Assembly: GCF_000025545.1 (NCBI RefSeq)
Contig: NC_013889.1
Coordinates: 2,349,501-2,413,500 of the forward strand
Length of the DNA stretch: 64,000 nucleotides
Reading direction: 5' to 3'
DNA from: Thioalkalivibrio sp. K90mix
GTDB lineage: Bacteria > Pseudomonadota > Gammaproteobacteria > Ectothiorhodospirales > Ectothiorhodospiraceae
In this document: in pieces, positions 1 through 64,000 of the stretch
Position numbering within the stretch: the stretch's first letter is position 1
Layout of the letters: each line of letters opens with the position of its first letter
Notes under the pieces: generated by a model
What the model was told of the DNA's origin: nothing
Databases searched by the model: none
The model's input: only the letters and a program-made list of their open reading frames with translations
Program-made: the position numbers and the translations under genes

Positions 1-288
1 GTCCTGGCGTGCCGCCCGGATGACCGCCTCGGGATCGTTTTCCACCACCTTGAGCAGTACGCGGGCCGGACCGCGCGGCGCGCGCAGCCCCTGCTCCCAG
101 TGCCGCAGCGTGCCGATGGAAATACCGAAGGCGGCACAGAAACGCTGCTGACTCATGCCGGTCTTTTCGCGGATGGCCTTGACGTCCAGGGTCTCGGGAC
201 GATGTTCGACAATACCCGAAGGGTCGCCACGAGCGTGGTCGATTGCATCCGCCAGCCCTTCCGCGATATCAGTGAATGCCTTGCCCAT
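1..288 (-). CDS. XRE-type HTH antitoxin (C-terminal end at window edge)
   Basis: DNA-binding antitoxin of a toxin-first (HigBA/RelBE-like) toxin-antitoxin pair. It is expected to neutralise the toxin and repress the operon. 96 residues are visible from ATG at 288 to the window edge; no stop is seen, but this is about full length for the family. A helix-turn-helix lies at roughly residues 37-66 (KTGMSQQRFCAAFGIS, then GTLRHWEQG). The start overlaps the 3' end of the toxin frame (stop at 269-271), the usual coupling for such pairs. The antitoxin frame is intact although the toxin gene is split, so the antitoxin may persist alone. Family assignment is firm; the exact TA subfamily is inferred. 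Confidence 0.85.
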   Translation of the reverse strand, partial: MGKAFTDIAEGLADAIDHARGDPSGIVEHRPETLDVKAIREKTGMSQQRFCAAFGISIGTLRHWEQGLRAPRGPARVLLKVVENDPEAVIRAARQD

Positions 289-890
289 TACGCTGCCTCC
301 AATAAGCGACCAGATCCCGCACTAGGCGGGCAATTGCTCGGCGCTCCTCGCCTGACAGGTCGGCTTTCTCGTTCTTGCCCCAGGGAAACACTGATCAATG
401 TACACGCTCGCGCTCGAGTCGCTTTTGCGTGGGAACAAGGCGCGGTGACTGCCGTGCAGTCATTCTGCACAAGGGAGCCGCAACGCCGTTCCCGTGCAAA
501 AGCGGCCGAGCCCTTGGGGTTGGTACCCCAGGTTCCCCGATCCTGCGTTGCGCCGCTTGCGGGTAGAACCACTACCCGCTGCACAACGCGCCTTGTCTCA
601 GAAAACCTGGGGTACCAACGCGAGCGTGTACATTGATCAGTGTTTCCCTTGGCCGCCAGCAGATACAGCGGCATGGACTCGTTGTGGAAGTAGTAGATCA
701 CGCGAATGCCACCGCTCTTGCCACGACCCAGAGCACGCCAGCGCAGCTTTCTTACCCCACCCGTGCCCTGGATGAGGTCACCCGCGCTCGGGTGCTCCGC
801 CAGATAGGCAATCAGATCGGCACGCTCATCGTCCTTGAGCACTTCGATGATCTTCTTCCTGAACGGAGCGGTTTCCGCCACCGTGATCAT
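269..890 (-). pseudogene. RelE/HigB-family toxin gene split by a repeat element
   Basis: Ribosome-dependent mRNA-interferase type toxin by family. The N-terminal 80 residues (ATG at 890) include the family-like segment GGIRVIYYFHN. They are followed by the 268-bp element at 382-649, then the last 36 codons in the host frame (GKNEKADLSGEERR to the stop at 269-271). Deleting 382-649 exactly rejoins both parts in one frame of about 117 codons, a normal toxin length, so the gene was intact before insertion. As it stands, translation runs from residue 80 into element sequence and the native C-terminal helix is lost. It is probably inactive, though a chimeric protein of up to 200 aa could still be made. 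Paired with the antitoxin downstream. Confidence 0.8.
382..649 (-). mobile_element. Hairpin-rich MITE-like element, copy 1 (268 bp)
   Basis: Non-coding element with nearly perfect terminal inverted repeats (AGGGAAACACTGATCA at the left, its complement at the right). It is inverted relative to the copies at 21406, 28561 and 41116. Internally, GGTACCCCAGGTT (522-534) pairs perfectly with 604-616. A GTGCAG/CTGCAC hairpin and a GCGGGTAG/CTACCCGC hairpin are also present. It lacks about 30 bp of one internal hairpin found in the longer copies. It interrupts the toxin gene with no target-site duplication that I can see. It carries no transposase. Confidence 0.85.
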
Positions 891-897
891 TCGCTCA

Positions 898-922
898 CGA
901 TATACGCCATTGGCGTATATCG
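898..922. promoter_or_regulatory. Palindromic operator upstream of the toxin-antitoxin genes
   Basis: Perfect dyad CGATATACGCC / GGCGTATATCG around a 3-nt centre, 7 bp upstream of the toxin ATG. Position and symmetry fit the autoregulatory site bound by the antitoxin or TA complex. It also lies only 11 bp beyond the stop of the rimK-like gene. Regulatory role is inferred from position. Confidence 0.55.
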
Positions 923-933
923 CAACGTCCGTT

Positions 934-2418
934 TCAGGACGCGGCGCGGTGGCGGCGGGCGGCGTCGAGGCGGCGGACGAAGTCCTGCATCAGGGTAGTG
1001 TAGAGGGCTTCGCCGAGGACCTTGTCCTCAATGCCGGCGTCGAGGTTGGGGTTGTCGTTCACCTCGATGACCATCACGCCGCGCGGGGTCTGCTTGAGAT
1101 CGACGCCGTAGAGGCCATTGCCGATCAGGTTGGCGGCCTTGACGGCCGTCTTGACCACCGCGGCGGGCACGTCCGCCAGGGCCTGGGTGCGGAAGCCGCC
1201 CTCGCGCGGGCCGCCCTTGGCGTCGTGATTGACGATCTGCCAGTGCTTGCGCGACATCAGGTATTGCGAGGCGTACAGCGGCTGGCGGTTGAGCACGCCG
1301 ATACGCCAGTCAAACTCGGTGTAGACGAACTCCTGGGCGAGGATCAGATCGCTCTCTTTCAGCAGGCGCCGGGCGATGGATTCCAGCTCGGCGCGGTCGT
1401 TCGCCTTGAACACGCCGCGCGAGAAGCTGCCGTCCGGGATCTTGAGCACCACGGGATAGCCGATCTGCTCCTCCGCACGCAGGATGGTCTCGCGGTTGAG
1501 GATCACCGTCCTGGGCGTCGGCACGCGATGGGCGGCGAGGCGCTCGGCCAGGTAGACCTTGTTGGTGCAGCGCAGGATGGAGTCGGCGTCGTCAATCACC
1601 ACCATGCCTTCGGCCTCGGCCTTGCGCGCGAAACGATAGGTGTAGTGGTCGATCGCCGTGGTCTCGCGGATGAACAGGGCGTCGAACTCCGCCAGCCGGG
1701 GCAGATCACGTGCCTGGATCAGCTCGACATCCATCCCCTGCTCCTGCCCGGCGCGGGCGAAACGCTTGAGCGTGGCCGGCGTGGACGGGGCCATCGCCTC
1801 GTCCGGGTTGTGCAGGATGGCCAACTCGTAGCGCGCGCTGCGTGCCCCGCGGCGGCGCCGCCAGGGTTTGGAGAGGTAGCGCTCCAGCGCGGCGAAGAAG
1901 GCCGGCTCCTGCTCGGGCTCGAGCGCGTTCAGCGCGAACGGGCGCAGGGCGTGAATCTGCCAGCGCCCCTGCCGCCGGAACTCCACCCGGAACATGGGCG
2001 CGGGGAACAGGGCGAAGAGCTGCGCGGCGATCTCCTGCAGCGCCGGCTCGTCGCACTGGCCGAACAGCACGGTCAGCTCCAGCCGCTCGGGCTGCGCGGC
2101 CTGGCGGCTGCGGCCCAGCACGCGCGCCACGCGCTCGTCCAGCTCCCCGGTATCCAGGCTGTAGATGGACTTGCGCGACAGGTCCTGCAGGGTGCGCACG
2201 CTGGGGATCACCCGATGCCCGCGCGCCTCCGCCAGCAGCGAGCCGTAGTAGCCGGCCGACAGGTAGCGCTGGCTGCGGCACAGGTTGATCACCCGCAGGG
2301 TGGCCGGGTCGTCGGCGGCCGGGCCGCGCAGGTAGTCGTCGATGGCCATCACCAGCAGGTCGGGGAAGTGCGGCTTCCAGTCCGCCCGGCGCTCGACCAG
2401 GATGCGGTGCTCAGGCAT
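934..2418 (-). CDS. RimK-like ATP-grasp ligase with RLAN N-terminal domain
   Basis: Predicted cytosolic carboxylate-amine ligase that would join an amino acid or peptide to an acceptor carboxylate using ATP; the substrate is unknown. About 494 aa. The N-terminal third (SAGYYGSLLAEARGH, YSLDTGEL) matches the RLAN domain (RimK-like ATP-grasp N-terminal). The C-terminal half is an ATP-grasp fold with VVLKIPDGSFSRG, a DWRIGVL strand and the metal-binding EVNDNPN motif near residue 452. ATG at 2418 is preferred over GTG at 2424 because GGAGG sits six bases before it. It overlaps the upstream GNAT/C39 gene by 8 bp, so the two are translationally coupled. This pairing recurs in bacteria and suggests one peptide-modifying pathway. 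Family certain, substrate unknown. Confidence 0.85.
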   Translation of the reverse strand: MPEHRILVERRADWKPHFPDLLVMAIDDYLRGPAADDPATLRVINLCRSQRYLSAGYYGSLLAEARGHRVIPSVRTLQDLSRKSIYSLDTGELDERVARVLGRSRQAAQPERLELTVLFGQCDEPALQEIAAQLFALFPAPMFRVEFRRQGRWQIHALRPFALNALEPEQEPAFFAALERYLSKPWRRRRGARSARYELAILHNPDEAMAPSTPATLKRFARAGQEQGMDVELIQARDLPRLAEFDALFIRETTAIDHYTYRFARKAEAEGMVVIDDADSILRCTNKVYLAERLAAHRVPTPRTVILNRETILRAEEQIGYPVVLKIPDGSFSRGVFKANDRAELESIARRLLKESDLILAQEFVYTEFDWRIGVLNRQPLYASQYLMSRKHWQIVNHDAKGGPREGGFRTQALADVPAAVVKTAVKAANLIGNGLYGVDLKQTPRGVMVIEVNDNPNLDAGIEDKVLGEALYTTLMQDFVRRLDAARRHRAAS

Positions 2419-3580
2419 GCGCACCCTCCGGCGCCCGACGCGGGCCGATGATCACCGCCGCCTGCAGCCCCGCACGGCCGTAGCGCGCCATGCGCTCGAA
2501 GTCCGCACGCGCGATCGGCATGTTCACCGAATCCAGCGCGCGCTCACCCTGCTCGGCGTCCACGAACGGGTCGTGCACGTAGACAAAGCGCTCGTCGAAG
2601 CCGGTGACCGTGACCCAGTGCGGGAAGCGCTCGGCATAGAGCCGCACGCTGCTGATCAGCACCACCGGCACCCCGCCTTCGGCAGAGCGTGCCGCCAGCA
2701 TGGCCACGCTCACCGGGCCGTGCACCACCGGCACCCCGAGCTGTTTCAACTCCTCGACCATGTCCTCCTGCACCAGCTGCATCACCTCCTTCTTCTCCGC
2801 GCTGCGCACGGAATCCGCGAACGCCACGCCGCGATCGCGCACCAGCAGTTCCACCTCGAACCCGCGATGGGCAGCCGCCAGGGCAAGCCCGTACGGCCCG
2901 CAGCCGCCGTGGCCCGAGGTCATGAAAATCGTGGTGGCGTCGCGCCACAGGCGCAGCTCCAGGCGCCGATCCAGCTTGAGATCCGCATCGACAGCGCGCA
3001 TCGCCATCATCAGCGCGGCCGGGCCGCAGGTGAACTCCAGCGTCTGCGCGTAATACGGCGCACGCACCAGTGCCGGATCGGGACCGGGCGCCAGCGACTT
3101 TTGCAGCCGCAGCGCATCCATGTGGTCCTCGTAGTAGTCGTCGATCGTGCCGAAGTCGCGATACCCGAGCCCGCGGAACAGCGCCAGACTGGCCGCGTTG
3201 TCGCGCCGCACCTCCAGGCGCAGGTCGGTCCGCCCGTGCGCCCGCGCCGCGTCTTCCGCCGCCTCCACCAGGCGCCGCCCCAGGCCCTGGCCGCGCGCCC
3301 GCGCGCTGACCGCGATGGAGTACAGCCGCGCCAGCGATGTGCCCCGGCTGAACAACAGCATCACGTAGCCGAGCAGGCCCTCACCACCGGCCCCCTCCGC
3401 CACCAGCGAGGCCGCATGTCCCCGCGTGAGGAGATAGCGAAACTGCCGCCGCGAGATACGATCGACCTCGAACGCCGCATCCTCCAGCGCCACCAGCGCT
3501 TCCAGATCCTCCAGCGTAGCCGGACGGATCACGGGCGATTCTGCGGCGGGCGCGACCCGTTGCTTGACCTGCTGGCTCAC
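2411..3580 (-). CDS. GNAT acetyltransferase fused to C39-like peptidase
   Basis: Two-domain protein of about 389 aa. Residues 15-160 form a GNAT N-acyltransferase domain with acetyl-CoA loop RGQGLG at about 96-101. Residues 175-380 resemble a C39/papain-type peptidase, with candidate catalytic Q179, C185 (LEFTCGPAALMM), H321 (FPHWVTVTGFD) and D337 (VYVHDP). All are present, so the peptidase domain may be active. GTG at 3580 is chosen because a GGAG site lies six bases upstream and the GNAT domain begins soon after; a longer frame reaches 3781 but lacks domain content. It overlaps the downstream RimK-like ligase. Acylation, cleavage and ligation of one small peptide or metabolite is the likely theme; the substrate is not deducible. 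Confidence 0.82.
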   Translation of the reverse strand: MSQQVKQRVAPAAESPVIRPATLEDLEALVALEDAAFEVDRISRRQFRYLLTRGHAASLVAEGAGGEGLLGYVMLLFSRGTSLARLYSIAVSARARGQGLGRRLVEAAEDAARAHGRTDLRLEVRRDNAASLALFRGLGYRDFGTIDDYYEDHMDALRLQKSLAPGPDPALVRAPYYAQTLEFTCGPAALMMAMRAVDADLKLDRRLELRLWRDATTIFMTSGHGGCGPYGLALAAAHRGFEVELLVRDRGVAFADSVRSAEKKEVMQLVQEDMVEELKQLGVPVVHGPVSVAMLAARSAEGGVPVVLISSVRLYAERFPHWVTVTGFDERFVYVHDPFVDAEQGERALDSVNMPIARADFERMARYGRAGLQAAVIIGPRRAPEGAHA

Positions 3581-3659
3581 GCTCCTCTCCCGGCGGCTGC
3601 CCGATCTCCATCGTACTCCACGGCCACGCACGGAGTGACGGCAAGCACCGAGAAAAAGG

Positions 3660-4250
3660 CTACTCGGATCCAGTCGTTCTCGCTGCCTGGAGCTGCGCGA
3701 TGACCGAACGAATGCGCTGACGAACTTTGCGATAGTCGATCTCCCCCCAGGCCTGCAACAGCGCGATGAAGTCGGGATCATGGGAGGCCTCGACGAGATC
3801 CAGCAAGCGCCAGATCATCGACCGGTTGCGATCGCGCAGCATCTCCACCTCGAACGGCGGGCCACGCCGGGCGTTCTCGGCCAGCTGATCGAACAGCTCC
3901 CGCGCGCGAACCTCCCGCTCGATGGCCCAGCCTCGGTCCGTGAACACCAGCAAAGGCAAGCGACCGTCGTACTCGATCGCCAGCCAGCCACCCACGATGG
4001 CCCGATCGATCCGCGCGAGGGTCTCGTCTTCGGAAAGGGAGCGGTAGAAACCATGCGCAGGGTTGTCATCCAGGCCGAGTTCCAGGACCTTCTTCGCCCG
4101 TGATCCCTTCAACACCTTGGCCAGCAGGTTCCGCCCACCGGACATGATCAGGTCGTCCGCCGCGCGGAGGATGGCGCGCAACTCCTCGTCCGAGAGGTCG
4201 TCCGAGCAAGGACGCAGTTGCAAGGAGACGCGATGACGGGAACGGCTCAT
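3660..4250 (-). CDS. Stand-alone RQC-domain DNA-binding protein
   Basis: 196-aa protein. Residues 20-113 look like the RQC winged helix found C-terminal to the RecQ helicase core: KVLKGSRAKKVLELGLD, FYRSLSEDE, then LLVFTDRGWAIERE. It has no helicase motifs, so it is a free-standing RQC protein, probably binding DNA junctions or ends. The C-terminal 80 residues are charged and helical (MIWRLLDLVEASHDPDF). Two conserved-looking segments suggest it is a real gene and not a recQ fragment. It lies 41 bp downstream of the unrecognised 323-aa gene and 79 bp upstream of the GNAT/C39 gene, all on the same strand. Whether it belongs with the ligase genes or with the gene before it is unclear. Confidence 0.65.
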   Translation of the reverse strand: MSRSRHRVSLQLRPCSDDLSDEELRAILRAADDLIMSGGRNLLAKVLKGSRAKKVLELGLDDNPAHGFYRSLSEDETLARIDRAIVGGWLAIEYDGRLPLLVFTDRGWAIEREVRARELFDQLAENARRGPPFEVEMLRDRNRSMIWRLLDLVEASHDPDFIALLQAWGEIDYRKVRQRIRSVIAQLQAARTTGSE

Positions 4251-4291
4251 GTCGCCTCAACCTCCAGAAACACCCCGTTTCCCCATTGACC

Positions 4292-5263
4292 TCAACCTGG
4301 GACTTTCCAGGTCACGGCCTGATCATAAAATGCACTCTTGCGGACCTCTCGGGTTCGCTCGAATGCCAGCAGGGAATCGGGCTCGTCCGGATCGTCGCGT
4401 TCTTCGATCAGGCCGAACGGGTGAGCAAACCGCATAAAGCTCCGAAGGGGCCAGACATTACGCAGCACCTCCTGCGCGCTGAAGGGGCCGTCGTATTCGT
4501 CCGCCTCGTCCAGCGCCACCGGGAAGGCCCGCTCGAAGGCATCGATATAGAACGATACGGGGCGCCACTCATCGCCAAAACGTGCAAGCAGATACAGAGA
4601 AAACAGCGCCCCCTGCTGGACAGTCGACAGGGGCGGATACCCATCCTGGTAAGCCCAGTTGAACTCGCGGGTATGCCAGCGCAGCAGTTCGCGAAAGATT
4701 GACGCCCAATCCCCGCGCTCGATTTTCTGTTGCGTCGAGCGGGTCAGTTGCAGCCGCCCGCGGTATTTCCGCCCAAGCCCGCTCATCTGCACCAGCAACC
4801 GGGTCACATGCAGTTCCGGGAAATCATCCTCCTTGCGCCGCGACCCGGGGCGCCACTCCGGTTCCAGCCCCGCGGCTTCCACCGCGGCCCACGCATCTGC
4901 CACGACTCGAAGCGGAAGATTGCCTTTTGGAGTCAACGGGATGCCGCCCTCGGCACGAATGGTATCCGCCAGCACGCGGAACAACACACTCATCACGGTG
5001 GTCGGACATTCCGCTACACCCTCGGCAAAACTCACCAGCTCCGGGTGCTCGAACGGTGAATAAAGGAGTGCCCCCATCTGCTCGGGCGACAAGCCCGCGA
5101 AGTCGTCCAGCGGCCGGGCATTCGCCTCGGCGACGGCGGCGGCCACCATCGCATCCCTTTCGGCTCGGTCACCAGGGAAGTCCTGCGCCAGGGACTGCTC
5201 GATCGCCGCGACGATCGCGTTCATTTCATCCTCGCGCGGTGGGTTCGTACCGGATTTCTTCAT
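4292..5263 (-). CDS. Uncharacterised 323-aa protein
   Basis: I do not recognise a characterised family. It is a soluble, acidic, helix-rich protein with no signal peptide or membrane segment. A mid-protein stretch (IRAEGGIPLTPKGNLPLRVV) resembles a short motif near the start of some plasmid pRiA4b ORF-3-type proteins, but that link is weak. The ATG at 5263 has AGGT nine to ten bases upstream; ATG at 5224 with GAGGA five bases upstream is an equally good start, removing 13 residues. It precedes the RQC-domain gene by 41 bp on the same strand, so the two are probably co-transcribed. Confidence 0.6.
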   Translation of the reverse strand: MKKSGTNPPREDEMNAIVAAIEQSLAQDFPGDRAERDAMVAAAVAEANARPLDDFAGLSPEQMGALLYSPFEHPELVSFAEGVAECPTTVMSVLFRVLADTIRAEGGIPLTPKGNLPLRVVADAWAAVEAAGLEPEWRPGSRRKEDDFPELHVTRLLVQMSGLGRKYRGRLQLTRSTQQKIERGDWASIFRELLRWHTREFNWAYQDGYPPLSTVQQGALFSLYLLARFGDEWRPVSFYIDAFERAFPVALDEADEYDGPFSAQEVLRNVWPLRSFMRFAHPFGLIEERDDPDEPDSLLAFERTREVRKSAFYDQAVTWKVPG

Positions 5264-5366
5264 GAATGGATACCTCGCGACGGCGGAGGCTGCCCGGCCG
5301 TATATGGATCAATCCTGAAGACAAGGCTAAACCGGATCGCCACTTCCAATCATCCATGCATCGAGA

Positions 5367-6035
5367 CTAACGTAGCACCCCGGCCAGCCCATCGAGGCTG
5401 CCGATGGTGGCCGTGGGATCCCCGCCCCAAGGGTCGAACAGACCCTGCCTCGACCGGTCGAGCCATGCCGTGCGCATGCCCATTGCCTGCGCGCCGATCA
5501 CGTCGAACGGGTTGCCCGAGATCAGCCAGGCATCCGGCGGCGACACATTCGCCCGCTGCAGGAAATGCCGGTACCCGCGCGGGTCCGGCTTGAAGCAGCC
5601 GATCTCGTCCACACTGACGAGATCCTCGAAGCGATCCTCCAACCCGGCGTTCCGCAGCAGCCCGCTGACCGTCTCGGCCGTCCCGTTGGAGAACGCAAAC
5701 AGCCGGTGCCCATCCGCGCGCAGCGCATCCAGGGCCGGTCCCGCATCGGCAAACGCCGGGAGCTCTTGATACCGCCGCAACAACTCCGCCTCCTGCTCCG
5801 GTTCGAGCGCGATACCCAGGGCCTCGCAGCAATACTCCAACGCCTGCTCGGTGCAGGTATCAAAATCCGCATACGCCCCCATCAGCCCGCGCCGGAAGGT
5901 GTACTCCAGCTGCTTCTCGCGCCAGGCCCGTGCCAGCACCAGCGCCTGCGCGCCGATCCAGCCTTCAAGCGTCGCCGCAACCCCCTGTGTATCAATCAGC
6001 GTCCCGTACACATCGAACGCCAGCGTCTGTCGCAT
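5367..6035 (-). CDS. HAD-family haloacid dehalogenase type II
   Basis: 222-aa cytosolic hydrolase of the haloacid dehalogenase superfamily, type II (L-2-haloacid dehalogenase-like). It carries nucleophile motif FDVYGTL with Asp8, the FSNGT motif II near residue 115, the motif III lysine in FKPDPRGY near 150, and SGNPFDVIGAQAMGM as motif IV. The start at 6035 follows AGGGGG by five bases and places the nucleophile at the usual position. A longer upstream frame into the bolA region is not used. The true substrate could be a haloacid or an ordinary phosphoester metabolite. It is transcribed divergently from bolA across about 120 bp. Confidence 0.88.
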   Translation of the reverse strand: MRQTLAFDVYGTLIDTQGVAATLEGWIGAQALVLARAWREKQLEYTFRRGLMGAYADFDTCTEQALEYCCEALGIALEPEQEAELLRRYQELPAFADAGPALDALRADGHRLFAFSNGTAETVSGLLRNAGLEDRFEDLVSVDEIGCFKPDPRGYRHFLQRANVSPPDAWLISGNPFDVIGAQAMGMRTAWLDRSRQGLFDPWGGDPTATIGSLDGLAGVLR

Positions 6036-6155
6036 GTATCCCCCTTCGCTCCGGTCGCGAGCATGGCGCATCCCGTCCACCACATGGCAGTTCTGGACAT
6101 CGCTGCCTGGCGGCGAAACACTGCGCGTGTCGAGTTCAACTGTCGGGAAATATCC

Positions 6156-6476
6156 ATGACCATGCAGGAGACCATTACCCGGAAGCTGGAGGAGCGCTTT
6201 GCGCCCGAGCATCTGGAGGTGGTGAACGAGAGCCACATGCACAACGTGCCACCGGGTTCGGAGTCGCATTTCAAGGTGACGGTGGTGTCCGAGGCCTTTC
6301 GTGATCAGAAACTGATCGCGCGGCACCGGCTGGTGAACCAGACCCTGGCTGACGAGCTGGCCGGCGGCATCCACGCCCTCGCGCTGCACACGCTGGACCC
6401 GGACCAGTGGTTCGAGCGCGCCGGCAAGGTCGCCGACTCCCCACCCTGCATGGGTGGCGACGGCGGCAAGGCCTGA
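6156..6476 (+). CDS. bolA: BolA family protein
   Basis: 106-aa BolA-type regulator / Fe-S trafficking partner of monothiol glutaredoxins. Typical BolA features: EVVNESHMHNVPPGSESHFK with candidate cluster-ligand histidines, the RHRLVNQTLADEL helix, and HALALHTLDPDQWF; the SPPCMG tail matches the BolA group, not IbaG. A second in-frame ATG lies at 6162. The following phosphodiesterase-like gene begins inside its 3' end, suggesting co-translation. BolA affects cell shape and stress responses in other gammaproteobacteria. Confidence 0.92.
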   Translation: MTMQETITRKLEERFAPEHLEVVNESHMHNVPPGSESHFKVTVVSEAFRDQKLIARHRLVNQTLADELAGGIHALALHTLDPDQWFERAGKVADSPPCMGGDGGKA

Positions 6477-7692
6477 TCCCTTGCCACTAACAGAGATCCC
6501 CGCGCCCGAATCGGCCGTCGACCACATCCTGCGCGCGCGGCTGGAAGCGCCGGGGCTGATGGACCTGCTCGGCCAGATCGAGGCCAGCCTGAACCCGGCG
6601 GCCAGCCACCCGCCACTGCCGGGCATATCCGAGCACCTGGGGGCGGACCGCCACATCGTGCTTTGGCTGATCGACGGCTTTGCCACGCGCTATCGCCGTC
6701 ACACGCCGCTGCTGGGCGCGGACTACGTGACGGACCTCGAGACCGTGTTCCCCAGCACCACGGCCACCGCGATCAGCAGCATCCTGACGGGCCGCGCGCC
6801 CGCGCAGCACGGCCTGCTCGGCTGGCACACCCGCCTGTCCGCCGCCGAGCGCACGCTGACCGTGCTGATGGGCCAGGAGCGCGACCGTGAAGACCGCATC
6901 AACACGCTCGGCTACCGCGAGCTGACCGGCCGCGTGCAGCCGGACCGCCTGAGCGATCGGATCGACTGCGGCATGACCTGCATCGGCCCGGAGTGGATCG
7001 GCGGCACGCCGTACAACCGCATGATGAACGGGGCCGCGGATTTCATCGGCTTCGAGGACCTGTCCGAGCTGCCAGCGCGGGTGGCCGCGCATGTGAACGC
7101 GACGCCAGGGCCGCATTTCACCTACGTCTACTGGCCAGAGCTGGACCACCTGGGCCACGAATACGGCCCGGAGAGCCCGGAGGTAGAGCGCCACCTGAAG
7201 CAGCTGGACCTGGCCTACACCGCGACCTGCGCGCAGATCCAGCGCCTGGAGAGCGTGTTCCTGACCACCGCCGACCACGGCATGCGTACCATGGAGCGCC
7301 GGCTGGACCTTCGCGAGCACCCGGCGGTCCAGGCCTGTCTGCGCCACCGCCTGACCGGCGAGCCGCGAGCCGCCCTCGCCCACGTACGCGAGGGGCATAA
7401 CGCGGACTTCCTGGTCGCCCTGCACACCGCATTCGGCGATGACATCGTCGTGGTACCCGCCGCCGACTGGCTGGAACCCGGCGGGCAGGGCCGGACCCTG
7501 GGCCACGGCCCGGAGCACCCCGAGCTGCGGGCCCGCGCCGGCGACTACCTCCTGCTGCCCGCGGAGGACGCCTACCTGGTCGACCCGCCGGCCGACGACG
7601 AGGGCCCATTCTTCCGCGGTGCCCACGGCGGCCTGTCGCCGGAGGAGCGGCATATTCCCCTGTTTCTTCGGAATATCGGCCAGACGCGGTAA
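6454..7692 (+). CDS. Alkaline phosphatase / nucleotide pyrophosphatase-fold protein
   Basis: About 412 aa, related to type I phosphodiesterases / nucleotide pyrophosphatases of the alkaline-phosphatase superfamily. Visible metal- and nucleophile-region motifs: WLIDGF near residue 70, FPSTTATAISSILTG with the candidate nucleophile threonine near 95, DHLGHEYGPES, TTADHGM, and GAHGGLSPEERH near the C-terminus. There is no signal peptide, so a cytoplasmic location is likely. The start is uncertain: GTG at 6454 overlaps bolA by 23 bp, while TTG at 6481 would remove the overlap. Substrate unknown (phosphodiester or phosphonate). Confidence 0.82.
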   Translation: MATAARPDPLPLTEIPAPESAVDHILRARLEAPGLMDLLGQIEASLNPAASHPPLPGISEHLGADRHIVLWLIDGFATRYRRHTPLLGADYVTDLETVFPSTTATAISSILTGRAPAQHGLLGWHTRLSAAERTLTVLMGQERDREDRINTLGYRELTGRVQPDRLSDRIDCGMTCIGPEWIGGTPYNRMMNGAADFIGFEDLSELPARVAAHVNATPGPHFTYVYWPELDHLGHEYGPESPEVERHLKQLDLAYTATCAQIQRLESVFLTTADHGMRTMERRLDLREHPAVQACLRHRLTGEPRAALAHVREGHNADFLVALHTAFGDDIVVVPAADWLEPGGQGRTLGHGPEHPELRARAGDYLLLPAEDAYLVDPPADDEGPFFRGAHGGLSPEERHIPLFLRNIGQTR

Positions 7693-7753
7693 ACTGCGGG
7701 GTTTGCCCGCGGTCGAATGATCGCGGCTTGCCGTAAACCGATTTCGAGATCCC

Positions 7754-8056
7754 ATGAACGACACCGCCGACCAGACCTACAACAACGCTGCTCAGCACCT
7801 GATCGAGCTGGCGAACCGGCTCGCCGACGACGGCCAGGCCGCCGGGACCGGCGACGTCGCCGACGGCCTGCTGGCCGGTGCCGTGCACTTCTGGCTGTAC
7901 AGCCGCCAGCCCTGCGGCGACCCTTTATGCGAGGACTGCGCGCCGTTCGCGGATGCCGAGAGCCGCCTGGCCATGCTGCACGAGCTGATCGACGAGCTGG
8001 CGCGCGACAGCGACTACTTCCACGCCACCACCGACACCACCGTCGGCCACGCCTGA
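7754..8056 (+). CDS. Small conserved-looking hypothetical protein with CxxxxCxxC
   Basis: 100-aa acidic, helical protein with a CGDPLCEDC cluster at about residues 55-63 that could bind a metal; two more ligands are not evident. No signal peptide or membrane segment. It lies 61 bp after the phosphodiesterase-like gene and 25 bp before lhr, on the same strand, so it is probably in the lhr transcript. Function unknown. Confidence 0.65.
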   Translation: MNDTADQTYNNAAQHLIELANRLADDGQAAGTGDVADGLLAGAVHFWLYSRQPCGDPLCEDCAPFADAESRLAMLHELIDELARDSDYFHATTDTTVGHA

Positions 8057-8081
8057 CCCGCACGACCGGGCACTCTCGCCG

Positions 8082-11000
8082 ATGCCGGTCTCGCCCTTTC
8101 GTCCCGCGACCGACACCTGGTTTGGCGAGGCCTTCGGGCAGGCGACCACCATCCAGTCCCGGGGCTGGCCCGCGATCCGGGCCGGCCGCCACTGCCTGCT
8201 GATCGCGCCCACCGGCAGCGGCAAGACGCTCGCCGCGTTCCTGAGTGCAATCGACCGCCTGACCGGCGAGCCGGCCCCGGAACCCCGCACCGGCTACTCG
8301 GTGCTCTACATCTCGCCGCTGAAGGCGCTGGCCACCGACATCGAGCGCAACCTGCGCGCCCCGCTGACCGGCATCACCCACACCGCCGCGCGCCTGGGTG
8401 AGCCGGCCCGCGAACCCGTGGTGCACATCCGCACCGGCGACACCCCGCAGGCCGAGCGCCGTGCCCAGGCGCGCGAACCCGGCGACATCCTGGTGACCAC
8501 GCCGGAGTCGCTCTACCTGCTGCTGGGCTCGAAGGCCGCGGAGAACCTCGAGTCCGTCCACACGGTCATCATCGACGAGGTGCACGCCCTGGCCGGGAAC
8601 AAGCGCGGCGCGCACCTGGCCCTGTCGCTGGAGCGCCTGGCCGAACGCTGCGACCAGGACCCGCAGCGCATCGGGCTGTCGGCCACCGTGCACCCGGTGG
8701 AGGTCGCGCGCGGCTTCCTCGGGGGCGACCGCGAGGTGGACGTGATCGACGCCGCGGAGCCCCCGCGCCTGGATCTGGAGATCCTCGCCCCCGAGGAACC
8801 GCCCGCCGAGCACGCACCCGCCACCACCGAGACACCGGAACCGGCAAGCCCCATCCCGTCCGGCTCCATTCTGGGCGCGGTCTACGGCCAGGGCACAGGG
8901 AAGCTCCCGGCGGCCGGTGGCGACCGCGCCGCACGCCTGGAGCCGCGGCTGATGGCCGCGATCCTGGAGCACCGCTCCACCATCGTGTTCGTCAACAGTC
9001 GCGGACTGTGCGAGCGCCTGGTCCAGCGCATCAACGAGGCCTGGCGCGAACAGCAGCCGGAGGATGCCGAACCGGTGGAGGACCTGGTCGCCGCCCACCA
9101 CGGCAGCGTGTCCCACGAGCGCCGCGCCGAGATCGAGGGCCGACTGAAGACCGGGCGCCTGCGCGGCATCGTCGCGACCAGCTCGCTGGAGCTGGGCATC
9201 GACATGGGCGCGGTGGACCTGGTGATCATGGTCGAGTCCCCCGGCGCCGTCGCCCGCGGGCTGCAGCGCGCCGGCCGTGCCGGGCATGGCGTGGGTCAGG
9301 TCTCGCGCTCGCTGCTGCTGCCGCGCTTTCGCGGCGACCTGCTCGAATGCGCGGTGATCGGCGAGCGCATGCAGGCCGGCGCACTGGAGCCAATCCATGC
9401 CCCGCACAACCCGCTGGACGTGCTCGCCCAGCAGCTCGTCGCGATGGTCTGCGAACGCCCGCGCACGGTGGACGAGCTGCACGCGCTGATCCGCCGCGCC
9501 GCGCCCTGGCGCGAGCTGTCGCGCGCGCTGCTCGAGGCCACGCTGGACATGCTCTCCGGCCATTACCCCAGCACCGACTTCGCCGACCTGCGCCCCTGGC
9601 TCGCCTGGGACCGCGCCCGCGACGCGCTGACCCCGCGCCGGGGGGCGGCGCTGGCCGCGCGCCTGAACGCCGGCACCATCCCCGACCGCGGCCTGTACGG
9701 CGTGCATGTCGGCGAGGGCGGCCCGCGCATCGGCGAGCTGGACGAGGAGATGGTGTTCGAGCTGAAGACCGGCGAGAACGTGACCCTCGGCGCCAGCACC
9801 TGGCATGTGGAGGCGATCACCCGCGACCGCGTGCTGGTCTCCCCCGCCCCCGGCGAGGTCGGCAAGCTGCCGTTCTGGCATGGCGACGGCCCCGGCCGCC
9901 CGATCCAGCTCGGCCAGGCCATCGGCGCCGCCACCGAGCGGCTGGCGCACATGGACCGCGCCGAACGCACGGCCTGGCTCAGGGAACACGCGCCACTGTC
10001 GGAGGCGGCGGTCGAGACCCTCTGCGACTACATCGACGAGCAGCGCGAGGCCACCGGGCAGCTACCCTCGGACCGGCGCATCGTGGTCGAGCGCTTCCGC
10101 GACGAGGTCGGCGACTGGCGCGTCTGCATCCTGACGCCGTTCGGCGCGCGCGTGCACGCCCCCTGGGCGCTGGCCCTGCAGGGCGCGCTGACCAGCACCT
10201 CCGGCTTCGAGGTGCAGGTGATGTACACCGACGACGGCATCGTCCTGCGCCTGGCCGACAGCGAAGACCTGCCTGAACTCGACAGCCTGTTCCCGGACCC
10301 GGAGGAGCTGGAGGAGGCCGTCACCCGCGAGCTGGGCCACTCCACCCTGTTCGCCAGCGCCTTCCGCGAGAACGCGGCACGGGCCCTGCTGCTGGTGCGC
10401 AACCGCCCGGGCCAGCGCACGCCGCTGTGGGCGCAGCGGCTGAAGTCGCAGCAGCTGCTGGCCTCGGTGCGCGAGTACGCGAGTTTTCCGGTGGTGCTGG
10501 AGACCTACCGCCAGGTGCTGGCCGACGTGTTCGACCTGGACGCCCTGCGCGAGATCCTGCGCGGCGTGCAGGAACGGCGCATCCGCGTGCACGAGGTGGA
10601 GACGCCGCAGGCCTCGCCGTTCGCGCGCAGCCTGGTGTTCGCCTATGTCGCGGCCTACATCTACGAGCAGGACGCGCCGATGGCCGAGCGCAAGGCCCAG
10701 GCGCTGACGCTGGACCGCGGCATGCTGGCCGAACTGCTGGGCCAGGCCGAGCTGCGCGAGCTGATCGACCCCGAGGCCCTGGCCGAGCTGGAGGCCGAGC
10801 TGGCGCACGCCACCGAGGCGACCCGGGTGCCGGACGCCGACGCCCTGCACGACCTGCTGCGCCGGCGCGGGGACCTGACGCCAGACGAGGTCGCAGCCGC
10901 CTGCGCCGAGGCGCCGGGGCCGTGGCTGGAACAGCTCGCGCGCTCCCTGCGCGCGGTGGAGGTGCGCATCGCCGGCGAGCCGCGCTGGATCGCGGCCGAG

Positions 11001-12602
11001 GACGCGGCGCTGTACCGTGATGCCCTCGGCGTGGTGCCCCCGCCCGGCCTGCCCGCCGCCTTCCTGGAACCGCCGCAGCACCCGCTGGAACAGCTGCTCC
11101 GCCGCTACGCCCGTACCCACGGTCCGTTCCGCAGCGAGGACCTGGGCGCACGCTATGGCCTCGCGCCGGGCGCACTGCTGCCGGCGCTCGAGAGCCTGGA
11201 GCGCGCCGGCGTGCTGCTGCGTGGCGAGATCCGCCCGCAGGGCACGGGCGAGGACTGGTGCGAACTGGACATCCTGCGCCGGCTGAAGCGCCGCACCCTG
11301 GCCCGCCTGCGCGACGAGGCGGCGGCGGTGGATGCCCGCGCACTGGGCCGCCTTCTGCCCGCCTGGCAGGGCCTGACCGAGCCCGGCCGCGGCGCCAGCG
11401 CCCTGCGCGACACGTTGACCCAACTGGAGGGCATCGCCCTGCCCTGGTCCGCCTGGATCGCCCACGTGCTGCCGATGCGGGTGCGCGACTTCTCGCTGGA
11501 TGCGCTGGACCGCATCACCGCCTCCGGGGAGTTCGTCTGGGTGGGTGCCGGCGCGCTGGGCCAGCGCGACGGGCGCATCCGCTTCCTGCGCCGCGAACAG
11601 GCGATGGTGCTGCTGGAGCCGGAGGCCGATGCCGCGGATACCCCGGCCAGCGACGACCCGCTGGCACAGGCGATCCTGGAGACCCTGGACCGGCGCGGCG
11701 CCTGCTTCTACATGGAGCTGGAGCGCGCGGCCCGCAGCGCACAGCCGGACGCCCGCCAGGACGCGATCGAGGCCGCGATCTGGGATCGGGTCTGGGCCGG
11801 GCAGATCACCAACGACACCTTCGCTCCGCTGCGCAGCCTGGGCCAGCGCAAGACCTCCGCCCGAGGTCGCCGACGCCCGGGCCAGGGCCTGGCCGGCGGG
11901 CGCTGGTCACGGGTCGCGGATCTGATCGACCCCGACGTGTCGCTGACCGAGCGCGCCCGCGAACAGGCCGAGAACCTGCTGGCGCGCTACGGCGTGGTCA
12001 GCCGCGAGATGGCCCGCGCCGAGGGCCTGCCCGGCGGCTTCGGGCGCGTGTATCCCGTCTACCGCGCGATGGAGGACGCCGGCAAGCTGCGGCGCGGCCA
12101 CTTCGTCGAGGGCCTGACCGGCGCGCAGTTCGCCCGCGCCGGCGCGGTGGATCGCCTGCGCGCGCTGGAACGCGCGGCCGACGACACCCCCGAACCGCAG
12201 TGGCTGGCCAGCGTCGACCCGGCCAACCCCTGGGGCCAGCTCCTGCCCTGGCCGCAGCCCCCGGAAGCGGCCGAGGGCCGCCTGCGCCGTGTCGCCGGGG
12301 CGCTGGTCGCGCTGGCCGGCGGCCAGCCGCTGCTCTATCTCGCCGCCTCGGGCCGCCAGCTGTTCGTCTGGGAGGCGATCCCCGGCATCGACACCGCGGA
12401 GGAACACGCCGCGCTGGTAACCGAGGCCATCCGCCAGCTCGCCGGGAGCCGCTGGCTGCCGAAGCGCCGCAGCATCACCATCGAGACCGTCAATGGCGAA
12501 CCCGCCCGCCAATCGCCGTTTGCCGCCGCCCTGCGCGCCGGCGGCGCCATGGGAGAGGTCCGCGGCCTGCGCCTGGAATCACCGGCGGGGCGGCATTATT
12601 GA
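8082..12602 (+). CDS. lhr: Lhr-type ATP-dependent DNA/RNA helicase (long form)
   Basis: 1506-aa superfamily 2 helicase, the length of long-form bacterial Lhr. The N-terminal core has Walker A (APTGSGKT near residue 45), motif II DEVH near 165 (IIDEVHALAGNKRG), SATV, and C-terminal RecA-lobe motifs TSSLELGIDMG and QRAGRAGHG. The winged-helix and Lhr-core region follows, then a long C-terminal extension typical of the long form. Lhr translocates 3' to 5' and is linked to DNA repair. ATG at 8082 gives the natural N-terminus. The stop codon (12600-12602) abuts a degenerate inverted repeat. Confidence 0.95.
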   Translation: MPVSPFRPATDTWFGEAFGQATTIQSRGWPAIRAGRHCLLIAPTGSGKTLAAFLSAIDRLTGEPAPEPRTGYSVLYISPLKALATDIERNLRAPLTGITHTAARLGEPAREPVVHIRTGDTPQAERRAQAREPGDILVTTPESLYLLLGSKAAENLESVHTVIIDEVHALAGNKRGAHLALSLERLAERCDQDPQRIGLSATVHPVEVARGFLGGDREVDVIDAAEPPRLDLEILAPEEPPAEHAPATTETPEPASPIPSGSILGAVYGQGTGKLPAAGGDRAARLEPRLMAAILEHRSTIVFVNSRGLCERLVQRINEAWREQQPEDAEPVEDLVAAHHGSVSHERRAEIEGRLKTGRLRGIVATSSLELGIDMGAVDLVIMVESPGAVARGLQRAGRAGHGVGQVSRSLLLPRFRGDLLECAVIGERMQAGALEPIHAPHNPLDVLAQQLVAMVCERPRTVDELHALIRRAAPWRELSRALLEATLDMLSGHYPSTDFADLRPWLAWDRARDALTPRRGAALAARLNAGTIPDRGLYGVHVGEGGPRIGELDEEMVFELKTGENVTLGASTWHVEAITRDRVLVSPAPGEVGKLPFWHGDGPGRPIQLGQAIGAATERLAHMDRAERTAWLREHAPLSEAAVETLCDYIDEQREATGQLPSDRRIVVERFRDEVGDWRVCILTPFGARVHAPWALALQGALTSTSGFEVQVMYTDDGIVLRLADSEDLPELDSLFPDPEELEEAVTRELGHSTLFASAFRENAARALLLVRNRPGQRTPLWAQRLKSQQLLASVREYASFPVVLETYRQVLADVFDLDALREILRGVQERRIRVHEVETPQASPFARSLVFAYVAAYIYEQDAPMAERKAQALTLDRGMLAELLGQAELRELIDPEALAELEAELAHATEATRVPDADALHDLLRRRGDLTPDEVAAACAEAPGPWLEQLARSLRAVEVRIAGEPRWIAAEDAALYRDALGVVPPPGLPAAFLEPPQHPLEQLLRRYARTHGPFRSEDLGARYGLAPGALLPALESLERAGVLLRGEIRPQGTGEDWCELDILRRLKRRTLARLRDEAAAVDARALGRLLPAWQGLTEPGRGASALRDTLTQLEGIALPWSAWIAHVLPMRVRDFSLDALDRITASGEFVWVGAGALGQRDGRIRFLRREQAMVLLEPEADAADTPASDDPLAQAILETLDRRGACFYMELERAARSAQPDARQDAIEAAIWDRVWAGQITNDTFAPLRSLGQRKTSARGRRRPGQGLAGGRWSRVADLIDPDVSLTERAREQAENLLARYGVVSREMARAEGLPGGFGRVYPVYRAMEDAGKLRRGHFVEGLTGAQFARAGAVDRLRALERAADDTPEPQWLASVDPANPWGQLLPWPQPPEAAEGRLRRVAGALVALAGGQPLLYLAASGRQLFVWEAIPGIDTAEEHAALVTEAIRQLAGSRWLPKRRSITIETVNGEPARQSPFAAALRAGGAMGEVRGLRLESPAGRHY

Positions 12603-12676
12603 TGCGATTCGCTGCGCTCATCGGCATCCTGCGGTGGCATGGTTGCAGGGTGCGCTGAGCCAAGCGAAACGCTCCG
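12601..12676. repeat. Degenerate copy of the 33-bp-arm inverted repeat; rest of intergenic region
   Basis: GATGCGATTCGCTGCGCTCA (12601-12620) and GGTGCGCTGAGCCAAGCGAAACGC around 12650-12673 (given here only as landmarks) resemble the two arms of the perfect inverted repeat at 62663-62752, in swapped order. It begins at the lhr stop codon. The remainder of the 279-bp gap to aroQ (12677-12881) holds no gene that I can support; it has a weak dyad, TGCACC (12817-12822) / GGTGCA (12833-12838). Confidence 0.55.
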
Positions 12677-12881
12677 CTAGCCCGGGTTCTCGGGGCTCGA
12701 TGCGGTTCCCCGGACGCATCGGCATCCAGCGGCCACGTGCTGCACGCGCCCGGACAAAAAACGCCTGTCTGGCTGGACACTCGCACCCCCGGTACGGCAG
12801 AATCCCGCTCATTCGATGCACCTTCCATTTTTGGTGCAATCGCGTCCATTCACGACAGGATCGCCGCCGATTCCGCCCACC

Positions 12882-13325
12882 ATGCCTTCTATCCTGCTGC
12901 TCAACGGCCCCAACCTGAACCTGCTGGGACAGCGGGAGCCGGAGCGGTACGGGCACCATACGCTGGCGGACATCGAGGCCGACCTGACGGCGCACGCCCA
13001 GGCCGCCGGGGAGACCCTGGCCTGCTTTCAGAGCAACCATGAAGGCGAGCTGATCGACCGCATCCATGCGGCACGCAGCGAGGGCGTACGCCGCATCCTG
13101 ATCAATCCGGGCGGCCTGACGCACACCAGCGTAAGCCTGCGCGACGCCCTGCTCGGCGTCGACATCCCGTTTTACGAGATTCACATCAGCAACATCCACG
13201 CGCGCGAGGCGTTTCGCCATACCTCGCGCCTGGCCGATGTCGCCGCCGGCACCCTGAGCGGGTTCGGCGTAATCGGCTACCGGATGGCGCTGGACGCGGC
13301 AATCGCGGCCCTCAAGGAGTCATAG
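12882..13325 (+). CDS. aroQ: 3-dehydroquinate dehydratase, type II
   Basis: 147-aa type II dehydroquinase, converting 3-dehydroquinate to 3-dehydroshikimate in the shikimate pathway. Family motifs: [20 protein letters not shown] with the catalytic tyrosine, [28 protein letters not shown], and [16 protein letters not shown] with the catalytic histidine. The ATG at 12882 is the natural start; the frame extends upstream without domain content. It sits directly before accB and accC, an arrangement common in gammaproteobacteria. Confidence 0.96.
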
Positions 13326-13332
13326 ACACCCC

Positions 13333-13776
13333 ATGGATATTCGCAAGGTCAAGAAACTGATCGATCTGCTCGACGAGAGCGGCATCCACGAGATCGAGAT
13401 CCACGAAGGCGAGGAGTCGGTGCGCATCACCCGCTCGCCGAGTGGCTCGGCCGTGGCCGCCGCCCCGGCAGCGATGCCCGCCCCGGCACCGGCCGCCGCC
13501 CCGGCGGGCGAGGCCGCGGCACCGGCGGCGCCGGAAGTGGATGGCCATCCGGTCACCGCACCGATGGTCGGCACCTTCTACCGCGCCCCGAGCCCCGGCG
13601 CGAAGCCCTTTGTCGAGGTCGGCCAGACGGTCGAGGTCGGCGAGACGCTGTGCATCATCGAGGCAATGAAGATGCTCAACCCCATCGAGGCGGACCAGGC
13701 CGGCACCATCCGCGACATCCTGGTCGAGAACGGCAACCCGGTGGAATACGGCCAGCCCCTGTTCATCATTGGCTGA
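13333..13776 (+). CDS. accB: Biotin carboxyl carrier protein of acetyl-CoA carboxylase
   Basis: 147-aa BCCP, carrying biotin between the carboxylase (AccC) and carboxyltransferase subunits in malonyl-CoA synthesis. The N-terminal domain ([16 protein letters not shown]) is followed by a Pro/Ala-rich flexible linker at about residues 38-72, then the biotinyl domain with the biotin-lysine motif EAMKM near residue 113. An AAGGAG sequence lies inside the end of aroQ. The window also carries bioB and bioF for the cofactor. Confidence 0.97.
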
Positions 13777-13808
13777 CGCCCCCGACTTCGCTGCCTACAG
13801 GTCCGAGC

Positions 13809-15158
13809 ATGTTTGAAAAGATTCTGATCGCCAACCGCGGCGAGATCGCCCTGCGGGTCCTGCGTACCTGCCGCGAGATGGGCATCGCGACGGTCGCGGT
13901 GCACTCCAGCGCCGACCGCGACCTGAAGCACGTGCGCCTGGCCGACGAGTCGGTCTGCATTGGGCCGGCCGCCTCCGGCGAGAGTTATCTGAATATCCCC
14001 GCACTGATCGCCGCGGCCGAGGTCACCGATGCCGGCGCGATCCACCCCGGCTACGGCTTCCTGTCCGAGAACGCGGACTTCGCCGAACGCGTGGAGTCCT
14101 CGGGCTTTGCTTTCATCGGCCCGCGCGCCGAGACGATTCGCCTGATGGGCGACAAGGTCTCGGCCAAGCAGGCAATGCTGGATGCCGGCGTACCCTGCGT
14201 GCCCGGCTCCGGCGGCGCGCTGACCGACGACGCCGATGCCAACATGGCGCTGGCCCGCGAGATTGGCTACCCGGTCATCATCAAGGCCGCCGCGGGCGGT
14301 GGCGGCCGCGGCATGCGCGTGGTGCACACCGAGGGCGCGCTACTGCATTCGATCTCGCTAACCCGCAACGAGGCCCAGCAGGGGTTCGGCAACGACACCC
14401 TTTACATGGAGAAGTACCTCGAACACCCACGCCACGTGGAATTCCAGATCCTCTCCGACAGCCACGGCAACGCCATCTGCCTGGGCGAGCGCGACTGTTC
14501 GATGCAGCGCCGCCACCAGAAAGTGATCGAGGAGGCCCCGGCACCGGGTATCACCGACGAGCAGCGTCAGGCCATGAGCGAGCGGCTGGTCCGGGCCTGC
14601 CAGGAGATCGGCTACCGCGGTGCCGGGACCTTCGAATTCCTCTACGAAAACGGGGAGTTCTACTTCATCGAGATGAACACCCGGCTGCAGGTCGAGCACA
14701 CGGTGACCGAGCAGGTCACCGGCATCGACCTGGTGCGCGAGCAGATTCTCATCGCGGCGGGCGAACCGCTGTCCCTGACCCAGGATCAGGTGGAGATCCG
14801 CGGGCATGCGATCGAGTGCCGCATCAATGCCGAGAACCCGGCCACGTTCATCCCCAGCCCGGGCACCATCCAGCAGTATCACGCCCCGGGCGGGCTCGGC
14901 ATCCGCATGGATACCCACATCTACAATGGCTATGCGGTGCCCCCGTACTACGACTCGATGATCGGCAAGCTGATCGCCCACGGGTTTGACCGCAAGATCG
15001 CAATCGCCCGTATGCGCGGCGCGCTCGGCGAGATCGTGATCGACGGGATCGAGACCAACATCGCCCTGCACAGCGAGTTGATGAACGACGCGAACTTCCA
15101 GAACGGTGGGACCGACATCCACTACCTGGAAAAGAAGCTGAAGTCGCTGACCGGATGA
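13809..15158 (+). CDS. accC: Biotin carboxylase of acetyl-CoA carboxylase
   Basis: 449-aa ATP-grasp enzyme that carboxylates the biotin on AccB. Typical motifs: [20 protein letters not shown] at the N-terminus, glycine-rich loop [10 protein letters not shown], the HVEFQILSD strand, [12 protein letters not shown], and [17 protein letters not shown]. Length equals the E. coli enzyme. ATG at 13809 is 32 bp after accB. The stop overlaps the prmA start (ATGA), so translation is coupled. Confidence 0.97.
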
Positions 15159-16036
15159 GTCTCGCCGAACTGCAGTGCCAGATCGCCCCGGAGCAGGCCG
15201 AGCCCCTGGAGGATGCCCTGTTCGAACTCGGTGCCGTCAGCGTGGAGCTGCACGACGGCGCCGACGAGCCGCTGTTCGAGCCCCCGATTGGCACCCATCC
15301 GCTGTGGTCCAGCGTGTGCCTGAAGGCCGTGTTCGCCGACGCCACCCAGGCCGAGCTGGCCGCCGCGTCGCTGGAGCGCCACCAACCGGCGCCGGAGTCC
15401 ATCTCCGTGGTCGCGATCGAGGATCAGGACTGGGTGCGCGCGGGGCTCGACGGCCTGGGCGCCATCCATTGCGGGGGGCCGCTGTGGATCGTGCCCTCCT
15501 GGGAAAGCCCGCCCGACGTCGAGGATGGCGTGTTCGTGCATCTCGACCCGGGCCTGGCCTTTGGCACCGGCAATCACCCGACCACCGCGATGTGCCTGAA
15601 ATCGCTGGCGGCGAACCCGCCACGCGATCAGGAGGTGCTCGACTACGGCTGCGGCTCGGGCATCCTCGCGATCGCTGCGTTGAAGCTGGGGGCACGGCAT
15701 GCGGTGGGCACCGACATCGACCGCCAGGCCGTGCAGGCCACCTACAGCAATGCGGCGGCAAACGACATCTCCGAGGACCAGATCGAGGCTGGACTGACCG
15801 ATCACCCGGTACCCGATGCCGGCTTTGACCTCGTGATCGCCAACATCCTGGCCAAGCCTCTGATCGATCTCGCCCCGGAACTGGCCTGCGCGGCCCGCCC
15901 GGGGGCGCGCCTGCTGCTGGCCGGCCTGCTGGAGCGCCAGGCCGACGAGGTCATGGCGGCCTACGCGGACGCCTTCGACATCGGGATCGAGGACACCCGC
16001 GAGGGCTGGGCCCTGCTCAGCGGGCGCCGGCGCTAG
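15155..16036 (+). CDS. prmA: Ribosomal protein L11 methyltransferase
   Basis: 293-aa SAM-dependent methyltransferase that trimethylates ribosomal protein L11. An N-terminal substrate-recognition domain is followed by the Rossmann methyltransferase core with [16 protein letters not shown] loop [20 protein letters not shown]-type sequence near residue 165, and the NPPY-like NILAKPL motif. The start overlaps the accC stop. Confidence 0.95.
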
Positions 16037-16114
16037 CGCATGAGCGCGCGCCCGGTCCGCGAGCATGTGCAAGGGTCCGTATTTCCCTGGTACGGCTGAC
16101 CGGAGCCCCGCACG

Positions 16115-16852
16115 ATGCTCGCCCGCTGTCCCCATTGTGGCGTTGCCCACACCCTGACCCGCGGCGAAGAGCTACGACTGGACCGGGCACATTGTGATGC
16201 CTGCGGTGCGGACTTTGCGCTGTTCGTGGCACTCGAGATCGGCGGCGCCGGCGAACGGGCAACCGGCCCCGGCATCTCGGCGGTACGCCACACTGCCTCC
16301 CTGGAGATCGAGCGCAGCCCCCGGCGCCAGGCACTGGAACTCGATATCGATACCCGCCCCGGGCAGACCACGGCATTTCCGGGACGACGCCCGGGGCGGA
16401 CCTTCGCCGCCTTTCTGGCCCTTCTGCTGCTCGCCCTCCTCGCCCTGCAGCTCCTGCTGGCGCCGCCGGTACCCCCGGGGACCTGGAGCGCACTGGACGC
16501 CGCTCGCGCGAGCCTCTGCGCCGCGCCCCGGGTCGAGGATCTCTGCCCGCGATGGGAACCTGAGCGCGAACCGGAACGCATCCGCGTCTCCTCCCCCGAC
16601 CTGCACCTCGCCAACGCGGGAGACCTGTCCATGCGCTTTGAGCTGGAAAGCCCGCTGCAACAGGCATGGCCGGTAATAGACGTTTGGCTGTCGGACCGAC
16701 TGGGGACACCCCGCGGCCACTGGCGACTCCATCCGGCGGACGGCCATGCCAACCTTCAGGCACCGATGGCGGCAGGTCACCGCTATGCGATCGAGATCGA
16801 ATTACCCGATACCGGGCCGCACATCACCGGGGCTCACATCACGCTGCACTGA
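16115..16852 (+). CDS. DUF3426 protein with N-terminal zinc ribbon
   Basis: 245-aa membrane protein. The first 35 residues hold a zinc-ribbon with two Cys pairs (CPHCG and CDACG), like the MJ0042-type finger. A single transmembrane helix lies at about residues 102-122 (FAAFLALLLLALLALQLLL), and a periplasmic DUF3426-type domain follows (LQQAWPVIDVWLSD). It lies between prmA and dusB, the usual location of this family in gammaproteobacteria. Function unknown; topology suggests a cytoplasmic finger with a periplasmic C-terminus. Confidence 0.85.
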   Translation: MLARCPHCGVAHTLTRGEELRLDRAHCDACGADFALFVALEIGGAGERATGPGISAVRHTASLEIERSPRRQALELDIDTRPGQTTAFPGRRPGRTFAAFLALLLLALLALQLLLAPPVPPGTWSALDAARASLCAAPRVEDLCPRWEPEREPERIRVSSPDLHLANAGDLSMRFELESPLQQAWPVIDVWLSDRLGTPRGHWRLHPADGHANLQAPMAAGHRYAIEIELPDTGPHITGAHITLH

Positions 16853-16912
16853 CCCCGCCCCACTCAACGCTGCTAGACTCTCGGGTTTTACCCTGCTGGT
16901 TCGAAATCCCGC

Positions 16913-17905
16913 ATGCAGCTCGGCCCCCACCATCTCCCCGACCCGCCCGTGTTCCTGGCCCCGATGGCCGGGGTCAGTGACCGGCCGTTGCGCCTGATCG
17001 CGCGGCGCCTGGGGGCCAGCGCGGCCGTCTCGGAGATGGTCACCTCGGACACGCGCCTGTGGGGCAGCGACAAGAGCCGGCACCGGCTGGACCACCGCCA
17101 GGAACCCCGCCCGCGCATCGTGCAACTGCTGGGAAACGAACCCGAACCGCTGGCCGAGGCCGCGCGCGAAAACGTACGCCGCGGGGCGGACGTGATCGAC
17201 CTGAACCTCGGCTGCCCCGCCAAGAAGGTCTGCAGCAAGGCCGCAGGCTCGGCCCTGCTGGGGGAGCCGGAGCGGGTACGCGAGCTGCTGACCGCACTGG
17301 TGGAAAGCGTCGAGGTCCCGGTCACGCTGAAGATGCGCCTGGGGCTGGATCGCGAGCGGGTCAACGCCGAGACCATCGCGGGCATCGCGCAGGATTGCGG
17401 GATCGCAATGCTGACGGTGCACGGGCGCACCCGCGCCGACGCCTACCGTGGCACGGCCGACTACGAGGCCATCGCGCGCGTGGTACGGGCCGTCTCCATC
17501 CCGGTGCTGGCCAACGGCGATGTGGTCGACATCGGCAGTGCGCGCCGGGCGCTCGCGATCAGCGGCGCGACCGGACTGATGATCGGGCGCGGGGCACAGG
17601 GGCGCCCCTGGCTCCCCGGCCAGATCCGCGCCAGCCTGGCCGGCGAGCCAGTGCCAGCCGACCCTGCATGGGATGCGCGTCTTGCGCTGATCGAGGAGCA
17701 TTTGCGGGCATTGCATGCGCAATACGGCGAAATGCAGGGCGTACGTATCGCACGCAAGCACCTGGGCTGGTATCTTCAGCACATGGGTCTCGGGGAGGAC
17801 CCAACCCGTGCGGCACGGGCTTCCCTTCTCGCCGCCACTACCGCTAGTGAACAGCTTGGGCGCTTGCGCGCCATTCTGTCAGGAATCACAAGCGAGGCTG
17901 CATGA
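16913..17905 (+). CDS. dusB: tRNA-dihydrouridine synthase B
   Basis: 330-aa FMN-dependent enzyme that reduces uridine to dihydrouridine in the tRNA D-loop. Motifs: FLAPMAGVSDRPLR, QLLGNEPEPLAEAA, DLNLGCPAKKVCSKAAGSAL with the catalytic cysteine, TVHGRTRADAYRG, and IPVLANGDVVD. The stop overlaps the fis start (ATGA), the conserved dusB-fis operon arrangement. Confidence 0.96.
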   Translation: MQLGPHHLPDPPVFLAPMAGVSDRPLRLIARRLGASAAVSEMVTSDTRLWGSDKSRHRLDHRQEPRPRIVQLLGNEPEPLAEAARENVRRGADVIDLNLGCPAKKVCSKAAGSALLGEPERVRELLTALVESVEVPVTLKMRLGLDRERVNAETIAGIAQDCGIAMLTVHGRTRADAYRGTADYEAIARVVRAVSIPVLANGDVVDIGSARRALAISGATGLMIGRGAQGRPWLPGQIRASLAGEPVPADPAWDARLALIEEHLRALHAQYGEMQGVRIARKHLGWYLQHMGLGEDPTRAARASLLAATTASEQLGRLRAILSGITSEAA

Positions 17906-18240
17906 GGATGGACGTACCCTCTTTCGAACAAGAACAAAGCGGGGAACCGGCATCATCGGGCAACCTCGCGTCGGGCTGCGTACTCGCCGAGTCGGTGCGC
18001 AATGCGCTGGACCAGTATTTCGAGACGCTGGACGGGCAGAGTAGCCACGACCTCTATGCGCTCGTAATGAACGAGGTCGAGCGCCCACTACTGGCCTGCG
18101 TGCTGGAGCGCTGCAACGGCAACCAGAGCCGGGCGGCGGCGCTTCTGGGGCTCAACCGCGCCACGCTGCGCAAGAAGCTGCGTGCCCATGGCCTAATCAG
18201 CGAGAACGGCCACGGGAACGGGAACGGCGCCCAGCGCTAA
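17902..18240 (+). CDS. fis: Fis family nucleoid-associated protein
   Basis: 112-aa Fis homologue, a DNA-bending regulator of rRNA promoters and recombination. The C-terminal helix-turn-helix is clear (ACVLERCNGNQSRAAALLGL followed by NRATLRKKL). The N-terminus is variable and somewhat longer than the 98-aa E. coli protein, with a Gly/Asn-rich tail. Translationally coupled to dusB. Confidence 0.94.
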   Translation: MRMDVPSFEQEQSGEPASSGNLASGCVLAESVRNALDQYFETLDGQSSHDLYALVMNEVERPLLACVLERCNGNQSRAAALLGLNRATLRKKLRAHGLISENGHGNGNGAQR

Positions 18241-18258
18241 CCCACCCCGCCGTACCCG

Positions 18259-18288
18259 GCACACGCCCGCCACCTGACGGGCGTGTGC
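18259..18288. terminator. Stem-loop between convergent fis and IMPase-family genes
   Basis: GCACACGCCCG pairs perfectly with CGGGCGTGTGC (11 bp) across an 8-nt loop, 18 bp after the fis stop and 16 bp before the end of the convergent gene. There is no T-tract on either side, so it may act as a bidirectional terminator or an mRNA 3' stabiliser. Confidence 0.6.
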
Positions 18289-18304
18289 GCAATCATCGAC
18301 CGAT

Positions 18305-19084
18305 CTATCCCTGCCAGCCGAGGCGCTGCAGCGCCGTGCGGTGCAGTTCCGGCGTCGCCGCCGCCAGCACGTTGGTGGTCTGCAGGTCCAATTCGCCGCC
18401 GGATAGATTGGTGAAGGTCCCGCCCGCCTCGCGCACGATCACGGCCAGCGCCGCGATATCGAGGATATTCACATCCGACTCGATGATCAGGTCGATGCTG
18501 CCGCGTGCCAGCAGGTGGTAGTGGTAGAAATCGCCATAGCCGCGCGTGCGATTGACCTCGGCCATGATCCCGCCCAGCGCCGTCCAGCCTGCGGCATTCT
18601 GCGCAAGGGTCTTCAGGTTCCCGGTGGACAGCGAGGCGCGGCCCAGCTCGGTGGTCGGGGCGACGGCGATCTTTTCGCCGTTGAGGAAGGCGCCCTGGCC
18701 TTTTTCCGCCCAGGCGCGCTCGCCGAACTGCATGCCGTTGGACAGCCCGAGGATCAGCTCGCCCTTGTGCATCAGCGCGATCTGGGTGGAGAAGAACGGG
18801 TAGCGGCGTACGAAGCTCTTGGTGCCGTCGATCGGGTCGATCAGCCAGACATAATCGGAGTCCATGTCCGACTGGCCGGTTTCTTCGCCGTAGAAGCCGT
18901 GATCCGGGAAGCGCTCGCGGATCACCTGGCGGATCGCCTGTTCGCTTTCCACGTCGGCGCGCGTCACGGGCGTGTCGTCGGGCTTGGTCTCGACGTCGAC
19001 GCCGGCGGCGTAGTAGTGACGGATGACCTTGTCCGCGGCATCGGCGGCGGCCTGGGCGGCCTCCATAAACGCGCTCTGCTGCAT
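18305..19084 (-). CDS. Inositol-monophosphatase-family phosphatase
   Basis: 259-aa Mg-dependent phosphatase. Metal-site motifs: GEETG near residue 70, WLIDPIDGTKSF near 85, and DVNILDIAALAVIVREAGG near 215. It probably hydrolyses histidinol phosphate (HisN-like) or another small phosphomonoester; sequence alone does not decide between HisN, CysQ and SuhB-like roles, although the DPIDGTKSF form is seen in HisN-like proteins. ATG at 19084 is followed by a normal N-terminal helix. It converges on fis. Confidence 0.85.
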   Translation of the reverse strand: MQQSAFMEAAQAAADAADKVIRHYYAAGVDVETKPDDTPVTRADVESEQAIRQVIRERFPDHGFYGEETGQSDMDSDYVWLIDPIDGTKSFVRRYPFFSTQIALMHKGELILGLSNGMQFGERAWAEKGQGAFLNGEKIAVAPTTELGRASLSTGNLKTLAQNAAGWTALGGIMAEVNRTRGYGDFYHYHLLARGSIDLIIESDVNILDIAALAVIVREAGGTFTNLSGGELDLQTTNVLAAATPELHRTALQRLGWQG

Positions 19085-19159
19085 GCTGCTACCCCTTCAA
19101 AAAAAGGAGCCATCTTACCATGCCGCCCCCAGCGGCTCTGGCCAGTAAACGGTCGGCGG

Positions 19160-19188
19160 TTGTCCCGGCTCGGGCATGCCCCGATAAT
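19160..19188 (+). promoter_or_regulatory. Sigma-70-like promoter for the 105-aa gene
   Basis: TTGTCC (19160-19165), a 17-bp spacer, then GATAAT (19183-19188). The expected transcript start is about 20 bp before the ATG at 19215, with GAGGAG as ribosome site. Prediction from consensus only. Confidence 0.5.
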
Positions 19189-19214
19189 GCCGCCATCTTT
19201 TCGAGGAGTCCGAC

Positions 19215-19532
19215 ATGCCCAAGAACCTGCCCGACGTCAGCAATCTCGAACGCCTGGAACTGTTCGGCGAGGACTACAACCCGAGTGCGACCATCGAGAA
19301 CGTGGACGGCCAGACCCTGTCGCTGCAGATCTACTACCAGCTGGCGCTGGACTACGGTGGCATCGGCCCGAAGGCCGCCAACTCCGGTTTGCTGATGTAC
19401 GGCAGCCATGCCGACGATGCCCGCGCCCATCCGGGCAAGCACCCGAACATCGACCGCCTGTTCGAGATCCTCGACAAGGGCTACTATCTTTCGGTGAAGG
19501 CCGTACCCAAGCGCAAGAGCCGCGCCGGCTAG
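19215..19532 (+). CDS. Conserved-looking hypothetical protein, 105 aa
   Basis: 105-aa soluble protein, unrecognised. Features: NLERLELFGEDYNPSATI at the N-terminus, a central IYYQLALDYGG segment, a HADDARAHPGKHPNIDRL stretch rich in His and Asp, and a basic KRKSRAG tail. A strong ribosome site (GAGGAGTCCGAC before ATG) and an upstream promoter support expression as a single gene. No function can be assigned. Confidence 0.65.
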   Translation: MPKNLPDVSNLERLELFGEDYNPSATIENVDGQTLSLQIYYQLALDYGGIGPKAANSGLLMYGSHADDARAHPGKHPNIDRLFEILDKGYYLSVKAVPKRKSRAG

Positions 19533-19590
19533 TTCTTCTGGAGGGCGCTACCCCGTTTCAGCGGGCAAAAAGGATCGCGCCTTCCGCGCA

Positions 19591-20178
19591 TCACGGCAGG
19601 CGGTTGGTGTGGATCAGGCGCCAGCCGCGCGTCGGATGGCGGTGCAGCCGGGTCCGGCTCGCATACTCGCATTCCAGCTGGAACAGCCGCTCGTCCGGCA
19701 CCCCCATCACCCAGCCGACCAGTGCGCGAATGACCCCGGCGTGCACGATCACCAGCACGCGTTCCGCCGACTGGCCCCCGACCGCGGTTTCGAAGGCCGT
19801 CTCCACCCTCCGGCGAAAGGCCCCCAGCGGCTCCGCCCCGGCCGGCCGCGAATGCACCGGATCGGCATAGAACGCCCGGTATTCCTCCGGCCGTTCGCGC
19901 TGCAGATCGACCCGTGTGCGGCCCTCCCAGTCGCCAAAGCCGACCTCGCGCAGGTCCGGCTCTAGATGCAGGGACAGCTCACGCTCGTCCACCAGGCGTT
20001 CGGCAAACGCCCGGCAGCGGCGCATCGGCGAGCTGACGACCGCCTGCCAGCCGTCGTCGTCGCGCACCGCGTGTTCCATCTGCGTCCACCCCTGCGCGCT
20101 GAGCGGATCGTCGCAGCCATGGCCACGATAGCGCTGCCCGCCCTCCGGCTCGCCGTGTCGCAACAGATCCACAATCAT
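19591..20178 (-). CDS. Histidine phosphatase family protein
   Basis: 195-aa phosphoglycerate-mutase-like phosphatase with catalytic LLRHGEP (His8 forms the phosphoenzyme), a second arginine near SPMRRCRAFAERL, the acid DLREVGFGDWEGR, and VIVHAGVIRALVGW with the second histidine. It is in the size class of CobC-like alpha-ribazole phosphatases, but no cobalamin genes are near. The ATG at 20178 overlaps the ampD stop (ATGA), and an AGGA lies six bases upstream. A longer frame to 20427 is an extension without domain content. Confidence 0.85.
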   Translation of the reverse strand: MIVDLLRHGEPEGGQRYRGHGCDDPLSAQGWTQMEHAVRDDDGWQAVVSSPMRRCRAFAERLVDERELSLHLEPDLREVGFGDWEGRTRVDLQRERPEEYRAFYADPVHSRPAGAEPLGAFRRRVETAFETAVGGQSAERVLVIVHAGVIRALVGWVMGVPDERLFQLECEYASRTRLHRHPTRGWRLIHTNRLP

Positions 20179-20741
20179 GCCGTGTCCTCGCTCAGGCAGC
20201 TCTCCAGGTGCGCCCAGTCGAAATGCGGTCCCGGGTCGGTCTTGCGCCCGGGGGCGATGTCGCAGTGTCCCACCAGCGCATCCGGAGCAATCGCCGGAAA
20301 GCGTTCGCGCAGCCAGCCGATCAGACGGGCCAGCTCGGCGTACTGCACCGGCGTGAACGGGTCGTCGTCGGTGCCCTCGAGTTCGATGCCGATGGAAAAA
20401 TCGTTGCAGCGCTCGCGACCACGCCATTGCGATACGCCCGCATGCCAGGCACGCCGGGAGAACGGCACGAACTGGGTCGCCATCCCCTCCCGGTCAATCA
20501 GTACATGCGCGGACACGCGCAGATCGGCGATCTGCGCAAAGTACGGGTGGGCATCCGGATCGAGCCGATTCTGGAACAGCTCGGCTACGTGCGGACCGCC
20601 GAACTCGCCCGGCGGCAGGCTGATCGCATGCACGACGATCAACTCGGGTTCTATCCGCGCGGGGCGCGCGTCCTGGTTCGGGCTCTCGAGCACGCGAGCC
20701 GGCGGCCACCAGTCGCGATCAACGGTCACGGCTTCGGTCAC
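20175..20741 (-). CDS. ampD: 1,6-anhydro-N-acetylmuramyl-L-alanine amidase
   Basis: 188-aa cytosolic zinc amidase that recycles cell-wall muropeptides by removing the peptide from anhydro-MurNAc; its loss induces AmpC in enterics. Zinc-ligand residues fit: His38 (IVVHAISLPPGEFGG), His159 and Asp169 (GHCDIAPGRKTDPGPHFDW), with Lys167. GTG at 20741 overlaps the upstream thioredoxin-like stop (GTGA), with GGAGG just before it. Confidence 0.94.
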   Translation of the reverse strand: MTEAVTVDRDWWPPARVLESPNQDARPARIEPELIVVHAISLPPGEFGGPHVAELFQNRLDPDAHPYFAQIADLRVSAHVLIDREGMATQFVPFSRRAWHAGVSQWRGRERCNDFSIGIELEGTDDDPFTPVQYAELARLIGWLRERFPAIAPDALVGHCDIAPGRKTDPGPHFDWAHLESCLSEDTA

Positions 20742-21142
20742 GGGGCCTCCTCGGGTGGACGCTGCAGACAGGCCGCGAGGGCCTCGCGCAGTAACGGCAG
20801 GCGTGGCGGGGCCTCGAGACGGCCGTGGTAGGCACCGGCATTGAAGACGAACAGGGCCGGGAGGTGGAAGACCTCGAACTCGCGCACCAGTGCGGTATCC
20901 GTCTCCGCATCGACGACGAACAGGGCGGGCGCTTCAGACTCGGCCTGCCACTGCTCCAGCACCCGGCCCATGACCTTGCAGGCCCCGCAGCCCCGGCGAG
21001 TGAACAGGATCACCGCCGGGCCCGGGACCTCCAGGAGGTGTTGGTGGAGGTCGAACTGCGTCAGGCGGGGCAGGCCCGCCTGACGCGGGGACGGGTCAGT
21101 TGGAGTTGTCTTCGGCCTGTCGCTCAATGGATTCACCGGCAT
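20738..21142 (-). CDS. Thioredoxin-fold protein with CGAC active site
   Basis: About 134 aa. Thioredoxin-like fold with a CxxC site (FTRRGCGACKVMGRVL) and cis-proline-region FEVFHLPALFVF. It lacks the usual Trp before the first Cys, so it may be a co-chaperone or dithiol carrier and not a general thioredoxin. No signal peptide, so cytosolic. The start is unclear: ATG at 21142 has only a close-spaced GCAGG, and the frame is open back to 21193. Either choice overlaps the entericidin gene and puts the strong hairpin at 21058-21086 inside the coding sequence. Coupled to ampD downstream. Confidence 0.7.
   Translation of the reverse strand: MPVNPLSDRPKTTPTDPSPRQAGLPRLTQFDLHQHLLEVPGPAVILFTRRGCGACKVMGRVLEQWQAESEAPALFVVDAETDTALVREFEVFHLPALFVFNAGAYHGRLEAPPRLPLLREALAACLQRPPEEAP
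21058..21086 (-). terminator. Strong stem-loop after the entericidin gene
   Basis: GCGTCAGGCGGG pairs perfectly with CCCGCCTGACGC (12 bp, 5-nt loop), beginning 10 bp after the entericidin stop. No T-tract follows. It lies within the N-terminal part of the thioredoxin-like frame, so it may attenuate read-through from the entericidin promoter into the genes beyond. Confidence 0.5.
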
Positions 21143-21254
21143 CCTGCACGTCTTCGCCAAACCCCTCCATAGTGGCGCAACCAGCGATGCCAAGCGACCC
21201 CAGGGCCACCAGCAGTATCAGCAGGGCGGCGGGAATGCGTTGGGTGAAATGCAT
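21096..21254 (-). CDS. Entericidin-like small lipoprotein
   Basis: 52-aa lipoprotein. A hydrophobic signal (PAALLILLVALGSLG) is followed by a lipobox ending at Cys26 (GIAGC) and the short acidic segment FGEDVQDAGESIERQAEDN typical of entericidin A/B. These are small outer- or inner-membrane lipoproteins, toxin/antidote-like in E. coli but widespread as single genes with uncertain role. ATG at 21254 has AGGAG five bases upstream. No partner gene is visible. Confidence 0.85.
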   Translation of the reverse strand: MHFTQRIPAALLILLVALGSLGIAGCATMEGFGEDVQDAGESIERQAEDNSN

Positions 21255-21405
21255 GTGTGCTCCTTGTCTCTTTCGTGATTCGGTCCGTGATACTGACCGC
21301 CAAAGGGCACTCCCGGGGCGGTCACACTTTATGAGGCGCACGCACTGGGGTAGTTTACGCGCCGCCCTCTTTTCGTGAAGGAAGTCGCAACCCCGTGTCC
21401 GAGCC

Positions 21406-21719
21406 AGGGAAATACTGATCAATGTACACACTCGCGTTGGTATCCCAGGTTTTCCGAGACCAGGCGCCTCTGGCAGCGGGTCGTGGTTCTACCCGCCCGT
21501 GGTTGATGGATGCGGGGCGCAACGCAAGATCGAGGAACCTGGGATACCAACCCCACAACTTAATGAACGAAGGGGCTCGGCCGCCTGTTGCTGTCAAAAA
21601 CGGGCGCGGGAACGGCGTTGCGGCTCCCTTGTGCAGAATGACTGCACGGCGGCCACCGCGCCGGGTTCCCACACAAAAGCGACTCGAGCGCGAGGGTGTC
21701 CATTGATCAGTGCTTCCCT
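21406..21719 (+). mobile_element. Hairpin-rich MITE-like element, copy 2 (314 bp)
   Basis: Terminal inverted repeats AGGGAAATACTGATCA and TGATCAGTGCTTCCCT (a few mismatches). Internal pairs: GGTATCCCAGG (21439-21449) with CCTGGGATACC (21538-21548), a GCGGGT/ACCCGC hairpin, GCCTGTT/AACGGGC and GTGCAG/CTGCAC. The right end adjoins the rep coding sequence and supplies a TTG start. No transposase and no target duplication seen. Confidence 0.87.
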
Positions 21720-23760
21720 GAATCCGCAACAGCAGGCGGCCGTGACCACCACGGACCGCCCCCTGCTGGTGCTGGCCGGAGCGGGCTCGGGCAAGACCCG
21801 CGTGATCACGGAGAAGATCGCGTACCTGATCGAGCAGCGCGGGCTCGAGGCCCGCCGGATTGTCGCGATCACCTTCACCAACAAAGCCGCGCGCGAGATG
21901 CGCGAACGCGTCCAGGGGCGCCTGTCGAAGGAACAGGCACGCGGGCTCGGCGTCTCCACCTTCCACACCTTCGGGCTGAACTTCCTGCGCCGCGAACTGG
22001 CCGCGTCCGGACTGCGTGCGGGCTTCTCCATCCTCGACCCGGGCGACTGCCGCTCGCTGCTGCGCGAGATCACCTACCGCGACGATACCGGCTCCGAGGT
22101 CGATGCCCTGATCGGCCATATCAGCCGCTGGAAGAACGACCTGATGACGCCGGAGGAGGCGCTGCACGAGGCCAGCCAGATGCGCGACGCCCCGGAGGCG
22201 ATCGCCGCGGCCAACCTCTACCCGCGCTACGAGGATGCCCTGCGCGCCTACAACGCGGTGGACTTCGACGACCTGATCAAGCGTCCGGTGGACTGCCTGC
22301 GCGTGGATGCCGATCTGCGCAACCGCTGGCAGGACCGCATCCGCCACCTGCTGGTGGATGAATACCAGGACACCAACGCCGCGCAGTACCAGCTGGTGCG
22401 CCTGCTGGTAGGCGTCAGCGACGGCCTGACCGTGGTCGGCGACGACGATCAGTCGATCTACGCCTGGCGCGGGGCCCGGCCGGAGAATCTCGCACGCCTG
22501 CAGCAGGACTTCCCGCGTCTGGAGGTGATCAAGCTGGAGCAGAACTACCGCTCCACCAACCGCATCCTGCACACCGCGAACGCGCTGATCGCCAACAACC
22601 CGCACGTGTTCGAGAAACGCCTGTGGAGTGCACTCGGCGAGGGCGAGAAGATCGAGGTGATCGGCTGCTCTGACGCCGATACCGAGGCCGCCCGCGTGGT
22701 CTCCGAGCTGATGCGCCGTCGCTTCCGCCTGAATGCGACCTGGGGCGACTTCGCGATCCTCTACCGCAGCAACCACCAGTCACGGCTGTTCGAGAAGCTC
22801 CTGCGGGAGCAGGGCATCCCCTACCGCCTGAGCGGCGGGCAGTCGTTCTTCGAGAAGGCCGAGATCAAGGACCTGGTCGCCTACCTGCGCCTGCTTGCGA
22901 ACCCGGACGACAACACCGCCTTCCTGCGCGTGGTCAACGTGCCGCGCCGCGAGATCGGGCCGGCGACCCTGGAAAAGCTCGGCCACTACGCCAACCAGCG
23001 TGGGACCTCGCTGCTGCAGGCCGCACGTGGTGCCGGCCTGTCCGAATACATGGATGCCCGCGCCCAGGCGCGGCTGGAACGCTTCACCGACTGGGTCGAC
23101 GGCTTCCAGCGCCGGGGCACGGAGGAGGCCCTCGACGCCCTGCTGCGCGCCCTGGTCGAGGACATCGACTACGAATCCTGGCTGCTGGAAAACAGCCCCA
23201 ACCCGCGCGCCGCCACACGGCGCATGGAGAACGTGCGCGAGTTCATCGACTGGGTCGGGCGCATGGGCGGCGGCAGCACCAGCGCCGAATACGGCGACGA
23301 CGAGGCCGAGGATGACCGAGGCATGGACCTAGCCGACATCGTCAACCGCATCAGCCTGATGGACATCCTCGACCGCAATCGCGAATCCCAGGACGGCGAC
23401 GAGTCGGTACAACTGCTAACCCTGCACACCGCCAAGGGCCTGGAGTTTCCGCACGTCTGCCTCGTGGGTTTCGAGGAAGAGCTGCTGCCGCACCGGGTCA
23501 GCGTCGAGGACGACTCCATCGAGGAGGAGCGCCGCCTGGCCTATGTCGGCCTGACCCGCGCCCAGCAGACCCTGCTGATCACCTACGCCCAGCAACGCTC
23601 CCGCTACGGCGAGACCATCGACTGCGAGCCCTCGCGCTTCCTCGACGAACTCCCCGAGGAACACCTCGAATGGCCGGACGCCAAACCGCCGGACCCCGAG
23701 ACCCAGCAACTCACCGCCCGCGCCCACCTCGCCGGCCTGAAGGCCATGCTCGGCAAATAG
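21703..23760 (+). CDS. rep: Rep-type UvrD-family DNA helicase with element-derived start
   Basis: Superfamily 1A 3'-5' helicase, about 685 aa (E. coli Rep 673), that aids replication forks past obstacles. Motifs: Q-motif LNPQQQAAV, Walker A AGAGSGKT at 25-32, FTNKAAREM, DEYQDTN near 218, QSIYAWRGA, QNYRST, and C-terminal TLHTAKGLEFPHV and VGLTRAQQ. The frame is open upstream into the repeat element. The likely start is TTG at 21703, inside the element's terminal repeat, with GAGGG seven bases before it. It adds ISAS before LNPQQQ. Deleting the element exactly restores GTG at 21395 in frame (M-S-E-P-NPQQQ), probably the original start. Gene identity is certain; start use is inferred. Confidence 0.93.
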   Translation: MISASLNPQQQAAVTTTDRPLLVLAGAGSGKTRVITEKIAYLIEQRGLEARRIVAITFTNKAAREMRERVQGRLSKEQARGLGVSTFHTFGLNFLRRELAASGLRAGFSILDPGDCRSLLREITYRDDTGSEVDALIGHISRWKNDLMTPEEALHEASQMRDAPEAIAAANLYPRYEDALRAYNAVDFDDLIKRPVDCLRVDADLRNRWQDRIRHLLVDEYQDTNAAQYQLVRLLVGVSDGLTVVGDDDQSIYAWRGARPENLARLQQDFPRLEVIKLEQNYRSTNRILHTANALIANNPHVFEKRLWSALGEGEKIEVIGCSDADTEAARVVSELMRRRFRLNATWGDFAILYRSNHQSRLFEKLLREQGIPYRLSGGQSFFEKAEIKDLVAYLRLLANPDDNTAFLRVVNVPRREIGPATLEKLGHYANQRGTSLLQAARGAGLSEYMDARAQARLERFTDWVDGFQRRGTEEALDALLRALVEDIDYESWLLENSPNPRAATRRMENVREFIDWVGRMGGGSTSAEYGDDEAEDDRGMDLADIVNRISLMDILDRNRESQDGDESVQLLTLHTAKGLEFPHVCLVGFEEELLPHRVSVEDDSIEEERRLAYVGLTRAQQTLLITYAQQRSRYGETIDCEPSRFLDELPEEHLEWPDAKPPDPETQQLTARAHLAGLKAMLGK

Positions 23761-23802
23761 GCCATGGGCGGCCGCCGGGGGAAGCAAACAATCGCTAGTG
23801 GA

Positions 23803-23826
23803 GGCGCCCGGCCCATTCCGGGCGCC
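23803..23826. terminator. Stem-loop downstream of rep
   Basis: GGCGCCCGG / CCGGGCGCC (9 bp perfect stem, 6-nt loop), 42 bp after the rep stop. No T-tract follows on either strand. Confidence 0.5.
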
Positions 23827-24079
23827 CCGCCCCGCTCCCCCCTTGTCTCCTCAGCCTGCAGCTGTGCGTTGTGCTGTTGCCGGTCACTTGGCGGGCGGCG
23901 GCAAACGCACTGCGACCCTCAAAGTGACATACGACTCGCTTGTCAAAAGCTTAGGTCGCCGGAAAAGTATGGTATTCGTCACACGCCATCTTCGTTTCTT
24001 ATACCAAAGGCCCCACCTCAATTGAACCAGCGAGGCTCACTGAGACGACACCCCTGTACAGCGTCCAGCGCCGACGGCA
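23827..24079. other. AT-richer intergenic region without a supported gene
   Basis: About 250 bp between rep and the antiporter gene, visibly less GC-rich than its surroundings in the 23920-24030 part. The reading frames here look random. A minus-strand promoter-like pair is present: TTCAAT (complement of 24021-24026) and TATAAG (complement of 23998-24003) with a 17-bp spacer, reading toward the stem-loop at 23803-23826. A small RNA is possible but unproven. Confidence 0.35.
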
Positions 24080-25801
24080 TCAGTGGCGCAGCTTCAGGCC
24101 GACCCTGGTGATGCGGGCACCGTCCATCTCGCGGATGACCAGGCGCATGGGGCCGAGGTCGACGGCGTCGCCGACGACCGGTTCGGCCTGGAGTTCGTGG
24201 CGCAGATAGGCCTCGAGGGTGTCGCCCTGGCGTTCCGGAGGCACCGGGGCGCCGTAGGCCATGCCGACCGCGTCCAGCTGGGCGTCGCCATTGAGTGCAA
24301 ATTCGCCAAACACGCTGCGTTCGGTCAGGCGTTCGGGCACCTCGTCCTGCGGGACGAACAGACGGTCGAGGTCATGCAGGTCCGTCGGCGCGACCATAAT
24401 GTAGAGGTGGTCACCGGCATGCAGGTCCAGTAGTTCCAGGGTGTCCAGCAGCTTGCCCTCACGCAGGTGCGCGACCACCCGCGCGGTGCCCGGCAGGCGG
24501 AAACTGGACCAGGCCTCGCGCACCACGGGCGTGGTCTCGGCCAGGCGATAGCCGACCAACTCCATCTCCTGCTGCCCCGGGATATCCAGCTCGGTGCGCT
24601 GCACGCGCGCGGTGGTGGGCGGCAGTTCCAGCCCCAGCCAGCGCGCCGAAGTCGCCACCGTCCAGCCCTGCACCAGCAGCGAGATCAGCACCACAAAGAA
24701 CACCACGTGGAAGAAGTAGCCGGCCAACTCCAGCCCGGCGAGTAGCGGAAACAGCGCCAGGATGATCGGCACCGCGCCGCGCAGTCCCACCCATGAGATG
24801 AACACCTGTTCGCGCCAGGGGAAGTGGAAGGGCAGAAGGCACAGCCAGACCGCCAGCGGCCGCGCAACCAGGATCAGCACGGCCGCGACCAGGCCCGCGT
24901 CCAGCGCCACCGGAGGCAACCCCGAGGGCGTCACCAGCATGCCGAGCATCAGGAACATCCCGATCTGCGCGAGCGAGGCGATCCCGTCGTGAAAGCGCTT
25001 GATGTTCTGCGAGGCCTCCAGCGGACGATTGCCGATCAGCAGCCCCGCCAGATAGACGGCGAGGAAGCCCGAGCCTCCCACCAATCCGGTCAGACCGAAG
25101 ATGGCCAGCGCCCCGGCCATGGCAAACAGGGGGTACAGGCCGCCCGCCATCGGCACCCGGTTGATCAGGGCCAGCAGGGCAAAGCCCCCGGCCACGCCCA
25201 GCAGCGCCCCCAGGCCCATCTGCTGGACAAACTCGACCGCCACCACCACACCGAATTGCTGATCGGGCATCAAAAGCAACTCGATCAGCACGATGGTCAG
25301 AAAGATCGCCATCGGGTCGTTGGAGCCGGACTCGATCTCGAGCGTGGCGCCGACACGGCTTTTCAGCTCCAGCCCGCGCGAGCGCAGCAGCGAGAACACG
25401 GCGGCGGCGTCGGTAGAGCCGACGATCGCACCGAGCAACAAGCCCTCCAGCCAGGACAGCCCCAGCCACCAAACGGCAAACACCCCGGTCAGCCCGGAGG
25501 TCACCAGCACACCGAACGTGGCCAGCCCCAAGGCCGGCTTGAGTCCAATGCGGAAATTGCGGGCCGGTGTGCGCATCCCGCCGTCAAACAGGATGATCGC
25601 GAGCGCCGCCGAGCCGATCAGATAGGCCAGGGTGATATTCTCGACCTCGAGACCGCCCGGGCCCTCCGGCCCGAGCAGCATGCCGATCACCAGGAACACC
25701 AGCAGCAGGGGCACACCCAGCCGCGAGGTGATCACGCTCGAAAGGATGCTGCCCAGCAGCACAATGGCAGCCAGGAAAATAATCTGGTTGGAGAGATCCA
25801 T
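24080..25801 (-). CDS. K+/H+ antiporter, CPA1 family with TrkA-C and transporter-associated domains
   Basis: 573-aa inner-membrane cation/proton antiporter resembling NhaP2/CvrA. About 12 transmembrane segments occupy residues 1-390, with the transport-site segments AIVGSTDAAAVFSLL and IESGSNDPMA. A cytosolic RCK/TrkA-C domain (about 400-490: ELVGYRLAETTPVV, GDHLYIMV) and a CorC-HlyC-like C-terminal domain follow. It probably extrudes K+ to protect against high cytoplasmic K+ or alkaline pH. ATG at 25801 shares the tetranucleotide CATG with the divergent LpxR-like start; the upstream frame to 25891 is not needed. Other windows' trkA/trkH genes handle uptake. Confidence 0.88.
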   Translation of the reverse strand: MDLSNQIIFLAAIVLLGSILSSVITSRLGVPLLLVFLVIGMLLGPEGPGGLEVENITLAYLIGSAALAIILFDGGMRTPARNFRIGLKPALGLATFGVLVTSGLTGVFAVWWLGLSWLEGLLLGAIVGSTDAAAVFSLLRSRGLELKSRVGATLEIESGSNDPMAIFLTIVLIELLLMPDQQFGVVVAVEFVQQMGLGALLGVAGGFALLALINRVPMAGGLYPLFAMAGALAIFGLTGLVGGSGFLAVYLAGLLIGNRPLEASQNIKRFHDGIASLAQIGMFLMLGMLVTPSGLPPVALDAGLVAAVLILVARPLAVWLCLLPFHFPWREQVFISWVGLRGAVPIILALFPLLAGLELAGYFFHVVFFVVLISLLVQGWTVATSARWLGLELPPTTARVQRTELDIPGQQEMELVGYRLAETTPVVREAWSSFRLPGTARVVAHLREGKLLDTLELLDLHAGDHLYIMVAPTDLHDLDRLFVPQDEVPERLTERSVFGEFALNGDAQLDAVGMAYGAPVPPERQGDTLEAYLRHELQAEPVVGDAVDLGPMRLVIREMDGARITRVGLKLRH

Positions 25802-26852
25802 GCGTCGATCATACCGGAACGCGTGTGCCCCCCGGCGCGCCGGAAAGCTACTGGCCGGCCGGTCCATGCTGGGGGCCACAGCCGCCTGCATGCTCTTGCT
25901 GTGCGCCTCACCGGCACTCGCGGAGCGCGGCGTGGATGCACTGCATTTCGAGTTCGAGAACGATCTGTTTGCCGGCGAGGACCGGTACTACACCAATGGG
26001 TTTCGCATCGGCTGGACGCGCAGCGAGGAACGCGTACCACCCTGGCTGCAGCGCGTCGCCGACACCCTGCCCTATTTCATTGACCGCGAGGAACGCGGGC
26101 GCCTGAAGTCGGCCATCCACCTGGGCCAGAACATGTACACCCCGGAGGACATCGAACGCTCGCCCCCGGACCCGGATGACCGACCCTACGCCGGCTGGCT
26201 GTATCTGAACTTCAGCCTGGCCGAGGATCACGGCGATCGCCGCGACCGTTTGCAGGTCACCGTAGGCACAGTCGGCCCCGCCTCCCTGGCCGGCCGCACC
26301 CAGGAGGAGGTCCACAGCTGGTCCAGCGCGCCGCAGCCACAGGGCTGGGACGACCAGATCGGTAACGAGGCCACCCTGATGGTGGGGTACGAGCGCCACC
26401 TGCGCGGGTATTCGCATCACGCCGAGGGCGGCTGGGGCTGGGATCTGACCCCGCACTGGGGCGTGACCGTCGGCAGCCCGTTCACCTTCGCCAATGCCGG
26501 GGCGATCGTGCGTGCCGGGCGCAACCTGCCGCGCGACTACGGCCCACCACGGATCAACCCGGCGCTATCGGGTTCGCATACCTTTGAAACGACCGGGCCA
26601 GTCGGGGGCTATCTGTTCGCCGGCGTGGACACCCGGCTAATGGCCTACGATCTGTTCCTGGACGGTCCGCTGTTCCGCGACGGCCCCTCGGTGGACAAGC
26701 ACCCGGCGGTAGGAGAATTCACCGCGGGGTTCGTATTCCATGTGGGCGGGGTGCGTCTGGGATACACCCATGTCTGGCGCTCGCGCGAGTTCAGCGGCCA
26801 GGCCAAGGGCGCGGCGGAGTTCGGCTCGCTGCACGCCACCTGGCAGTTCTGA
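25800..26852 (+). CDS. LpxR-like lipid A deacylase family outer-membrane protein
   Basis: Up to 350 aa, DUF2219/LpxR family, an outer-membrane beta-barrel that removes 3'-acyloxyacyl chains from lipid A in Salmonella. Family-like motifs: FEFENDLFAGEDRYYTNG, DDRPYAGWLY and repeated aromatic strands ending in ...HATWQF, a typical barrel C-terminus. A signal peptide ends at SPALA. ATG at 25800 has GGAG six bases upstream and is preferred; ATG at 25866 would give a more usual signal peptide. It is divergent from the antiporter with overlapping start codons. Enzyme activity is inferred from family. Confidence 0.82.
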   Translation: MRRSYRNACAPRRAGKLLAGRSMLGATAACMLLLCASPALAERGVDALHFEFENDLFAGEDRYYTNGFRIGWTRSEERVPPWLQRVADTLPYFIDREERGRLKSAIHLGQNMYTPEDIERSPPDPDDRPYAGWLYLNFSLAEDHGDRRDRLQVTVGTVGPASLAGRTQEEVHSWSSAPQPQGWDDQIGNEATLMVGYERHLRGYSHHAEGGWGWDLTPHWGVTVGSPFTFANAGAIVRAGRNLPRDYGPPRINPALSGSHTFETTGPVGGYLFAGVDTRLMAYDLFLDGPLFRDGPSVDKHPAVGEFTAGFVFHVGGVRLGYTHVWRSREFSGQAKGAAEFGSLHATWQF

Positions 26853-26869
26853 GCCCGCGGTGACCAGGC

Positions 26870-27841
26870 TCAGAACACCGCGGCCTCGACATCGGGGTAG
26901 GTGGTGGCCACCGAGCGGTCGATCTTGTCGTCGAATCCCGGGTAATCGCCGATGATGTCGGCCATGCGTTCGCGCACCAGCGGCACGGTTTCGAAGTCCG
27001 CCAGCCCCTGCTCCACGCCTTCCTCGATTGCGTCCCATAGCGTGACCAGATAGTTCTGCAGCCGCGGCAGCGTCTCCGCGCCCTCCAGCCGCCCATGCCC
27101 GGGCACGACCACGTCAGGCTCCAGCGCGATCAGATCATCCAGCAACTCGATCCACTGCGCGACGTCGCCATCCCAGACGGACGGGGCGCGATCGCTGTAG
27201 ACCACGTCCCCGGCCAGCAGCACTTCCGTCTGCGGCAGCCATACGATCAGGTCACCCGGCGAATGGGCGCCTCCGGAGGGCAGAATCACCACTTCCTTAC
27301 CGCCCAGGTCGCGCGTCATGCGCTCGTCCACGGGCATGTTGGGCAAAAGCGGCGTGGTGTCGCCGGTGGCCCCCTCGGTCATCTCGCGAAAGTTCTCGAC
27401 CCAGGTGTCGGCCTCCGCCTTCATGCGTTCGACCGCCTCGGGGCCGGCCATGATCTCCGGGTCATCCTCGGCAAAGGCGTGGTTGCCCAGCCAGTGGTCG
27501 CCGTGACTATGGCTGTTCACGACCCAGCGCACCGGCTGATCGGTAACTTCGCGGATCGCCTCGCGCAGGGCCACGCCCATGGTCTCGGACGAACCCGTGT
27601 CAAACACGAGCACCCCTTCGCGGGTCACCACAAACGCCATGTTCGCATTCCAGCCGAGATTCTCGCGGCTGGGAAAATCGCGCGCGGGTGTCATCACCGC
27701 GTACACGCCCGGGGCCACTGGCTCGGCTGTCATCTCGTAATCCTCGGGCGCGGCCGGTTCGCCGGCCGACAATGAAGTGGTCAAGGCCAGCACCCCGGCC
27801 AAACCTGCCAGTACAACGCATAACGGTTTCCATCCCAGCAT
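26870..27841 (-). CDS. Exported metallo-beta-lactamase-fold hydrolase
   Basis: 323-aa MBL-fold protein. An N-terminal signal (LCVVLAGLAGVLALTTSLSAG) implies periplasmic location. Metal ligands: HSHGDH at 111-116, GGAHSPGD near 195, a LLAGDVVYSDR aspartate near 215, and VVPGHG near 246. It resembles SoxH/quinoprotein-relay-type zinc hydrolases, whose substrates are poorly known. ATG at 27841 has GGAAG eight bases upstream. It is divergent from the DUF502 gene; the longer frame to 28057 overlaps that gene's 5' end. Confidence 0.85.
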   Translation of the reverse strand: MLGWKPLCVVLAGLAGVLALTTSLSAGEPAAPEDYEMTAEPVAPGVYAVMTPARDFPSRENLGWNANMAFVVTREGVLVFDTGSSETMGVALREAIREVTDQPVRWVVNSHSHGDHWLGNHAFAEDDPEIMAGPEAVERMKAEADTWVENFREMTEGATGDTTPLLPNMPVDERMTRDLGGKEVVILPSGGAHSPGDLIVWLPQTEVLLAGDVVYSDRAPSVWDGDVAQWIELLDDLIALEPDVVVPGHGRLEGAETLPRLQNYLVTLWDAIEEGVEQGLADFETVPLVRERMADIIGDYPGFDDKIDRSVATTYPDVEAAVF

Positions 27842-27965
27842 CGCGGTCACTTCCCAATGGTCTTGTACGCTCAAGAGTAGACCCGCCAGCGCCACCAAAG
27901 TGCGCGGCGCCGCGCGTGGCCTCGAAACTGGTAGCATCGGGACTTCCCTGGGATGGAGACGGCTG

Positions 27966-28562
27966 GTGCGCAATATTTCCCGGACCTTCCTGACAGGCCT
28001 GGCGGCGATCCTGCCGCTGGTCATCACCCTGGCCCTGCTCTGGTGGCTGGGCAGCACGGCCGAAAAGGTCCTCGGCGGACTGCTGGGTGCGATCCTGCCC
28101 GACGCCCTGTATTTCCCGGGTCTTGGTATCCTTGCCGGCGTCGCGCTGGTGTTTGCGCTGGGCGTACTGCTTCAGGCCTATGTGGTGCGCGGGCTGTTCG
28201 ACTGGATGGAATCGCTGATGCAGCGCATCCCGGTCATCAAGACGATCCACGGGACCGTGCGCGACGTCACCAACCTGCTCTCCGGCGACATCCACAAGCG
28301 TTTCGGACAGGCCGTGCTGGTGACCTTTCCCGGCAGCGACTTCAAGCTGGTCGGCTTCGTCACCCGCGAGGATTTCGAGGGCCTTCCGAACAACCTGGGC
28401 GGCCCGGAAACCCTCGCGGTGTACATGCCCATGAGCTACCAGATCGGTGGCTACACCCTCATGCTCCCGCGCGAACGCATCGAGCCGCTGGACCTGTCGC
28501 TGGAGGATGCCATGCGCTATGCCCTGACCGCCGGCGTCTCCGCGCGCCAGGAAAAGACCTAA
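27966..28562 (+). CDS. DUF502 family membrane protein
   Basis: 198-aa inner-membrane protein with two transmembrane segments near the N-terminus (FLTGLAAILPLVITLALLWW; FPGLGILAGVALVFALGVL) and a conserved soluble part (IPVIKTIHGTVRDVTNL, VGFVTREDF). Function unknown; the family is widespread. GTG at 27966 is chosen because GGAGAC lies about seven bases upstream and the membrane segments begin nearby. The TAA stop is formed by a host T plus the first two bases of repeat element copy 3. Confidence 0.85.
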   Translation: MRNISRTFLTGLAAILPLVITLALLWWLGSTAEKVLGGLLGAILPDALYFPGLGILAGVALVFALGVLLQAYVVRGLFDWMESLMQRIPVIKTIHGTVRDVTNLLSGDIHKRFGQAVLVTFPGSDFKLVGFVTREDFEGLPNNLGGPETLAVYMPMSYQIGGYTLMLPRERIEPLDLSLEDAMRYALTAGVSARQEKT

Positions 28563-28857
28563 GGAGACGCTGATCAATTCGCACGTCCGCGTTGGTGCCC
28601 ATTTTTTCCGAGACAAGGCGCGGTGCGCAGTGCCGTAGTCACTCTACGGCCCCGTGTCGATCATCGGGGCGCAACGCAGGATCGGGGAAAATGGGGCACC
28701 AACCCCGAAGGGGCTCGGCCGCCCCTATTGGATAAAAATGGGCCCGCTGACGGCGTTGCGGCTCGCTTATGTAGCTCGACTACACTTCGCTCGCCGCGCC
28801 TTGTCATCGAGAAAAATCGACTCGAGCGCGAACGTGCGAATTAATCAGCGTCTCCTT
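28561..28857 (+). mobile_element. Hairpin-rich MITE-like element, copy 3 (297 bp, divergent)
   Basis: Most diverged copy. Terminal repeats AAGGAGACGCTGATCA and its near complement at the right (ending GCGTCTCCTT). Internal stems differ in sequence but still pair: GGTGCCCATTTT (28594-28605) with 28688-28700, GCCGTAG/CTACGGC, and TGTAG (28770-28774) with CTACA (28780-28784), where other copies have GTGCAG/CTGCAC. It fills the space between DUF502 and coaBC. Confidence 0.85.
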
Positions 28858-28876
28858 AAGGGGTAGAATCCGCCGC

Positions 28877-30094
28877 ATGACGGAACACGATTCCAAGCCA
28901 CGGATACTGGTCGGCGTCAGCGGCGGCATCGCCGCCTACAAGGCCTGCGAGCTGGTGCGCGAACTGAGGCGCGCCGGCTGCGAGGTGCGTGTGGTGATGA
29001 CCGCGGGCGCCCAGGCCTTCGTAACCCCGCTGACTTTCCAGGCCCTTTCCGGCGCGCCGGTGCGCACCGAGCTGCTGGATGCCGAGGCCGAATCCGGCAT
29101 GGACCACATCGCGCTGGCGCGCTGGGCCGAGCGCATCGTGGTCGCCCCGGCCAGCGCCAACCTGATCGCACGTTTTGCCCAGGGCCTGGCGGACGATCTG
29201 CTGAGCACCCTGTTGCTGGCCACCACCGCACCGGTCGCGCTGGCGCCGGCGATGAACCACCGCATGTGGGCCCATCCGGCCACACAGGCCAATATCGCGA
29301 CCCTGGTCGAGCGCGGCGTAACCCTGATCGGGCCGGACAGTGGCGACCAGGCCTGCGGCGAACAGGGCGAGGGCCGCCTGCGCGAGCCGGCCGCGATCGC
29401 GCGCGAACTGCTGCAGCCGGCCGACGTCCCCCTGGCGGGACGGCACGTGTTGATCACCGCCGGCCCCACCTTTGAACCGATCGACCCCGTCCGCTTCATC
29501 GGCAACCGCAGTTCCGGGCGCATGGGCTTCGCCCTGGCCGCGGCCGCGCGCGAGGCCGGCGCCCGCGTGACGCTGGTACACGGCCCCACGGCCGAGGCCG
29601 TGCCCGCCGGGATCAAGGGCGTGGCCACCGAGACCGCCGCCGCGATGCACGCGGCGGTAATGGAACGTCTGCCCGAAACCGACATCCTGATCGCCGCGGC
29701 GGCGGTGGCCGACTACCGCCCGGCCGAAGCGCAGACGCAGAAGATCAAGAAGGCCGCTCCGGTACTGAACCTCACGCTGGAGCGCACCGAGGATATCCTG
29801 GCCGAGGCCGCAAGCCACGCGGCCACGCTCCCCCGGCGCCCGTTCCTGGTGGGCTTCGCAGCCGAAACCGAGCAACTGCGCGAACACGCCGAGGCCAAGC
29901 GTCGCACCAAGGCTGTCGACCTGATCGCGGCCAATCGCGTGGGCGAGGGCCTCGCCTTCGGCACCGCCGACAACGAACTGCTGTGCATTTGGGAAGGCGG
30001 TGAACGCACCCTGCCGAACCAGCCCAAGACGCAGCTGGCCCGGGCACTGATCGACCTAGTCATCGAACGTCTGGCCGAACGTGAAACCGACTGA
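28877..30094 (+). CDS. coaBC: Phosphopantothenoylcysteine synthetase/decarboxylase
   Basis: 405-aa bifunctional enzyme of coenzyme A synthesis. The N-terminal CoaC flavoprotein domain has [19 protein letters not shown], catalytic-His segment [21 protein letters not shown] and the CoaC cysteine in GDQACGE. The C-terminal CoaB domain has [23 protein letters not shown] and [12 protein letters not shown] at 28877 follows the element by 19 bp with only a weak, distant AAGGGG. dut follows 19 bp later, the standard order. Confidence 0.96.
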
Positions 30095-30113
30095 TATTGG
30101 AAAGGAAAACCGG

Positions 30114-30575
30114 ATGCCCGTCCCCGAGATTGACCTGAAGATCCTCGACCCGCGCATGGGCACGGACTTCCCGGTGCCCGCACCGGCTACAGACGGCTCC
30201 GCCGGGGTGGACCTGCGCGCGATGATCGACGCCCCGCTGACACTGGAACCCGGCGCAGCCGAGCTAATCCCGACCGGCCTGTCGATCCATATCGAGGACC
30301 CGGGCTACGCCGGGATGATCCTTCCGCGCTCCGGGCTCGGCCACAAGCACGGTCTGGTGCTGGGCAACCTGGTCGGCCTGATCGACGCCGACTACCAGGG
30401 CCCGCTGATGGTCTCCTGCTGGAACCGAGGCGCGAACGCCTACACGCTGGAGGTGGGGGAACGCCTGGCGCAGCTGGTCATCGTACCGGTGGTCCAGCCG
30501 CAATTCCACGTGGTCGAGGACTTCGAGGAAACCGCACGCGGCATAGGCGGCTTCGGTTCCTCCGGTCGCGGATAA
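30114..30575 (+). CDS. dut: Deoxyuridine 5'-triphosphate nucleotidohydrolase
   Basis: 153-aa trimeric dUTPase, hydrolysing dUTP to dUMP to keep uracil out of DNA. Motifs 1-5 are present: [28 protein letters not shown] (usually DSDYQG), the [14 protein letters not shown] region, and [12 protein letters not shown] (usually GFGHSG). The two substitutions are conservative. ATG at 30114 has AAGGA seven bases upstream. Confidence 0.95.
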
Positions 30576-30596
30576 CGACCGCAGCGCATCGATCCG

Positions 30597-31232
30597 TCAG
30601 CCAGAGGGATACGGCACACCCACCCCGCCCAGGCCGCAGTATCCGTTGGGCACCTTGGCCAGATACTGCTGGTGGTAGTCCTCGGCGAAGTACCAGGCAT
30701 CCAGCGGCTGGATCTCCGTGGTGATGGGGCCGCGCCCTGCGGCGTCCAGCGCGGCCTGATAGCGCTCGCGGCTGACCTCGGCAGCCGCCTGCTGCTCGGC
30801 CGAGTCCACGTAAATCGCGGAGCGGTACTGGGTCCCGACATCGTTGCCCTGGCGCATACCCTGGGTCGGGTCGTGCCCCTCCCAGAACACCCGCAACAGG
30901 GTCTCCAACGCGACCCGATTCGGGTCGAACACCACGCGCACCAGCTCCGTATGCCCGGTCTGCCCGGAGCAGACCTCCCGGTAGGTGGGGTTGCGCGTGT
31001 AGCCGCCACCGTAGCCCACGCTGGTCGAGTACACGCCGTCGGTCTGCCAGAACAAGCGCTCCGCCCCCCAGAAACAGCCCATGCCCACATGCAGCACCTG
31101 CAGGCCATCCGGGTACGGGGGCGCAAGCGGCGTACCCAGCACCATGTGACGGGGCGGGACCGGCAGGGGGTCATCACGCCCTGGCAAGGCCTCCTCGGGC
31201 GCGGGCAGGCGCGGGTCGGAAAATGCGAACAT
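30597..31232 (-). CDS. msrA: Peptide-methionine (S)-S-oxide reductase
   Basis: 211-aa repair enzyme for oxidised methionine. It has the MsrA active site GCFWGAER with the catalytic Cys near residue 53, [21 protein letters not shown], and the C-terminal resolving-Cys region NGYCGLGG. A roughly 45-residue N-terminal extension precedes the core, as in E. coli MsrA. It ends 22 bp from convergent dut. Confidence 0.95.
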
Positions 31233-31243
31233 TACGCGTTCCT

Positions 31244-32404
31244 TCAGTCGGTCGGGGTGAGCCGGATCAGCTCGCCCGGGTTGTGATCGGTCAGCACCCA
31301 GATTGCGCCATCGTACACGCGCACATCGCGGATGCGGCGACCGAGATCGGGTAGCAGATCCACCTCTTCCACCAGCTCGCGATCTTCGAAGGTCAGCTTG
31401 CGCAGGGTCTGGCCGCGCAGACCGCCCACCAGCAGATCGCCATCCCAGTCGGCAAGGGCCGGATCGCGCAGGATCGCCATCCCGGATGGGGCGATGGCCG
31501 GTGTCCAGTAGTGTATGGCGGACTCCATACCCTCCTTCTCCGACTCTCCGGTACCAATCGGGCCACCGGAATAGGCCTCGCCATGCGAGATCACCGGCCA
31601 GCCATAGTTCAGGCCGCGCTCGATGATGTTCACCTCGTCGCCACCACGCGGGCCGTGTTCGTTCTGCCAGAAGGTGCCGGTCTCGGGGTCCATGACCATG
31701 CCTTGCGGATTGCGCACGCCAATCACCCATATTTCGGGGTGCGCGCCGTCCGCGTCCACGAACGGGTTGTCGTCCGGCACCGAGCCATCGTCATGCAGGC
31801 GCACAATGCTGCCGGCATGGTCGTCCTTCTTCTGAGCGCGGTCCTGGTCGCCACGGTCGCCGACGCTGACGTAGACGTAACCATCCGCGTCAAACACGAT
31901 GCGCGAGCCAAAGTGGCGCCCGCCACGCGTGGCCGGCTCGGCGGAGAACAGGATCTCGACATCCTCGAGTGTGCCGTCGGCAAACTGGCCTCGGGCGAGT
32001 CGTGTGGTCTGGCCGCCATCGGCCTGGGCGGAGTAGGTGAAGTACAGCCAACCGTTGTCCTCGAACTCGGGGTGCAGTGCGAGATCCAGCAGCCCGCCCT
32101 GGTTCTGCGCAACCAGGTCGTCCGGCAGGCCGGACACCAGATCGCCACGCCCCTCGAAGTTCGACACATCCGGGAAGTGGCGCAACTGCCCCGGGCGTTC
32201 ACTGATCAGGGCACCGCCATCCGGCAGGAAGGCGATCGCCCAGGGGTGGTTCAGTCCCTGCTGCACCACCTCGCCCCGCAACTCGCCATCCGCGGCGGAG
32301 AACTCCTCGGCCGCGATCCCGGCCGAGCCCCCGCAGGCCACCAGCAGGCCGCCAAACAGGGGCGCCGCCAGCAGGCGACCCGGGGTCCATGCATGCGCTG
32401 TCAT
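31244..32404 (-). CDS. PQQ-dependent aldose/sugar dehydrogenase-like lipoprotein
   Basis: 386-aa six-bladed beta-propeller of the soluble glucose dehydrogenase / YliI (Asd) family, oxidising aldose sugars with PQQ. The N-terminus carries a signal with possible lipobox (LVAC at about 26) and is exported. Family-like segments: [77 protein letters not shown]. No PQQ biosynthesis genes are in the window. Start ATG at 32404 has GAGGAG upstream. Located 11 bp upstream of msrA. Confidence 0.85.
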
Positions 32405-32429
32405 GTTGCGCTCCTCCGCTGAAACCTGG

Positions 32430-33272
32430 TTATTGGTGGTCGCGGGGCCTGTCGAGGTTCCCCGGCTGGCAGGAGGGGCACCAGTAGGTGGCGCGCAGGT
32501 GCTCGCCCAGTAACGCCCGTTCCACTGGCGTCCCGCACGTCCGGCAGGCCTGGCCCCCACGCCCGTACACATGCAGGTACTCGTCCGTCTCGGCCCGCGC
32601 GCGCGTAATGCGCGGCCCTGGCTTCAGGTTGCGTCGCAACAGACGTGCGGAATCGCAGTAGATATCCAGCAAGTCGCGATCCGTGATCGCGCCGACCGGC
32701 GTCAGCGGGTACCGGCCTTGCAGGAACAGCACCTCCGACTTGTAGATGTTGCCAATGCCCGCCGCCAGCGACTGATCGAGCAGTACATCCAGGATCGGCC
32801 GCGCGGGATCACAGTTCGTGCGGATGCGTTGGACGACCTCATCCAGCTCCACAGTCGCATCCAGAAGATCCGGCCCTACCCGCGCGTCCAGTCGCTCCGG
32901 ATCGGCTCGCCCCTCCGACAATAACTGCCAGGCGAGCTCACGCGGATGGAAACAGACCAGCACTCGGTCCGCCAGGCGCAGCACGGCCCAGGCCTGATGG
33001 TCCGGCTTGTGCCAGGCCGCCCCGGGCGCGTACTGGTGCCAGGTCCCGTACATCCCCAAATGCGTGCGGAGGCGCCAGGCCCGGCCCGCGGCATCCTCCA
33101 GCGCGATCAGCAGATGCTTGCCACGAGCGCTCACCCTACGCACGGTCATCGCCCCATGCTCCACCAGTACCGCACCGCGCCGCGCGCGCGTCGCCACCGA
33201 CTCCAGGGGGGCACCAGCCAACGCCGGACCAAGCACCCGGGCCAGCTTGTGGATGGTATCGCCCTCGGGCAT
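32430..33272 (-). CDS. Fpg/Nei-family DNA glycosylase / AP lyase
   Basis: 280-aa base-excision repair enzyme of the Nei/endonuclease VIII-like group. It begins MPEGDTIHK, where the Pro2 amine is the nucleophile and Glu3 the acid. The H2TH motif is present (DQSLAAGIGNIYKSEVLFL), followed by a C-terminal zinc finger (CRTCG and CPSC). It would excise oxidised pyrimidines; Nei and Fpg cannot be separated with certainty, but the EGDTIHK start favours Nei. Confidence 0.9.
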   Translation of the reverse strand: MPEGDTIHKLARVLGPALAGAPLESVATRARRGAVLVEHGAMTVRRVSARGKHLLIALEDAAGRAWRLRTHLGMYGTWHQYAPGAAWHKPDHQAWAVLRLADRVLVCFHPRELAWQLLSEGRADPERLDARVGPDLLDATVELDEVVQRIRTNCDPARPILDVLLDQSLAAGIGNIYKSEVLFLQGRYPLTPVGAITDRDLLDIYCDSARLLRRNLKPGPRITRARAETDEYLHVYGRGGQACRTCGTPVERALLGEHLRATYWCPSCQPGNLDRPRDHQ

Positions 33273-33287
33273 CGCGGGAAGCGGAGA

Positions 33288-34265
33288 TCAGCGCTTGCGG
33301 CTGGGGTAGAGCGGGGGTTCGCCCTCGGGGCGGGTGCGGAACAGGCGCATGGACCACAGGTACTGGGCCGGGGCCTGTTCGATGCCGCGCTCGATGGCCG
33401 TGTTCATGGCGCGTGCGTCCGCCGACTCGTCGTCGCTGGGGAAGTCGTCCAGCGGAGGCCACAGGCGCATCACGTACTGGTCGCGGGCGCTGTCGTACCA
33501 GGCGAAGCTGGGCAGCACGACCGCCTTCGACATGCGCGCCAGGCGACCAAGCGCCGTCAGCGTGGCCTTCTTCACGCCAAAGAAATCGACGAACACTGCG
33601 CCTTCCGCGCCCAGATCCTCGTCCGGCAGGTAGTAGAAGAAACGGCCGCGGCGCAACTGGCGAATCGCCGGACGCAGGCCCTGCTCGCGGGCGAAGATGT
33701 CACCCGAGTAGCGCGTGCGACTGCGGTGATTGATCCACTCCAGCACCGGATTCTTCATCGGCTTGGCGAACGAGACGCCGTCGTGCATCTGGCTCATGCG
33801 CACGCCGCCGTAATCCAGCGCCAGCGAGTGCGGGGCGAGGATGATCACCGGAGTACCCGCGGCCTGCAGGCGCTCGTAGTGTTCCAGCCCCTCGATACGG
33901 ATACGCGTAGCATGCTGGCCGGGCTTGCCGAACCACAGCAGTCCGTAGTCCAGCACCGTCTGCGCCTGGTAGCGGTAATAGGCCTCCATGCGCTGCTCGC
34001 GCTCGGCCGGGGTCATGTCGGGAAAGCACAGCTCGAGGTTGCGCTGCACCACCGCGCGGCTGCGCCCGGCCGCCCGGCGGATCAGCCGCCCGAGTCCCCG
34101 GGCCAGTGCGTGCACGGCCGGGCGCGGCATCTCCTGCAGCACCCAGGCCACACCCAGCAGCAGCCAGCTGCCCCAGTAACGCGGAGCGAAATGCGCGGCC
34201 GTCAGTGGGGCCTGATAGGCGCCCGCCTCTTTGCCTGAACGGGTCTCCCCGGTCTTCTCACTCAT
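33288..34265 (-). CDS. LpxL/HtrB-type lipid A acyltransferase
   Basis: 325-aa inner-membrane lysophospholipid-acyltransferase-superfamily enzyme that adds secondary acyl chains to lipid A. An N-terminal hydrophobic helix (WGSWLLLGVAWVLQEMP) is followed by the catalytic HX4D motif as HSLALD. The LpxL/LpxM/LpxP choice is not decidable. ATG at 34265 overlaps the upstream TPR gene stop (ATGA); the longer frame to 34436 is that gene's shadow. With the LpxR-like protein it suggests lipid A remodelling. Confidence 0.88.
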   Translation of the reverse strand: MSEKTGETRSGKEAGAYQAPLTAAHFAPRYWGSWLLLGVAWVLQEMPRPAVHALARGLGRLIRRAAGRSRAVVQRNLELCFPDMTPAEREQRMEAYYRYQAQTVLDYGLLWFGKPGQHATRIRIEGLEHYERLQAAGTPVIILAPHSLALDYGGVRMSQMHDGVSFAKPMKNPVLEWINHRSRTRYSGDIFAREQGLRPAIRQLRRGRFFYYLPDEDLGAEGAVFVDFFGVKKATLTALGRLARMSKAVVLPSFAWYDSARDQYVMRLWPPLDDFPSDDESADARAMNTAIERGIEQAPAQYLWSMRLFRTRPEGEPPLYPSRKR

Positions 34266-34600
34266 GCGCTCCCGCCCGCATCGAGCTGCTTGCGAGCACG
34301 TTTCGCGTAGACCTCCATCTCCTTCGCCGCCTGCAGGTCGCCCTTCTCGGTGGCGATGGCAATGCCGCGTTCGCAGGCCGACAGCGCGGCCTGCGAACGC
34401 TCCAGGTCGACCAAGGTCTTGGCCAGCAGCTTCCATGCAGCGGAATACCCGCCATCCAACTCCAACGCGCGTTCCAGATGCGGGATCGCGGCCTCCTTCT
34501 GGCCGTCGGTCGCCAGGGCATTGCCCAGCGAGAAACGCAGCATCGCGGAATCCTGTCCGCCATCCAGCATGTTCTGGAAGCGTTCGATCATGTCACTCAT
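34262..34600 (-). CDS. Small TPR-repeat protein
   Basis: 112-aa protein with about two tetratricopeptide repeats (SAMLRFSLGNALATDGQKEA; YSAAWKLLAKTLVDLERSQA) and a basic C-terminal helix (AAKEMEVYAKRARKQL). No signal peptide. It likely mediates protein contacts; the partner is unknown. Translationally coupled to the lipid A acyltransferase gene. Confidence 0.8.
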   Translation of the reverse strand: MSDMIERFQNMLDGGQDSAMLRFSLGNALATDGQKEAAIPHLERALELDGGYSAAWKLLAKTLVDLERSQAALSACERGIAIATEKGDLQAAKEMEVYAKRARKQLDAGGSA

Positions 34601-34640
34601 GGGGCACCTCCATCGCCGCGTGCCATTCAGTTACTGCAGG

Positions 34641-36095
34641 CTAACGCCGCCAGAAGGCCGGCGACAGAAGCACCAGCACGGTAAAGATTTCCAGACGCCC
34701 CATCAGCATCGCCAGCACCAGCACCCACTTGCTGAAGTCGTTGATCGACTGAAAGTTGGGCCCGACCTCGCCCAGCCCCGGGCCCAGATTGTTCAACGTC
34801 GCCGCGACCGCGGAAAACGAGGTCACCTGATCGAGCCCGGAGGCCATCAGCGCCAGCATCATCACCACGAACACCATCACGTAGGCGGCGAGAAAGCCCC
34901 AGACCGCCTGAACCACCCGGTCCGGCGCCTCTTTACCGTTCACCTTGACCGCAATGCGCGCATGCGGATGAATCAGGCGCTTGATCTCGCGCAGCCCCTG
35001 CTTGACCAGCAGCAGTACGCGCACCACCTTCATCCCGCCACCGGTGGACCCGGTGCAGCCACCGATAAAGGACAGGAAAATCAGCAGGACCGGCAGGAAC
35101 CCCGGCCACAGATAGAAGGCATCGGTGGCATAACCCGTGGTGGTCGCAATGGAAACGACATGGAACACCCCGCGGCGCAGGGCGTCACCCGCCTGGTCGG
35201 TGAAACCACTCCACAGCATGTAGCTGACCACAATTACGGCAGCGGAACCGAGCAGCAGCAGGTAGGTACGCAACTCCTCGTCCCGCTGATAGGGCTTCCA
35301 GGTTGCGCGATGAAGCACCAGAAAGTGCAGCGCGAAGTTCATCCCGCCAAGGATCATGAACGCGATCGCGACCGTCTCGATCGCCACCGAATTGAAGTGG
35401 CCAATACTGGCATCGTAGGTCGAGAAACCGCCGATGGCCACCGTGGTAAAGGAGTGAGCAACCGCATCGAAGGCCTCCATCCCGGCGGCCCAGTAGGCCA
35501 ATGCACAGGCCACGGTCAGACCCAGATAGATGTACCAGAGATTGCGCGCGGTCTCCGCGATGCGCGGGGTCAGCTTGTTGTCACGGATCGGGCCCGGGGT
35601 TTCGGCCTTGAACAGCTGCATCCCACCCACGCCCAGCAGCGGCAGGATCGCGACCGCCAGCACGATGATCCCCATGCCCCCCATCCACTGCAGTTGCTGG
35701 CGATACCACAGAATCGCGCGCGGCAAATCATCCAGTCCGGTGAGCACCGTCGCGCCCGTCGTGGTGAGCCCGGACATGGATTCGAAGACGGCGTCGGTAA
35801 ACGAGACTGGCAGGTTGGGGTCCAGCACCAGTGGCGCCGCCCCGGCAATCCCCAGCCCCAGCCAGAACAGCACGACAAGGATAAAGCCGTCGCGTACCTG
35901 CAGATCACAGCGCGCCTTGTACAGCGAACCCCAGAGGATCCCGCCAATTAGCAGCAGCAGCGCGAAGGCCTGGAGAAACACCCAGGCAGTGGCTTCGCCG
36001 TAGAGAAATCCGATCGCCGCGGGGGGCAGCATGGTCAGGCTGAACAGGGTCAGCAGAACCCCGAGCAAGCGGGCAGTGGATGCGAGATGCAGCAT
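34641..36095 (-). CDS. trkH: Trk system potassium uptake membrane subunit
   Basis: 484-aa K+ channel-like transporter with four repeated membrane-pore-membrane modules. Pore-loop glycine segments: MSGLTTTGATVL, FTTVAIGGFSTYD, VSIATTTGYATD and the NNLGPGLGEVGPNF pore near the end. It works with TrkA, whose gene lies 13 bp upstream on the same strand. K+ uptake is central to osmotic balance in salt-loving bacteria. Confidence 0.96.
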   Translation of the reverse strand: MLHLASTARLLGVLLTLFSLTMLPPAAIGFLYGEATAWVFLQAFALLLLIGGILWGSLYKARCDLQVRDGFILVVLFWLGLGIAGAAPLVLDPNLPVSFTDAVFESMSGLTTTGATVLTGLDDLPRAILWYRQQLQWMGGMGIIVLAVAILPLLGVGGMQLFKAETPGPIRDNKLTPRIAETARNLWYIYLGLTVACALAYWAAGMEAFDAVAHSFTTVAIGGFSTYDASIGHFNSVAIETVAIAFMILGGMNFALHFLVLHRATWKPYQRDEELRTYLLLLGSAAVIVVSYMLWSGFTDQAGDALRRGVFHVVSIATTTGYATDAFYLWPGFLPVLLIFLSFIGGCTGSTGGGMKVVRVLLLVKQGLREIKRLIHPHARIAVKVNGKEAPDRVVQAVWGFLAAYVMVFVVMMLALMASGLDQVTSFSAVAATLNNLGPGLGEVGPNFQSINDFSKWVLVLAMLMGRLEIFTVLVLLSPAFWRR

Positions 36096-36108
36096 CGGCC
36101 AGGGAGCC

Positions 36109-37488
36109 CTAAAAGAACAGGGCGGAGGGCTGGAACAGGCGCTGCACCTGCTTGACCTTGCGCCGGTCGGTCAGGAACAGGATCACGTGATCACCCGCCT
36201 CGATCACGGTGTCGTGGTGCGGAATGATGACATCCTCGCCGCGCACCACCGCACCCACGCTCGTGCCTTCCGGGAAATCGATCTCCTCGATCTGCCGACC
36301 CACCACCTGCGAGGTACGCGCATCACCATTCACGACTGTCTCGATGGCCTCGGCGGCGCCGCGACGCAGGGTGTGTACGGTGGCCGTGCCACCCTCGCGT
36401 ACGCGCGCCAGCAGTGCGCTGATCGTCGCCTGCTGCGGCGAGATCGCGACGTCGATGGTGCCGCTTTGCAGCAGATCCACATAGCTCGGGCGATTGATCA
36501 GCGACATCACCTTGCGCACGCCCCAGCGCTTGGCCAGCATGCCGGCAAAGATGTTCGCCTGGTCGTCATTGGTCACCGCACAGAAGACGTCGTTGTTCTC
36601 GATGCCGATCGATTCGAGGAAGCGATCGTCCGCACTGTCGCCATGCAGGACCAGCACATTGCTGGGCAGCGAGCGCGCCAGGTGGTCGGCGCGGTCCGGG
36701 TCGCGCTCGATCACCTTGACCCGATAGCGCTTGCTGAGCGTCTCCGCCAGGCGCTCGCCGATATTGCCGCCACCGGCGATCATGATGCGCTTGTACGGCT
36801 TTTCCAGCTTGCGCAGCTCCGAGGTGACCGCACGGATGCTCTTCTTCGCCGCGACGAAGAAGACCTCGTCGTCGGCCTCGATTACGGTGTCGCCATCCGG
36901 CTGGATGGAGCGGTTCTTGCGAAAGATCGCCGCCACCCGCGTGTGGATGCCCGGCATGTCGCTTTGCAGATTCTTCAGCTCGTGCCCGACCAGCGGCCCC
37001 CCGTAGTAGGCGCGCACACCGACCAGCGAGACCAGCCCCTCGGCGAACTCCAGTACCTGCAGCGAGCCCGGATGCTCGATCAGGCGGTGGATGTGGCGGG
37101 TGACGATCGCCTCCGGCGAGATCAGCATGTCCACCGGCATCGCGTCCTGGGCGAACAGCTCCGGGGTCTCGTGGTAGTCCCGCGAGCGCACACGGGCGAT
37201 CTTGGTTTCGACATTGAACAGGGTCGAGGCGACCTGACAGGCGATCATGTTCACCTCGTCGGAGTCGGTCACCGCGATGACCATCGAGGCATCCTGCGCC
37301 CCGGCGGCCTCCAGCACGCTGGGGTGCGAGGCGAAGCCGTTCACCGTCTTGATGTCGAACTGGTCCTCCAGCTCGGCCAGGCGCTCGGCGCGGGCGTCGA
37401 CGATGGTGATGTCGATGCCGTCGGCGCTCAGGGCCTCGGCCAGTGACTGGCCCACCTGCCCGGCGCCGAGGATGATGATGTGCTTCAT
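36109..37488 (-). CDS. trkA: Trk system cytosolic NAD-binding regulatory subunit
   Basis: 459-aa peripheral protein that gates TrkH. Two RCK (TrkA-N/TrkA-C) halves are seen: GAGQVGQSLAEAL with the NAD-binding Rossmann loop near residue 8, and GGGNIGERLAETL near 240. TrkA-C domains occur after each half. It lies between ntrX and trkH, a conserved gammaproteobacterial arrangement. Confidence 0.96.
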   Translation of the reverse strand: MKHIIILGAGQVGQSLAEALSADGIDITIVDARAERLAELEDQFDIKTVNGFASHPSVLEAAGAQDASMVIAVTDSDEVNMIACQVASTLFNVETKIARVRSRDYHETPELFAQDAMPVDMLISPEAIVTRHIHRLIEHPGSLQVLEFAEGLVSLVGVRAYYGGPLVGHELKNLQSDMPGIHTRVAAIFRKNRSIQPDGDTVIEADDEVFFVAAKKSIRAVTSELRKLEKPYKRIMIAGGGNIGERLAETLSKRYRVKVIERDPDRADHLARSLPSNVLVLHGDSADDRFLESIGIENNDVFCAVTNDDQANIFAGMLAKRWGVRKVMSLINRPSYVDLLQSGTIDVAISPQQATISALLARVREGGTATVHTLRRGAAEAIETVVNGDARTSQVVGRQIEEIDFPEGTSVGAVVRGEDVIIPHHDTVIEAGDHVILFLTDRRKVKQVQRLFQPSALFF

Positions 37489-37545
37489 GCGTCTCCCGTC
37501 CCGGAGATGTCAGGGCATCGTGCCAGGGAAACGAAGGCTGGCCTC

Positions 37546-38925
37546 TCAGCCGTCGGCCTTCACCCGTTTTGGATCGATGCCCAGTGCCTTGAACTTGCGA
37601 TAGAGGTGGGTGCGCTCCAGCCCCACCCGCTCGGCCAGCCGTGTCATGTTGCCTTCCGAGCGCTCCAGTTGCTGGATCAGATACTCGCGCTCGAACTGCT
37701 CGCGCGCCTCGCGCAGCGGCAGGTCGGGGATCGCCAGTGCCCCATCCTCGAACTCCTCACCGCGCTGCGGCTGGCCGGTCAGGGTGCGCTCGACCTCGTC
37801 GCGGGTGATCTCGTCACCGGAGCCGAGGATCATCAGTCGCTGCACCAGGTTACGCAGCTCGCGCACGTTGCCGGGCCACTGATACTGCTGCAGCCGCTCC
37901 AGCGCCGGGCGCTGGAACAGCCGCATCGGCAGGCCTTCCTGCTGATGCAGATGGCGCATATGGTAGTCCAGCAACTCCGGGATGTCCTCCGCGTGCTCGC
38001 GCAGCGGCGGGATCGCCAGTGGCAGGACGTTCAGCCGGTAATACAGGTCCTCGCGAAACCGGCCCTGCTCCACCGCCTCGCCGAGATCGTGCTGGCTGGC
38101 GGCGATCACCCGAACATTGACACTGATCGGCTGATCGCCCCCGATCCGGGTAATGCGCTGGGTGTCCAGGGCGTGCAGTAGCCGGCCCTGTGTCTGCATG
38201 TCCATCTCGGCGACCTCGTCGAGGAACAGCACGCCACCGGCGGCTTGCTCCAGCAAGCCATAGCGCACGCGATCGCCCTGCTCGCTGCCGAACAGCTCGG
38301 CCACGGCCTCGTCGCCCGACAGCGAACCGACCGAGACTACGATGAACGGGCTGTCCCGCCGCGCACTGCGCGCATGCAGCAACCGGGCAAAGGTCTGCTT
38401 GCCTACCCCCGGCTCGCCCGTGATCAGCACCCAGGTGTCGTGTTGCGCCATGCGCTGCACCTGGTCGCGCAGGTTCACCATCACCGCGCTGCCACCGACC
38501 GGATCGGCGACCGTGCCGGCATGGCGCTTCAGGCCCACGTTCTCGCGCTGCAGGCGGGCGGCCTCCAGGGCATTGTTGAGCGTGATCAACAGCTTGTCGA
38601 TCGACAGCGGTTTTTCAATGAAGTCGTAGGCGCCCAGCCGCGTGGCGTCGACGGCGGTCTCCACGTTGCCGTGGCCGGAGATCATCACCACCGGACAGGG
38701 CAGACCCTCGTCGTCGCCCCACTCCTTGAGCAGGGAGATCCCGTCGCCATCCGGCATCCAGACATCGAGGAGGATCAGATCCGGGCGGCGGCTGCGCCGC
38801 TGGGCCTTGGCCTCGGCCACCGAGCCGGCCAGCGCCACCTGGTAGCCCTCGTCCTCGAGGACATCCTGCAGCAGCATCCGGATATCCGGTTCGTCGTCGA
38901 CGACCAGTACGTACGGTTCGCTCAT
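37546..38925 (-). CDS. ntrX: NtrX-like response regulator lacking the GAFTGA loop
   Basis: 459-aa two-component regulator. Receiver domain 1-120 with VVDDEPDIR, phospho-acceptor Asp in LLDVWMPDGDG and KPLSIDKL; AAA+ domain about 140-380 with Walker A GEPGVGKQ and Walker B FLDEVAEM; Fis-type helix-turn-helix at the C-terminus (ERSEGNMTRLAERVGLERTH). Between ELFGSEQG and LLEQAAGG the sequence is DRVRYG: the canonical GAFTGA loop that contacts sigma-54 is missing. It therefore probably does not activate sigma-54 promoters but may regulate sigma-70 genes. Overlaps ntrY by 4 bp. Confidence 0.9.
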   Translation of the reverse strand: MSEPYVLVVDDEPDIRMLLQDVLEDEGYQVALAGSVAEAKAQRRSRRPDLILLDVWMPDGDGISLLKEWGDDEGLPCPVVMISGHGNVETAVDATRLGAYDFIEKPLSIDKLLITLNNALEAARLQRENVGLKRHAGTVADPVGGSAVMVNLRDQVQRMAQHDTWVLITGEPGVGKQTFARLLHARSARRDSPFIVVSVGSLSGDEAVAELFGSEQGDRVRYGLLEQAAGGVLFLDEVAEMDMQTQGRLLHALDTQRITRIGGDQPISVNVRVIAASQHDLGEAVEQGRFREDLYYRLNVLPLAIPPLREHAEDIPELLDYHMRHLHQQEGLPMRLFQRPALERLQQYQWPGNVRELRNLVQRLMILGSGDEITRDEVERTLTGQPQRGEEFEDGALAIPDLPLREAREQFEREYLIQQLERSEGNMTRLAERVGLERTHLYRKFKALGIDPKRVKADG

Positions 38926-41141
38926 TCCGGTTCCTCGTGGGCCAGGGCCTGCGGGGTATGTTCGACCGGGATGCGAATGCGGAAAACCGCCCCACCTTCG
39001 CCCGCCGGTTCATTATGGCACTCAATCATGCCGCCATGTTCCTCGACGATCTTCTGCGCGACCGCCAAACCGAGACCGGTTCCACGCGGCTTGTCAGTGG
39101 TGTAGGGCTCGAAGATGCGTTCCAGCAGCTCGGGCTTGATCCCCGGGCCCGTGTCGGTCACCCGCAGCTCGATATGCGGCCCAGTCGGATCGTCCAGATA
39201 GGCAGTGGCGATATGCACCACGAAGGCCTCCTGGTCTTTGCCGGCCTCCAGCGCGTTCTTGATCAGGTTGTGCAGCAGCTGTCGCAGGCGTCCGGCGTCG
39301 CCCCGAATCCCGGGCAGATCCGGCTCGAGGTCGGTCTGCACACGGGAATGGCCGTCGGAATCGACATACAGCTCGCAGACATCCTGGATCAGCTGGTTCA
39401 GGTCCACCGATCCCAGCTCCAGTCGCGGGGCCTGAGCGTAATCGCGGAAGGCGTTGACCAGCGTCTTCATCGCCTCCACCTGCTGGATGATCGTGCCGGT
39501 CGCGCGATCCAGGACATCGCGGTCGGCCCCGTCGAGGACCTTGCCCAACCGGCGCGACAGACGCTCGGCGGATAGCTGGATCGGGGTCAGCGGATTCTTG
39601 ATCTCGTGTGCCAGACGCCGGGCCACCTCGCCCCAGGCGGCATCGCGCTGCGCCTTCAGGAACTCGGTCATGTCATCGAACACGATCGCGTGCAGGCCGC
39701 GACTGGAGCCCGAGGTTGGCAGCCAGACGGCACGCGTCATCAGCACCTTGCGCCCGGAACGGGTAAACACGACGACCTGCCGCGACCACTCGTCTTCCTG
39801 GCGCGCCAGGGCATCGTTGATCGCCTCGAAAAACTGCCCGACCAGCGGACACTCGGCGCCCAGCTCGGAGATCGGACGCGCACGGGCGCCCTGCAGGTCG
39901 CACTCCAGGATCTGGCCGGCGGCCTCGTTCGCGGTGCGAAGGCGCAGACTGCCATCCAGCGCGAGCACGCCGGAACGCAGGTGCTGCAGGACACTCTCCA
40001 GGTAGGCGCGCTCGGCATCCAGCAGGCGGCGGTTGCGCTCGGCCTCGTCACGCGCCTCGTTCAACGTGCGCGTCATGGCGTTGAACGACTGCACCAGAAA
40101 GCCCAGTTCGTCCGCCCGCTGCACCGCGAGCCGGGTGGAATAGTCGCCAGCGGCCACCAGCCGTGTCCCCTGCACCAGATCGGAGATCGGACGCACCATG
40201 CGCCGCGCCACCAGCAGCCCGGCCCACAGGGCCGCCATCAGCGAGATCGCCAGCGCCAGCGACAGGGTGAAGATAAAGCCCTGGATGATCGGGCCGCGCA
40301 GGTAGGCGAACTCGCGGTAGCCGGCAAAGGCGTCCTCCACGCGTTGCGACAGGGCCGACATGCGCGGGTCGACCGGGTAGATCCCCTGCAGGATGCGGTT
40401 CTCCGCCCCCGGCCTTCGACTGCTGGTGGTAGCCACCACACGGATGACCAGCGAGCCGTCGGTCTGCGGTTCCAGGCGCGAATACGGCTGCTCCGGGCGC
40501 ACGCGCATCAGGATATCGGCCCCCGGGGGACTGGGCAGGCGGCGGATCGGGCTGTCGGTGGAGGAGGCAATGATGCGGTTGTTGGAGCCGACCAGCGTCA
40601 GTTCCTGGGCCCCAACCTGACGGCGGTAGTCATTCAACGCCAGCGGAACCAGGCCCTCCGAGACCCCTTCCAGCTCGCTCATCATCTCCTGCGTCTCGGT
40701 CGCCAGTTGGCGCACACGCAGATCCAGCGACGAACGCGACAGCTCCAGGGCATCCTCCAGCGCAGAGTCCACGCGCACGTCGAACCACGAATCCACGCCC
40801 TCGTTCAGGAACTCGAAGGAGAAGTAATAGACGACCGACACCGGCAGCACCGCGACCAGCATGAACCCCCCGACCAGCCGCAGCGTCAGGCGGCTGCCGG
40901 GAACGCCCTGGCGATACTGAGCAACCATGCGGACGACCTGGTGGACGATCAGGCCACCCAGTACCAGCAGGATCGCGGCGTGGAATACCAGCAGCCACAG
41001 GAACAGCTGCTCGAAGCGGGCCTGGTCCTGCGCCGCCCCGCCCATGACCACCAGCGAGGTCAGCAGCAGCAGGAACAGCAGGCCCATGCCCAGCAGGCCC
41101 CATGGGAAGCGTCTTAGGGAAACGCTGATCAATGTACACAC
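38922..41141 (-). CDS. ntrY: NtrY-like sensor histidine kinase with element-derived N-terminus
   Basis: About 739-aa membrane kinase paired with NtrX. Transmembrane segments lie at the N-terminus (LLFLLLLTSLVVM, then near 45 and 90) with a periplasmic loop, a further TM near 290, HAMP domain, PAS-like domain, HisKA motif RLAHEIKNPLTPI, and HATPase motifs KNALEAG, DTGPGI, GTGLGLAVA. The annotated GTG at 41141 and an alternative TTG at 41132 both lie in repeat element copy 4; the first eight or nine residues come from the element. Exact removal of 41116-41414 joins ATG at 41428 in frame (M-V-T-G-L-RRFPWG) with GGGAG upstream, so that was probably the original start. Identity firm; actual start untested. 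Confidence 0.9.
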   Translation of the reverse strand: MCTLISVSLRRFPWGLLGMGLLFLLLLTSLVVMGGAAQDQARFEQLFLWLLVFHAAILLVLGGLIVHQVVRMVAQYRQGVPGSRLTLRLVGGFMLVAVLPVSVVYYFSFEFLNEGVDSWFDVRVDSALEDALELSRSSLDLRVRQLATETQEMMSELEGVSEGLVPLALNDYRRQVGAQELTLVGSNNRIIASSTDSPIRRLPSPPGADILMRVRPEQPYSRLEPQTDGSLVIRVVATTSSRRPGAENRILQGIYPVDPRMSALSQRVEDAFAGYREFAYLRGPIIQGFIFTLSLALAISLMAALWAGLLVARRMVRPISDLVQGTRLVAAGDYSTRLAVQRADELGFLVQSFNAMTRTLNEARDEAERNRRLLDAERAYLESVLQHLRSGVLALDGSLRLRTANEAAGQILECDLQGARARPISELGAECPLVGQFFEAINDALARQEDEWSRQVVVFTRSGRKVLMTRAVWLPTSGSSRGLHAIVFDDMTEFLKAQRDAAWGEVARRLAHEIKNPLTPIQLSAERLSRRLGKVLDGADRDVLDRATGTIIQQVEAMKTLVNAFRDYAQAPRLELGSVDLNQLIQDVCELYVDSDGHSRVQTDLEPDLPGIRGDAGRLRQLLHNLIKNALEAGKDQEAFVVHIATAYLDDPTGPHIELRVTDTGPGIKPELLERIFEPYTTDKPRGTGLGLAVAQKIVEEHGGMIECHNEPAGEGGAVFRIRIPVEHTPQALAHEEPE

Positions 41142-41414
41142 TCGCGTTGGTAACCCAGGTTTTCCGAGACAAAGCGCGTCGTGCAGGGGGTAGTGGTTCT
41201 ATCCGCCCGTGTTTGATGGATTCGGGGCGCAACGCGGGATCGGGAAACCTGGGTTGCCAACCTCAAGGGGCTCGGCCGCCCGTTATTGACAAAAACGGGC
41301 GCGGGAACGGCGTTGCGGCTCCCTTGTGCAGAATGACTGCACGGCAGTCGCCGCGCCTTGTTCGCACGCAAAAGCGACGAAGCAGCGGGCGTGTACATTG
41401 ACCAGCGTTTCCCT
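41116..41414 (+). mobile_element. Hairpin-rich MITE-like element, copy 4 (299 bp)
   Basis: Terminal repeats AGGGAAACGCTGATCA and complement (ending CAGCGTTTCCCT), extended through AATGTACAC. Internal pairs: GGTAACCCAGG (41149-41159) with CCTGGGTTGCC (41248-41258), GCCCGTT/AACGGGC, and GTGCAG (41326-41331) with CTGCAC (41337-41342). It sits between DUF4390 and ntrY, touching both reading frames. No transposase and no target duplication. Confidence 0.88.
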
Positions 41415-41982
41415 AATCCAGTGACCATCGATGCCACTCCCGCCGGGTGGTGAGGTCACCGCGCAGACCGGCATCCAGCTGCAGCGGCAGGGGCAGCGCC
41501 GAATACACGAGCAACAGCCGCGCGGCCATGTTGTAATCCTCCGGCCGCTCGCGCACCGCCCCCGGGACGCCATGCATCGGCAGGCGCCCGAGTCGACGGG
41601 CCACATACTCCAGGGCATCGCCCAGGGTCGGCTTGAGCTCCATCCGGTCGTCGTTCACGTCGGTTACCAGGTAATACCGGTTCAGCGCAAAGTATTGCAG
41701 CTTGACCCGGCGTGTCTCGTGCTGCACGGACTCCCGCCCCAGCCAGCGATCCCGTTCGATCCGGGCCTCGGCCTCGAATTCCAGCGTGACCCCGTTGGCC
41801 AGCGCGTCCTCCAGCACCTGCGGCAGTCGCATGTCGAGCACAAGGCGCACCAGCAGGGTGTCATCGTCCATCCACATGTGCCGGGCGTCGCGGATCTCCA
41901 GGGCCTGCGCCGCACCCGGGACCAGCGCCAGCACAAGCGACCACGCCAGCAGCAATCCGATCGGCGACCGCCCCGCGCGCAT
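41413..41982 (-). CDS. DUF4390 family exported protein
   Basis: 189-aa protein with an N-terminal signal (IGLLLAWSLVLALVPGAAQA) and a beta-rich domain of the DUF4390 family; segments LEIRDARHMWMDDDTLLVRL and YNMAARLLLVYSALPLPLQL. Function unknown, but the gene is almost always between rsmB and ntrY. The stop TAG is made of a host T and the first two bases of repeat element copy 4; without the element the stop would be TAA at the same place, overlapping the original ntrY start. Confidence 0.85.
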   Translation of the reverse strand: MRAGRSPIGLLLAWSLVLALVPGAAQALEIRDARHMWMDDDTLLVRLVLDMRLPQVLEDALANGVTLEFEAEARIERDRWLGRESVQHETRRVKLQYFALNRYYLVTDVNDDRMELKPTLGDALEYVARRLGRLPMHGVPGAVRERPEDYNMAARLLLVYSALPLPLQLDAGLRGDLTTRREWHRWSLD

Positions 41983-41985
41983 GTC

Positions 41986-43341
41986 CTAATCCTTTGTCAA
42001 CAACGCGTAGTAGAAGCCATCGCCGCCTTCCAGGCCCAGCGGCAGCGCCCAGCCGACCGAGCGTGCGTGCGCGCCGGCGATCGGTGGACCACCCTCGGGC
42101 TCCAGCGCTCGGGCATCCGGCATCCGCTCGAGAAAGCCTGCGACCACCGCGTCGTTCTCCTCCGACAGGAGCGAACAGGTCGCATACAGCAGGCGCCCGC
42201 CAGGGCGCAGCAGCCCCCAGGCGGCCTCCAGAATGCGCGCCTGCTCCGCCGCCAGGCGCGGGATGTCGTCGGCACGGCGCAGGGTCTTGATGTCCGGGTG
42301 ACGCCGGATCACCCCGGTCGCCGAGCAGGGGACATCGAGCAGGATCGCATCGAAGGGCCGACCATCCCACCAGGCGTCGGGATCGGCGACATCGGCCGCG
42401 GTCAGTTGCGCGGCGAAGCCCAGGCGGTCGAGGTTCTCGCGCACCTGCACCAGGCGCTCGGCGTCGCTGTCCAGCGCAGTGAGCTGGAGATCACCACCCG
42501 CCCGTTCCAGCAGATGACCGGTCTTGCCACCCGGGGCCGCGCAGGCGTCCAGCACGCGTTCGCCCGGCTGCGGATCGAGCAGCACCGCCGCCCACTGCGC
42601 GGAGGCGTCCTGCACCGAGAGCCGGCCCTCGGCAAAACCGGGCAGCTGGGCGACGTCGGCGGGTTCGTCCAGGGTCAGGGCCGCCTCCAGCTGAGGATGC
42701 GCCTGTGCCGGGTGTCCCGCCGCGACCAGCGCCTGAAGGGCCTCCTCGCGCGAGGTGCGAGACAGGTTCACGCGCAGGGTCATGGGTGCGGGACGGGTGG
42801 CCGCCTCCAGCAACGTCTCCCAGTCGTCGGGCCAGGAGGCGCGGATCGTCTCCAGCAGCCATTCCGGAACGGCGAAACGCAGCGCCGGGTCTTCCCGGAC
42901 TGCCGCCTCCAGCGCATCCTGCTCGCGCTGCGCGCGCCGCAGGACCGCATTGATCAGCCCCACCGCACCGGGGCGATGGATGGCCCTCGCCAGCTCCGCG
43001 GTCTCGCGCACCGCCGCGTGGTCCCGGGTGGAGAAATGCATGAGCTCGGCCAGCCCCTGGGCCAGCAGCACACCGATCACCGCGTCCTTCTTGCGCAGCG
43101 GGCGCTCCAGGAACCCGTTCACCAGCGCCGACAGCTGCGGATACCAGCGCAGCGTAGTGTAGGCCAGCGCCTGCACCCAGGCCGCGTCGCGGGCGTTCAG
43201 CCCCTCGGTTGCGTGCTCGACCGCACGCGTCAGGGAATGCCCCTGCAGTACGACCCCCTCGGCCGCCTCCAGCGCCCGCTGGCGCGGGGAGCGCGAGTCC
43301 ACCCGCGAGGGTACGATGCGTCCGGCGCGCTTGCCTGCCAT
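41986..43341 (-). CDS. rsmB: 16S rRNA (cytosine-967-C5)-methyltransferase
   Basis: 451-aa SAM-dependent rRNA methyltransferase. An N-terminal NusB-like RNA-binding domain (residues 15-150: SPRQRALEAAEGVV) is followed by the methyltransferase core with SAM motif LDACAAPGGKTGHLLE and catalytic-Cys motifs DVPCSATGVIRRHPDIK and YATCSLLSEEN. Adjacent to fmt and def, the classical order. Confidence 0.95.
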   Translation of the reverse strand: MAGKRAGRIVPSRVDSRSPRQRALEAAEGVVLQGHSLTRAVEHATEGLNARDAAWVQALAYTTLRWYPQLSALVNGFLERPLRKKDAVIGVLLAQGLAELMHFSTRDHAAVRETAELARAIHRPGAVGLINAVLRRAQREQDALEAAVREDPALRFAVPEWLLETIRASWPDDWETLLEAATRPAPMTLRVNLSRTSREEALQALVAAGHPAQAHPQLEAALTLDEPADVAQLPGFAEGRLSVQDASAQWAAVLLDPQPGERVLDACAAPGGKTGHLLERAGGDLQLTALDSDAERLVQVRENLDRLGFAAQLTAADVADPDAWWDGRPFDAILLDVPCSATGVIRRHPDIKTLRRADDIPRLAAEQARILEAAWGLLRPGGRLLYATCSLLSEENDAVVAGFLERMPDARALEPEGGPPIAGAHARSVGWALPLGLEGGDGFYYALLTKD

Positions 43342-43344
43342 CGC

Positions 43345-44307
43345 CTAGCGCCCCGCGAGGCGCTGCCCCGCCAGCGCCGTAGTGTTGGCCCAGTCCGCGG
43401 CCGCAACCGGGCGCCTGCCCGGCAGCTGCACGGTCTCCAGACGCAGCCGGCCCTCCCCCGTGCCGACTTCCACCCCGTCGCGGCCCGCGGCGCGGATGGT
43501 GCCCGGCTCCGGGTCCGCCGGGCCGGGCAGCGGGCGCGCGGCATGCACGCGGATCACCTGCTCGCCCCAGCGCGCCTGGGCGACCGGCCAGGGGTTGAAG
43601 GCCCGCACCTGGCGATCCAGTTCCACCGCCGGGCGGGCAAAGTCCAGCCAGGCCTCGTTCTTCTCCAGCTTGTGCGCGTAGGTCGCGTCGGCATCGTCCT
43701 GGGGTTCCGGCTGCGAACGCCCCGCGAGGATCTCGGGCAGCCACTCCAGCAGCAGCTCGGCGCCCAGTGTGGCCAGCGTGTCGTGCAGCTCGCCGGTGGT
43801 CGTCGTCGCCGTGATCGGGGTCGAGCGACAGGCGTGCACCGGCCCCGTGTCCAGGCCGGGCGCCATCTGCATCAGGCAGACCCCGGTCTCGGAATCGCCG
43901 GCAAGGATCGCGCGGTGGATCGGTGCGGCGCCGCGCCAGCGGGGCAACAGCGAAGCGTGGATGTTCAGCCCGCCCCGGCGGGGGATTTCCAGCACCGCGC
44001 GCGGCAGGATCAGCCCGTAGGCCGCGACGATCAGGATATCCGGGCGCCAGGTGGCCAGTTCGGCCTGGGCCTCGGGCGATTTCAGGGATTCCGGCTGCCG
44101 CACCGGGATACCGGCCGCCTCGGCGGCGACCTTGACCGGGCTCGGACGCAGCTGACGCCCACGCCCCGCCGGGCGATCCGGCTGGGTGTACACGGCCACG
44201 GGCCGCGGGCCGCACTCGATCAGGGCCTCCAGCGCGGGGACCGCGAAGTCCGGCGTGCCAGCGTAGACCACGCGCGGCCTTGGAACATCCTTGTCGCTTT
44301 GCGTCAT
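43345..44307 (-). CDS. fmt: Methionyl-tRNA formyltransferase
   Basis: 320-aa enzyme that formylates initiator Met-tRNA using 10-formyl-THF. N-terminal core with [18 protein letters not shown] and the catalytic segment [20 protein letters not shown] (Asn, His) plus the catalytic Asp in APGLDTGPV; the C-terminal OB-like domain follows. ATG at 44307 overlaps the def stop by one base (TGATG). Confidence 0.96.
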
Positions 44308-44840
44308 CAGACGGCGGGCGCCGCGGCCTTGTCTCCCGCGCCAGTCCGCGCGCCCTGCTTCTCCAGCTTTTTGCGGATGCGGTTGCGCTTCAGGCTGGAG
44401 AGGTAGTCCACGAACAGCTTGCCGTCGAGGTGGTCGATCTCGTGCTGGATGCACACGGCCAAAAGGCCGTCGATGTCGAGTTCGAAGGGCTCGCCATCGC
44501 GACCGAGGGCGCGCACGCGGATACGATCCGCGCGTTGTACCTTCTCGTAGAAACCGGGCACCGAGAGGCAGCCCTCGTCCATCTCCTCCTCGCCGGAGGT
44601 CTCGAGGATCTCGGGGTTGATCAGCACATGCGGCTCGCTCTGGTCATCGGAAACATCCGCGACCAGCACCCGCTTTTGCACGTTGATCTGGGTGGCCGCC
44701 AGACCAATGCCCGGCGCGTCGTACATCGTTTCCAGCATGTCGTCGACCAGGGTGCGGATCTCGTCGTCCACCGTCTCGACCGGCTCCGCCTTCAGGCGCA
44801 GGCGGGGATCCGGGAAATGCAGTATTTCGCGCTTGGCCAT
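44307..44840 (-). CDS. def: Peptide deformylase
   Basis: 177-aa metalloenzyme removing the N-formyl group from nascent proteins. Three motifs: [19 protein letters not shown], and QHEIDHLDG with the metal-binding histidines. ATG at 44840 ([14 protein letters not shown]) with GAGG seven bases upstream is preferred to GTG/ATG four codons upstream. A basic C-terminal tail ([14 protein letters not shown]) extends beyond E. coli Def. Divergent from the LysM gene. Confidence 0.96.
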
Positions 44841-44984
44841 GAAAAACCTCAAACTTTGTACTGTACAGATGCCGCAATTCTGCTAACGTTGGACCGCAAT
44901 ATCCGCGGAATTGCGTCATCCGCATGGGGCCGGGCTAAAGCAAAAGAAGGCTCGGGGAGCGCGCGGATCTGACAGGGGACAGCA

Positions 44985-46154
44985 ATGTACAAGACCAGGG
45001 CGACCACGACCTTCGTTCTGCCGGGCATTTTATTCAGTGTAACGCTGTTGCTCGGCGCCTGCGCAGCCACCCAGACCGAAGAGGGGGCTGCCACCGCCGA
45101 GGACACCGAGGCCACACAAACGGCCCGCAGCGAGGACACCTCCCGCGAAACCGACCGGGCCGCCGAGACCCCGGAGCCGGAACCCGAGATCCGCGAATCC
45201 GCTCCCGAACGCTACGTGGTCCGCGAGGGCGACACCCTGTGGGACATCGCCGCGATGTTCCTGCGCGATCCGTGGTACTGGCCGGAGATCTGGCTGGTGA
45301 ACCCCGAGATCGAGAACCCGCATCTGATCTATCCGGGCGACGTACTCAGCATCTACTACGTGGACGGCGAACCGCGCATCACCGTGGATGGCGGCCCGCG
45401 CGTTCGCCCGACCAAGCGTCTGTCGCCCGAGATTCGCGTAGTCGATCGCGATGAGGATGCGACCCCGATCTCCACGCTGCAGTCGTTCATGTTCCGTCCG
45501 CAGGTGCTGGACGACGAGACGCTGGACAACGCCCCCTACATCCTGGCCTCGCAGGATGAGCGCGTGATCTTCGGCCCGGGCGACCGCGTCTACGTGCGCA
45601 ATGCCGAAGACACCCAGCAATACGACCTCTATCACATCGTGCGTCGTGACGGCGAGCTGGTGGACCCGGACACCGGCGAGAACCTGGGCATTGCGACCCT
45701 GCCGATTGGCGAGGCCGAGATCGTCGAGCCCGGCAACGTGGCACGCGCAAACATCCGCAAGGGTGAGCGCGAAGCCATCCGTGGCGACCGCCTGGTCCCC
45801 TATGCCGATGAACAGGACATGCTGTTCGAGATCGGACGTCCGCCAGAAGACCTGGAGGGCACGATCATCTCCCTGTTCGACGCGATCAGCCAGATCGGCC
45901 AGCTCCAGGCTGCGATCATCAACCGTGGCGAGCGTGACGGCATCGAGAACGGCCAGGTGATGACCGCCTACACCGCCGGCCGCCAGGTTCGCGACCCGAT
46001 CAGCGACCGGGCGAACGAGGTCGTGACCTTGCCCGAGGAATCGGTCGGAACGGTGATGGTGTTCCAGACCTTCGAGAAGGTCTCCTACATCCTGGTCACG
46101 GAGTCCGACCGCACCCTGCGCGAGGGTGACAAGGTCCGCCATCCGTCGCACTGA
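44985..46154 (+). CDS. LysM-domain lipoprotein
   Basis: 389-aa probable lipoprotein: signal sequence with lipobox ending at Cys26 (LLLGAC), an acidic Glu/Thr-rich linker (about 30-75), then a LysM peptidoglycan-binding domain (YVVREGDTLWDIAAMFLRDP, NPHLIYPGD). The C-terminal 250 residues are beta-rich and match the uncharacterised domain common to LysM proteins upstream of dprA. It is probably an envelope protein tethering membrane to peptidoglycan. Confidence 0.9.
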   Translation: MYKTRATTTFVLPGILFSVTLLLGACAATQTEEGAATAEDTEATQTARSEDTSRETDRAAETPEPEPEIRESAPERYVVREGDTLWDIAAMFLRDPWYWPEIWLVNPEIENPHLIYPGDVLSIYYVDGEPRITVDGGPRVRPTKRLSPEIRVVDRDEDATPISTLQSFMFRPQVLDDETLDNAPYILASQDERVIFGPGDRVYVRNAEDTQQYDLYHIVRRDGELVDPDTGENLGIATLPIGEAEIVEPGNVARANIRKGEREAIRGDRLVPYADEQDMLFEIGRPPEDLEGTIISLFDAISQIGQLQAAIINRGERDGIENGQVMTAYTAGRQVRDPISDRANEVVTLPEESVGTVMVFQTFEKVSYILVTESDRTLREGDKVRHPSH

Positions 46155-46182
46155 TCCGCTCGCACGGGCATCCGCACCACCG

Positions 46183-47316
46183 ATGACCGACGACTGGGAC
46201 CGGGCGACGCATCAGCGCGCCTGGCTGGAACTGATCAACACCCCGGGGCTCGGCCACCAGCGCCTGCTGCATCTGGTCGAGGCCTTTGGCGGTCCCGGCG
46301 CCGCCCTGGCCGCTTCTCCTAGCGAATGGCGCCATCACGGCGTCGAGCTGAATATCGACCCGGCGGCCCGCACGGCAGCCGCCGATGCCGACCAGGCCTG
46401 GCTCGACCAGGACGAGCGGCACCACCTGCTATGCCGGGATGACCCCGACTACCCGCCGCTACTGGCCGAAATCCCCGATCCGCCCCCGGTCCTGTACCTG
46501 AACGGCGACCCGAGCCTGCTGCATCGGCCGCAAATCGCAATCATCGGCGCACGCGAGTGCACGCCGCAGGGCGAACGCCTGGCCGGGGAGTTCGCGCGCG
46601 AGCTCGCCGGTGCCGGCGTGGTGGTGACCAGCGGCCTGGCGCGCGGCATCGACGGGGTGGCCCACGAGGGCGCCCTGGCTGCCCCCGGTGGCCGCACGAT
46701 CGCAGTCGTCGCGACCGGCCCCGACCGCATCTACCCGGCGCAGCATCGTCGCCTCGCCCACCGCATCGCGGATCACGGACTGGTCGTATCGCTGTGGCCA
46801 ACCGGCACGCGCCCACTGGCGCGCAACTTCCCGCAGCGCAACCGGGTGATCAGCGGCATGGCCCTGGGCACGGTCGTGGTCGAGGCCGCACTGAAGAGCG
46901 GATCGCTGATCACCGCCCGCCTGGCGGCGGAACAGGGCCGGCAGGTCTACGCGGTGCCGGGCTCGGTACTGAGCCCGGTCAGCCGAGGTTGCCATCGCCT
47001 GATCCGTGATGGGGCGCAACTCGTGGAATCGGCCGACGAGGTGCTGGAAGACCTGGCGGACTGGCTCGGCGTCGCCCCCGGGGAGACAGCCAGCACACCA
47101 CCGGAACCGGCCCGGGAGCCACTGGATCCGGAGCAGGAACGCGTGCTGAACGCGATGGGTTTTGACCCGATCCCGCTGGAAACCCTGCGGGATCGCACCA
47201 AATTGACCATCGAGCGCCTTTCATCCATGCTGGTTTTGCTGGAACTCAACGGCCGTGTGGCCGCCCTCGACCACGGGCGCTACCAGCGCCTCGACGCAGG
47301 ATCCCCTGAATCATGA
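46183..47316 (+). CDS. dprA: DNA processing protein DprA
   Basis: 377-aa protein that protects incoming single-stranded DNA and loads RecA during transformation. Rossmann-like core with GARECTPQGERLAGEFA, SGLARGIDGVAHEGAL, YPAQHRRLA and FPQRNRVISGMA; a C-terminal winged helix (about 310-365). ATG at 46183 is chosen; the frame is open to 46126, overlapping the LysM gene. comF is also in the window, hinting at competence capacity. Confidence 0.94.
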   Translation: MTDDWDRATHQRAWLELINTPGLGHQRLLHLVEAFGGPGAALAASPSEWRHHGVELNIDPAARTAAADADQAWLDQDERHHLLCRDDPDYPPLLAEIPDPPPVLYLNGDPSLLHRPQIAIIGARECTPQGERLAGEFARELAGAGVVVTSGLARGIDGVAHEGALAAPGGRTIAVVATGPDRIYPAQHRRLAHRIADHGLVVSLWPTGTRPLARNFPQRNRVISGMALGTVVVEAALKSGSLITARLAAEQGRQVYAVPGSVLSPVSRGCHRLIRDGAQLVESADEVLEDLADWLGVAPGETASTPPEPAREPLDPEQERVLNAMGFDPIPLETLRDRTKLTIERLSSMLVLLELNGRVAALDHGRYQRLDAGSPES

Positions 47317-47798
47317 ACGAAAGCGTGCTGGATGTGCTCATGTACCTGTTCGAGCACACCATGGACGAGGAATCCGACGAGGAGCCGGATCGCGCGGAAC
47401 TGGAACGCCACCTGGTGGAGGCCGGTTTCGCCCGCCCCGAGATCGACCGCGCCCTGGGCTGGCTGGATCGCCTGATGAGCGAGGCCCCCCTCACCGGTCG
47501 CGGCGGCGACAGCGCGGCCCAGCGCATCTATGCCCCGGAAGAGCGCAAGCGCCTGGACACCGAGGCGCACGGCTTCCTGCTGCACCTGGAGCAAAACGGG
47601 CTGCTGACCGCCGGCACCCGCGAGCTGGTACTGGACCGCGTGATGGAACTGGACGCCGAGGAGATCGACCTCGACCAGCTGCGCTGGGTGGTGCTGATGG
47701 TGCTGTTCAACCAGCCCGACGATGCGATCGCCTATTCCCGCCTGGAAGAGGTGATGCGCGACGATGCCGGCCCGTCGGCCGTGGATTATCTGCACTGA
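47313..47798 (+). CDS. smg: Smg / DUF494 family protein
   Basis: 161-aa acidic protein of the Smg family, function unknown, nearly always between dprA and topA. Segments: VLDVLMYLFEHTMDEE, RIYAPEERKRLDTEAHGFLL, LDQLRWVVLMVLFNQP. ATG overlaps the dprA stop (ATGA). Confidence 0.92.
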   Translation: MNESVLDVLMYLFEHTMDEESDEEPDRAELERHLVEAGFARPEIDRALGWLDRLMSEAPLTGRGGDSAAQRIYAPEERKRLDTEAHGFLLHLEQNGLLTAGTRELVLDRVMELDAEEIDLDQLRWVVLMVLFNQPDDAIAYSRLEEVMRDDAGPSAVDYLH

Positions 47799-47829
47799 GT
47801 CCACCGTCCTCCGCAGACAATGCGGTAGC

Positions 47830-47866
47830 CACGGGCGTTTTCCTCCTCTAGTCTTTAGCGCCCGTG
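47830..47866. other. Dyad between smg and topA
   Basis: CACGGGCG (47830-47837) pairs with CGCCCGTG (47859-47866) across a 21-nt loop that contains TTTT and TAGTCTTTAG. It could be a terminator for smg or part of the topA control region; no clear promoter was found. Confidence 0.3.
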
Positions 47867-47939
47867 AACCCGGTCGCTGCCATGCGACCGCGATCGCCCC
47901 GATACGGAACCCGCTGCCACGGAGACGGTCCCGAGCGAC

Positions 47940-50490
47940 ATGAGCAAGCACCTCGTCATTGTAGAGTCGCCCGCCAAGGGCAAGACCATCGAAAAATATC
48001 TCGGCCCGGACTACCAGGTCATGGCCTCCTATGGCCATGTCCGCGACCTGGTCCCCAAGGAAGGGGCGGTGGACCCGGAAAACGGGTTCCGCATGAAGTA
48101 CGACGTGATCGAGCGCAGCGAAAAGCAGATCGAGGCGATCGCCAAGGCTCTGAAGAAATCCGATGACCTGATCCTCGCGACTGACCCCGACCGTGAAGGC
48201 GAGGCAATCTCCTGGCATCTCTACGAGGTGCTGCGTGACCGCGGCCTGCTAGACGATCGTGGCGTGCATCGGGTCGTGTTCCACGAGATCACCAAGAAGG
48301 CGATCCAGCAGGCGATCGAGGAACCGCGCGACCTGGCCAAGCCGCTGATCGATGCCCAGCAGGCGCGCCGCGCGCTGGACTACCTGGTCGGCTTCAACCT
48401 CTCCCCGCTGCTGTGGCGCAAGATCAAGCGCGGCCTGTCCGCCGGGCGCGTGCAAAGCCCGGCACTGCGCATGATCTGCGAGCGCGAGAACGAGATCGAG
48501 GCCTTCGTCCCGCGCGAATACTGGACCCTGGATGCGAAGGTCGAGCGCCAGGAGCAGCCGTTCACCGCGCGCCTGACCTACCTGGACGGCAACAAGCTGG
48601 ACCAGTTCGACCTGAACAGCGCCGAACTCGCACATGACGCCCAGAAGCGCCTGACCGAGGCCGCGAACGGCGAGCTGCGTGTCGCCAAGGTCGAGAAGAA
48701 GCAGCGCCGCCGCAACCCGGCCGCGCCGTTCACCACCTCGACCCTGCAGCAGGAGGCCTCGCGCAAGCTGGGCTTCACCGCATCGCGCACCATGCGCACC
48801 GCGCAGCAGCTGTACGAGGGGATCGATCTGGGCTCCGGCGCGATCGGCCTGATCACCTATATGCGTACCGACTCGGTGGCCCTGGCCGGCGAGGCGATTG
48901 GCGAGATCCGCGGCCTGATCGAGGAGCGCTATGGCGCCAACAACGTCCCCGACAGCCCGCGCCAGTACAAGACCAAGTCGAAGAACGCGCAGGAGGCCCA
49001 CGAGGCTATCCGCCCGACCTCCGTGCGCCGCCTGCCGAACGAGGTCCGCGCCCGCCTGAGCAGTGACCAGGCCCGGCTGTACGACCTGATCTGGAAGCGC
49101 ACCGTCGCCTGCCAGATGATCCACGCGACCTTCGACACCGTGGCCGCCGACCTGGTCCCGGGTGACAGCCGACACCAGTTCCGCGCCACCGGCTCCACCC
49201 TGGTCGACCCCGGCTTCATCGCCGTCTACCAGGAGGGCCGCGACGACGCGCAGGATGACGACGAGGACAAGCGCCTGCCGGAAATGGCCGAGGGCGACAC
49301 GGTCCAGCTGGAAGAGGTCACCGCCGACCAGCACTTCACCGAGCCGCCGCCGCGCTACACCGAGGCCAGCCTGGTGAAGACGCTGGAGGAATACGGCATC
49401 GGCCGTCCGTCCACCTACGCCAGCATCATCTCCACGCTGCAGTCGCGCGAGTACGTGGAGATGGACGGCAAGCGCTTCATCCCGACCGACACCGGCCGGA
49501 TCGTGAACAGCTTCCTGACCCAGCACTTCGACCGCTACGTGGACTACGACTTCACCGCGAAGCTGGAAGACGAGCTGGACGCGATCTCGCGCGGCGAGAA
49601 GGACTGGGTCCCGGTGCTGGAGGATTTCTGGGGCGACTTCCGCGACCGGGTGAAGGAGAAGGAAGAAAACGTCACTCGCGCCGAGGCCGTGCAGTCGCGC
49701 GAACTGGGCCCCGATCCGCAGAGCGGACGCCCGGTCAGCGTGCGCCTGGGCCGTTTCGGCCCGATCGTGCAGATCGGCACCAAGGACGACGAGGAGAAGC
49801 CGCGCTTCGCCGGCCTGCTGCCCGGGCAGAAGATGGACAAAATCACCCTCGACGAGGCGCTGGAGCTATTCAAGCTGCCGCGCGACCTCGGCGAGACGCC
49901 CGAGGGCGAGCCGGTGATGGTCAACATCGGCCGCTTCGGACCGTACGTGAAGTACGGCTCCAAGTACGCCTCCCTCGGCCCGGACGACGACGTCTGGACC
50001 ATCGAGCTGCCGCGCGCGCTGGAGATCGTCGCCGAGAAGAAGAAGAAGGACGCCGAACGCTTCATCAAGAGCTTCGACGAAGAGGGCATCCAGGTCCTCA
50101 ACGGGCGCTACGGCCCTTACGTGACCGACGGCAACAAGAACGCCAAGATCCCCAAGGAGACCGATCCCAAGTCCCTGACGCTGGAACAGTGCCAGGAACT
50201 GATCGCCGCCGCCCCGGAACGCAAGGGCCGCGGCCGCAAGGGGGCGGCCAAGTCGACCGGCAAGTCCTCCGGGAAGACCGCCTCCAAGTCGTCGACCGCA
50301 AAGAAGACGACCACGAAAAAGGCAGCCACCACCAAGAAGGCCGCCAGCAAGACGGGCACGAAAAAGGCCACCGCAAAGAAGACGAGCACGTCGAAGAAGG
50401 CCCCGGCGAAGAAGGCTTCGACCGCCAAGTCTGGTAGCGCGAAATCCGGCAGCGGCGACAGCCGCCTGAGTGCCCAGCCCTCCGGCGACC

Positions 50491-50504
<14 letters not shown>
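47940..50504 (+). CDS. topA: DNA topoisomerase I, without zinc fingers and with a Lys-rich tail
   Basis: 854-aa type IA topoisomerase relaxing negative supercoils. TOPRIM motifs at the N-terminus (VIVESPAKGKTIEKYLG; DPDREGEAISWHL) and active-site tyrosine region GLITYMRTDS. The C-terminus has three topoisomerase repeat units (GRFGPIVQIG, GRFGPYVKYG, GRYGPYV) instead of the four-Cys zinc fingers of E. coli TopA. A Lys/Ala/Thr/Ser-rich histone-H1-like tail follows, about residues 745-835. The tail should bind DNA or RNA polymerase. A real member of a zinc-free architecture. Confidence 0.95.
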
Positions 50505-53914
<3,410 letters not shown>

Positions 53915-53930
53915 CGCCCGGTTCACCTTC

Positions 53931-53946
53931 CGTTCAAGCAACGGCG
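53931..53946 (+). promoter_or_regulatory. Direct repeat GTTCA-N6-GTTCA upstream of the OmpA-like gene
   Basis: GTTCA (53931-53935), six bases, GTTCA (53942-53946), about 73 bp before the ATG. The 11-bp periodicity is typical for OmpR-type response-regulator sites. A matching pair is upstream of the second glycine-zipper gene (59905-59920). Confidence 0.4.
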
Positions 53947-54018
53947 CAATCCTGTTCCCGAGCGCGCCCGTGGGCGCAGACTGAAACCCGGGAGTTCCTT
54001 CCCGGCTGGGGGGCAAGC

Positions 54019-54684
54019 ATGATCTCGCGCATTGGTGTTCTGGTACTGGTCGGTTTTCTGACCTTCGCCATCGGCTGTACCACCACGGATCCCTATACCG
54101 GCGAGGAGCGGGTATCGCGCACGGCCATCGGCGCCGGTGTCGGCGCGGCTGCCGGGGCCGTGGTCGGCAGCATCACCAGCCGCCGCAACCGCACCCAGCG
54201 CGCGATGATCGGGGCCGGGATCGGGGCCCTGGCCGGCGGTGCGATCGGCAACTACATGGACCGCCAGGAGGCCGAGCTGCGCGAGCAGCTGCGGGGAACC
54301 GGTGTCAGCGTGACCCGCGACGGCGACAACATCATCCTGAACATGCCCGGGCACATCACCTTCGATATCGACCGCACCGACATCAAACCGGAGTTCGAGG
54401 AGGTGCTGAACTCGGTGGCGCTGGTCCTGGCCGAATACGACCAGACCGGTATCGAGGTCGCCGGCCATACCGACATCACCGGACGCGTCGAGTACAACAT
54501 GGACCTGTCGGAACGGCGCGCTCAGAGCGTCGGGCGCGCCCTGATACGGCGCGGCGTCCAGTCGGTGCGCGTCGACACCGTCGGCTTCGGGCCGCATCAG
54601 CCCATCGCGACCAACGAAACCGCCGAGGGCCGAGCGCTGAACCGGCGTGTAGAACTGACCCTGTTCCCGCTGACCGCGGACTGA
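54019..54684 (+). CDS. OmpA-family lipoprotein with glycine zipper
   Basis: 221-aa lipoprotein (lipobox ending at Cys20). A glycine-zipper segment follows (GAGVGAAAGAVVGS, then GAGIGALAGGAIG). The C-terminal OmpA peptidoglycan-binding domain (about 105-215) has TDIKPEFEEVL, VAGHTDITG and NRRVELTL. It resembles YiaD/PA0833-type proteins and probably anchors the outer membrane to peptidoglycan. Confidence 0.9.
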   Translation: MISRIGVLVLVGFLTFAIGCTTTDPYTGEERVSRTAIGAGVGAAAGAVVGSITSRRNRTQRAMIGAGIGALAGGAIGNYMDRQEAELREQLRGTGVSVTRDGDNIILNMPGHITFDIDRTDIKPEFEEVLNSVALVLAEYDQTGIEVAGHTDITGRVEYNMDLSERRAQSVGRALIRRGVQSVRVDTVGFGPHQPIATNETAEGRALNRRVELTLFPLTAD

Positions 54685-54775
54685 GCGCCGGCCCCCAGCG
54701 CGGCCGGGCCGGGGATTGCCCGACCCGCCCCCTTCCGCATCCATCCGGCGCGCCGGGCTGGTAAGCTTGGCCGCC

Positions 54776-55645
54776 ATGGACGCACGTGCACGCCTGTGGG
54801 AACTGGCCCGACTGGTCCGCCTGGACCGACCTGTCGGCATCTATCTGCTGCTGTGGCCGACCCTGTGGGCGCTCTGGATCGCAGCCGAGGGCTGGCCGCC
54901 GGGTTCGCTGATCTTCATCTTCGTTGCCGGCGTCGTGCTGATGCGCTCGGCCGGCTGTGCGATCAACGACTACGCGGACCGCGACTTCGACGCCCATGTC
55001 GCCCGTACGCGCGACCGCCCGCTGGCGCTGGGCACGATCACCCCGAACGAGGCACTGGCGACCTTCGCCGTGCTGGCCCTGACCGCCTTCGTGCTGGTCC
55101 TGTTCACCAACCTGCTGACCATTCTCTATTCCCTGGTCGCGGTGGTGCTGGCCGCTACCTATCCCTTCGCCAAGCGCTTTCACCACTTTCCGCAGGTGCA
55201 CCTGGGCGCGGCCTTCGCCTGGGCCGTGCCCATGGCCTTTACCGCGGTCACCGGGGATCACCCGCCGCCGCTCGCCTGGCTGCTGTACGTGACCGTGCTG
55301 GCCTGGACCGTGGTGTATGACACCTTCTACGGGATGGTGGACCGAGAAGACGACCTGAAAATCGGGGTGAAGTCCACCGCCATCGCGTTCGGCGAGATGG
55401 ACCGTCTGATCACCGCGGGGCTCCAGGTGCTCGTCTGGCTGGGGCTGTACCTGATCGGCCAGCATGCCGGGCTCGGCGGCTACTACACGGCGGGGCTGGT
55501 GATCGTGGCGATGCTGATGTTCTACCAGCAGTTCCTGATCGCCGAACGCGAGCCGACCGACTGCCTGCGGGCATTCAAGAACAACCATTATCTCGGTGCC
55601 GTGGTCCTGCTCGCGATGATCGCAGACCATCATCTGGGGGGCTAA
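54776..55645 (+). CDS. ubiA: 4-hydroxybenzoate octaprenyltransferase
   Basis: 289-aa polytopic membrane enzyme attaching the polyprenyl tail in ubiquinone synthesis. The two Asp-rich motifs are clear: NDYADRDFDAHVARTRDRPL and YGMVDREDDLKIG. About eight TM segments. ATG at 54776. Convergent with comF, 5 bp apart. Confidence 0.94.
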   Translation: MDARARLWELARLVRLDRPVGIYLLLWPTLWALWIAAEGWPPGSLIFIFVAGVVLMRSAGCAINDYADRDFDAHVARTRDRPLALGTITPNEALATFAVLALTAFVLVLFTNLLTILYSLVAVVLAATYPFAKRFHHFPQVHLGAAFAWAVPMAFTAVTGDHPPPLAWLLYVTVLAWTVVYDTFYGMVDREDDLKIGVKSTAIAFGEMDRLITAGLQVLVWLGLYLIGQHAGLGGYYTAGLVIVAMLMFYQQFLIAEREPTDCLRAFKNNHYLGAVVLLAMIADHHLGG

Positions 55646-55650
55646 CTCGG

Positions 55651-56403
55651 TTACGCGCGGGCAAGCGCCAGACCCTCGACCGATGCCGCTCCCGCCGCCC
55701 GCAGCGCACGGGCCAGCGCATCCAGGGTCGCCCCGGTCGTGACCACATCGTCCACCAGCAGCACCCGCTCGCCCGCCAACTCCGCGTTCACGGCAAATGC
55801 ATCGCGCAGGTTCCGGCGCCGCTGTGGACCGCTCAGCGTCTGCTGCGAAGGCGTGGCCCGTACGCGGCGAACGCATGCGGTATCCAGCGGGAGCCCCAGG
55901 ACCTCGGCGACGCACCGCGCCAGCGGCTCGCACTGATTGAACCCGCGCTCGCGCAGGCGCGAGGGGTGCAATGGAACGGGCACCACGCGGGTAGGCAACG
56001 GTGTCGGCACATCCCGGCGTTCGCGGGCTGCCTGTGCGGCCAGGTCCACGAGGATCCGTTCAGCGCGGGCGTGGCCGCTGCGCTTGTAGGCCAGCAGCAC
56101 CCGATCCAGCGGCCAGGCATAGGCCCATGGCGCCCGCAGGGCGTCTACTGCCGGAGGGCGGCGCTGACAGGCGGGGCAGGCCACTGTCGCCGGCAGGGGT
56201 GCCGCGCAACCCGGGCACGGGGCCTCCACCCGCACCAGGTCCTTGCGGCAGGCAGGACAGATGGCCCCGCCCTCCGGCAACGGGGCCAGACACAAGCCAC
56301 AGTGGTCGGGATACAGCGCCCGGGCCGCCCAGGCGCTCAGCGCACGCAGCGCGCCCGATCGCTCTCCAGTTTGCCCCGGCGTGGCTGAAGGGGGATGAGC
56401 CAT
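55651..56403 (-). CDS. comF: ComF-family phosphoribosyltransferase-like competence protein
   Basis: 250-aa ComF/GntX protein. N-terminal zinc-ribbon with Cys pairs (CGLCLAPLPEGGAICPAC and CPGC/CPAC) and a C-terminal phosphoribosyltransferase fold with the PRPP loop LLVDDVVTTGATL. ComF supports DNA uptake; PRT activity is not shown. ATG at 56403; an in-frame ATG also lies at 56427. Confidence 0.9.
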   Translation of the reverse strand: MAHPPSATPGQTGERSGALRALSAWAARALYPDHCGLCLAPLPEGGAICPACRKDLVRVEAPCPGCAAPLPATVACPACQRRPPAVDALRAPWAYAWPLDRVLLAYKRSGHARAERILVDLAAQAARERRDVPTPLPTRVVPVPLHPSRLRERGFNQCEPLARCVAEVLGLPLDTACVRRVRATPSQQTLSGPQRRRNLRDAFAVNAELAGERVLLVDDVVTTGATLDALARALRAAGAASVEGLALARA

Positions 56404-56439
56404 GATGGTATGCTTCCGCTTTTGCATTCAGGGTAGTCC

Positions 56440-56898
56440 ATGGCGACCAAGACCGTCTCCGCACGCAGTTCGCGGCGCGCCGCCGCGATGTTCGACGTCG
56501 GCAATCTGATCAGCGTGTCGATTGCCGGCATCCCGCTGTTTGTGGTTAGCAGCGAGGGGGTCGGAGTCGGCTTCATCATTGCCGCGATCATGGGCATCGT
56601 GCCGCTAGTGCTGTGGTTTGGCGCCTCCATGCTGGTGTACGCCCTGAACAAGCACCACCCCGATCCGCGCGTGGGCCATTTCACGCAGTGGGCGGCCTAT
56701 CGCTACTACGCGCTGATGGGCCTGCTGATCGGGGTCGCCACCTTCTTCCCGCCGGATCTGGCCTACTACCGCGCCTATTGGGCCGTGGCTGCCGCCATCC
56801 TGCTGCCGTGGACGGTCTACGCCCTGTTCCGCGTCTACCGCGAACCCTGGGCCGATGTCGCCATCCCGGCGGAAGCCGACAAGGAGCCACACTCATGA
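56440..56898 (+). CDS. Uncharacterised membrane protein, 152 aa
   Basis: 152 aa with four hydrophobic stretches, about residues 25-42, 45-66 ([20 protein letters not shown]), 90-103 ([15 protein letters not shown]) and 112-128 ([17 protein letters not shown]). N-terminus is basic. Unrecognised. The ATGA overlap with bioB makes it the first gene of the biotin operon here; it could be a membrane accessory, but nothing links it to biotin beyond position. Confidence 0.65.
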
Positions 56899-57890
56899 GC
56901 ACGCCCCGCCACGACTGGAACACCGACGAGGTCGAGGCCCTGCTCGACCTGCCGCTGAATGACCTGATCTTCCGCGCGCAGACCGTGCACCGCGAACACT
57001 TCGATCCGAACGCAGTACAGGTCAGCACGTTGCTGTCGATCAAGACCGGGGCCTGCCCCGAGGACTGCGCCTACTGCCCGCAGAGCGCGCACCACGAAGT
57101 GGAGCTGGAACGCGAGCGCCTGCTGCCACTGGACGAGGTGCTGGAGGCGGCGCGCAACGCCCGCGCCCAGGGTGCGACCCGCTTCTGCATGGGTGCCGCC
57201 TGGCGCAACCCCACCGACAAGAACCTGGAGCGCGTGATCGAGATGGTGCGCGCGGTCAAGGACGAGGGTCTGGAGACCTGCATGACCCTCGGCATGCTGA
57301 AGGCCGAGCAGGCGAAGCGCCTGTCCGAGGCAGGTCTGGACTACTACAACCACAATCTCGACACCTCGCCGGAGTTCTACGGGCACATCATCTCGACGCG
57401 CACCTACGAAGACCGCCTGGAAACCCTGGAACACGTACGCGAAGCGGGCATGAACGTATGCTGCGGCGGCATCCTCGGCATGGGCGAATCGCGCCGTGAC
57501 CGGGCGCGTCTGCTGCAGCAGATGGCCAACCTGCCGAAGCACCCGGAGTCAGTCCCGATCAATCAGCTGATCCAGGTCGAGGGCACCCCACTGCACGGGA
57601 TCGAGGACCTCGACCCGCTGGAGTTTGTGCGCACCATCGCCGCCACCCGCATCCTGATGCCGGCCTCCTACGTGCGCCTGTCCGCCGGGCGCACCGAGAT
57701 GTCCGACGAGATGCAGGCCCTGTGCTTCCTGGCCGGCGCCAACTCGCTGTTCTACGGCGACACCCTGCTGACCACACCGAACCCCGGCGAGAACCACGAC
57801 CTCGCGCTGTTCGAACGCCTCGGCCTGCACCCGGAGACCGGGCCGGAAGCCCCCGGGGAATCGGACCGGCCCGCCTCCGCATCGGCCTGA
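56895..57890 (+). CDS. bioB: Biotin synthase
   Basis: 331-aa radical-SAM enzyme inserting sulfur into dethiobiotin. Radical-SAM cluster CPEDCAYC near residue 55, [19 protein letters not shown], and second-cluster ligands. ATG at 56895 has AAGGAG nine bases upstream and overlaps the preceding gene. Confidence 0.97.
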
Positions 57891-57903
57891 TGCCGACCGG
57901 CCA

Positions 57904-58656
57904 GTGGCGGGCGACTTTCCCGATCATTTCTCGGCGGTGGCGGCGGCGTATGCCCGCCACCGCCCGGACTACCCCGCCGATCTCTTTGACTGGCTGGCCG
58001 CGCGCACCCCGCACCACGAACAGGCCTGGGACTGCGCCAGCGGCAATGGCCAGGCCGCGCAGGGCCTGCAGCCTCACTTCTCCCAGGTCGTAGCGACCGA
58101 TGCCGCCCCAGCCCTGCTGGCCGCTCTGCCGGCGACAGCCGGGATCAACCGAGTAGCCTGCGCCGCCGAGGCCTGCGCACTGGCCGATACCTCGGTGGAT
58201 CTCGCCTGCGTCGCCCAGGCCGCGCACTGGTTTCGCCACGCCGAGTTCCATGACGAGGTTGCACGCGTCCTGCGCCCGGGCGGCCTGCTGGCGATCTGGG
58301 GCTACGGCATCCTGCGCGCCGAGGACCCGGCGCTGGACCGCCTGCTGACCGACTTTCACGACACCACCCTGGCGCCCTGGTGGCCGGAAGAACGCAGCCA
58401 TATCCGCAGCCACTACCGCGACCTGCCGTTCCCCTGGCCGGAGATCGAGACGCCCGAGTTTCGGATCGACCGCGAATGGGGCCGCGACACCCTGCTCGGC
58501 TACCTCGGCACCTGGTCAGCCATCCGCCGCGCGCAGACGGCCGGCCAGGATCCGCTGGCCGCACTGGAGCCAGCCCTGCACGCACTGTGGCCGAACGCGG
58601 ACATCACCGCCCGCCTGCACTGGCCGATCTTCCTGCGCGCCGGGCTGCGGCCGTGA
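57904..58656 (+). CDS. Class I SAM-dependent methyltransferase between bioB and bioF
   Basis: 250-aa methyltransferase with a SAM loop in WDCASGNGQAAQGL and VARVLRPGGLLAIWGYG. It resembles the broad Methyltransf_11 / trans-aconitate-type group (AAAYARHRPDYPADLFDWLA, AHWFRHAEFHDEV), not typical BioC. Start GTG at 57904 is 13 bp after bioB. It could act on an unrelated acid or substitute for BioC; the latter is untested. Confidence 0.75.
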   Translation: MAGDFPDHFSAVAAAYARHRPDYPADLFDWLAARTPHHEQAWDCASGNGQAAQGLQPHFSQVVATDAAPALLAALPATAGINRVACAAEACALADTSVDLACVAQAAHWFRHAEFHDEVARVLRPGGLLAIWGYGILRAEDPALDRLLTDFHDTTLAPWWPEERSHIRSHYRDLPFPWPEIETPEFRIDREWGRDTLLGYLGTWSAIRRAQTAGQDPLAALEPALHALWPNADITARLHWPIFLRAGLRP

Positions 58657-58666
58657 GTCCGTCACC

Positions 58667-59848
58667 ATGAGCACCTCGCTGCAGGCCTTCCTGCAGGCCC
58701 GTCTCGACCGCGTGCGCACGGACGGTCGCTGGCGCCGGCTGCGCACGCTGGACGGTCCGCAGCAACCGGAGCAGGTCATCGACGGCCAGCCGGTTGTTGC
58801 CTTCTGCTCCAACGACTACCTGGGTCTGGCGGCGGATCCGGCCGTCGCCGCCGCCGCCCGCGAGGCCCTCGACCGCTACGGGTTTGGGGCCGGGGCCGCC
58901 CATCTGATCAACGGCCACACCCGCGCCCATGTGGAACTGGAGCAGGCGCTGGCGCGCTTCACCGGGCGCGAGCGCGCGCTGCTGTTCTCGACCGGCTACA
59001 TGGCCAACCTGGCGCTGGTACAGACGCTGGCCGGCCGCCACGACACGGTGTTCGAGGACCGCTGGAACCATGCCTCGCTGATCGATGCCGTGCGCCTGGC
59101 CGGCGCGCGCAGCCAGCGCTATCGTCATGCCGATCCCGGGCACCTGCGCGATCGCCTGGAGCGGGCTCCCGATCGCGGGCATCGGCTGGTCGTCACCGAC
59201 GGGGTGTTCTCCATGGACGGGGATATCGCACCCCTGCCGGAGCTAGCCGCGCTGGCGCGCGAGTTCGATGCCTGGCTGATGGTGGATGACGCCCACGGCC
59301 TGTCGGTGCTGGGCGCGACCGGTGGCGGCAGCTGCCAGCACCACGGCCTCGGCGCGGACGATGTGCCGATCCTGATGGGCACGCTGGGTAAGGGATTCGG
59401 CGCCGCCGGGGCCTTCGTTGCCGGCTCCGAAGCCCTGATCGAGACCCTGATCCAGACCGCCCGGCCCTACATCTATACCACCGCGATGCCGGCCGCCCTC
59501 GCCGCCGCAACGCTGGCGTCCGTGCGCATCGCCGAGGCCGCAACGGATCGGCGGGCGCACCTGCAGGACCTGCTCCAGCGCCTGGGGGCGGGCCTGGACC
59601 GGCTCGGCCTGCAGCACCCGCCTCCGTTGACCCCCATCCAGCCGGTCCAGATCGGTGACGCCCACCGCGCTAGCGACGTGGCCGAGAGGCTGCTGGCCGC
59701 CGGGTTTCTGGTCCCGGCGATCCGTCCGCCCACAGTCCCCGAGGGCCAGGCACGGCTGCGCATCACCCTGTCCGCCGCCCACACCGAGGCTCAGGTGGAT
59801 GCCTTGCTACGGGCGCTGGAGCAGGCCCTCGATCATGCGACTCCGTGA
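58667..59848 (+). CDS. bioF: 8-amino-7-oxononanoate synthase
   Basis: 393-aa PLP-dependent enzyme that condenses pimeloyl-ACP/CoA with L-alanine in biotin synthesis. PLP-binding Lys in GTLGKGFGAAGAF near residue 240; CSNDYLGLA and DDAHGLSVLG are family-typical. Follows the methyltransferase by 10 bp. Confidence 0.96.
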   Translation: MSTSLQAFLQARLDRVRTDGRWRRLRTLDGPQQPEQVIDGQPVVAFCSNDYLGLAADPAVAAAAREALDRYGFGAGAAHLINGHTRAHVELEQALARFTGRERALLFSTGYMANLALVQTLAGRHDTVFEDRWNHASLIDAVRLAGARSQRYRHADPGHLRDRLERAPDRGHRLVVTDGVFSMDGDIAPLPELAALAREFDAWLMVDDAHGLSVLGATGGGSCQHHGLGADDVPILMGTLGKGFGAAGAFVAGSEALIETLIQTARPYIYTTAMPAALAAATLASVRIAEAATDRRAHLQDLLQRLGAGLDRLGLQHPPPLTPIQPVQIGDAHRASDVAERLLAAGFLVPAIRPPTVPEGQARLRITLSAAHTEAQVDALLRALEQALDHATP

Positions 59849-59904
59849 ACCCGTACACACCCCGGCATTGACGCCCTTCACGTTTCCGAAAACCGCCATT
59901 CCCC

Positions 59905-59920
59905 GTTAAAGAACCGTTCA
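59905..59920 (+). promoter_or_regulatory. Direct repeat GTTAA-N6-GTTCA upstream of the glycine-zipper gene
   Basis: GTTAA (59905-59909), six bases, GTTCA (59916-59920), 50 bp before the ATG. It matches the spacing of the pair before the OmpA-like gene, with one base difference. Candidate response-regulator site, from spacing and context only. Confidence 0.4.
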
Positions 59921-59969
59921 GCGACCCCGCGCGAGGCTGGGGCCGAGCACGGTCGAAAGGAGACGGACC

Positions 59970-60548
59970 ATGGCACGGAAACGCAACCATTCCCGACGCG
60001 GTGTACCCACTCATCTGAAGGCGCTGGCGGCCGCGATGCTGTTCGGCTTCGCCGCCGACACCCTGGCCGCCCCACCGCCCTGGGCACCGGCCCACGGCTG
60101 GCGCGCGCAGAACGACCCGGGGTATGCCGGGTACCACGGCTACAGTGTTGACCGCTGGGAACACGACTACGGCGTGATGGACGGCCGCTGCAACCGCGAC
60201 GCAATCGGCGCGGCGATTGGCGGCGGTGCCGGCGCCGTCATCGGCCACCAGGTCGGCGACGGCGATCCGGTGGCCATTCTGATCGGGGCGGCGGGGGGCG
60301 CGGTCCTGGGCGGCATGATCGGACGCCAGATGGACCGCAATGACCAGGCCTGCATGGGACATGCCCTGGAACTGGCCGAGCCCGGACAGCCCGTCTACTG
60401 GGACAATGCCAATGGGCAGCCGGTGCACATGACGCCGGGGCGCGTTCGCGACAGCGGCTGCCGCGACTTCGAGATGATGATCGACGGCGAACGCCACACC
60501 GGTACGGCTTGCCCGGACGAACCCGGACACTGGGAGATCCGCGGATAA
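59970..60548 (+). CDS. Glycine-zipper exported protein
   Basis: 192-aa secreted or envelope protein. Signal-like N-terminus (basic RKRNHSRRG followed by LAAAMLFGFAADTLAA), a PPPWAPAHGW segment, then a glycine-zipper domain (GAAIGGGAGAVIGHQ, GAAGGAVLGGMIGRQM). The C-terminal part has two cysteines (GCRDF, GTACPDE) that may form a disulfide. Related to Rickettsia 17-kDa-antigen-like/2TM glycine-zipper proteins. Own promoter region likely; a stem-loop follows. Confidence 0.82.
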   Translation: MARKRNHSRRGVPTHLKALAAAMLFGFAADTLAAPPPWAPAHGWRAQNDPGYAGYHGYSVDRWEHDYGVMDGRCNRDAIGAAIGGGAGAVIGHQVGDGDPVAILIGAAGGAVLGGMIGRQMDRNDQACMGHALELAEPGQPVYWDNANGQPVHMTPGRVRDSGCRDFEMMIDGERHTGTACPDEPGHWEIRG

Positions 60549-60558
60549 ACGACCATTG

Positions 60559-60585
60559 GCCCGGGGGCCTTGAACGCCCCCGGGC
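60559..60585 (+). terminator. Stem-loop after the glycine-zipper gene
   Basis: GCCCGGGGGC / GCCCCCGGGC (10-bp perfect stem, 7-nt loop), 10 bp after the stop. No T-tract, but stable. Separates it from the DUF418 gene. Confidence 0.6.
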
Positions 60586-60671
60586 ACCATCGCCTATCCT
60601 GCAGGGCCACCCTGCCCTGCCCCGGCCGGCCACACCTTCCGTCCGGCTACCGAAGGGCCGCACAGCACGGA

Positions 60672-61907
60672 ATGTCTCACTCCATGGCCCGGATCCTGCC
60701 CGCCAATACGTCCCCGTCCGCACCGGAACGCGTGATCGTTCTGGATGTGCTGCGCGGAGTCGCGATCCTCGGCATCCTGGTGATGAACATCCAGTCGTTC
60801 GGACGCATCTCCAGCGAATACCTGAATCCGATGGCTCTCGGCCCCCTCCCGCTGGCGGACTGGATCGCCTGGGTCGTGGTCCACGTGCTGGCGGACGAGA
60901 AGTTCATCAGCATGCTGACCCTGCTGTTCGGGGCCGGGATCGTGCTGATGGCCTCGGGTTCGCGCCATCCGGCCGACACCTTCGAGCAGCGCTTTCGCCG
61001 CCGCATGGGCTGGCTGTTCCTGATCGGGCTGGCACACGGGCTGATCCTGTGGCCCGGCGACATCCTCGCGGCATACGCGGTGTGCGGACTGGTGGCCATG
61101 CATTTTCGCGACCACCCGCCGATGACGCTCCTGGCCTTCGGGGTCGCGCTGCTCGGAGGACTGACCGCGCTCTGGCTCGTTCTGAGCGCGATCCTGATCT
61201 TCCTTGTCCCCGAGCACTGGCTGCAGACGCTCAACGAGCGCTACTGGCAGCCCGGCGCCGATGTCGTCAGCGACGAGCTCAACCGGATGTCCCTGCACTG
61301 GCTGGCGGCGACCGGCGAACGGGCGACCGGTGCACTGACTGCGCAGCTGTGGATGTTCTTCTCCGAGCGCCTGTGGCAGATGCTCGCGATGATGTTCATC
61401 GGCATGGCCCTGCTGCGGCTCGGTTTCCTTCACGGGACCTGGTCACTGGCCGGCTATCGGCGCGTCGTGCTGATCGGACTGGGCGCCGGCATCCCGCTGG
61501 TACTGGCGGGGCTGTGGTTCAACACGGCCGTGGAGTGGGATCTGCGCTACTCGATGTTCCTGGGCCGCATCGCCAACCTGTGGGGCAGTGTCGCGATTGC
61601 CCTGGCCTGGGTCGCCCTGGTGATCCTGCTGGCCCACCCCGACGGGCGGCGGCGGATCCTGCCAGGCGTCATCCGCGCCCTCGAGGCGGTCGGCCGCCTC
61701 GCGCTGACCAACTACATCGGCCAGTCGATCCTCGCCGCGATGATCTTCTACGGGATCGGGCTCGGCCTGTTCTCGCAGTTCGGGCACCTCGAACTGCTCG
61801 GCATCGTGCTGGCGATCTGGGTGTTCCAGATCACCTTCTCCCTGCTCTGGCAACGCTACATCGGCCCCGGGCCAATCGAGACCCTCTGGCGGCGCCTGGC
61901 AAGCTAG
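60672..61907 (+). CDS. DUF418 family multi-pass membrane protein
   Basis: 411-aa inner-membrane protein with about nine TM segments. DUF418/YeiB-like signatures: VLDVLRGVAILGILVMNI near the N-terminus and VGRLALTNYIGQSI near residue 335. Function unknown, possibly acyltransferase-3-related. ATG at 60672; ATG at 60684 is also in frame; the longer frame to 60570 is unlikely. Confidence 0.88.
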   Translation: MSHSMARILPANTSPSAPERVIVLDVLRGVAILGILVMNIQSFGRISSEYLNPMALGPLPLADWIAWVVVHVLADEKFISMLTLLFGAGIVLMASGSRHPADTFEQRFRRRMGWLFLIGLAHGLILWPGDILAAYAVCGLVAMHFRDHPPMTLLAFGVALLGGLTALWLVLSAILIFLVPEHWLQTLNERYWQPGADVVSDELNRMSLHWLAATGERATGALTAQLWMFFSERLWQMLAMMFIGMALLRLGFLHGTWSLAGYRRVVLIGLGAGIPLVLAGLWFNTAVEWDLRYSMFLGRIANLWGSVAIALAWVALVILLAHPDGRRRILPGVIRALEAVGRLALTNYIGQSILAAMIFYGIGLGLFSQFGHLELLGIVLAIWVFQITFSLLWQRYIGPGPIETLWRRLAS

Positions 61908-61914
61908 CCAGGGT

Positions 61915-62586
61915 CTACAGCAGCCCCCGTTCAGCCATGGATACGGGGGTGTCGGCGATCACCACGTGATCGAGTATCCGCACATCCACCAGCCCGAGGG
62001 CCTCGGTCAAACGCCGGGTGATCGCGATATCCGAGCCCGAGGGCTCGGCCACCCCGGACGGGTGGTTGTGGGCAAGGATCACCGCGGCCGCATTGTGGTG
62101 CAGCACACGCCGCACGACCTCGCGCGGGTGCACGGCGGCGCCGTCAATCGTGCCGCGGAACAGCTCCTCGAAGGCGATCACCCGATGGCGGTTATCCAGG
62201 AACAGGACCGCGAAGACCTCGAAGGGATAGTCGCGCAGACGCGCCGCAAGGAACTGGCGGGTGGCAGTCGGCGAGGTCAACGCATCGCCACGCTCCAGGT
62301 CGGCGGCGAGGTGCCGCCGACCCATCTCGAGCACCGCCTGGAGCTGGGCGTATTTGGCATCCCCCAGCCCCGGCGCCGCGCAAAATCCCGCCTGATCGGA
62401 CTGCAATAGAGGCCGCAGCCCGCCGAAGCGGCTGAGCAGATCGCGCGCGACATCGACCGCGCTCTTGCCGGCCACGCCGGTGCGCAGAAAGATCGCCAGC
62501 AGCTCTGCGTCCGAAAGCGCAGCCGCGCCCCGTTCGATCAGCTTCTCCCGCGGGCGCTCGGCCGCGGGCCAGTCGGTAATCGCCAT
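61915..62586 (-). CDS. radC: RadC-family JAB-domain protein
   Basis: 223-aa protein. N-terminal helix-hairpin-helix ([29 protein letters not shown]) and a JAB1/MPN-like metalloprotease fold with [20 protein letters not shown] holding the His-Asp ligands. Despite the name, RadC's role in DNA repair is doubtful. ATG at 62586 with GGGAGG seven bases upstream; the longer frame to 62715 reaches the inverted repeat. Confidence 0.93.
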
Positions 62587-62662
62587 CCCCACCTCCCTGT
62601 GGTTCAGTCGTTTGGTTTTTTCGTTCCAGGCCGTCTCGGTCATCCCGACCGTAGCGAAGAAC

Positions 62663-62752
62663 CGTAGGATGCGTTGAGCGGCAGCGAAACGCATCGATTC
62701 GGACACCAATGGCAAGCATGATGCGTTTCGCTGCCGCTCAACGCATCCTACG
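62663..62752. repeat. Perfect 33-bp inverted repeat between radC and ilvD
   Basis: Arms 62663-62695 and 62720-62752 are exact reverse complements (beginning CGTAGGATGCGTTGAGCGGC), separated by a 24-bp loop. It resembles a dispersed repeat of the type found in many gammaproteobacteria. A degenerate copy is at 12601-12676. It could act as a bidirectional terminator or mRNA stabiliser. Confidence 0.75.
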
Positions 62753-62778
62753 ACCCTGCTGGTAGCCCTCGGTCAGTC

Positions 62779-64000
62779 CTAGAAGCGGGAGATATCACGC
62801 ACCGCGCCGAAGGCGGCGGAGGTCGTCATCAGGGCGTAGGCGCGCAGGGCCTGGGTGACCGGGCGGGTCCGCGACTCGGGCTTCCAGGCCTTCGCGCCAC
62901 GGGCCTCCATCGCCTCGCGCCGGGCTGCCAGGGTGGCGTCGTCGACGTCGATGCGGATCTCGCGCCCGGGGATGTCGATCACGATGGTGTCGCCCTCCTC
63001 GATCAGGCCGATCGCGCCGCCCTGCGCGGCCTCCGGGGAGACGTGGCCGATGGACAGCCCGGAAGTACCGCCGGAGAAGCGCCCGTCGGTGATCAGCGCG
63101 CATTCCTTGCCCAGCCCCTTGGACTTCAGATACGAGGTCGGGTAGAGCATCTCCTGCATGCCGGGGCCGCCCTTCGGACCCTCGTAGCGGATGATCACGA
63201 CGTCACCCGCCTGGATGCGGTCACCGAGGATCGCCTCGACGGCCGCGTCCTGGCTCTCGAACACCCGCGCGGGGCCGGAGAACTTCAGGATGCTCTCGTC
63301 GACCCCCGCGGTCTTCACGATGCAGCCGTCCGGGGCCATGTTGCCGTAGAGCACGGCCAGGCCGCCGTCCTGGGAGTAGGCATGTTCGATATCGCGGATA
63401 CAGCCGTTCTCGCGGTCGATGTCGAGGCTGTCCCAGGTCTTGTCCTGGCTGAACGCGACCTGAGTGGGCACGCCGCCCGGCGCGGCCTTGTACAGGGTCT
63501 CGGAGGCAGCGGCGTGGCGCATCACATCCCACTGCTCCAGCGCCTGGCCCATGGTGTCGGCGTGGACCGTCGGGATATCGCGGTGGATCAGCCCACCACG
63601 GTCCAGCTCGGCCAGGATGCCGACGACGCCACCGGCGCGGTGCACGTCCTCCATGTGATAGAGCTGGGTGGCCGGCGCCACCTTGCACAGGTTCGGGACC
63701 TTGCGCGACAGGCGGTCGATATCCGCCATGGTGAAGTCCACGTCGCCCTCGCGCGCGGCCGCCAGCAGGTGCAGCACGGTATTGGTGGAGCCGCCCATCG
63801 CGATGTCCAGGCTCATCGCGTTCTCGAAGGCCTCGAAGGTGGCGATCGAACGCGGCAGCACGGATTCGTCGTCCTGCTCGTAGTAGCGCTTCGCGAGCTC
63901 GACCACGCGCCGACCGGCCTGTTCGAACAGCGACTTGCGCCCGGCATGGGTGGCCAGCAGCGAGCCGTTGCCCGGCAGCGACAGGCCCAGGGCCTCGGTC
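62779..64000 (-). CDS. ilvD: Dihydroxy-acid dehydratase (N-terminal part beyond window)
   Basis: C-terminal 406 residues of the branched-chain amino acid enzyme, which dehydrates 2,3-dihydroxy acids via an Fe-S cluster. The upstream part runs past 64000. Visible family segments: [20 protein letters not shown] at the window edge, [40 protein letters not shown], and [20 protein letters not shown]. An internal GTG at 63906 is not the start. It is downstream of the inverted repeat. Confidence 0.95.

Follow-up and report, generated by a model that had tools for sequence, protein, structure and literature searches.

An open reading frame through a short mobile element at the start of ntrY in Thioalkalivibrio sp. 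K90mix, and its possible part in supplying a new start codon

The DNA analyzed here is a 64,000-nucleotide stretch of the Thioalkalivibrio sp. K90mix genome (the window), in which a putative MITE lies where a DUF4390 gene meets the sensor-kinase gene ntrY. The features of the junction, all on the minus strand, are as follows.

41413..41982 (-): DUF4390 gene (PF14334)
41437..41441 (-): GGGAG, the SD-like motif of native ntrY, still in place; anti-SD duplex energy -7.0 kcal/mol
41426..41428 (-): native ntrY start ATG, cut off from ntrY and now the first codon of the bridge ORF
41116..41414 (-): MITE copy of 299 bp with TA at both edges, without a transposase gene
41402..41404 (-): element codon 4 as read in the bridge frame; a TGG in the ntrY copies
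41129..41428 (-): bridge ORF of 99 aa, beginning at the native ATG, crossing the entire element, and ending at a TGA (41129-41131)
41139..41141 (-): GTG in frame within the terminal repeat; only three of the eight orthologous copies have it
41130..41132 (-): TTG, the start now proposed for ntrY; it runs into the stop of the bridge as TTGA and is found in all eight orthologous copies
38922..41132 (-): ntrY read from the TTG, with domains HATPase_c, HAMP, HisKA, and NtrY_N
37546..38925 (-): ntrX-like sigma-54 response regulator gene, its start overlapping the ntrY stop by 4 nt

The element has near-perfect terminal repeats (TIRs) of about 26 bp and sits within the DUF4390/ntrY overlap, in the first codons of ntrY. 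The native overlap is 16 nt, and the genes are now separated by a gap of 280 nt. DUF4390 retains its C-terminus and ends in a TAG (41413-41415) created at the element edge; 9 nt ahead of the native ATG at 41428 there is also a GTG in the same frame. A consensus scan of 40900-41700 detected neither promoter nor terminator, and promoters of other types may be present. The predicted fold of the element transcript is very stable (-157 kcal/mol, z -11.6), and the TTG falls within its terminal stem. A search of 40900-41600 against Rfam returned a single match, below gathering (E 0.98); a large RNA motif of Thioalkalivibrio, the "Soda Lake RNA," is described in the part of PMC11109978 consulted.

That ntrY has been separated from its ATG by insertion at a TA in this overlap is shown by a relative. 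A reading of the window from its sequence alone (the sequence-only reading) had proposed that the element severed ntrY from ATG 41428 and that deleting it would rejoin the two in frame with a GGGAG upstream, and had named relatives without the element as a comparison. Genome G026, whose ntrY is 99% identical, provides this natural empty site, and both proposals hold. Its intact site reads CGATGGTCCCTGGATTAAGACGC, and the junction is ATG GTC CCT GGA TTA AGA CGC (M-V-P-G-L-R-R), overlapping the DUF4390 stop TAA. A single TA at this site corresponds to the TA on both sides of the ntrY copy, and no longer target-site duplication was seen; many other copies of the family lack TA at one or both sides.

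The family occupies 40 scored places in the K90mix genome (one of them partial), out of 93 candidates, and cannot be attributed to chance, since 77 TIR-like ends were found as against none with a reversed control pattern. Sixteen of the 30 genus genomes carry the family, whose copies are mostly 269-317 bp long. A candidate autonomous insertion sequence (locus L019, 1816-3019), built around a DDE_Tnp_1 plus DUF772 transposase, shares a 19-nt TIR, exactly at one end and with four mismatches at the other. Terminal repeats, short multicopy form without a transposase gene, a precise empty site, and TIRs shared with an insertion sequence together mark the family as a putative non-autonomous MITE of an IS5-like kind, IS5 being the group to which we presume the element and transposase belong. 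Three versions of the element peptide gave no Pfam match above cut-off.

The element lies at the same TA and in the same orientation in 8 of the 29 genus genomes with ntrY, K90mix included (G000, G001, G021, G005, G004, G022, G011, and G002), at lengths of 206, 299, 308, and 314 bp. In the ntrY tree, element-free genomes are nested among these carriers. There may have been one ancient insertion, followed by losses or recombination in G026, G025, and G009, or insertion at ntrY may have occurred repeatedly. In the element lineages ntrY itself is under purifying selection (pN/pS 0.13).

The sequence-only reading had also named GTG 41141 and TTG 41132 as the only in-frame starts ahead of TM1, and in K90mix the stretch from the last in-frame stop of the element to TM1 indeed holds no others. 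Its placement of the kinase start within the terminal repeat remains the most likely, but GTG 41141 does not serve as a general start: the position is GTG in three of the eight element-bearing orthologues and GGG in the other five. The TTG is found in all eight and is the sole in-frame start within the element in G002 and G004; further upstream, in-frame TTGs occur in G021, G022, and G011 and GTGs in G005. TTG 41132 is thus more likely than GTG 41141 to be the conserved new start on this comparison, and the N-terminus of NtrY more likely M-I-S-V-S-L-R-R than M-C-T-L-I-S-V-S-L. An SD-like GAGGG precedes the TTG in 5/8 ntrY copies and 3/3 rep copies, compared with 3/312 other copy ends; the K90mix SD at this point is weak, its -3.4 kcal/mol being the family median.

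What the sequence-only reading overlooked is a conserved ORF that runs from the severed ATG and ends on the new start, an arrangement that recurs at other genes. At ntrY this bridge is open through the whole element in all eight carriers (68-104 codons), and its TGA overlaps the TTG by 4 nt in each, at every element length. Of 157 other copies, only 2 keep this frame open all the way across (13 if it is entered from the other side). Its interior is free of stops in 9 of the 80 others that belong to the same length class, and in 15 of all 157. In the first terminal repeat the family has TGA where the ntrY copies have TGG: codon 4 is a stop in 138 of the 157 others and in none of the eight. These counts are not independent, because the eight copies may share one insertion. 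In a neutral simulation on the copies' tree, which modelled substitutions only, all eight were open in 0.6-1.7% of runs. The codon-4 TGG may be a founder property of the ntrY copies; it may also be convergent, because an independent MFS site has TGG as well. All gaps in the bridge alignment are multiples of three. The peptide is barely conserved (pN/pS 0.83), and a functional element peptide was rejected on this value, the similar 0.84 of the R-ORF, and the Pfam result.

In the sister genomes G023 and G027 a separate insertion, inverted and about 8 bp from the other TA, is found; it is likely one shared event and so a single case. Here the DUF4390 stop is TGA, followed after 3 nt by ATG; then comes a bridge, 37 or 94 aa long, whose TGA overlaps a new in-frame ATG (ATGA). 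The closeness of stop and start expected of termination-reinitiation was thus found in every copy at ntrY (TTGA in 8/8, ATGA in 2/2). The bridge is not an in-frame palindromic element of the RPE type: it ends in TGA, and ntrY is read in another frame.

A similar architecture is found at rep/UvrD, tauE, and an MFS gene, which were taken from the survey because their native start is gone. Stop and start overlap as TTGA in 9/9 instances, and relatives hold element-free alleles of all three with a start. The rep/UvrD case lies within the window.

21403..21716 (+): second family copy, detected as a repeat at 21406-21719, which donates the rep/UvrD start
21419-21703 (+): ORF of the second copy, 94 aa, ending on the new TTG
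21700..23760 (+): Rep/UvrD helicase gene when begun at the TIR TTG, N-terminus M-I-S-A-S-L-N-P-Q-Q

Outside ntrY, 11 copies (7 sites) have an in-frame TTG, and in 7 of these (3 sites) the ORF ends on it. At L170 the ORF ends on a retained native ATG, and at L236 it runs in frame into the gene. An in-frame TTG without a bridge ORF was seen at L247, apparently a split gene, and at L251, which keeps its native ATG. The codon-4 TGG copies L188/L174 and L214 were inspected as further donors and were not clear ones.

We consider the following the best explanation of these observations, and probably the correct one on the comparative sequence data. A non-autonomous IS5-like element inserted at the TA and deprived ntrY of its ATG. 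Ribosomes would still initiate at that ATG, which has a good SD, and cross the element in 99 codons before stopping at the TGA in the far terminal repeat. There the terminating ribosome would re-initiate at the TTG overlapping it by 4 nt, giving an NtrY that begins with element-derived M-I-S-V-S-L. In the part of PMC10666635 consulted, termination-reinitiation is reported to require that stop and start overlap or lie very close together, most commonly at -4 and -1 nt. Conservation suggests that the open frame, the codon-4 TGG, and the TTG are maintained by selection, as they would preserve the coupling once given by the native 16-nt overlap.

It is less probable, though a real contender, that the element donates a start and nothing more, the TIR TTG (or GTG) binding ribosomes de novo through a weak SD and the bridge being a passive by-product of the founder. 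The TTG in all eight copies and the GAGGG in five would fit this, starts donated by MITE ends are known (PMC6382973, in part), and one founder with TGG could underlie all copies. Such an account must nevertheless accommodate a bridge open in eight diverged copies (a simulated chance of about 1%), an interior that is open in only 9/80 comparable copies, the inverted insertion with a bridge of its own, a K90mix SD of only family-median strength, and a start buried in a strong predicted stem. That stem could itself be the coupling device, its 26 bp placing the DUF4390 stop beside the TTG so that a ribosome at the stop opens it and frees the start. The predicted fold does put the TAG at one foot, with the TTG on the opposite strand, and the clade-B changes come in pairs (CAACG / CGTTG versus CAATG / CATTG) that maintain pairing; matching repeats are, however, a general feature of transposition, the open bridge would be left unexplained, and a ribosome translating the bridge would open the stem. 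We think this improbable.

Very little probability attaches to initiation at the internal ATG 41087 with a neutral element. This codon is ATG in clade A and most outgroup genomes shown, but ATC in the four clade-B carriers, and the basic R-R-F-P-W ahead of TM1 would be lost; the nine codons before it vary as translated codons do (8 synonymous versus 2 amino-acid-changing extra codon types across the eight carriers), and ATG 41087 was rejected as a general start. Least credible of all is a -1 frameshift near the bridge end that fuses the peptide to NtrY: where bridge and ntrY overlap, their frames do stand in a -1 relation, but no X XXY YYZ slippery heptamer was seen by eye in GAGTGTGTACATTGATC, and the TTGA overlap makes a shift unnecessary.

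Among known systems, Rickettsia palindromic elements are small mobile repeats whose open frames are translated with host genes as in-frame fusions. Enterobacterial repeat units, as far as excerpted from Delihas 2007 (PMC2759123), are likewise small and mobile with open frames translated with host genes, but form in-frame fusions in one protein, whereas here a separate cistron ends on the host's new start. MITEAba12 of Acinetobacter resembles the present family in its TIRs, many copies, and parent insertion sequence, and an outward-reading terminal repeat could supply MQQS to neighbouring genes; it differs in that every one of the six frames of its consensus holds two or more stops and that neither orientation is preferred, and the sections of PMC6382973 consulted describe neither a bridge ORF nor a stop-start overlap. 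QMITE1 of Coxiella burnetii is a 300-400-bp MITE with internal ORFs and, like QMITE2, overlaps host gene ends; the excerpts of PMC5896051 emphasize promoters and DUF1658 peptides and describe no termination-reinitiation chain. Overlapping gene pairs that use termination-reinitiation share the 4-nt stop-start overlap (PMC6728339, PMC10666635, both in part); unlike them, the upstream cistron here comes from a transposable element, its peptide is not conserved, and in most cases the start is a TTG (TTGA). Donation of starts by MITE ends has already been published, and no description of a conserved bridge ORF ending on a donated start was found in the literature searched.

If the bridge reading is correct, an element landing on the start codon of a coupled pair can be tolerated through a translated bridge and a new start, not a promoter, which offers a testable mechanism for the accumulation of small elements inside operons and suggests that the annotated starts of ntrY, rep/UvrD, tauE, and the MFS gene merit re-examination in these soda-lake genomes. 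More tentatively, and with the balance against it, the whole family may be a translation-transparent parasite, whose repeats hold a relay (TGA-NNN-ATG entry, TTGA/ATGA exit) and an ORF in one direction. Copies would then be able to occupy gene starts and operon interiors with no polar effect, because ribosomes could traverse them and restart on the host gene; an orientation bias would go with this, and the unusual opposite-orientation copies at ntrY and tauE would persist because their weak-side frame is open. Two of the six frames are stop-depleted across the family, and one of them (F+1) has no role in the proposed model, so that open frames can have another cause. The R-ORF (pN/pS 0.84; 60 of 109 open R-ORFs sampled) is open in 24 of 27 co-directional R sites and 87 of 130 copies elsewhere, a modest difference.

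A 299-bp MITE copy with near-perfect terminal inverted repeats (TIRs), each flanked by TA, lies between the DUF4390 gene and ntrY in Thioalkalivibrio sp. K90mix. The locus reads, in order along the minus strand:

RsmB/F-type methyltransferase gene, minus strand
DUF4390 gene, minus strand
41116-41414, minus strand, the MITE copy
ntrY, minus strand
ntrX-like gene, minus strand

The stop codon of ntrY shares 4 nt with the ntrX start (38922-38925), so that ntrY is closely linked to the next gene too.

We searched for ntrY in 58 genomes (K90mix included), 48 of which had it at threshold, and inspected its start in 30 genomes with loci: 29 of the genus (K90mix included; the G029 locus is partial) and one outgroup. 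The sequence-only reading had predicted that an intact site would carry an ATG at the ntrY start, and this is what is seen in G026, whose ntrY is 99% identical; its element-free site reads ATG GTC CCT GGA TTA AGA CGC, and the ATG overlaps the DUF4390 stop by 16 nt. Eight genomes (K90mix, G001, G021, G005, G004, G022, G011, and G002) have the element at one shared TA and with identical orientation, and in these ntrY has lost its native start. In G023 and G027, which the ntrY tree places as sisters, the element is inverted and about 8 bp upstream of the other carriers' site, and therefore represents an independent insertion. No terminal repeat was seen by eye before ntrY in the printed stretch of the 19 remaining genus genomes. 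Three element-free genomes, G026, G025, and G009 (loci L033, L040, and L042), are nested among carriers in the tree, which may reflect excision, recombination, or repeated insertion. At the ntrY start, G026 retains GGATTAAG, and G025 and G009 retain GGACTGAG.

Two starts within the terminal repeat, GTG 41141 and TTG 41132, had been proposed for the severed kinase. The TTG is present in all eight filled sites and is the sole in-frame start within the element in G002 and G004; the GTG fares less well, being replaced by GGG in five of the eight. Additional upstream in-frame starts occur as TTG in G021, G022, and G011 and as GTG in G005. Initiation at the downstream ATG 41087, named as the outcome that would overturn the proposal, is disfavored: this codon is ATC in four carriers of one group (clade B), and the nine codons 5' of it look translated, since the extra codon types among the eight carriers comprise eight synonymous and two replacement. 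Given the conserved TTG, the variable GTG, and an ATG missing from clade B, the N-terminus of NtrY is most likely M-I-S-V-S-L-R-R-F-P-W. The inverted copies of G023 and G027 carry ATG in their terminal repeat in place of TTG. The gene is constrained, with pN/pS of 0.13 in the eight carriers and 0.22 in six element-free genomes.

In all eight genomes the severed native ATG (41428 in K90mix), preceded by GGGAG, heads an open reading frame, here called the bridge, that runs through the element and terminates at a TGA (41129-41131) sharing 4 nt with the TTG. An in-frame GTG or ATG 9 nt upstream of the native ATG might serve as an alternative bridge start. Bridge lengths are:

99 codons, K90mix, G001, G021, G011, and G002
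102 codons, G005
68 codons, G004
104 codons, G022

Codon 4 of this frame is a stop in 138 of 157 other copies and TGG in all eight ntrY copies. The frame runs to the far end in 2/157 other copies (13/157 if entered from the other side), and its interior is open in nine of the 80 copies that share the length class and in 15 of 157 overall. When substitutions were simulated on the copies' tree, all eight bridges stayed open in 0.6-1.7% of runs, a range reflecting model and root; recombination was ignored, though swapped 15-bp blocks suggest it. The bridge peptide is nearly unconstrained (pN/pS 0.83), which suggests that openness matters more than the encoded peptide.

We infer that the bridge is translated and that ntrY is re-initiated at the TTG: ribosomes would translate the bridge, stop at its TGA, and re-initiate at the overlapping TTG to yield NtrY. 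Termination-reinitiation is described as requiring overlaps or very short distances, of which -4 and -1 nt are the commonest (PMC10666635; also PMC6728339). The DUF4390 stop lies 280 nt from the TTG, so that coupling should end if there were no bridge. Counting against re-initiation are a weak SD before the TTG in K90mix, a strong predicted RNA stem over it, and the possible shared ancestry of the eight ntrY copies.

The arrangement recurs in the inverted ntrY insertions and at some other genes. In G023 and G027, DUF4390 terminates on a TGA inside the terminal repeat, with an ATG 3 bases on, and bridge ORFs of 37 and 94 aa each stop at a TGA that shares bases with the new ATG of ntrY. Among 62 copy-directions that have coding sequence at their boundary, the TIR TTG is in the gene's frame in 19, namely the eight ntrY copies and 11 others at seven sites. 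At three of the seven the native start is gone and relatives have element-free, start-bearing alleles:

rep/UvrD, in K90mix (21403-21716), G021, and G005
tauE, in K90mix, G027, and G021, with the element inserted after about nine codons
MFS gene, in G026, G001, and G005

The element-spanning ORF terminates on TTGA in all nine instances. The MFS copies have TGG as codon 4, and their ORF opens with a GTG that overlaps the stop of the preceding gene; the rep and tauE copies retain the TGA and have an ATG 3 nt beyond it. Among the four remaining in-frame-TTG sites, the ORF terminates on the retained native ATG at L170 and continues in frame into the gene at L236, and no ORF ending on the TTG was found at L247, where a single gene has apparently been divided into two, or at L251, which retains its native ATG. 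An SD-like GAGGG precedes the TTG in 5/8 ntrY and 3/3 rep copies versus 3/312 other ends, orthologues not being independent. The K90mix rep/UvrD gene (21700-23760) has had its native GTG start replaced by the family copy, and its Q-motif LNPQQ starts five codons past the TIR TTG. By eye, the exit repeat at tauE is 12 bases shorter in G021 than in K90mix, in frame.

Reports exist of MITE ends able to donate gene starts (PMC6382973) and of small repeats carrying ORFs (PMC2759123, PMC5896051); searches of open-access papers listed no title or abstract opening that describes a MITE bridge cistron ending on a host gene's new start.

Of the 30 genomes of the genus that were searched, 16 contain the family. 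It has 40 scored places in the K90mix genome (2,985,056 bases, two contigs), which holds 77 TIR-like ends versus 0 for a reversed control pattern. In the direction opposite to that at ntrY (R), an element-spanning ORF from a TIR ATG to the far repeat is present in 111 of 157 copies, compared with 11 of 157 in the ntrY direction. With ntrY left out, co-directional gene-element-gene sites favor R by 17 to 3 (binomial p 0.0026), or 27 to 3 by copies, genes being called by a codon-usage score whose training set held few genes. Two frames are depleted of stop-creating changes relative to the family consensus: R0 has 18 against 78 expected, and F+1 has 9 against 71 expected. The remaining four frames show no such shortage (ratios 0.84-1.36). 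The depletion in R0 and F+1 only weakly backs a wider claim of translation transparency, because F+1 has no role in the proposed model and openness of the R-ORF depends on context only to a modest degree (24/27 co-directional R sites versus 87/130 elsewhere).

An insertion sequence with a DDE_Tnp_1 and DUF772 transposase (L019 1816-3019, K90mix genome) has a terminal repeat related to that of the family and directly abuts a MITE copy; it is a possible mobilizer. Within the window, a divergent subfamily copy with the repeat GGAGACGCTGATCAATTCGCACGTCC lies at 28560-28858, and a copy on the other strand at 381-656. Orthologous copies (L009, L180, L195, L226, L263, and others) vary in length by 15-bp blocks, which suggests exchange between copies; lengths at one orthologous site are 285, 300, and 314 bp.
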